Below, piece after piece: positions 1 through 24,465 of a DNA stretch of 24,465 nucleotides. The notes beneath the pieces are model-generated. The model saw nothing but the letters and a program-made list of their open reading frames with translations, had not been told where the DNA came from and made no database searches. Each line of letters starts with the position of its first letter. Positions within the stretch are counted from its first letter, which is position 1. The position numbers and the translations under genes are program-made. The stretch lies in the IMG/VR virus record IMGVR_UViG_3300042889_001762, positions 1 to 24,465 of that record; one strand, 5' to 3'. Source of the stretch: a virus.

Positions 1-12
1 CTAGGCGTACCA
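1..12 (+). tRNA. Possible 3' end of a truncated tRNA
   Basis: The window opens with CTAGGCGTACCA, which has the form of the last acceptor-stem bases, a discriminator A and an encoded CCA. The other tRNAs here also encode CCA and are followed closely by genes. The rest of the molecule lies outside the window, so neither identity nor folding can be checked. Confidence 0.3.
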
Positions 13-34
13 TTATATGTGAGGAGAAATTATT

Positions 35-205
35 ATGACTATGCGAGATGACAAAAAACTTGACAAGATGATAAGAGACACTGAAAAATCATGGAATAAT
101 ATGATTGTCTTTCATCGTGATAAAGGTTCTGACTGGTTCCCGTTTCATGGCGAACTACGTAAAGGCGATGGAACCTTCATCAAACGAATAGTCATTAATG
201 CTTAA
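35..205 (+). CDS. Small hypothetical protein (56 aa)
   Basis: A short open frame begins at an ATG preceded by GAGGAG about nine bases upstream and ends one base before the first complete tRNA. The product is charged at its N-terminus (MTMRDDKKLDK...) and ends with a more hydrophobic stretch. No signal peptide, membrane segment or known motif is visible. I do not recognise the family. The good ribosome binding site and the tight packing against the tRNA favour a real gene. Confidence 0.6.
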   Translation: MTMRDDKKLDKMIRDTEKSWNNMIVFHRDKGSDWFPFHGELRKGDGTFIKRIVINA

Positions 206-206
206 T

Positions 207-281
207 GCCCGATTAGCTCAGCGGTAGAGCAGATCCTTTACACGGATAAGGCCGGCGGTTCAATCCCGTCATCGGGTACCA
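207..281 (+). tRNA. tRNA-Val (anticodon TAC)
   Basis: The acceptor strands GCCCGAT and ATCGGGT pair over seven bases, with a G-U first pair. The D-arm is GCTC/GAGC. The anticodon loop TTTACAC gives anticodon UAC. The T-arm loop is TTCAATC and CCA is encoded. The outermost anticodon-stem pair (G27/A43) is mismatched. Confidence 0.9.
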
Positions 282-282
282 C

Positions 283-359
283 GCCCTCGTAGCTCAACTG
301 GATAGAGCATCGGTCTACGAAACCGAAGGTTACAGGCTCGAATCCTGTCGAGGGCACCA
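283..359 (+). tRNA. tRNA-Arg (anticodon ACG)
   Basis: The acceptor strands GCCCTCG/CGAGGGC are fully paired. The anticodon arm TCGGT-CTACGAA-ACCGA gives ACG. The T-loop is TTCGAAT-like and CCA is encoded. It starts two bases after the tRNA-Val, so the two probably come from one precursor. Confidence 0.93.
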
Positions 360-381
360 TATTTAACATAAGGTGATGGTT

Positions 382-846
382 ATGTCTAATAGTGATCGTC
401 TTTGGACTGATGACGCAAAACAAGCGATTCAAGAATCGAGTCCACAGAGTTCCATTTACATTGGATGTGATTCAATACGTTTCAGAAAAAAGAATATGTG
501 GTATGCAAAGTATTCCACTGTTATCGTTCTGCATAAGAATTCGAGACATGGTTCGAGGCTATTCCACGATTCTATTGATATGCCCGATTATGGTAATCTA
601 AAGCAACGTCTACTTACAGAAGTTCAACTCGCTGTGCAGACTGCTCTTAGTATTATGGATACGGTTGGCGATCGTCATCTGGAAATCCACATCGACATCA
701 ATCCGAATCCAAAGCATAAGTCCAACGTTGCTGTTAAGGAAGCGCTTGGCTGGGTTAGAGGGTCGCTGGGTATTGACGCAAAGATCAAGCCTAACTCTTG
801 GGCTGCTACGCACGCAGCTGATCATGCAGTCAGACATCTACATTAA
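382..846 (+). CDS. YkuK-like (DUF458) RNase H-fold protein
   Basis: The 154-residue product matches the Ribonuclease H-like YkuK family (formerly DUF458). An N-terminal strand IYIGCDS carries the first acidic residue. A central basic segment follows. The C-terminal half has the signature EIHIDINPNPKHKSN, then GWVRGSLGIDAKIKPNSWAATHAADHA, where His and Asp would complete an RNase H-like site. Length fits the family, about 150 residues. The ATG at 382 was chosen over a GTG at 373 because AAGGTG lies six bases upstream of it, and the GTG falls inside that site. The gene follows the tRNA pair by 22 bases. The molecular role of the family is poorly known; nucleic-acid processing is inferred from the fold. 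Confidence 0.8.
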   Translation: MSNSDRLWTDDAKQAIQESSPQSSIYIGCDSIRFRKKNMWYAKYSTVIVLHKNSRHGSRLFHDSIDMPDYGNLKQRLLTEVQLAVQTALSIMDTVGDRHLEIHIDINPNPKHKSNVAVKEALGWVRGSLGIDAKIKPNSWAATHAADHAVRHLH

Positions 847-859
847 ATTATTTTTCCTG

Positions 860-888
860 TTGTCTTTATAGTGAATACACAGGATACG
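860..888 (+). promoter_or_regulatory. Probable sigma70-like (early) promoter
   Basis: TTGTCT and GATACG are separated by 17 bases. The spacing and the preceding TG (TGTTG) match the stronger copies at 3100, 4825, 5534 and 7224. It lies just upstream of the small gene at 914. Confidence 0.5.
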
Positions 889-913
889 GGTATATAAGAA
901 ATGGAGATTGTTT

Positions 914-1165
914 ATGACTAATTCTGATTATTTGACTATGGCTGAAAATCGCTTTGCATCTGTTCAACGTTACTTCCCTAACTCTTCTGAGTTTAGTCGG
1001 CTGTTTAATATCATTCTTGATATGACAAACAAGATGACGCCAGAAGAACGTCAGACTCACAGCGAAAAGGCAATTGAATCGCCTGCTGCTAAGAACGAAC
1101 GAGTGAAGCAGGAACAGCGGCGGATGGATCAAATGCTGATGAACAGAGATAGCAATAGCATATAA
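914..1165 (+). CDS. Small hypothetical protein (83 aa)
   Basis: The ATG at 914 is preceded by GGAG with a seven-base gap; an in-frame TTG at 908 is less likely. The product (MTNSDYLTMAENRF...) is mostly helical in character. A hydrophobic stretch LFNIILDM lies near the middle, and the Lys/Glu/Arg-rich C-terminal third (KNERVKQEQRRMDQ) could form a coiled coil. No known domain is recognised. The gene at 1177 follows 11 bases later, so the two probably form an operon driven by the promoter at 860. Confidence 0.6.
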   Translation: MTNSDYLTMAENRFASVQRYFPNSSEFSRLFNIILDMTNKMTPEERQTHSEKAIESPAAKNERVKQEQRRMDQMLMNRDSNSI

Positions 1166-1176
1166 AGGATGAGATT

Positions 1177-1365
1177 ATGACTAAGAAAGTTGAAATGCAC
1201 GTCAGTGAACACACTCTAGATGAGGATGATGGTCCTGGTGCTCAATCGATTGATATCAATCTCTACGTTCAAGCACTTGGGGCGTCGCCCTCTGAGAAGG
1301 CAGCGATTCGTGAGATTATGAATGCAGCTCAGTTGTATATCAAAACCGAATTAAAGAAGTTATAA
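1177..1365 (+). CDS. Small acidic hypothetical protein (62 aa)
   Basis: An AAAGGATGAG ribosome binding site precedes the ATG. The N-terminal half is acidic (EHTLDEDDGPG). The C-terminal half looks like an amphipathic helix (SEKAAIREIMNAAQLYIKTELKKL). No family is recognised. It ends ten bases before the tRNA-Asn, so one transcript likely carries both. Confidence 0.6.
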   Translation: MTKKVEMHVSEHTLDEDDGPGAQSIDINLYVQALGASPSEKAAIREIMNAAQLYIKTELKKL

Positions 1366-1375
1366 TAAAGTTTAT

Positions 1376-1450
1376 TCCCCAGTAGCTCAGTGGTAGAGCA
1401 GGTGACTGTTAATCACCTGGCCGGTGGTTCGAACCCATCCTGGGGAGCCA
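1376..1450 (+). tRNA. tRNA-Asn (anticodon GTT)
   Basis: The acceptor strands TCCCCAG/CTGGGGA are fully paired. The anticodon arm GGTGA-CTGTTAA-TCACC gives GUU. The T-arm GGTGG-TTCGAAC-CCATC is standard in size and CCA is encoded. Confidence 0.95.
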
Positions 1451-1896
1451 ATTTCAGATAAGCAGTACCGTCTGCTGAACCAAGCTACGATGAGGGAACA
1501 TGCCTGTTCGCCCGGTGATTCGTACTTGTAAACAAAACGGATGAAGGAAGTTCCTGTGGCGACCAAGCGATTGGGGGAAGATAGGAACGTAAAGAGCGAA
1601 ATTACCGACTGTAGCGAGTCGACACCTCAGTAGCCTTCTTATTACTAACACCGCCGCCCGTATGGTGTATAACAATCCCGGGCCTAGTTTCGATATCGGC
1701 CTCGACGGAGGCTGTAAGAAGTGTGACTGAATAATCCCCTCGTCAGTGGGGATAAAGTAGACTCGGGGATTGGTCTCCCGCTCAACCGGCAAACGAGTCG
1801 TTGACTGAGATTACAGATAGTAATTGACTGGGTCATGGAGGTATACCTAAATCCTCTCACTTCGCTTATATAGTTTCAATAGGAGATTACATTATA
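1451..1896 (+). ncRNA. Structured non-coding tract of unknown function
   Basis: About 430 bases carry no convincing reading frame on either strand but many local inverted repeats. The first is GCAG/CTGC (1462-1465/1472-1475) stacked on TTCA/TGAA (1453-1456/1476-1479), directly followed by CCA. Others are GAACA/TGTTC, GACT/AGTC beside GTAGCGAGT (1611-1619), GCCT/AGGC, and AATCCCC, which can pair with either of two downstream GGGGAT copies. It shares GATGAGGGAA (1489-1498) and GTAGCGAGT with the second tract at 6662-6918. T4 makes stable RNAs of unknown role from its tRNA cluster, so one or more stable RNAs are plausible here. The last bases hold the AGGAG ribosome binding site of the next gene. 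Confidence 0.45.
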
Positions 1897-2565
1897 ATGA
1901 GTATTGTTCGTTTTAACCTTGAAGATGTGTTTCAAACAGATTCCAGTGAATATGAGATCCTACAAGCTGGTGCCCTTGCAATCAGGGGCGTAGAAGGCGC
2001 TGTAGTAGAAATTGGTACACGTCGTGGTGGATCAGCCAAGATCATTATCGATTCATTGGTTGCTAATAGCGACACCAATCGCTCAATGTTTTGTATTGAT
2101 CCATATGGTAATATCGCTATCGAAGTTAGCAATAAATCTATTGAGATGCATAAAGTCCAAGTAGATGAAAACAACTCCATTCGTCTCGATTATACCAACA
2201 ATATGCGAGATCGGATTATTCCTTCGTTGTATTACTATGCTTACCAGGCTGGTCTGAACTTTACATTCTTCTGCTTGGAAGACAATGAGTTCTTCAAGCG
2301 GTATGCGGATGGGGTTCCTGTATACAACAATGAGAAGATTCTTGAAGACAAATATGCCTTTGTTTTCTTCGATGGCCCACATACCAATGAGGCTGTTAAG
2401 GAAGAGTTAGCCTTTTTCCTTGATAAGGTTAACACGGGATCTGTATTCGTATTTGACGATCTTCATGTATATGACCATGACGAAGAAATCGAACCGATTC
2501 TGTTTGCAAATGGTTTCGAGTTAATTACAAAAGGTAATATTAAGGCTTCGTACAAGAAAGTCTAA
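1897..2565 (+). CDS. Class I SAM-dependent methyltransferase (Methyltransf_24-like)
   Basis: The 222-residue product has a Rossmann-type motif I, VVEIGTRRGGSAKIII, near residues 36-52, which would bind S-adenosylmethionine. The second acidic strand FCIDPYG follows near 84-90. A later block FVFFDGPHTNEAVKEELAFF near 155-175 and FVFDDLH near 185-191 resemble the DGDH and DD motifs of the Methyltransf_24 group. Many members of that group are sugar O-methyltransferases. No target-recognition domain is seen, so the substrate is unknown. AGGAG lies 11 bases before the ATG. The gene sits between the structured tract and tRNA-Cys. Confidence 0.75.
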   Translation: MSIVRFNLEDVFQTDSSEYEILQAGALAIRGVEGAVVEIGTRRGGSAKIIIDSLVANSDTNRSMFCIDPYGNIAIEVSNKSIEMHKVQVDENNSIRLDYTNNMRDRIIPSLYYYAYQAGLNFTFFCLEDNEFFKRYADGVPVYNNEKILEDKYAFVFFDGPHTNEAVKEELAFFLDKVNTGSVFVFDDLHVYDHDEEIEPILFANGFELITKGNIKASYKKV

Positions 2566-2575
2566 TGTCTACAAC

Positions 2576-2653
2576 GCGTCGGTGGCGGAGTGGTCCATCG
2601 CAAAGGACTGCAAATCCTTAAAGCCGTGGGTTCGAATCCCACCCGGCGCTCCA
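2576..2653 (+). tRNA. tRNA-Cys (anticodon GCA)
   Basis: The acceptor strands GCGTCGG/CCGGCGC are paired, with one T-G wobble. The anticodon arm AAGGA-CTGCAAA-TCCTT gives GCA. The T-arm is GTGGG-TTCGAAT-CCCAC. CCA is encoded and the discriminator is U, as expected for Cys. Confidence 0.95.
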
Positions 2654-2682
2654 CTAAGTGAAAATTAATTAAGGAGAATATT

Positions 2683-2922
2683 ATGACATCAGTAAATGTA
2701 GCAGCAGACCAACTTCGACTCTTGATCGAGCGTATTGAGCGCTTGGAAGAAGAAAAGAAAGGCATCGCTGACGACATCAAGGATGTATACAGTGAAGTGA
2801 AATCACAAGGATTTGAGGCTAAGATCGTAAAGCAGATCGTTCGTCTCCGTAAGATGGAGAAGAATGCTCGTGATGAAGCTGACGCATTGCTCGATACTTA
2901 TCGCACTGCTCTCGGCCTCTAA
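2683..2922 (+). CDS. GapR-like (DUF2312) nucleoid-associated protein
   Basis: The 79-residue product fits DUF2312/GapR along nearly its whole length: [32 protein letters not shown], then [15 protein letters not shown] and a C-terminal helix ending ALGL. The N-terminal half is a strong coiled coil. Cellular GapR is an alphaproteobacterial chromosome-structuring protein that binds overtwisted or AT-rich DNA ahead of forks and polymerases. The phage copy may do the same on phage DNA or interfere with the host protein; that is inference. AAGGAG precedes the ATG. The stop overlaps the start of the next gene (TAATG). This is one of the clearest host-range clues in the window. Confidence 0.92.
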
Positions 2923-3092
2923 TGCAGGTATACGTAATCGTAAATCGTGAGCTTTACGGACAAACCAAGATTGTAGGAGTATTCGCGACCTTAGCAACTG
3001 CTGAGGCGCGACTCCAACTACTTAATGACTCAGAAGATTTCTGGGACGACAACATCTACTCAATTGAACCATATGAGGTTGAGGGTTTGTAA
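2922..3092 (+). CDS. Small protein (56 aa), related to the product at 7281
   Basis: The ATG overlaps the GapR stop codon, so translational coupling is likely. The product starts [11 protein letters not shown], continues GVFATLATAEARL and ends with IYSIEPYEVEGL. The 66-residue protein encoded at 7281 has the same order of elements: M-x-V-x-V, then G-V-(F/Y)-A, an Ala-rich helix, and an Asp-rich segment before (S/Y)IE. Both resemble small phage proteins of the DUF7336 type with a beta-alpha-beta outline. Function is unknown. Because the frame is short, the call rests on coupling and on the relative at 7281. Confidence 0.6.
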   Translation: MQVYVIVNRELYGQTKIVGVFATLATAEARLQLLNDSEDFWDDNIYSIEPYEVEGL

Positions 3093-3130
3093 TTAGCTGT
3101 TGACCTTTTTGTGAAAATATCCGATAAGGA
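3093..3130 (+). repeat. Exact 38-base repeat containing a promoter, copy 1
   Basis: The same 38 bases recur at 4818-4855 in the same orientation. The repeat spans TTAGCTG, the -35 and -10 boxes and the GGA beyond them. Flanking bases differ on both sides. Confidence 0.95.
3100..3128 (+). promoter_or_regulatory. Sigma70-like early promoter for RNA ligase and kinase
   Basis: TTGACC and GATAAG are separated by 17 bases. The expected start of transcription is near 3135, upstream of the ATG at 3156 but downstream of the GTG at 3111. Confidence 0.8.
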
Positions 3131-3155
3131 ATTATATGATGAAAAGGCTTCAAAT

Positions 3156-4346
3156 ATGAATTACGAATTTCCCTATATCCGAAACATCTCTGATGTGCTA
3201 CCTGCTATCGAAGGTCGCGACGAATTCGTTGTGGCTGTCAAGGAAGGCTACACTGTCATCAACTATAATGTGATGATGGCTGATACGTTCGACTGCAACA
3301 TTCGCCGTGAGTGTCGTGGTATTATCTTCGATACTGAGTCGGGCGATATCCTTCGTCGTCCGTACCACAAGTTCTTCAACGTCAATGAGCGCGAAGAAAC
3401 TCAGGATAATGTAGTCGATATGTCAGGTTACTACACCATTCTTGAGAAGCTTGATGGCTCGATGATCGCTCCGTTCATGATCTGGCCAGGTGAGATGGTG
3501 TGGGGAACGAAGATGGGTGCTACCGATGTTGCAAAGCCTGTCGAACAGTTTGTTGAAGATCATCCTAACTATAGTCAGTTTGCGAAGTTTGTAATCAATC
3601 GTGGGTACACACCTATCTTCGAATGGTGCTCGCGTAAACAGCGTATCGTTCTCGATTACAAGGAAGATCAGCTAATTCTGACCGCTATGCGTGACATTAC
3701 TACTGGTCGTTATATGTCGCGTGATCTCATGATCAATACTGCTGATCAGTACTTTATCCCTGTTGTTGGTCAATGGGACAATACAATGGTTGAACAATGG
3801 CACAATACAGTGCAGAGGGGTAACAAGACGCTGTCTTCGTTTGTTAACTTCGTTCGTGATCTCGAGGATCTCGAAGGCTTTGTTGTTCGTTTCGATGATG
3901 GGCACATGCTGAAGTTGAAGTGCGACTGGTATGTTCAGATCCACAAGGCAAAGGAAAAGATCCTTCAAGATCGTAACATCGTTGAGTTGATTCTTGATGG
4001 TAACCTCGATGACGTGAAGGCTCACTTACCTCAGGAAGATCGTGATCGGTTGACTGTGTTCGAAGCCCACTTCAGTAATGCATATGCTGATGTAGTCTAT
4101 ATGTTGGCTAATGATCTTGATTGGATACGCGAAGAAAACATTGATCGTAAGACCTTCGCTCTTGATCACGTTAAAACATATCGTGATCCGTATATACCTA
4201 CATTGATCTTCAAGAACTTTGATGTGGTCGACCATGCCGAATATTGGATTTCCGTTGATGACACGATTCGTAAAAACCTGACCAAGACGGCAAAGTACGA
4301 AGCAATTCGCGATGCATGGTTTCCTGGAGTGAAGTATAATGCCTGA
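3156..4346 (+). CDS. rnlA: RNA ligase, T4 Rnl1 type
   Basis: The 396-residue product is an ATP-dependent RNA ligase of the T4 Rnl1 family (374 residues in T4). Visible motifs are ECRGIIF (Arg53-54 region), nucleotidyl-lysine motif I EKLDGS with Lys98 (T4 Lys99), FEWC near 154-157, motif IV EGFVVRF near 239-245 and motif V LKLKC near 251-255. The family seals 5'-phosphate to 3'-OH ends and in T4 repairs tRNA cut by the host anticodon nuclease. The frame is open from a GTG at 3111, but that codon lies inside the promoter, upstream of the predicted RNA start. The ATG at 3156, with AAAAGG before it, is therefore preferred. The last eight bases overlap the kinase gene, which implies coupled translation. 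Confidence 0.93.
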   Translation: MNYEFPYIRNISDVLPAIEGRDEFVVAVKEGYTVINYNVMMADTFDCNIRRECRGIIFDTESGDILRRPYHKFFNVNEREETQDNVVDMSGYYTILEKLDGSMIAPFMIWPGEMVWGTKMGATDVAKPVEQFVEDHPNYSQFAKFVINRGYTPIFEWCSRKQRIVLDYKEDQLILTAMRDITTGRYMSRDLMINTADQYFIPVVGQWDNTMVEQWHNTVQRGNKTLSSFVNFVRDLEDLEGFVVRFDDGHMLKLKCDWYVQIHKAKEKILQDRNIVELILDGNLDDVKAHLPQEDRDRLTVFEAHFSNAYADVVYMLANDLDWIREENIDRKTFALDHVKTYRDPYIPTLIFKNFDVVDHAEYWISVDDTIRKNLTKTAKYEAIRDAWFPGVKYNA

Positions 4347-4821
4347 ATGTATAATGTTAGTTGGTGTTCCTGCATCTGGTAAGTCTACTTGGCAGTACAA
4401 AAAGTACGGAGAATACCCGCCGATTGTAGCGTCAACTGATAACATAATCCAAGAAATAGCTAGCAGCTATGGTATGACATATGATGAAGGATTCAAGGGA
4501 CTTATTCAGATTGCCGAACAGATAATGTGGAGGCAAATTACTACATGTCTGATGCGCGGAAATGATTTCATTATCGACCGCACCAACCTGACAGCAAAGT
4601 CTCGTGCTAAGTTCATTCAGAAACTGAAACTACACAAGTATGAGATCGAGTGCGTAGTGTTTCCTGAGGTTGGGTCGGAAGCTCTTTCGAAGGAAGAGTG
4701 GAAGCGTCGCCTGAACTCGCGGCGTGGCAAGACCATTCCTCAGGAAGTTCTTGATAGGATGATCGATAGTTATGAGATTCCTTTGATGTCGGAAGGTTTC
4801 TCGAAGATCACATTCATTTAG
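4339..4821 (+). CDS. Polynucleotide 5'-kinase, kinase domain only
   Basis: The 160-residue product matches the N-terminal kinase half of T4 Pnk. The P-loop GVPASGKST (residues 9-17, Lys15 and Ser16 as in T4) is followed by ASTDNI with the probable general base Asp34. DRTNLT comes later, then the arginine-rich lid RRLNSRRGKTIPQEVLDRM. T4 Pnk has about 300 residues and a C-terminal HAD phosphatase that removes 3'-phosphate or 2',3'-cyclic phosphate; that half is absent here. The downstream metallophosphoesterase may replace it. The start codon overlaps the end of the RNA ligase gene and the stop TAG forms part of the second promoter repeat. Confidence 0.88.
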   Translation: MPECIMLVGVPASGKSTWQYKKYGEYPPIVASTDNIIQEIASSYGMTYDEGFKGLIQIAEQIMWRQITTCLMRGNDFIIDRTNLTAKSRAKFIQKLKLHKYEIECVVFPEVGSEALSKEEWKRRLNSRRGKTIPQEVLDRMIDSYEIPLMSEGFSKITFI

Positions 4822-4855
4822 CTGTTGACCTTTTTGTGAAAATATCCGATAAGGA
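4818..4855 (+). repeat. Exact 38-base repeat containing a promoter, copy 2
   Basis: Identical to 3093-3130. The repeat begins inside the last codons of the kinase gene and supplies its stop codon TAG (4819-4821). Confidence 0.95.
4825..4853 (+). promoter_or_regulatory. Sigma70-like early promoter for the metallophosphoesterase
   Basis: TTGACC, 17 bases, then GATAAG, all within the 38-base repeat. RNA would start near 4860, giving a leader of about 25 bases before the ATG at 4886. Confidence 0.8.
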
Positions 4856-4885
4856 TATATCAAGAGTAAAAGAAAAGAATAAAAA

Positions 4886-5527
4886 ATGACTAGGTTTGTA
4901 AACAGGTTCGTTATCTCTGACCATCACCTTGGTCATACGAACTCATGGGAAAAGTTCAAGCTGGAGGATGGTAGTCCTCTCCGTCCGTTCTCCTCTAACG
5001 AGGAAATGAACGAGACTATGATCGAGCGTCACAACGCTAAGGTCAAGGAGCAGGACACTGTCTACTTCCTGGGTGATGTTGTTATCAACAAGAAGTATCT
5101 TGAGCTGGTGAAGCGTATGAACGGTCGTAAGATCCTTATTCGTGGCAACCACGACATCTTCAAGGACGAAGAGTATCGTGAGGTTGGTTTCCAGCAGATT
5201 CATGGTGTTCGTGTGTTCGTGGATAAGTTCATCCTGAGCCATATACCTCTGCATCCTGACTGTGTGACAGAACGGTTCCGTGTCAACGTACACGGCCATC
5301 TTCATGCGAATCAGATCATGATTGATGAAACGCTAATAAGTTCTAGTCACACACAGCCTGGTAGTTACTTACATCCCGATCCTCGCTACCTGTGCGTATG
5401 TGTCGAGCAGACTAACTTTACGCCTTTGCATTTTGACGAGGTCGAGAAATTGATTCAACAGCGTTGGAAGGATACTGGCTATGCTGGTCCTGCTAAGGCC
5501 TGGGGTAATGGATCTTCCCCAGGCTAA
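4886..5527 (+). CDS. Calcineurin-like metallophosphoesterase
   Basis: The 213-residue product carries the full set of two-metal phosphoesterase motifs: D12-x-H14 in SDHHLGH, GDVV with Asp64, GNHD at 87-90, a His in LSHIPLH, and VHGHLHAN near the middle. This fold hydrolyses phosphomonoesters or diesters with Mn or Fe. It follows the ligase and kinase and has a promoter identical to theirs, so a role in RNA end healing, replacing the phosphatase half of T4 Pnk, is attractive. Bacterial Pnkp enzymes combine kinase, metallophosphoesterase and ligase modules in this way. Roles on nucleotides or other small substrates remain possible. The ribosome binding site is weak (an A-rich leader). The last residues (AKAWGNGSSPG) look like a flexible tail. 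Confidence 0.85.
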   Translation: MTRFVNRFVISDHHLGHTNSWEKFKLEDGSPLRPFSSNEEMNETMIERHNAKVKEQDTVYFLGDVVINKKYLELVKRMNGRKILIRGNHDIFKDEEYREVGFQQIHGVRVFVDKFILSHIPLHPDCVTERFRVNVHGHLHANQIMIDETLISSSHTQPGSYLHPDPRYLCVCVEQTNFTPLHFDEVEKLIQQRWKDTGYAGPAKAWGNGSSPG

Positions 5528-5533
5528 TAGCTG

Positions 5534-5562
5534 TTGCCATTATCTAAATTGTGATGTATAAG
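5534..5562 (+). promoter_or_regulatory. Probable sigma70-like promoter overlapping a ribosome binding site
   Basis: TTGCCA, 17 bases, then TATAAG, preceded by TAGCTG as in the 38-base repeat. The -10 box overlaps the AAGGAG that precedes the ATG at 5573. RNA started here would have almost no leader. Confidence 0.55.
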
Positions 5563-5572
5563 GAGATAAAGA

Positions 5573-5749
5573 ATGAGTAAAATGATTGTTGCCTTCTTGG
5601 CCATCTTTGCAGTTGTGTTCCTTGTTATTCAAGGGATCACTGCTGCAAGTGGTCGCGAAAAACTCCAGCTAGCCAAGGCGCTGGGATATAGTTTTGCGTG
5701 TGCTGCGTTAGCACTTGCGTTGATTACCGCTATTGTTATTTTGTTTTAA
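5573..5749 (+). CDS. Small membrane protein (58 aa, two predicted helices)
   Basis: AAGGAGATAAAG immediately precedes the ATG. The product has two hydrophobic segments, roughly residues 4-23 (MIVAFLAIFAVVFLVIQGIT) and 38-58 (LGYSFACAALALALITAIVI). A short polar turn with GREKLQLAK separates them. It is therefore probably an inner-membrane hairpin. The SPFH-domain gene starts 12 bases later, so the two may act together at the membrane. No family is recognised. Confidence 0.65.
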   Translation: MSKMIVAFLAIFAVVFLVIQGITAASGREKLQLAKALGYSFACAALALALITAIVILF

Positions 5750-5761
5750 AGGAATTATATT

Positions 5762-6559
5762 GTGAAAAATGTTACCAAGGTTGTTCTTCTCGCTGGTCTG
5801 ATGGCTACGACTGCTGCATGTACTCGTATTGAAACTGGTGAAGTTGGTGTTCGTCGTTCGTTCGACAAGACTATTGAAACTACCGAGCTGATGCCTGGAT
5901 CCGTCAACCAGACTATGTTTGGTGATGTGATGACATTCCCTACCAAGGATGTTCAGGTTGATGTTGTTGATCTGACTCCATTGGCTTCAGATAACTCGAC
6001 TGTTGCTGATTTCGATATGGCAGTGATCTACTCGATTAATCCTGGTTCGGTTGCCGAACTGTATATCGAAAAGAACCGCGGCTTTCACGCTGATACCGAA
6101 GAAGGTGATACGCTGTTGATGTATAACTATATTCGCCAGCTTGGTCGTAATGCTGCTTACAAGGTTGCTCGCAAGTATGAGTCGCTAAAGATGGCAGACA
6201 ATCGTGCAGAGATTGAACAGCTTGTTCGTCAGGAAATCATTGCGCAGCTTGCTTCCGAGAAGCTCGATGGTTCGATTGTAGTGTCACAGGTTCTCGTTCG
6301 ACAGATCAAGCCTGCTGCAGCTATCGTGCAGTCGGCAAACCTCTTGGTGCAGGCACAGAATGCTGAAAAGCAGAAGCTGGTCGAAGTTCGTACAGCCAAG
6401 CTCGAAGCAGAGCGTATCTCGGCTCTGAACGCTAACAAGGGCGCTACCGAGTACATGGCTGCTATGGCTCTGCAGGATATCGCAGAAGGTGTGAAGAACG
6501 GTAAGGTTAACACTGTTGTTGTTCCTTACGACTTTAAGGGTATCATCAACGTTAAGTAA
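5762..6559 (+). CDS. SPFH/prohibitin-domain putative lipoprotein
   Basis: Translation probably starts at GTG, with AAAGGA eight bases upstream. The 265-residue product begins with a signal peptide (MKNVTKVVLLAGLMATTAAC). Cys20 could be lipidated, although the residue at -3 is Thr rather than Leu. The body fits the SPFH/prohibitin family: RIETGEVGVRRSF, then FPTKDVQVDVVDLTPLASDNSTVADFDMAVIYSI, and a C-terminal Ala/Glu-rich helix (QNAEKQKLVEVRTAKLEAERISALNANKGA). These proteins form ring-like membrane scaffolds and modulate FtsH-type proteases. Here it might alter host envelope protease activity or membrane domains during infection; that is inference. It is co-oriented with the 58-residue membrane protein just upstream. 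Confidence 0.82.
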   Translation: MKNVTKVVLLAGLMATTAACTRIETGEVGVRRSFDKTIETTELMPGSVNQTMFGDVMTFPTKDVQVDVVDLTPLASDNSTVADFDMAVIYSINPGSVAELYIEKNRGFHADTEEGDTLLMYNYIRQLGRNAAYKVARKYESLKMADNRAEIEQLVRQEIIAQLASEKLDGSIVVSQVLVRQIKPAAAIVQSANLLVQAQNAEKQKLVEVRTAKLEAERISALNANKGATEYMAAMALQDIAEGVKNGKVNTVVVPYDFKGIINVK

Positions 6560-6573
6560 CGTTGCCCTTATTT

Positions 6574-6661
6574 GGAAGCGTGTCAGAGTGGTCGAATGAT
6601 CTGGTCTTGAAAACCAGCGAACCGAAAGGTTCCGTGGGTTCGAATCCCACCGCTTCCTCCA
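6574..6661 (+). tRNA. tRNA-Ser (anticodon TGA)
   Basis: The acceptor strands GGAAGCG/CGCTTCC are fully paired. The anticodon arm CTGGT-CTTGAAA-ACCAG gives UGA. The long variable arm GAACC-GAAA-GGTTC is typical of Ser. The T-arm is GTGGG-TTCGAAT-CCCAC and CCA is encoded. Confidence 0.95.
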
Positions 6662-6918
6662 TATGGAGTCGAGAACCCGGTAATGGTTGATCGCTGAGGG
6701 GTTACAGCGCGATTGGCAACTCCGCCAAATATGTGGTTTGTTTGCATAGGAAAGAGATGAGGCCGACCTCATGTAACCCCATCGAGCAAACAGTAATACA
6801 GAGCAGCGGGGACTGTTCCACACCAAGATGAGGGAAACGCTAGGGCAATGTCAGACGGTGCTTGCGTAGCGAGTGTCGTGAGGTGCTGGGTAGCCGGCGG
6901 GGTCTGACACAAGTTTAT
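6662..6918 (+). ncRNA. Second structured non-coding tract in the tRNA cluster
   Basis: Three foldable units follow one another. Unit 1 (6665-6727) pairs GGAGTCG with CAACTCC (one mismatch), has a D-arm-like AACC/GGTT hairpin and a CGCTG/CAGCG hairpin, and ends in GCCA. Unit 2 (6732-6825) closes TGTGG with CCACA and is followed by CCA. Inside, TGTTTGC pairs with GCAAACA around an ATGAGG-CCGA-CCTCAT hairpin, and ACAG pairs with CTGT. Unit 3 closes TGTCAGAC (6849-6856) with GTCTGACA (6902-6909) around a CTTGC/GCGAG hairpin. It shares GATGAGGGAA (6827-6836) and GTAGCGAGT (6866-6874) with the tract at 1451-1896. No known RNA family is recognised. Confidence 0.5.
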
Positions 6919-6994
6919 GGTGGTCGAGGTGTTAATGGATACATGCCGGACTGTGAATCCGGAGTTACGGGATCGTTACCCGTCGATCACCCCA
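6919..6994 (+). tRNA. tRNA-His (anticodon GTG)
   Basis: The acceptor strands GTGGTCG/CGATCAC are paired with one G-U. The extra G(-1) at 6919 opposite discriminator C73 is the hallmark of tRNA-His. The anticodon arm CCGGA-CTGTGAA-TCCGG gives GUG, and CCA is encoded. Confidence 0.95.
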
Positions 6995-6995
6995 T

Positions 6996-7073
6996 GGGGG
7001 TATGGGCCAATTGGTTAGAGTCAACGGACTTAAAATCCGTACAGTGTGGGTTCGAATCCCACTACCCCTACCA
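6996..7073 (+). tRNA. tRNA with anticodon TAA (Leu), short variable loop
   Basis: GGGGGTA pairs with TACCCCT, with G-U as the first pair. The anticodon arm ACGGA-CTTAAAA-TCCGT gives UAA, reading the Leu codon UUA. The T-arm GTGGG-TTCGAAT-CCCAC and CCA are standard, and the discriminator is A, as Leu requires. The variable loop is only five bases (ACAGT), whereas bacterial leucine tRNAs normally have a long variable arm. The D-stem has only three pairs. It starts one base after tRNA-His. Confidence 0.8.
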
Positions 7074-7113
7074 CATCTTTCTGTCGTCTCAATATGAAAT
7101 TATTTCTGTTAGT

Positions 7114-7204
7114 GGTCCTATAGCTTAACGGTAGAGCGGCCGGATTTATATCCCGGAGCCCAGATTAGGGGACGGTCCTGGTTCGAATCCAGGTAGGACT
7201 ACCA
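7114..7204 (+). tRNA. Atypical long-arm tRNA, anticodon uncertain (possibly TAT, Ile)
   Basis: The acceptor strands GGTCCTA/TAGGACT, the D-arm GCTT/GAGC and the T-arm CCTGG-TTCGAAT-CCAGG are all good, and CCA is encoded. The anticodon arm is irregular. CCGG pairs with CCGG, but the loop-closing pair is A opposite C if a seven-base loop (TTTATAT, anticodon UAU) is assumed; other registers need a bulge. The variable region is about 20 bases with a CCC/GGG stem, as in Leu, Ser or Tyr tRNAs, yet the D-arm is of the ordinary short type. It may be a degenerate, edited or unusual tRNA. Confidence 0.65.
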
Positions 7205-7223
7205 ACATATTGCTAAATATATG

Positions 7224-7252
7224 TTGACCTCTTTATGATAATGTTCTATAAG
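7224..7252 (+). promoter_or_regulatory. Sigma70-like early promoter
   Basis: TTGACC, 17 bases, then TATAAG, the best match in the window to the recurring early promoter form. It drives the gene at 7281 and probably the Lys and Tyr tRNAs beyond. Confidence 0.8.
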
Positions 7253-7280
7253 AAATTATAGAATGAAAAAGGAATTGGTT

Positions 7281-7481
7281 ATGGAAGTTTTTGTTTTGAT
7301 GGGTGAGATCCATTATCATGGTTCTGAGCTCCTGGGTGTGTATGCATCTGAAGAAGAAGCACGGACTGCCCACGGTGTGTATACTCGTGACGGTGATCAG
7401 TTCATCGATGAATATTACATCGAGCAACGTGTAGTCGGTGCTCCTGTAGATACCGAACGGTATCGGGCGTATATCGGTTAA
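7281..7481 (+). CDS. Small DUF7336-like protein (66 aa)
   Basis: The product MEVFVLMGEIHYHGSELLGVYASEEEARTA... has a beta strand, a short turn, the GVYAS strand, an Ala/Glu-rich helix and a terminal YYIEQRVV strand. It resembles small phage proteins of the DUF7336 type and the 56-residue product at 2922. The ATG at 7281 has AAGGA eight bases upstream. An in-frame ATG at 7263 has no such site and lies only about ten bases past the -10 box, so 7281 is preferred. The function is unknown. Confidence 0.68.
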   Translation: MEVFVLMGEIHYHGSELLGVYASEEEARTAHGVYTRDGDQFIDEYYIEQRVVGAPVDTERYRAYIG

Positions 7482-7491
7482 AGTTTAATAT

Positions 7492-7567
7492 GGACCTCTA
7501 GCTCAGTAGGTAGAGCAACGGGCTTTTAACCTGTAGGTCATGGGTTCGAGCCCCATGGGGTCCACCA
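7492..7567 (+). tRNA. tRNA-Lys (anticodon TTT)
   Basis: The acceptor strands GGACCTC/GGGGTCC pair with one T-G. The D-arm is GCTC/GAGC. The anticodon arm ACGGG-CTTTTAA-CCTGT gives UUU. The T-loop is TTCGAGC-like and CCA is encoded. Confidence 0.93.
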
Positions 7568-7591
7568 ATCAACCAAGAAGGAAGTAAAAAA

Positions 7592-7780
7592 ATGAATATT
7601 AAATCATTTATGGCATTAGCAGTTGTAGCTCTTACCGCAGCATGTGCATCACAAGAGCCCCAGCAAGCTGTTGAAGAAGCAGCTGATGCTAACGTAGCTG
7701 TAACCGAAGAAGCTGCTGTTGCCACTGCTGTAACAGATGCCATCGACGCTGCACCAGCAAACGGTAAAAATCCTCGCTAA
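7592..7780 (+). CDS. Small putative lipoprotein (62 aa)
   Basis: The sequence MNIKSFMALAVVALTAAC is a short signal peptide with a candidate lipidated Cys18. As in the SPFH protein, Thr occupies the -3 position. The mature part is acidic and very Ala/Glu-rich (EEAADANVAVTEEAAVATAV) with no Cys or Trp, so it is probably disordered or helical in the periplasm. AAGGAAG lies upstream of the ATG. The gene sits between tRNA-Lys and tRNA-Tyr. Its function is unknown; entry-exclusion or envelope roles are possible but unsupported. Confidence 0.65.
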   Translation: MNIKSFMALAVVALTAACASQEPQQAVEEAADANVAVTEEAAVATAVTDAIDAAPANGKNPR

Positions 7781-7786
7781 CAACTA

Positions 7787-7871
7787 GGGTCGGTAAAGCC
7801 AGTGGCTCTGGCAGTCAGACTGTAAATCTGATCCGTTCGCGGGGGAGGATCGATACCTCACTGACCCACCA
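7787..7871 (+). tRNA. tRNA-Tyr (anticodon GTA)
   Basis: The acceptor strands GGGTCGG/CTGACCC pair with one wobble. The anticodon arm TCAGA-CTGTAAA-TCTGA gives GUA. A long variable arm, as expected for bacterial Tyr, is present. The T-arm is GAGG-ATCGATA-CCTC-like and CCA is encoded. The T-loop sequence ATCGATA is slightly unusual. Confidence 0.92.
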
Positions 7872-7901
7872 ATTTTTTGTTATAATTCGATGAGGTAAAA
7901 A

Positions 7902-8288
7902 ATGGCTAAATGGCGTTTATCCACACAGATTAAAAAATGCATTACCGAAACCCAAATATACGAGAAGGGCGACGAACAGATTGTCCTAGAGTATGGTTGG
8001 CGTTGGGGTAATGTGTTTATCTTCACAGAAGGGGATGAGCAACCTGACATCTATCTCGGAGAAGATGCTAATATCGATGTCAATTGTCTCGAGTGGGATA
8101 CAGAGATCGATATGCTCGAAGACAATTGCTCTTCGTATACCCAGCTTCCGGAATCATTAGAGAACGATGAGGACTTCCAAAAGGAGTTCGAGTATGATAT
8201 GCACGAGTGGCTCGATTCTAACGGTTGGGAATGCGTAGATACAGAGATTTATTTCGAAGGCCCGTTGACTTTAGAGCGGGTTGAGTAG
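7902..8288 (+). CDS. Acidic hypothetical protein (128 aa)
   Basis: GATGAGG precedes the ATG. The product is strongly acidic, with many Glu, Asp and Trp (YGWRWGNVFIFTEGDEQPDIYL; LEWDTEIDMLEDNC; MHEWLDSNGWECVDTEIYFEG). No signal peptide or membrane segment is visible. Three Cys are spread without a metal-site pattern. Small acidic phage proteins sometimes mimic DNA or inhibit host enzymes, but nothing here identifies a target. It ends only a few bases before the tmRNA acceptor piece and may share a transcript with it. Confidence 0.7.
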   Translation: MAKWRLSTQIKKCITETQIYEKGDEQIVLEYGWRWGNVFIFTEGDEQPDIYLGEDANIDVNCLEWDTEIDMLEDNCSSYTQLPESLENDEDFQKEFEYDMHEWLDSNGWECVDTEIYFEGPLTLERVE

Positions 8289-8295
8289 ATATATA

Positions 8296-8364
8296 GTATA
8301 TCAGTTGTTTGAAAGCAGACTGAAAGATGTAAAGACCTGGGTGCAACTCCCAGCGGGTCCACCA
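8296..8364 (+). ncRNA. ssrA: tmRNA acceptor piece (permuted, two-piece ssrA)
   Basis: This piece ends with a T-arm CTGGG-TGCAACT-CCCAG (8337-8353), the acceptor strand CGGGTCC (8354-8360), A73 and CCA (8362-8364), but no 5' acceptor strand lies upstream. That strand is GGGCCCG at 8716-8722, beyond the HNH gene, and pairs 7/7 with one wobble, G3-U70, the alanine identity pair. Further nested helices join the two pieces: GATGTAAA (8326-8333) with TTTACATT (8735-8742), AGACT (8317-8321) with AGTCT (8752-8756), and ATCAGT (8300-8305) with ACTGAT (8759-8764). This reproduces helix P2 of tmRNA. The 5' boundary is estimated. The order, acceptor first and coding second, is that of alphaproteobacterial permuted tmRNA genes. 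Confidence 0.93.
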
Positions 8365-8368
8365 TTTT

Positions 8369-8376
8369 TATAAATA
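8369..8376 (+). promoter_or_regulatory. T4-type late promoter for the HNH gene
   Basis: An exact TATAAATA lies five bases after the tmRNA CCA and 20 bases before the HNH start codon, with AGGAGG in between. Confidence 0.8.
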
Positions 8377-8395
8377 GCCATAGGAGGAAACTACT

Positions 8396-8728
8396 ATGGC
8401 TTTTAATAGAGACGAACACAAGAAGGAATGGAATAGAGCTCGGCAAAACAAAATTGTCACTCTTATTGGACGATGGAAGATGATCAAAGGGTGTGCCCGT
8501 TGTGGGTACAAAGATCATCCATCTGCTTTAGTTCTAGATCATATTGATCCTGCTACTAAAGATCGGAAGAAAAAGGGTCAAAGAGCTTATAATCCCTTGT
8601 GGTGCAGAAAGCGAATAAAACAAGAACTGGCTAAGTGTCAAGTTTTATGCGCCAATTGCTCGAACATACGCACACATGAAGAAAAGCATTATGCGTATCG
8701 TCAACCCAAGTTTACGGGCCCGAACTAG
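8396..8728 (+). CDS. HNH endonuclease inside the tmRNA gene
   Basis: The 110-residue product is a zinc-stabilised HNH nuclease: C33-A-R-C36, then LDHIDP with His49 as probable general base, and C85-A-N-C88. The family often has His right after the second Cys pair (CxNCH); here it is Ser89, with His94 nearby, so activity is not certain. The basic N-terminus suggests DNA binding. AGGAGG lies about nine bases before the ATG, and the gene has its own late promoter. It fills the intervening segment of the permuted tmRNA gene. Its last codons (ACG GGC CCG AAC TAG) overlap the first 13 bases of the tmRNA coding piece. It may be a homing endonuclease that mobilises this locus. No group I intron sequence surrounds it. 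Confidence 0.88.
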   Translation: MAFNRDEHKKEWNRARQNKIVTLIGRWKMIKGCARCGYKDHPSALVLDHIDPATKDRKKKGQRAYNPLWCRKRIKQELAKCQVLCANCSNIRTHEEKHYAYRQPKFTGPN

Positions 8729-8880
8729 GATCGATTTACATTGGATAGGAAAGTCTAGACTGATTGCCTGGCAAAGTGCCACAAAACGTAAATGCAAACG
8801 ATAACAACGCATATGAAGGTCTTGCACTAGCTGCATGATTTTTCGGGGCCTGGTGGGAGCCTTGCAACAGAATCCCACCA
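8716..8880 (+). ncRNA. ssrA: tmRNA coding piece (permuted, two-piece ssrA)
   Basis: The piece begins with the acceptor strand GGGCCCG (8716-8722), then a D-loop region with GGATCGA (8728-8734), comparable to the conserved GGATTCGAC of tmRNA. The P2 strands TTTACATT, AGTCT and ACTGAT follow, and pair with the upstream acceptor piece. A TGGC/GCCA hairpin (8769-8781) lies where pseudoknot PK1 is expected. The resume codon GCA at 8794 opens the tag. After the tag stop, GGTGGGA (8852-8858) pairs with TCCCACC (8873-8879) as a terminal hairpin. tmRNA with SmpB rescues ribosomes stalled on broken mRNA and tags the product for ClpXP. The 3' boundary is estimated. Confidence 0.93.
8794..8838 (+). other. 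tmRNA tag-peptide reading frame
   Basis: GCA at 8794 to TGA at 8836 encodes ANDNNAYEGLALAA. The start AND and the end ALAA are those of bacterial proteolysis tags, and the C-terminal LAA is the ClpX recognition signal. ANDNN- is typical of alphaproteobacterial tags. Confidence 0.95.
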
Positions 8881-8892
8881 TTTCCCGGGTTG

Positions 8893-8900
8893 TATAAATA
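8893..8900 (+). promoter_or_regulatory. T4-type late promoter
   Basis: An exact TATAAATA lies 46 bases upstream of the small gene at 8947 and just after the tmRNA coding piece. Confidence 0.8.
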
Positions 8901-8946
8901 CTATGTCCACTACAGGGCATACACACATACACAAAGGTATTTACCA

Positions 8947-9159
8947 ATGACAAAGACACCGTATGAGATCCGTCTAGAGGTCTTAAAAATGGCTCAAGAT
9001 CAAGCCAATGCAAAGTTCTACAACTCGTGGGAAACAGCAGCAAGAAAAGCAGATCTCAATGAGAATGCTTCTTTACTTACAGAAGTACCCGAGTTTCCAA
9101 CTGCAGAATCTATTATCACAGAAGCAAATAAATTAAAGACTTTTGTAGACAAGGGTTAA
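8947..9159 (+). CDS. Hypothetical small late protein (70 aa)
   Basis: AAAGGT lies about ten bases upstream of the ATG. The product (MTKTPYEIRLEVLKMAQDQANAKFYNSWETAARKADL...) is predominantly helical, with charged and Ala-rich stretches. It has no Cys, signal peptide or membrane segment. An exact late promoter upstream and a terminator-like hairpin downstream make this a single-gene late unit, suggesting a virion or assembly role. I do not recognise the family with certainty. Confidence 0.68.
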   Translation: MTKTPYEIRLEVLKMAQDQANAKFYNSWETAARKADLNENASLLTEVPEFPTAESIITEANKLKTFVDKG

Positions 9160-9173
9160 TCCCCCGTAGGCCC

Positions 9174-9207
9174 GCCGGCAGCCTTAAATGCCGGCAACCT
9201 TTTATAT
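9174..9207 (+). terminator. Probable terminator after the gene at 8947
   Basis: GCCGGCA (9174-9180) and TGCCGGC (9189-9195) form a perfect 7-bp stem with an eight-base loop, followed by AACCTTTTATATTT. The T-run is imperfect. Confidence 0.6.
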
Positions 9208-9239
9208 TTAAATGCTAGCGAAACGTAAAGTGTTATATT

Positions 9240-11111
9240 ATGTTTGTTATTATTCCCATCAACGGGCTCGGAACCCGCTTCGCTCAAGACAATTATACCT
9301 TCCCTAAGCCGCTTATCAATGTACTTGGTAAGCGGATGATCTTTTGGGTAATTGATAGCTTGAAGCTCGATATAAACCATACATTGGTTATACCATACTC
9401 TGATCAACTCGACAAGTTTAACTTCCGAGACATTGTCCAGGATCAATATCCCAATCTCGACATTCGATTCATTCCGATCGACAGACCGACAAAGGGTGCT
9501 GCCGAGACGTTGCTTGTTGCTATCAATGAGCTGGGTGAAGTCGACAACATGCCTACGTTGGTTGTGGATTGTGATACATTCTATGAAGATGATATTGTAG
9601 GCAACTTCCAAAACCATCCACGTAATGTGATCTACTATTTCGAGGACGAGGGTAAGGATCCTCTGTTCTCGTACCACAGTGTAGGCGAAGATGGTTATGT
9701 GGTAACGATCCAAGAGAAGATTCGAATCTCCAATAGAGCATCGACCGGAGCATATGGCTTCGATAGCGTTGAGGGTCTAAAGAAGGCATGCGAGCAGGTA
9801 CTGGGTAATAATTACCTACTAACAGGCAATGAATACTACGTGTCAGCTGTGTATCGTTGGATGATCGACCAGGGCTTTTACGTAGAAGCTCAGCATGTAG
9901 ATAAGTTCCACTGCGTCGGGACTCCTCTTCAATTGAAAGTGTTCTGCGAGACATACAACCAGGCTCCTAAGCGCTTCTGCTTTGATCTAGACTCTACTCT
10001 CGTCACTAAGCCACGTGTAGAAGGCGATTATTCCACCGTAGAACCGATTGAGAAGAACATTACACTGCTTCGATACCTCAAGCAAGCAGGACATACTATC
10101 ATCGTCTATACGGCGCGTAGAATGCGTACACACAAGGGTAATATGGGCGCTATCGTAGCTGATGTTGGCAAGCTCACAATGGATACGCTCGATAAGTTTG
10201 ATATTCCTTACGACGAGCTAAACTTTGGTAAGCCGTGGGCAGACTTCTATATCGACGATCTTGCTGTCGATTGTAATACGGATATTGAAAAGTCGATTGG
10301 TTATTATAATACAATGACCAAGCCAAGAGACTTTAACACTATTGAGATTTCGGACAATCTGGTTACGAAGACTGGTAATGTAGATGGAGAGATCTTCTTC
10401 TATAATGCAATCCAACAATACCCCTTCATCAAGGATCTGTTCCCTAAGCTGATTAGCAGCACTAAGGACTCGCTAACTATTGAGCGTGTCAATGGTGTTA
10501 CGTTCTCGTATCTATTCCAGAACAACAGCCTTCAACCAGCTGTATTTAAGCAGATGTTGAGTAACCTGATGGCTGTCCACAACACTCCGGTTGCTGGTGT
10601 AAAGGAGGCAGCTGTTGGCTCAATGCTCCTTTGGCAGTTTGAGGATAGAATTAAGGGATTCGATTACTCAAAGTATCCAGGCGGTCCCGATCTAACCAAA
10701 CGTGTTCTCCGGTTCATGGATGGATATGAATTCGACCGAGAAATCGAGCCATGTATCATTCACGGAGATCCAGTATTCTCTAACATCTTATATGATACGA
10801 ACCTCGACATTAAGTTCATCGACATGCGTGGTAAGCTAAGCAACACCCATACTATACTGGGAGATCCGGCATATGACCTTGCTAAGATATACCAGTCATT
10901 GATGGGATATGACTTCGTGCTTAATGATCGGAGAATCGTTCGCAATACAGAGCTGATCGATATCTTTGAGCAACACGTAAAGAGCTATGGCCTGAGTATG
11001 AAAACGATTAAGCAGATGACTGGTTGTCTATATGTCTCGCTAGTACCACTTCACGACAACGATAAGTGTGTTAAGTATCTCGAGCTTGGCCAGAAACTCC
11101 TGGAGGAATAA
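9240..11111 (+). CDS. Three-domain nucleotidyltransferase / HAD phosphatase / APH-type kinase
   Basis: The 623-residue product combines three enzyme folds. Residues 1-235 are a sugar-phosphate nucleotidyltransferase: NGLGTRF, FPKPL, and metal-binding VDCDTFYEDD. Residues 240-355 are a HAD-type phosphatase: FCFDLDSTLV, IVYTARR, FGKPWADFYIDD. Residues 365-620 resemble choline/aminoglycoside kinases, with catalytic loop CIIHGDPVFSNIL and metal-binding FIDMRG. Such sets make activated sugars or phosphocholine-like groups for surface glycans. Here the protein may decorate virion or host surface polysaccharide, but the substrate is unknown. The stop overlaps the start of the next gene by one base, so the two products probably work in one pathway. 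No strong ribosome binding site is visible. Confidence 0.82.
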   Translation: MFVIIPINGLGTRFAQDNYTFPKPLINVLGKRMIFWVIDSLKLDINHTLVIPYSDQLDKFNFRDIVQDQYPNLDIRFIPIDRPTKGAAETLLVAINELGEVDNMPTLVVDCDTFYEDDIVGNFQNHPRNVIYYFEDEGKDPLFSYHSVGEDGYVVTIQEKIRISNRASTGAYGFDSVEGLKKACEQVLGNNYLLTGNEYYVSAVYRWMIDQGFYVEAQHVDKFHCVGTPLQLKVFCETYNQAPKRFCFDLDSTLVTKPRVEGDYSTVEPIEKNITLLRYLKQAGHTIIVYTARRMRTHKGNMGAIVADVGKLTMDTLDKFDIPYDELNFGKPWADFYIDDLAVDCNTDIEKSIGYYNTMTKPRDFNTIEISDNLVTKTGNVDGEIFFYNAIQQYPFIKDLFPKLISSTKDSLTIERVNGVTFSYLFQNNSLQPAVFKQMLSNLMAVHNTPVAGVKEAAVGSMLLWQFEDRIKGFDYSKYPGGPDLTKRVLRFMDGYEFDREIEPCIIHGDPVFSNILYDTNLDIKFIDMRGKLSNTHTILGDPAYDLAKIYQSLMGYDFVLNDRRIVRNTELIDIFEQHVKSYGLSMKTIKQMTGCLYVSLVPLHDNDKCVKYLELGQKLLEE

Positions 11112-12043
11112 TGTCTCTTTTAATTATGACAATGGTCCACGACTTCTCTGGTGAGGGTTATTCGGACGTATACTATCTCTCACCCGACAAGTCGAACGTT
11201 CCTGCTGTTATCAATAACAACCTGGACAACTACTTCAAGTTTAATCCTGACTGTAACGTCGTTATGCACGTGAATGCAGAGTATAAAGACTTTGAGTGGG
11301 AAGATAGACCAAACGTTCTGGTATCGCCTAAGAGATTCGTTATTAAGCACGGTCAATGCCAGCTAGCATCGATTTTAACGATGTTTAAACACGCTGTTGA
11401 CTCTGGTATCGATTTCGACTATGTTACTATTAATCATTCGGGTGAGATGTACGTTAAACCCGGTGCATACGAGTATATGAAGCAGTTTGACATTGGTATT
11501 TGGCACGGTCCTTTGTCGGATGTCAAGAACCAAACGATTGCTCATTGGCCACCGTTCCAGCTTGTTAGCCAGGAATTAAATCGCAACTTTGACTTCTTTG
11601 ACAATCTATTCTATCCAGGTACAATTGAAAACTATTGCGCTAGTCAGCTAGAAGGATCGTTCTACAAGCGAGAGATATTCCAGAAGATCTATGATTGGTT
11701 TGCGGCTCGTTATGATATCGAAAGACTAAACGAGTGGCCAGTGTACATGGAAGAACTTATGATTCCTACGCTAGCCTATCATTTCAGCATGGGTAAAGTA
11801 GGCACACCAGTATGTGCCTTTTATATTGAAGGTGGGCACATGACTCTCGACAACTGGCAGTATGTCCAGGACGTAATTGATGGTAAGAGTATAATTGCCT
11901 GGGGTGCTGATAATCTACCATTCTGGGCTAATCGTATTCTTTCAACGTCAACATCTGGTAAAGATCTATATACTATCAAAAGAATAAATAGGATTATAGA
12001 TGATCCTATTAGAGTCGCTATCACGAATCTATCTGGAGTATAA
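11111..12043 (+). CDS. Putative glycosyltransferase-like protein (310 aa)
   Basis: Translation starts at the A shared with the preceding stop (TAATG), with GGAGG just upstream. The product begins with a hydrophobic strand (MSLLIMTMVHDF), then NPDCNVVMHVNAEYKDF and a segment FDYVTINHSGEMYVKPGAYEYM that recalls the layout of core-2/I-branching (GT14-like) glycosyltransferases. SQLEGSFYKREIF and WPVYMEELMIPTLAYHF follow, which could form an acceptor site. No classical DxD motif stands out. The context, coupled to an activated-sugar enzyme, supports transfer of a sugar to a virion or host glycan. The family assignment is tentative. Confidence 0.5.
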   Translation: MSLLIMTMVHDFSGEGYSDVYYLSPDKSNVPAVINNNLDNYFKFNPDCNVVMHVNAEYKDFEWEDRPNVLVSPKRFVIKHGQCQLASILTMFKHAVDSGIDFDYVTINHSGEMYVKPGAYEYMKQFDIGIWHGPLSDVKNQTIAHWPPFQLVSQELNRNFDFFDNLFYPGTIENYCASQLEGSFYKREIFQKIYDWFAARYDIERLNEWPVYMEELMIPTLAYHFSMGKVGTPVCAFYIEGGHMTLDNWQYVQDVIDGKSIIAWGADNLPFWANRILSTSTSGKDLYTIKRINRIIDDPIRVAITNLSGV

Positions 12044-12044
12044 A

Positions 12045-12206
12045 ATGTCACCTATATTAGAAACAATTGCAGTAATGAGACAAGAGCTTCTCGAGCTGCA
12101 ATATAGAATATCTCGTGGTACTTATGATGACCTGGAGTTTTACACGCCAATTGAGATATATTTTAAAGCTAGAATCGAAGAGCTCGAAAGACTCGTAGAG
12201 AAATAA
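12045..12206 (+). CDS. Small coiled-coil hypothetical protein (53 aa)
   Basis: GGAG lies six bases before the ATG at 12045. The in-frame ATG at 12000 lies inside the previous gene and is less likely. The product has two amphipathic helices (MSPILETIAVMRQELLELQYRI and IYFKARIEELERLVEK) joined by GTYDDLEFYTP. It is the third gene of the tight 9240 cluster. Its function is unknown. Confidence 0.6.
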   Translation: MSPILETIAVMRQELLELQYRISRGTYDDLEFYTPIEIYFKARIEELERLVEK

Positions 12207-12253
12207 GGATTATAGTCACGTAAAATAATACGTTGAAATGTGCTTTTTATACG

Positions 12254-12282
12254 TTGACTTCTTATAGATTACATAGTAGTAT
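12254..12282 (+). promoter_or_regulatory. Possible sigma70-like promoter
   Basis: TTGACT, 17 bases, then TAGTAT. Spacing agrees with the early promoters on the left, but the -10 box is weaker. Confidence 0.4.
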
Positions 12283-12283
12283 T

Positions 12284-12291
12284 AATAAATA
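12284..12291 (+). promoter_or_regulatory. Possible late promoter (one mismatch)
   Basis: AATAAATA differs from TATAAATA at one base. RNA would begin near 12297. Confidence 0.45.
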
Positions 12292-12499
12292 GATACATGG
12301 TTACTACGGGGGTATCGCCCCCATTGACTCTTACAAAAGCTTCAAGTCAAAGTTGGCTAAGAAAGCGGATATGATTTCGGTTATATCCACCGACGAAAAC
12401 AATAATGATTTTGCATTCCTAGTAAGAGAGGGATGGGTGTAGAGAATACCTTATTGGTACATTCTTATCACAGCGATAACGATAGATGGGGTTGAGACA

Positions 12500-12546
12500 C
12501 CTCTACAAAGCTATCATTATTAGCCGAAGTCATTTGACCCTAGAGG
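12500..12546 (+). promoter_or_regulatory. Possible hairpin masking the endolysin ribosome binding site
   Basis: CCTCTA (12500-12505) is the exact complement of TAGAGG (12541-12546), the ribosome binding site six bases before the ATG at 12553. The loop is 35 bases. T4 lysozyme mRNA is known to have its ribosome binding site hidden in a comparable way in early transcripts. Confidence 0.4.
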
Positions 12547-12552
12547 TTACAA

Positions 12553-13131
12553 ATGAAACTATTTACAAATACAAAAGATTTTCCCTACCTACGTTGGGCC
12601 GAGGGTTTTGTTATAGGCGTTATAGCTGTTACGAGTGTAGCACTAGCAACTCCAGTTAAAGAACCCGAAGTAAAGATCGTTAAGGTCCCACAAATACAGG
12701 TAGTAGAAAAAGAAGTAGTTGTTAAACAGCCTGTTTATCTAAGCAAACACGATAAACAGCAAATCAAATGTATGGCCGAGAATACATATTTCGAAGCCGG
12801 ACATGAACCTAAGAAGGGTAAGATTGCAGTCAACAATGTTGTGCTCAATCGAGCCAAAGATAAAAGATTCCCAAAGACGCCATGTGCTGTTATCAATCAA
12901 AGAACAGCGCGCGTATGCCAGTTTTCATGGAAGTGTGAGGGAGGAAAACGCATTGGTGACATGACTGCCTATAGGAAGTCATTAGCAGTCGCCGAGAACG
13001 TGTACTTGGGTAATTACGGAGACGTAACCGGAGGCGCAAAGTTCTACCACGCAGATTATGTAAGCCCATCATGGGGCCGCGTATTTGATCGCACTACTAA
13101 GATTGGTGCACATATATTTTATAGAGGTTAG
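12553..13131 (+). CDS. SleB-type cell wall hydrolase with N-terminal membrane anchor (endolysin)
   Basis: The 192-residue product has one hydrophobic N-terminal segment, about residues 18-33 (FVIGVIAVTSVALAT). A Val/Lys-rich linker follows (EVKIVKVPQIQVVEKEVVVKQP). From about 70 to the end is a Hydrolase_2/SleB domain: CMAENTYFEAGHEPKKGKIAVNNVVLNR, CAVINQ, CQFSWKC, and DVTGGAKFYHADYVSPSW. This family cleaves peptidoglycan glycan strands. The N-terminal segment could be a signal-anchor-release element that lets the enzyme reach the periplasm through Sec. The gene probably serves lysis. TAGAGG is the ribosome binding site and may be masked by upstream CCTCTA. Confidence 0.87.
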   Translation: MKLFTNTKDFPYLRWAEGFVIGVIAVTSVALATPVKEPEVKIVKVPQIQVVEKEVVVKQPVYLSKHDKQQIKCMAENTYFEAGHEPKKGKIAVNNVVLNRAKDKRFPKTPCAVINQRTARVCQFSWKCEGGKRIGDMTAYRKSLAVAENVYLGNYGDVTGGAKFYHADYVSPSWGRVFDRTTKIGAHIFYRG

Positions 13132-13137
13132 TATATC

Positions 13138-13386
13138 ATGGAAGAGTCGAGTCTACAGTTTTCTAAAGTAATCAGCTCCGAGAAGTTCTATAAAGAGATT
13201 GAACAACTTGTCAAAGATCACAAGTTAAAATATATGGATGCTATCATATATTTTTGTGAGAGAAACGAAGTTGAAATAGAAACTGTAGCCTCGATGATTC
13301 GTGGCAACATGCGAATTAAGGCTATCCTTCAAGTAGAAGGAGAACTGTTGAACTTTTTACCAAAGACAGCTAAACTGCCTATCTAA
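13138..13386 (+). CDS. 33: gp33-like late transcription coactivator
   Basis: The 82-residue product resembles the T4 gp33 family: FSKVISSEKFYKEIEQLV, then YMDAIIYFCERNEVEIETVASMIRGNMRIKAILQVEGELLNFLPK. In T4, gp33 binds RNA polymerase and, with the gp55 sigma factor and the sliding clamp, activates late promoters (TATAAATA), which are present in this window. T4 gp33 is somewhat longer (112 residues). The neighbours gp59 and gp32 are also close neighbours of gene 33 in T4. AGAGG lies upstream of the ATG, seven bases after the endolysin stop. Confidence 0.8.
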   Translation: MEESSLQFSKVISSEKFYKEIEQLVKDHKLKYMDAIIYFCERNEVEIETVASMIRGNMRIKAILQVEGELLNFLPKTAKLPI

Positions 13387-13410
13387 AGTTCGCATGTAAG
13401 GAAAGAGGAG

Positions 13411-13980
13411 ATGACTCCATATGAATGTTTTCAATTATATAATGCCCTTAAACTCCATTTTACCAACCCATCCTACGACTACTTCAAGTATCAAGGTAAG
13501 ACTCGGATCGACCACAGAGTCTTCGAGCGTAGAAAAGACAAGTATCAATTCTACAAACTTTCAAAGCACAGAGATCCTCAAGGCCTTATCGTGGCTAACT
13601 TTGCTGCCGGAAGCGCGGGTTGGATTGGTGACATGCTCACCGAAGAAGCCAATGACCGATATACAGATTGGCTTGGACGTCAACAGTCCATTACTTACAG
13701 GTTCCAGTCAGACATGGAAAAGCTGGCAGACAACCTGAAGAGCAACTTCCAGGTAAAGGAAGGTCAACATCCCCCACTACTTGTATATGTTAAGCGGGGT
13801 GTTATCTCTATAGAAACCTTAACTATTCTAAATGAACTGTTGAGCTTTTTCCCAACATGGGATATAAAGATAAATGACACTGTACTATGGCCCAATATCA
13901 GAAACAGATGTCTAAAGTATGCTCCATTCATTACATATGATAGAGTAAAGATTAAGCAGATCCTAAAAAATCTCTTATAA
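13411..13980 (+). CDS. 59: gp59-like replicative helicase loader
   Basis: The 189-residue product begins MTPYECFQLYNALKLHFTNPSYDYFKYQGKTR, then FERRKDKYQFYKLSK, which is close to the N-terminus of T4 gp59 (217 residues). That protein loads the gp41 helicase onto gp32-coated forked DNA. The C-terminal half (LLSFFPTWDIKINDTVLWPNIRNRCLKYAPFI) is in line with the all-helical second domain. AAGGAAAGAGGAG directly precedes the ATG. The TAA stop lies within the late promoter that serves gp32. Confidence 0.9.
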   Translation: MTPYECFQLYNALKLHFTNPSYDYFKYQGKTRIDHRVFERRKDKYQFYKLSKHRDPQGLIVANFAAGSAGWIGDMLTEEANDRYTDWLGRQQSITYRFQSDMEKLADNLKSNFQVKEGQHPPLLVYVKRGVISIETLTILNELLSFFPTWDIKINDTVLWPNIRNRCLKYAPFITYDRVKIKQILKNLL

Positions 13981-13983
13981 ATA
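13976..13983 (+). promoter_or_regulatory. T4-type late promoter for gene 32
   Basis: An exact TATAAATA overlaps the gp59 stop codon. The leader that follows starts with a GGCC-AAA-GGCC hairpin (13989-13999) and continues as an A-rich, unstructured stretch to the ATG at 14040. T4 gp32 represses its own mRNA by binding such a leader, so autoregulation is possible. Confidence 0.75.
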
Positions 13984-14039
13984 CCGCCGGCCAAAGGCCA
14001 ATATGAAATATACGAAACATAAGAAAAAGGAAATAAGAT

Positions 14040-14972
14040 ATGTCATTCTCTTTTAATGAGCTCAAGCGTAACTCAAGCGATAGCTTCGATAAGCTCAACC
14101 AAGAACTCACCAAACTCAATACAAATCAGCAAGGCGGCGCTCCAGGTAAGGATGAACGTCTATGGTCATGTCAGCTAGATAAAGCTGGTAATGGCTATGC
14201 GATCATTCGCTTCCTTCCTGCACCTGCTGGTGAAGATGTTCCATTCGTTCGTCTGTTCTCCCATGGCTTCAAAGGCCCGGGTGGAGCTTGGTATATTGAA
14301 AACTGTCTTTCAACACTAAGCGCTCCCGATCCAGTTATGGAGATGAACAACATCCTGTGGAATGAGGGTGAAGGTTCAGAAGGACGCAAGCGCGTTACTG
14401 GTTCTGGTCGTGATAACCCAGGGACCAAGCGTCAGCTGTCTTACTATTCAAACATCTATGTTGTGAGTGATCCAGCTAATCCAGAAAACGAAGGTAAGGT
14501 TTTCTTGTTTAAGTATGGCAAGAAGATCTTTGATAAGCTCAATGATATGATGAGCCCAACGTTCCCTGGAGAAACACCTGTCAACCCATTCAATCTTTGG
14601 GAAGGTGCAAACTTCGTTCTGAAGATTCGTCGTGTGGATGGATATGCAAACTTTGATAAGTCAGAGTTTGAGAAGCCTGCACCGCTAGCTGATGATGATA
14701 AGATGGAAGCCATCTGGAAGTCACAGCATTCTCTTCAAGAGATCGTATCGCCAAGCAACTTCAAGTCCTATGATGAGCTTAAGGAAAAGCTCGATCGGGT
14801 TCTGAGTAATGCTCCGGCACGTCAACGTAAGGTCACTGAAGAATCCAATGATGCACCATGGTCAGCTCCGGCACCACAGTTCAAAGCTGCAGAGCCTCGT
14901 CCTGCACCTGTGGCGACTGTAGACGACGATGATGAAGATATGGCTTTCTTTAAGAGCTTAGCCGACGATTAA
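14040..14972 (+). CDS. 32: gp32-like single-stranded DNA-binding protein
   Basis: The 310-residue product has the T4 gp32 plan. The N-terminal cooperativity segment is basic (MSFSFNELKRNSSDSF). The OB-fold core contains GYAIIRFLPAP, FSHGFKGPGGAWYIENC, YYSNIYVVSDPANPENEGKVFLFKYGKKIFDKL and NPFNLWEGANFVLKIRRVDGYANFD. The C-terminus is acidic (DDDDEDMAFFKSLADD) and binds replication partners. It coats ssDNA in replication, repair and recombination. T4 gp32 binds zinc through His and three Cys after the WYIE-C block. Here that stretch reads NCLSTLSAPDPVMEMN, so the ligands are missing. AAGGAAAT precedes the ATG. Confidence 0.95.
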   Translation: MSFSFNELKRNSSDSFDKLNQELTKLNTNQQGGAPGKDERLWSCQLDKAGNGYAIIRFLPAPAGEDVPFVRLFSHGFKGPGGAWYIENCLSTLSAPDPVMEMNNILWNEGEGSEGRKRVTGSGRDNPGTKRQLSYYSNIYVVSDPANPENEGKVFLFKYGKKIFDKLNDMMSPTFPGETPVNPFNLWEGANFVLKIRRVDGYANFDKSEFEKPAPLADDDKMEAIWKSQHSLQEIVSPSNFKSYDELKEKLDRVLSNAPARQRKVTEESNDAPWSAPAPQFKAAEPRPAPVATVDDDDEDMAFFKSLADD

Positions 14973-14998
14973 TATCTCACCCGCCAGTGAGTAAACTT

Positions 14999-15026
14999 GA
15001 GAGCGGCCAATGGCCGCTCTCTTTTT
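14999..15026 (+). terminator. Strong intrinsic terminator after gene 32
   Basis: A perfect 10-bp stem GAGAGCGGCC/GGCCGCTCTC with loop AAT is followed by TTTTT. It lies between convergent genes. The T-run overlaps the stop codon of the minus-strand gene at 15025. Confidence 0.93.
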
Positions 15027-16953
15027 ATCTGGCCACGAAGTATTTTGAATAATCCTGTCCGTTATAGGCCTTGTGGGACGCTTGCGCTTGTCCGCCTCCA
15101 GAAGATCCAGAATTTTTCGCAAAAAGGCCGTTTTGAGCTGCTTGATATTGATTTCCCCCCGTCTTAATAGCCGGTGTGGGTCTATTGGTACTGGCATTAT
15201 TCAAAGCAGGGGCTGCTCCAGTGCCTTCCATATACGGGACAGGGTTGACCGATCTTGTCAAAGCGTTGTCGGTGCTGCTGGACTGACCCAGCCGAACTTC
15301 GAAATGAAGGTGATTACCCGTTGACCTTCCGGTACTACCAACCCCACCAATGATATCACCGGCTCTAACGTCTTGTCCGCTACTGACACGCATGGATCCA
15401 TCGAGAAGATGCGCATAACGAGTTTGTATACCGTCTTTATGGTCGATATATACAACGTTACCATAGGATCCGACGGATTTTGCTAGAATAACCGTGCCAG
15501 CTTTAACAGCATGTACTGGTGTGTTAGGCGACATTGGAATATCAATGCCTGGGTGATTTCCACCTTTGCCGTTATTGTAATACTGTCGGAATTGTCCGTA
15601 GTTATTCGATCCGAGATTCGTTAGAGCACCCAGAGGCCCTACCATACCTTGCTTATTAACTACACCGGGCTCGCCTGCCATACTATTAGTAAGACTCGGC
15701 GAGGGTCCAAGCCCCATACGGGTTCGGTGACCACTAATAACTTTTGCGAGATCATTATAATCAATTACGCCGTCCTTAGGGATTGCATCTAGACTCGGGT
15801 TACTACTGTAATATTTGTCGCCGCTTCTTGATAAAACGCCAGTCCAACCTTGATTACGGGCAATACTAGGCAAGAAAACAGCGGCATATATTTGACCTGC
15901 ATTAGCCCCGCGCGGCATTTTGCTGGCAGCAAATATTTTTTCATCTGCTAGAGCTACTTGCTGGGCTCTTGTCATCTTACTGATAGCATCAGTATTAAAG
16001 TATTGAGGCATGAACTGAAAGAGCCCCGTAGCACCATTTTTACCGCGAACGGTTGGGCTCATCGTGCCAGCGCTTTCATTATACATCAGACCTAATAGGT
16101 CATTAGCATCAACATTATACTTTGATGCTAGTCCACCAACAGCGCTTATAAACTCTTTGTCGTTCTTCCAGTCGCCAGTAACCTTAGACAAATCGCCGAC
16201 CGGAGCATATTGTCCTGGGCCGAGTGTTTGACCTGGCGTTGCAGAACCACCGCTAAATCCTCCCGTAACTGCTTGGTATCCGAGATAGCCTAGAGCTCCT
16301 ACACCTATAGCAGCAGCTGCTGCAACTCCTCCTCTAGCCACTCCTCCAAGAGTGAACGGAGATCTAGGGATTGCTCCTTTAGGAATCCGACCAGGCATTC
16401 TAGGAGGTCGTCTGGAACCAGGTTTGCCTCCGCCTCCTAAATCAATATCGAGTTCATCACCCCCTCCATCTAGGGAGAAGTTCTCGAGCGCTGCAGCCAA
16501 CTCATCAAACTTGGCAGTCAGTTCGGGCAAATATTGTTGAAATACAGCTCCGAGTCCGTTGAGATTGTTTCCTCCGGATCCCGAGAGTGAATCGACTGAA
16601 CCGCCAGGAGACTGGAACGACTCCATGGAAGATTCGATGCTGTTTTGTCTAGCAGCTTTGATCTTGTTTGTTTCTAGATTTTTTCTAAAGTCGAGATAGT
16701 TTTCTACTTGATAAAAATTATCCAGGATGTCTGTTAGAGATTCCGACATCGAGCTGATGGACTGCTTATCTAAAATATCTCCCATCTCAGATTTTTTAGA
16801 TAGCAATACAACTGAACCTGTAACGATATCAGCAAACGCATTGTCAAGAACTTTTATTAGGAATCCCCGATCACTGGGACTATCTATTGTGTTAGTTATC
16901 AATCGTTTGGCGTTGTTCTTTTTACCTCTGAGGTGTTTGGTTATGTCCTCCAT
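15025..16953 (-). CDS. Tail-associated peptidoglycan hydrolase: transglycosylase plus M23 peptidase
   Basis: The 642-residue product starts with a helical N-terminus (1-120). A Gly/Pro/Arg-rich linker and a hydrophobic Ala/Gly segment near 210-235 (GGVAAAAAIGVGALGYLGY) follow. Residues 265-420 look like a soluble lytic transglycosylase, with catalytic Glu in LMYNESAGT and GLFQFMP. Residues 470-570 are a LytM/M23 endopeptidase with both zinc motifs, HPGIDIP and HLHFEV, plus YGNVVYIDHKDGIQTRYAHL. It therefore could cut both glycan and peptide bonds as the tail crosses the cell wall, the job of T4 gp5. The ATG overlaps the stop of the upstream 527-residue gene. The C-terminal tail is Gln/Ser/Gly-rich. 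Confidence 0.88.
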   Translation of the reverse strand: MEDITKHLRGKKNNAKRLITNTIDSPSDRGFLIKVLDNAFADIVTGSVVLLSKKSEMGDILDKQSISSMSESLTDILDNFYQVENYLDFRKNLETNKIKAARQNSIESSMESFQSPGGSVDSLSGSGGNNLNGLGAVFQQYLPELTAKFDELAAALENFSLDGGGDELDIDLGGGGKPGSRRPPRMPGRIPKGAIPRSPFTLGGVARGGVAAAAAIGVGALGYLGYQAVTGGFSGGSATPGQTLGPGQYAPVGDLSKVTGDWKNDKEFISAVGGLASKYNVDANDLLGLMYNESAGTMSPTVRGKNGATGLFQFMPQYFNTDAISKMTRAQQVALADEKIFAASKMPRGANAGQIYAAVFLPSIARNQGWTGVLSRSGDKYYSSNPSLDAIPKDGVIDYNDLAKVISGHRTRMGLGPSPSLTNSMAGEPGVVNKQGMVGPLGALTNLGSNNYGQFRQYYNNGKGGNHPGIDIPMSPNTPVHAVKAGTVILAKSVGSYGNVVYIDHKDGIQTRYAHLLDGSMRVSSGQDVRAGDIIGGVGSTGRSTGNHLHFEVRLGQSSSTDNALTRSVNPVPYMEGTGAAPALNNASTNRPTPAIKTGGNQYQAAQNGLFAKNSGSSGGGQAQASHKAYNGQDYSKYFVAR

Positions 16954-18536
16954 CAGAATCTCGCCTCGTTCAGAGTAGGATGAGTTCCATCAGGTTTAAC
17001 ATGAGGCATATAAAACATTATGCTTGCTGGCAATGATCCCACATTATAATATGTAGGATCTGGAACGTTACCAGTACCAACGAACCCTGTACGCACTTGT
17101 TGCTGACGTACGGATTGTATTCCTTGAGGTGTGCTTATATTAAGTGGCGTCGTCTGATCGAGAGGAGGCGCCATAGCAGCTTCTTGTATGGCTGTAGCAG
17201 CTGTCGTACGAGGGGCTTCTGGAGCCGCGGAGGCGTCTTTCGGCTTCTGTTGGGCTGGTTTAGTACCGCCGCCTCCACTAACCTTAGCAGCGCCGCTCGA
17301 CGAGGTCCTAGTAGCTGAAGGAGGTGGTGTGGCACTAACAGCTTGGGGAGAGCCGTAGCTACCAGATGCCCCTCCACCACCAAAACTTCCACCTCCTGGT
17401 TGGAAACCAGGTTTCGCAGGCTGTATTCCTTTTTGTATTTGTCTAGTCTGCGTCTCTTTCTCTAACGACTTAAAATGCTCTCGGTTCTTTTGAATATAAT
17501 TCAAAGCATTTTTAGTAGCAGGAGTCCTGGGATCAGCTGTCGGTCCATATGCATCCAAGAGAGTCTGATAATCAGGAGGAAGATTATCGGATGGATACTT
17601 CTTGCCTTTGATCTCAAAATGAGTAGTAAACCCAGAAGAGTTCTTAATTGCTTTCATACCATATCGACGCTCAAGCTCGGCCAATGGTTTATTAGCATCA
17701 CTATAGGTCGACTTCATGAATTTATCAATGGCGTACAACCCAGCACCAGTAGTAGCAATAGCAGCTCCCATGGCAGCTGTGGCAACCCCTACCGAGGTCC
17801 CACCAAAATTCGCCAGGCCTTGCAGTCCACCTCGAAGCAAATTAGCGCCTCTACCAAGCAATCTGCGAAGGGCACCCTTACCTTTGGGTCCTTTGGATCT
17901 ATTGGAAGGAAGATCGATATCGACGCCACCACCTCCACCTCCATCTCCAGAAGAGATACCATTAAGTCGATCGATTACATTTTGTATTGCTTGGTGTAGA
18001 TCTTGGAAATCCGTCTCTAAATCAGTAGCTGACATTAAGTCGCCACCCTGGGTAGGTTCAGGAGTAGCATCTACTGCACTAACTGGATCTCTGCGCTCTT
18101 GCATACCCTCGCGAGATACTCTTACAGCCTGAGCATGTTGATCTAATAGCAACTTATGATGTTTGCTCGATATATCCCTGAAAGATATAGCTACCTTTAA
18201 TAGATCAGCTATCTGTCCGCGAATAGTATCTACAGTGGGAGAAGATATCTTTTCAGCTCTTTTAGGACTACCCAGCGTAGGAAGATCAGCAACTGCACCT
18301 GCAGCTCCTCTAGCTCTGCCAGCACCCCCAGCAGCCCCTGCCTCATCATTCTTGTCTTTAGGGGTATAGTTGCCTCCGAAAGCAGCAGCTAGCCCAGCCA
18401 GCGCAGCATTGGCGCCTGCCTCTAAAATATCATCGCCGTGTTTTCTTAGGAACCTACGGGTGCGGACGGCAGACCGCTTATAGGTACGCTTTGCCCCCTT
18501 TGAAATTTTCAACGCTAAGTTGGCAAGCCCCTTCAT
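16953..18536 (-). CDS. Gly/Ala/Pro-rich tail or baseplate-associated protein (527 aa)
   Basis: The N-terminus is very basic (KISKGAKRTYKRSAVRTRRFLRKHG), followed by an Ala/Gly helix and low-complexity linkers (GGAGRARGAAG; GGGGGVDIDLP). A hydrophobic segment near 245-275 (FGGTSVGVATAAMGAAIATTGAGLYAI) and a Pro/Ser/Gly-rich region follow before a folded-looking C-terminus (SLPASIMFYMPHVKPDGTHP). The segment VDIDLP and the hydrophobic stretch have counterparts in the downstream hydrolase (LDIDLG; AAAAAIGVGALG), so the two genes may share ancestry. They overlap by four bases. A tail-interior or hub role fits the location between gp26 and the tail lysin. No specific family is recognised. Confidence 0.6.
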   Translation of the reverse strand: MKGLANLALKISKGAKRTYKRSAVRTRRFLRKHGDDILEAGANAALAGLAAAFGGNYTPKDKNDEAGAAGGAGRARGAAGAVADLPTLGSPKRAEKISSPTVDTIRGQIADLLKVAISFRDISSKHHKLLLDQHAQAVRVSREGMQERRDPVSAVDATPEPTQGGDLMSATDLETDFQDLHQAIQNVIDRLNGISSGDGGGGGGVDIDLPSNRSKGPKGKGALRRLLGRGANLLRGGLQGLANFGGTSVGVATAAMGAAIATTGAGLYAIDKFMKSTYSDANKPLAELERRYGMKAIKNSSGFTTHFEIKGKKYPSDNLPPDYQTLLDAYGPTADPRTPATKNALNYIQKNREHFKSLEKETQTRQIQKGIQPAKPGFQPGGGSFGGGGASGSYGSPQAVSATPPPSATRTSSSGAAKVSGGGGTKPAQQKPKDASAAPEAPRTTAATAIQEAAMAPPLDQTTPLNISTPQGIQSVRQQQVRTGFVGTGNVPDPTYYNVGSLPASIMFYMPHVKPDGTHPTLNEARF

Positions 18537-18545
18537 CAGTCTATA

Positions 18546-18719
18546 CTATCCCGCTTTTTCTTTTTCTTTTTCTAGATAATCTAATAACATCTGCACGTAG
18601 ATATCTCGTTCAAATGGCATTAGACTTTCCACCTCTGTAATCGAATATTTATGGTGCTGAGCCAAAGCAAATACAGTTTGATAATAATTTGCTAAAGTGT
18701 TGTGACTCAGCCCAAGGTA
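18546..18719 (-). CDS. Probable -1 frameshift extension of the gp26-like protein
   Basis: In the -1 frame relative to the gp26-like gene, an open frame follows directly and encodes about 57 residues: YLGLSHNTLANYYQTVFALAQ, a middle HKYSITEVESLMPFERDIY, and a Lys/Glu-rich tail. It has no ATG near its start; the only internal ATG would leave 24 residues. On the coding strand, seven T bases (plus-strand 18719-18725) are phased as T-TTT-TTT for the upstream gene, 10 bases before its stop. A -1 slip would yield a fusion of about 289 residues. Tail assembly chaperones of many phages use the same device. The MPFERD segment looks conserved rather than accidental. Confidence 0.7.
   Translation of the reverse strand, partial: YLGLSHNTLANYYQTVFALAQHHKYSITEVESLMPFERDIYVQMLLDYLEKEKEKAG
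18646..18653 (-). promoter_or_regulatory. Possible minus-strand late promoter (one mismatch)
   Basis: Read on the minus strand the sequence is CATAAATA, one base from TATAAATA. It lies within the frameshift extension, about 110 bases upstream of the 527-residue gene. Confidence 0.35.
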
Positions 18720-19414
18720 AAAAAATCACGTAACGAAGACATTTCTATCACTCTGTCATGTCCTAAAGAGTTTTTATACTCGAGTTTGTGGTGCATGCGA
18801 GGCAACTCATTAAAGAAGGATCTGATCTTTTCATATGTGTCTACATCAAGACTATCAATGAAAGCGTCTACTTCTTCTTTAGGCTGTTCAGCCACGAAAT
18901 ATACTTCTTCTTCGTCATATACTTGATCAATACAGCTACGCACCAAATACTCGACCATATCTAATGGAGTCGCGTTTTCTGGAGCGTTGTCTAGTAGAGT
19001 GATTGAAGGATACTTCATTATCAGACCAATGTTGTCTGTTATTTGGATCTTATTAGAGCTGCTCGATGGAATAATGATATCTACTTCTTCTAAGTCCACC
19101 GTAAAATCATATACCTTGTCATCTTCTGTATCTCTATAGGACACTTCAATAACATTATTGACGGATCTAGAACGTAGCTTCAAGAACATATACTCAAGAT
19201 CGAACGTGCAAAGAGAATTGACATCAAACTTATCTACAATACAATTCTGTAGGATCTGCTTGATAGCAAAGATTATATCTTTTTCATTATCAGACTGCTG
19301 AGCAAATAAAAGGATCTTCTCTTCTTTCACTAGGAAAGGTCTGAAGCGCACCTTTTTGTTTTGCGAAGGCACCAACATTTCGAAGATTGGCTGATTAAGT
19401 TTAGGTAACGGCAT
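18707..19414 (-). CDS. 26: gp26-like baseplate hub protein (T4_baseplate family)
   Basis: The 235-residue product begins MPLPKLNQPIFEMLVPSQNKKVRFRPFLVKEEKILLFAQQS and continues ILQNCIVDKFDVNSLCTFDLEYMFLKLRSRSVNNVIEV. This is the typical layout of the T4_baseplate (gp26) family, needed for building the central hub of the baseplate; T4 gp26 has 208 residues. GGAG lies upstream of the ATG. The gene ends ...RDFFTLG, just past a phased run of seven T bases, and probably has a second, frameshifted product (see the entry at 18546). It may act as an assembly chaperone rather than remain in the virion. Confidence 0.88.
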   Translation of the reverse strand: MPLPKLNQPIFEMLVPSQNKKVRFRPFLVKEEKILLFAQQSDNEKDIIFAIKQILQNCIVDKFDVNSLCTFDLEYMFLKLRSRSVNNVIEVSYRDTEDDKVYDFTVDLEEVDIIIPSSSSNKIQITDNIGLIMKYPSITLLDNAPENATPLDMVEYLVRSCIDQVYDEEEVYFVAEQPKEEVDAFIDSLDVDTYEKIRSFFNELPRMHHKLEYKNSLGHDRVIEMSSLRDFFTLG

Positions 19415-19428
19415 TATTATTCACTCCA

Positions 19429-20061
19429 TCATTGATTATTAGTTTTGTATTTTAAAAAGTCTATTTTATAGTCACGGTAGGTAAACGGAACAACAATCTT
19501 AGCTAGTTGGTCTTGGTTTTCCCAATTTAAATCTATAGCATTTATAGCTCTTGGAAAGGCATCGTACAATGTAACAGACTGAACAGCATTATGCTCCTCA
19601 TCAAACATAGTCACACGCATCTCAACAGAGTATTCATCTTTGTATCCCACTTCGTATGCCCGGTGCGCCTCTTTACCTCTATATGATTTTGTAGCTTCTA
19701 GACCCCTGCTCTTATCTGGACTCACAATAACTCCCATCCAGTCATAGAAGAAAGCATACTGTCTCGATTTCTTATCTAAGACAAATGTAAGAGAAACATT
19801 GTCATGAATGATGCCGTATGGGTTAAATTCGACTGGGCCGTATCCATATCTTGGAGGCGACTGAGCTTCAGCCAATGTCAGGCCTGGCATCTGAGCACTC
19901 TCACAGCGCAAGGTGATTCCCTCGGTCGTATTATACATATTCGTCATGTATTTACAAAGAGGAAAAAATACCTCGAACGAATGAGTCCGCAGTACACCGT
20001 TGACCTTAAAATCGTTGATAAAACCGTCTAGGGTAAATTTTGGTTTATTTGCTGTTGCCAT
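19429..20061 (-). CDS. Tail-tube-like protein (gp19/gp54 family)
   Basis: The 210-residue product has the marks of the T4 gp19 tail-tube fold: LRTHSFEVFFPLCKYM, LRCESAQMPGLTL, FNPYGIIHDNVSLTFVLDKKSRQYAFFYDWM, and a C-terminal FPRAINAIDLNWENQDQLAKIVVPFTYRDYKI. Main tube subunits are near 163 residues in T4. The extra length and the position among hub genes suggest a tube-initiator role such as that of gp54. The main tube gene may lie elsewhere. It is 14 bases upstream of the gp26-like gene and probably shares its transcript. Confidence 0.8.
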   Translation of the reverse strand: MATANKPKFTLDGFINDFKVNGVLRTHSFEVFFPLCKYMTNMYNTTEGITLRCESAQMPGLTLAEAQSPPRYGYGPVEFNPYGIIHDNVSLTFVLDKKSRQYAFFYDWMGVIVSPDKSRGLEATKSYRGKEAHRAYEVGYKDEYSVEMRVTMFDEEHNAVQSVTLYDAFPRAINAIDLNWENQDQLAKIVVPFTYRDYKIDFLKYKTNNQ

Positions 20062-20101
20062 CTGTTGGATTCTCTTGTATAATACTATAGTGGGTACATA
20101 A

Positions 20102-20695
20102 TTACATTGTTATAGCTTGTCTAGACTGTCCATGCACATAGTTGGCAGTTCTCTTTTCAAACCTTGCAGTAGGAAGAAAAATAGCAATATCCCATTCAGA
20201 AGGATATATGTACATAAACCTACTCTGTACATGATCATACAGGTAGTGCTTTATACATGGTTTGAAATACTTTAAATTAGCTGACGCATTTAATAGTTTG
20301 TAGGAGAGAGTCATTCTTGTAGACTCATCGTACCTTTTATTGTTTGTGTAATCGTAGAGCCCGTCCATCAACCTTGCTCTAAGCGTCAGTGGCAAATAGT
20401 GGAGATTTATTCCGTAGAAGCCACCTTTAATCAACTTAAACGGAAATATCAAAGGCACTCTATCATAGTATGGTAGGGTTTCTTTGTATTTGGGATCGTA
20501 CTGAAACATGTACATAGCTCCAGGCAGGAGCTTGTTTACAAGACGGTCTGTGTCTGATCTCATAAGGGTGTTTTCGTTAACACGCTTAATTTGTTTGCCG
20601 GCATTTCTATACCACTCACGCGCTTCTTCAGTTCGCGCTGGAACCTTACCAGCTCGCACACCCTGAGTAATAATAGTATCAAAAACACTAGCCAT
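20102..20695 (-). CDS. Conserved T4-like structural protein next to gene 4 (possibly gp2-like)
   Basis: The 197-residue product has long blocks that look strongly conserved: MYMFQYDPKYKETLPYYDRV, PLIFPFKLIKGGFYGINLHY, and FKPCIKHYLYDHVQSRFMYI, followed by EWDIAIFLPTARF. No catalytic motif is evident. In T4, genes 2 and 4 adjoin and protect packaged DNA ends and complete the head. The neighbourhood suggests a similar head or tail completion role, but I cannot confirm the assignment from sequence alone. An exact late promoter lies 30 bases upstream. It has its own promoter, although gene 4 is only 38 bases away. Confidence 0.7.
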   Translation of the reverse strand: MASVFDTIITQGVRAGKVPARTEEAREWYRNAGKQIKRVNENTLMRSDTDRLVNKLLPGAMYMFQYDPKYKETLPYYDRVPLIFPFKLIKGGFYGINLHYLPLTLRARLMDGLYDYTNNKRYDESTRMTLSYKLLNASANLKYFKPCIKHYLYDHVQSRFMYIYPSEWDIAIFLPTARFEKRTANYVHGQSRQAITM

Positions 20696-20724
20696 TTATA
20701 GATTTTTTCCTGAGTTCAGTATAA

Positions 20725-20732
20725 TATTTATA
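20725..20732 (-). promoter_or_regulatory. T4-type late promoter, minus strand
   Basis: TATTTATA on the plus strand reads TATAAATA on the minus strand. It lies in the gap after gene 4 and 30 bases before the start codon at 20695. Confidence 0.78.
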
Positions 20733-20733
20733 C

Positions 20734-21177
20734 CTAGAACTTTATGCCCAAATGATCTTCGTGAAAGATCTGAAACTTCCATCCCCTATCCTTACAATAC
20801 TCTTCTGCAGCTTTCCACTTAGCAGAATTGATACCCCACGTTTGAACTTCCGTAATATATCGTCGGGTAGCTTTTTGTTGTATTGCAGGAGGCTTGGTCT
20901 GAGCCTTCGGCTTCACCTCAATCATAACAGTCTCTATTTTATTGTCAGAAGCATTTTTCTTTTTGACAACAAAGTCAGGAAAGTATCTATGCACTTTACC
21001 ATCTATTGGAGACCTATATGGAACAATCGTCTCTTCAGATGCCCATTCCAACACATCTGGATGAGCATCGAGCTTGGTCATAAGTAATAGCTCCCACCGA
21101 CTACGATAAATAATCTTTGATGGGTCGCCTTTATACTTTTTAGGGTTATTAGGACGGAAGACACCTTTGTAAGCCAT
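20734..21177 (-). CDS. 4: gp4-like head completion protein
   Basis: The 147-residue product begins MAYKGVFRPNNPKKYKGDPSKIIYRSRWELLLMTKLDAH, matching the start of T4 gp4 (about 150 residues). SPIDGKVHRYFPDFVVKKK, a central VMIEVKPKAQTKPP, and KWKAAEEYCKDRGWKFQIFHEDHLGIKF follow. The Glu...Glu-x-Lys arrangement recalls a PD-(D/E)xK nuclease fold, which has been proposed for this family. gp4 finishes the filled head so that the tail can join. An ATG five codons upstream (21192) is possible, but the MAYKG start fits the family better. No clear ribosome binding site precedes either. A minus-strand TATAATA near 21197-21203 may be its promoter, giving a very short leader. Confidence 0.92.
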   Translation of the reverse strand: MAYKGVFRPNNPKKYKGDPSKIIYRSRWELLLMTKLDAHPDVLEWASEETIVPYRSPIDGKVHRYFPDFVVKKKNASDNKIETVMIEVKPKAQTKPPAIQQKATRRYITEVQTWGINSAKWKAAEEYCKDRGWKFQIFHEDHLGIKF

Positions 21178-21184
21178 ATAAATA
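21177..21184 (+). promoter_or_regulatory. T4-type late promoter for the baseplate operon
   Basis: An exact TATAAATA on the plus strand overlaps the start codon region of the divergent gene 4 and lies 33 bases upstream of the ATG at 21217. Confidence 0.78.
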
Positions 21185-21216
21185 TATATCATAGAGTATT
21201 ATAGGGATTCCTCGTA

Positions 21217-21615
21217 ATGAGCTTTAACGCCGGTAATTATATTAAAAATAGCGCTAAATCAGCCAAAGACCGAATAGTCGACCGCACTGTTAATCAAGTC
21301 ACACAAGGTAAGAAGGGTTCTGTAGGATCCATTGTTATATCTCTGACTAAGTCTTTGTTTAATATTGGTAATTCATATGATAGTGTAAAAGCTATTTCAG
21401 CTGTAGCTACTGATAACGTTGTCAATAGAGGGGCAGCCGAATATTCAGCTCTAGCTGGAAAGGATCCGAGTCGTTCAGGTGCTGCTAATGATATTGATAA
21501 AAATAGACTTCCAGGAAGTGGTAGTGGAAATGAGTATTGGACAGAACGTAATCCTGCAACCAAAATCGCTATGAAAAATGATGAAGAAAATAATACTTTC
21601 GATGCAATAACGTAA
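21217..21615 (+). CDS. Hypothetical late protein upstream of gp48 (132 aa)
   Basis: AGGG precedes the ATG. The product MSFNAGNYIKNSAKSAKDRIVDRTVNQVTQG... is basic and polar at the N-terminus. A hydrophobic stretch (SVGSIVISLTKSLFNIG) follows, then a Gly/Ser/Asn-rich, probably disordered C-terminal half (RLPGSGSGNEYWTERNPATK). It lies nine bases before the gp48-like gene in a late operon, so a baseplate or tube-cap role is likely. I do not recognise the family. Confidence 0.7.
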   Translation: MSFNAGNYIKNSAKSAKDRIVDRTVNQVTQGKKGSVGSIVISLTKSLFNIGNSYDSVKAISAVATDNVVNRGAAEYSALAGKDPSRSGAANDIDKNRLPGSGSGNEYWTERNPATKIAMKNDEENNTFDAIT

Positions 21616-21624
21616 GAGATACCC

Positions 21625-22710
21625 ATGCCAACTACAGCCACGTCTCCAGATACTCCGACTTCGCCCGATGGCTCATTTGATGCAGGTCCGTATTATGTTC
21701 AACTCCGTATAAGCGATTATGTACGACCTACGCCATTTGACAAGCCTAGTCGAGCAAATACCTATACTGTTAGACTTCCTATTCCTACAGAGCTCAGAGA
21801 AGAATCCTCAACAGAATGGTCATCTCCTAGCTTGGGTGCAGTAGGAGATTTAATAAACGGTCAAGATGGGGCGTCCGCGTTCAACGGCGCACTGGCTGGT
21901 ACTGCTCTTGGTAATGTCGGTAATGTCCCCGGGGCGTTCGTGGACCAGATGTTCGGATCGACAGGAGCAGGCGGTGCGCTGGGTAGCGCGCTTAAAAACA
22001 CCTTACCTGCCGAGAATCTTACAAGTGCGTTTCAACAATCTTTTGGTATAGCTCCTAACCCTAACCAGACAATGATATTCCAAGGTCCACAACTTAGATC
22101 ATTCACGTTTTCATGGACCTTTAATCCTCGTACTAAAGATGAAAGCAAGCGATATCAACGGATAATTAATAAAATAAGGGCTCGCTCGCTTCCTACATTT
22201 GCAGCTGGAAATGCATCAGCTATTCTCAAATATCCTTCTATAGTTCAGATGAACTTCTATCCGTGGGACAGTATGGGTCCAAGCGATAATACCTACTATG
22301 GCTGGTCGACAGATTCTATTATTAAAATGAAGACTTGTGTAATTAGTAACGTTATTGCAAACTATGCTCCAGGAAATATACCGGCGTTTTTCGAAGGCAC
22401 TCGTTTACCTACAGTAATACAGCTAACTATTACACTAAAAGAGACTGAATATATGCTGGGTGGAGACTATGACAGTAACCTACAAACTCAAGAAACTCTC
22501 GGAGCATTAGTAGAACAAGTCGGCATAGACATAGCGGCGGCGTTTGGTATAGAACCAACCGAAACTCCACCAGCTGCGAATCCAGTAAATGCAAGTGAAA
22601 AAGAAAAAAACAGCGCTAATCCTCCAAACCCAAACCCTCCCGCTAACCCAGTTAACGCTGGCCGTTCTCCAGGGATTCTAGCAGATTTGTTTAAAAAGGG
22701 AGCGCAGTAA
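21625..22710 (+). CDS. 48: gp48-like baseplate tail-tube cap protein
   Basis: The 361-residue product has the T4 gp48 core (364 residues in T4): NPNQTMIFQGPQLRSFTFSWTFNPRTKDESKRYQRIINKI, then ILKYPSIVQMNFYP and LPTVIQLTITLKETEYM. gp48 caps the baseplate hub and nucleates the tail tube with gp54. The N-terminal 60 residues (YYVQLRISDYVRP...YTVRLPIPTEL) precede a Gly/Ala-rich segment near 80-130. The C-terminal tail is Pro/Asn-rich (NPPNPNPPANPVN), hence flexible. The stop TAATG overlaps the next start by one base. Confidence 0.88.
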   Translation: MPTTATSPDTPTSPDGSFDAGPYYVQLRISDYVRPTPFDKPSRANTYTVRLPIPTELREESSTEWSSPSLGAVGDLINGQDGASAFNGALAGTALGNVGNVPGAFVDQMFGSTGAGGALGSALKNTLPAENLTSAFQQSFGIAPNPNQTMIFQGPQLRSFTFSWTFNPRTKDESKRYQRIINKIRARSLPTFAAGNASAILKYPSIVQMNFYPWDSMGPSDNTYYGWSTDSIIKMKTCVISNVIANYAPGNIPAFFEGTRLPTVIQLTITLKETEYMLGGDYDSNLQTQETLGALVEQVGIDIAAAFGIEPTETPPAANPVNASEKEKNSANPPNPNPPANPVNAGRSPGILADLFKKGAQ

Positions 22711-23558
22711 TGAAATATTTTGAATCGATGCCGATTATATCCTATAATGGTCAGAATGTGAGGAATATTCTTACCCGAGTAGCGCTGACGGATAACACTA
22801 AGGCTAATAAACAAATATTTCTACCTTATACTCAAAAGGAGTATGAGCGGACTGACGTATTGTCATATAAATATTATGACAGTCCAGATTGGAGTTGGTT
22901 AGTTTGGTTCAGTAATGAGTCTGTTGATCCGTATTATGACTACTCCCTTTCTGATTTAGATTTTCAATCTATGATTATTAGTAAGTATGGCTCTATAGAA
23001 AAAGCTATTAGTTATGTCCACCATTGGCAGACTAATTGGTTATCCAGTGATACTACCCTCACTGTATCAGAATATAATGATTTACCTCAGAATCATAGGA
23101 AGTATTTCAACCCCGTACTCGACAACGCTTTGAGAATACACTCATACAAGCGTAAAAGGAAAGACTTGACTGCAACAACCAATCAAGTTGTTTCTATTAC
23201 CTTTGCTGAACCAATCAATAATCCATTCCAATACGGAGAGAAGATATTGGGGGGATCGCCTAGTGTATATGGTTTCGTGACTTATGCTGACGAAAATTCT
23301 GTAACTATTCAGCACGTAGAAGGTTCTTTTGTTGGTGGAATGAATATAACAGGAACCGAATCAAATATTCAAGCAGTTAGTAATGTGGTTTCTGTGGTAT
23401 CGCAAACTATTCCAGTTGACGAATACATCTATTGGGAGCCAGTTACAGAATATCTATATCAATCGCAGCTCAATCAAGATAAAAGACAAATAAAGCTAAT
23501 TGACAATACATACAAGTATGATATTGAAGCGGAAGTTCGAAGAGTTATGAATATATGA
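22710..23558 (+). CDS. 53: gp53-like baseplate wedge protein with an inserted domain
   Basis: The 282-residue product starts with the gp53 region: RVALTDNTKANKQIFLPYTQKEYERTDVLSYKYYDSPDWSWLVWFSNESVDPYYDYSL. Its C-terminus (YIYWEPVTEYLYQSQLNQDKRQIKLI...YDIEAEVRRVM) matches the usual end of the family. T4 gp53 has 196 residues. The extra length is a beta-rich segment near residues 150-230 (GFVTYADENSVTIQHVEGSFVGGMNITGTESNI) that looks like a small inserted barrel. gp53 bridges wedges around the hub. GGGAG precedes the ATG, which overlaps the gp48 stop; the stop overlaps the next start (ATGA). Confidence 0.87.
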   Translation: MKYFESMPIISYNGQNVRNILTRVALTDNTKANKQIFLPYTQKEYERTDVLSYKYYDSPDWSWLVWFSNESVDPYYDYSLSDLDFQSMIISKYGSIEKAISYVHHWQTNWLSSDTTLTVSEYNDLPQNHRKYFNPVLDNALRIHSYKRKRKDLTATTNQVVSITFAEPINNPFQYGEKILGGSPSVYGFVTYADENSVTIQHVEGSFVGGMNITGTESNIQAVSNVVSVVSQTIPVDEYIYWEPVTEYLYQSQLNQDKRQIKLIDNTYKYDIEAEVRRVMNI

Positions 23559-24465
23559 GCATTATCAGCAAGGTCTTAGGAGCTATTGAAAAGGATCTGC
23601 TTCGCCCCATATCCAAAGATATATTGGGGACGGATAATGGTATACGTTCCACGAATCAGCTCGGCCCTGGTGATGTCGAAATAACGAATCTGACCATTAT
23701 GCGAGAAGATGGTCAGCGAGCCATGACATTAATTTCTCATTGTAAGACAATGGAAATATATGAAAGTGTGCTGTCTCCTGTAATATTTGCTGAATTAAAT
23801 ATCGCAGATGCTGCTGGGATACGGCAAGAACTACCGATCAACGGAGAAGAGTATGTGCGTATTGTTATGCGCACACCGGATACAAAGATTCCAGTCACTT
23901 ATCTATTGAGAGTGTTTGAAGTTACTGACGAAAAGGTTACTCGTAATAGTCAAATGAGAACATATACCCTGAAGTGTTGTTCGCCAGAACTTTTCAGAAG
24001 TGCTAAGACCCACATCAGTAATAACTATCATGGCACGGTATCTGAAGCTGTAACGCAAATATTAGATAATGCCCTTGGATCAGAAAAGCCTTTCGTTGTA
24101 GAAGATACAAAGGGAGTAAAGGAACGTATATTATCCCGTCTGACTCCATTTGCAGCAATTGATTATCTTAGACGAAATGCTATTTCTAAGACTCATAAGT
24201 CCTCCTCATTTGTTTTCTTCGAGAATAGAGATGGCTTTAAGTTCTGCACGCTCGAGAGATTAATGCACGAAGGCTCTTTATTGGGCATCACTGACAAGCG
24301 GTTCTTTTTTGACACCGCTTCAAATAATACAGATATAAACAACGTTACAATGCGTAACATTATTGCCTTCAATCAAGTTCAATCGGCTGGTTCTCTATCA
24401 ATGATTGCTCGTGGGGGTATCTCAAACGTTGCCAAGCAATTTGATCTGTTTACAGGAGACGTTAC
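23555..24465 (+). CDS. 27: gp27-like baseplate hub protein (3' truncated by window end)
   Basis: The frame starts with an ATG overlapping the gp53 stop and is open to the window edge (303 residues seen). Blocks such as GPGDVEITNLTIMREDG, SHCKTMEIYESVLSPVIFAEL, YLLRVFEVTDEKVTRNSQMRTYTLKCCSPELFRS, NYHGTVSEAVTQILDNAL and KPFVVEDTKG...LTPFAAIDYLRRNAISKTHKSSSFVFFENRDGFKF match hub proteins of the T4 gp27 type in T4-like phages. The trimeric hub adapts the six-fold baseplate to the three-fold spike. The rest of the gene, and any fused spike or lysozyme part, lies beyond the window. Confidence 0.85.
   Translation, partial: MSIISKVLGAIEKDLLRPISKDILGTDNGIRSTNQLGPGDVEITNLTIMREDGQRAMTLISHCKTMEIYESVLSPVIFAELNIADAAGIRQELPINGEEYVRIVMRTPDTKIPVTYLLRVFEVTDEKVTRNSQMRTYTLKCCSPELFRSAKTHISNNYHGTVSEAVTQILDNALGSEKPFVVEDTKGVKERILSRLTPFAAIDYLRRNAISKTHKSSSFVFFENRDGFKFCTLERLMHEGSLLGITDKRFFFDTASNNTDINNVTMRNIIAFNQVQSAGSLSMIARGGISNVAKQFDLFTGDV

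Follow-up and report, generated by a model that had tools for sequence, protein, structure and literature searches.

Our analyses suggest that free-standing HNH homing endonucleases probably use the discarded spacer of circularly permuted tmRNAs as a splice-free, intron-like refuge. The DNA under study is a 24,465-base fragment from IMG/VR (hereafter the window, to whose full length all coordinates refer), and it carries a permuted tmRNA gene with an HNH gene in the segment between its two RNA pieces. The preliminary description of this DNA had recognized this arrangement. Added here are its recurrence with three HNH families, an own late promoter and a masking hairpin for the HNH gene, and the location of the HNH stop codon within the coding piece of the tmRNA.

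The proposal of a permuted, two-piece tmRNA was borne out by the alpha_tmRNA covariance model and by two further searches (Table 1). With cmscan, RF01849 matched 8261-8882 (73.7 bits, gathering threshold 50, E=1.4e-18) and the merged permuted model RF04321 matched 8303-8838 (76.3 bits, gathering threshold 47), both matches spanning the insert. ARAGORN independently called a permuted tmRNA at 8268-8929 with the tag ANDNNAYEGLALAA, which fits the conserved ANDN...LAA pattern. Judged by these matches, 8261-8882 is an intact circularly permuted tmRNA of the alphaproteobacterial type. The positions given earlier for the T-arm/CCA piece and for its distant acceptor partner hold, with 7/7 pairs including the G3-U70 wobble; P2 and the two outer helices (8317-8321/8752-8756 and 8300-8305/8759-8764) also pair as described, and the coding piece contains the tag and the D-loop that had been noted. 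When an annotated phage collection was searched at the DNA level with the window tmRNA, no match was obtained, and with a relative's tmRNA as the query only Melnitz, Mosig, Phosso and Erythrobacter phage fragments matched.

Table 1. Features of the permuted tmRNA and its HNH insert in the window
Feature	Position	Strand	Basis
tmRNA 5' piece (acceptor/T-arm), ends CCA	8296-8364 (5' end putative)	+	RF01849/RF04321, ARAGORN, sequence
T-arm and CCA piece	8337-8364	+	sequence
T-stem; T-loop TGCAACT	8337-8341/8349-8353; 8342-8348	+	sequence
Acceptor 3' strand CGGGTCC; ACCA	8354-8360; 8361-8364	+	sequence
P2 5' strand GATGTAAA, partner 8735-8742	8326-8333	+	7/7 pairs in tested 7-nt register; covariation
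Intervening segment, 351 nt; removal by tRNA-type processing expected	8365-8715	+	flanked by CCA and acceptor 5' strand
T4-type late promoter box TATAAATA, 4 nt 3' of CCA	8369-8376	+	exact match
RNA hairpin AGCCAUAG...CUAUGGCU, encloses Shine-Dalgarno, contains AUG	8376-8401	+	predicted fold
HNH Shine-Dalgarno AGGAGG, 9 nt 5' of ATG	8382-8387	+	sequence
HNH endonuclease gene, 110 aa	8396-8728	+	PHROG 2255 (E=2e-20); tblastn; alignment
tmRNA 3' (coding) piece	8716-8880	+	Rfam, ARAGORN, sequence; tag to 3' helix 95-100% identical to L003
Acceptor 5' strand GGGCCCG (coding piece)	8716-8722	+	
D-loop-like AACTAGGATCGA, conserved (coding piece)		+	sequence
P2 3' strand TTTACATT, partner 8326-8333	8735-8742	+	7/7 pairs in tested 7-nt register; covariation
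Tag reading frame ANDNNAYEGLALAA and stop TGA	8794-8838	+	ARAGORN, survey
3' helix GGTGGGA/TCCCACC (coding piece)		+	sequence

The assumed phage origin also stood: judging from its gene content, the window is T4-like phage DNA that encodes gp32, T4 RNA ligase 1, polynucleotide-kinase-like, DNA end protector and tail-tube-cap proteins, the nearest relatives of its gp32 being found in cyanophages. No smpB was found in four related phage contigs. The RNA ligase 1-like and polynucleotide-kinase-like genes (3111-4821) lie in tRNA/tmRNA-rich surroundings, a setting that may be compared with T4 tRNA repair. A manA RNA motif (RF01745, 61.8 bits, gathering threshold 55.2) is located at 1698-1867, where the phage DNA is rich in tRNA genes. 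At 7787-7872 there is a tRNA-Tyr-like gene (anticodon GTA, acceptor GGGTCGG/CTGACCC, 3' end CCACCA) with odd D- and T-arms, which was called neither by ARAGORN nor by Rfam. Just 3' of the tmRNA, 9240-11111 encodes a 623-aa fusion protein with a nucleotidyl transferase-like N-terminus, a phosphoheptose-isomerase/PNK-like middle part (PHROG 1238/415) and an APH-like kinase at its C-terminus.

Related coding pieces were collected from IMG/VR and their T-arm/CCA partners were placed by script, yielding 106 distinct permuted tmRNAs, whose pre-selection required 6/7 or more acceptor pairs. In this pre-selected set the acceptor pairs 7/7 in 105 of the 106 tmRNAs, G-C, C-G, T-A and A-T exchanges occur at acceptor positions 4-6, and 14 of the 15 distinct acceptors retain G3-U70. 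P2 serves as an independent test of pairing, because it was not used for the selection: its mean pairing was 4.78 of 7 compared to 3.64 +/- 0.11 with shuffled partners (7/7 in the window), and covariation was seen over 68 distinct P2 pairs. The expectation that compensatory changes would support the nested helices was thus confirmed for the acceptor and P2; the third helix (8317-8321/8752-8756) agrees with the alpha_tmRNA model only, and the fourth (ATCAGT/ACTGAT) is uninformative since it is nearly invariant among close relatives. The intervening segment of the window is indeed enlarged, at 351 nt versus a median of 87 nt in the 106 viral tmRNAs, and empty versions of the locus exist in L003 (57 nt), L017 (88 nt) and many other contigs without an HNH gene. 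Two further permuted tmRNAs (L028, L029) have a very long tag frame, ANDNASNVYSFVDFGSLKNTYVNEDFALAA, of 30 aa versus the usual 10-15.

The HNH gene in the intervening segment of the window was likewise confirmed, by its match to PHROG 2255, and tblastn revealed relatives of the ORF in 199 phage records, one of which, in Streptomyces phage Braelyn, has a tRNA-Lys gene on each side. Another relative (L001:5001-5282) appears to interrupt a gene for phage DNA polymerase and is flanked at either end by polymerase-like coding sequence. The stop codon of the window HNH gene, TAG at 8726-8728, falls within the conserved AACTAGGATCGA, so that gene and coding piece overlap by 13 nt. The earlier label 'homing-type' is presumptive for this protein: the HNH profile match stands, but the histidine of the CxNCH motif, which is kept in all seven aligned homologues (CxxCH), is absent, the window sequence reading CANCS. 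Since serine replaces a histidine that is conserved in seven homologues, this copy may be inactive or catalytically impaired, although its Cys pairs and DHI are present. A single-sequence AlphaFold model made without an alignment was too poor for use (pLDDT 53), and a sequence search of the PDB gave nothing significant. The searches placed no close relative of the window HNH in any other tmRNA, and a pattern scan of bacterial genomes revealed no relative of this HNH or of the PHROG 655 HNH described below.

The HNH gene appears to be equipped for late expression. The box TATAAATA occurs six times in the window where 1.7 are expected, a number that was reached in 1 of 100 shuffles; within the spacer, it is found in only three of the 106 surveyed tmRNAs, namely the HNH-bearing ones. 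In all seven HNH insertions examined, 4-41 nt separate it from the preceding CCA and 26-35 nt from the ATG that follows. The leader of the window (8365-8412) has a predicted folding energy of -16.4 kcal/mol (z -5.8), and none of 200 shuffled sequences was as stable. If transcription begins about 6 nt past the late box, the 5' arm of the hairpin is largely lost, and the predicted late transcript (8382-8412) folds at only -2.3. The same holds for the predicted folds of the seven HNH leaders, which in the precursor lie between -13.7 and -25 kcal/mol and in the late transcript are about 0; it should be noted here that the hairpin of the L134 leader is weak (z -0.6) and no better than shuffles. From these predicted folds we infer that the ribosome site is hidden in read-through RNA and exposed in late transcripts. 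This is the scheme described for I-TevI, I-TevII, I-TevIII, T4 segB and Aeh1 mobE, in which early read-through RNA masks the ribosome site and late transcripts are without the blocking arm (PMC2988022). By sequence and predicted fold, the window HNH gene has both a late promoter of the T4 type and a masking hairpin.

The arrangement is recurrent, and as classified by sequence profile the tmRNA spacer of IMG/VR phages houses no fewer than three unrelated HNH families: PHROG 2255 in the window, PHROG 655 and PHROG 3322. L009 has a 505-nt spacer with an HNH of 156 aa that differs from that of the window and belongs to PHROG 655, 'homing endonuclease' (E=2e-13). When IMG/VR was scanned with this protein by pattern and tblastn, 70 loci were obtained, and all eight near-full-length matches (L147-L154; 64-100% identity) lie in permuted tmRNA spacers with five different tags. 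A further member is found in the tmRNA spacer of the 174-kb contig L379; a search of viral sequences for additional late-promoter inserts yielded one new PHROG 655 group (L364/L368/L379), the remainder being chance matches. Distant from these is a free-standing relative of the L009 HNH in Synechococcus phage S-SRM01. In L134 and matching contigs, a 574-nt spacer is filled by an HNH of 188 aa from PHROG 3322 (E=7e-20). Rfam models run across the insert in L009, L148, L015 and L150. Overlap of the HNH stop codon with the coding piece is common and not universal, the ORFs of L150 and L379 stopping earlier. The PHROG 655 proteins of the tmRNAs have dN/dS values of about 0.06-0.17 and, by this sequence measure, are under purifying selection. 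An assembly artefact was rejected, the same arrangement being present in many contigs from different metagenomes. We also observed that in L009, L015, L150 and L153 the sequences after the CCA and before the acceptor are complementary across the 500-nt HNH gene and extend the acceptor helix, by up to 16 bp in L150, one strand being HNH coding sequence in L009 and L015.

Comparisons between alleles indicate that the PHROG 655 inserts are mobile. The 672-nt cassette shared by L148 and L009 is 85% identical, versus 66% in the upstream and 72% in the downstream flank. The match between L150 and L009 covers 1523-2027 of L009, which is almost exactly its intervening segment, and L017, an empty allele with its 88-nt spacer, is collinear with L009 and 80% identical on both sides. 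Insert-bearing and insert-less alleles, and a cassette that moves apart from its flanks, were thus found for PHROG 655, and the evidence for the window is indirect: compared to the insert-less L003, its identity is 95-100% over the stretch that begins with the tag and includes most of the 3' helix, and only about 50-70% in the two tRNA-like halves that flank the insert. Such a mosaic would be expected if the insert and its flanks were copied together, and is suggestive only. GGGCC acceptors are over-represented in the HNH-bearing tmRNAs (5/8 versus 7/103, p=3e-4), a count from which L379 was left out because its search pattern favoured GGTCC; as several of the eight are related, this excess is no more than a hint pointing to target-site protection.

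Taken at its most likely, the refuge would work as follows. Read-through transcription would give a tmRNA precursor, and host tRNA-processing enzymes, acting as in the known pathway for permuted tmRNAs, would cleave it 3' of the CCA and 5' of 8716 and discard the HNH segment. The two tmRNA pieces would pair via the acceptor and P2 strands seen in the sequence, and because the HNH segment is removed and the pieces pair, the insertion would cost the phage nothing. In the precursor, the predicted hairpin would conceal the ribosome site and start codon of the HNH gene, so that presumably no enzyme is made early, and the cut before 8716 would also strip the HNH stop codon, whose position is evident from the sequence. 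Late in infection, by analogy with the published I-TevI/SegB/MobE scheme, transcription starting at TATAAATA (8369-8376), past most of the 5' arm of the hairpin, would produce a translatable HNH message. The endonuclease would then cut or nick the insert-less tmRNA loci of co-infecting relatives, and repair would copy the cassette with flanking tRNA-like sequence, as the cassette/flank identities and mosaic alleles suggest.

HNH genes are not the only ORFs in this location. Close to the CCA, 12 of the 103 non-HNH tmRNAs have a Shine-Dalgarno sequence and an ATG that opens an ORF of 35 aa or more, compared to 2.0 +/- 1.5 in dinucleotide shuffles, and homologous spacer ORFs recur across different tmRNAs (L047/L092, membrane-protein-like; L035/L103/L116, with CxC...CCxxC and ferredoxin-like by eye; L100/L122; L118/L120/L080). 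Non-HNH spacer ORFs were noted in L044, L047, L088, L092, L100, L118, L120, L122, L035, L103, L004, L136 and L021. From these sequences, the spacer of phage permuted tmRNAs apparently is a recurrent, unannotated slot for small genes. No late promoter was found for the non-HNH small ORFs in the 106-tmRNA survey, and therefore not every gene in the slot is a homing gene. Many of the spacer ORFs end within the coding piece and others before it; the acceptor cut would therefore leave many of them without a stop codon. It is conceivable, though we regard it as doubtful, that the spacer is a general splice-free gene slot coupled to tmRNA maturation, in which the acceptor cut creates non-stop mRNAs that are rescued and tagged by the matured tmRNA. 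If so, an RNase P-type cut at the acceptor start would remove the stop codons of many spacer ORFs, including that of the window HNH, and without a separate late transcript the slot would silence itself. The same abundance of non-HNH ORFs, including the homologous sets L047/L092, L035/L103 and L118/L120, and the degenerate motif of the window HNH would fit a spacer that does no more than offer small genes a neutral site in tightly packed phage genomes, where an HNH gene is passive cargo without site-specific homing to tmRNAs. We consider this rather unlikely, however, in view of the PHROG 655 sub-family, which in IMG/VR is seen only in the tmRNA spacer and across divergent phages, of the cassette identity that exceeds flank identity, and of the T4-type homing-gene promoter and hairpin, which are confined to HNH inserts.

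The remaining explanations concern the tmRNA itself. Had the insertion broken it, the HNH gene would lie in a dead locus, and the window does lack the CCA-proximal extended helix of L009, L015 and L150; but the 7/7 acceptor with G3-U70, the T-arm, P2, the tag and the 3' helix are all intact and the pieces co-vary as in insert-less relatives, which makes a pseudogene very improbable, and we rejected it. Even less credence can be given to an HNH gene within a self-splicing, intron-like element of the tmRNA. Homing genes are known in group I introns of tmRNA genes (PMC11915505), yet no group I or II intron was matched anywhere in the window (Rfam, E<=1), on which ground this candidate was rejected; moreover, the insert lies exactly between the CCA and the 5' strand of the acceptor and not in the T-loop, and a spacer is already present there in insert-less relatives. 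A splice-free refuge for HNH homing genes hence remains the reading we prefer.

Several components of this refuge are known from other systems. Removal of the permuted tmRNA spacer by tRNA-processing enzymes has been described (PMC11915505), and the two-piece tmRNAs of Melnitz, Mosig and their relatives are, like that of the window, of the alphaproteobacterial permuted ssrA type in T4-like (Kyanoviridae-like) phages, but no protein gene has been reported in their spacers (PMC9004378). SegB, I-TevI/II/III and Aeh1 MobE share with the window HNH the T4-like phage background, a small GIY-YIG or HNH gene, a late promoter directly upstream, and a stable hairpin that masks the ribosome site in early/middle read-through RNA; T4 segB even lies between the tRNA-Arg and tRNA-Ile genes (PMC2988022). 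However, those genes reside in group I introns or between genes, whereas the window HNH is located inside one RNA gene, in a spacer that is expected to be cleaved out, and its stop codon falls within the mature coding piece. The tmRNA genes with group I introns similarly contain a homing gene that is absent from the mature RNA, but there a LAGLIDADG gene sits in a self-splicing T-loop intron of a standard tmRNA, in contrast to the HNH gene in the intron-free spacer of a permuted gene (PMC11915505). Permuted tmRNA spacers can also be enlarged by a tRNA-Ala gene or a repeat, and no protein-coding gene has been described in them (PMC11915505). Our search, which covered literature other than subscription journals and preprints, retrieved no published endonuclease or other protein gene in a permuted-tmRNA spacer, and for this reason we rate the arrangement as a T4-type homing gene that occupies a new tmRNA niche independent of splicing; phage two-piece tmRNAs and intron homing genes as such were already known.

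Homing genes spare their hosts by sitting in introns, inteins and intergenic gaps. The segment that is cut out by RNA processing would be a further refuge for them, one that needs neither splicing nor ligation since the mature RNA is functional in the form of two paired pieces, and which is directly testable because it was found repeatedly and with three HNH families. Such a refuge suggests a reason for the strong length variation of phage tmRNA spacers, and would provide a route for the transfer of tmRNA alleles between phages. It also brings to light a set of small phage genes that lie unannotated within an RNA gene.
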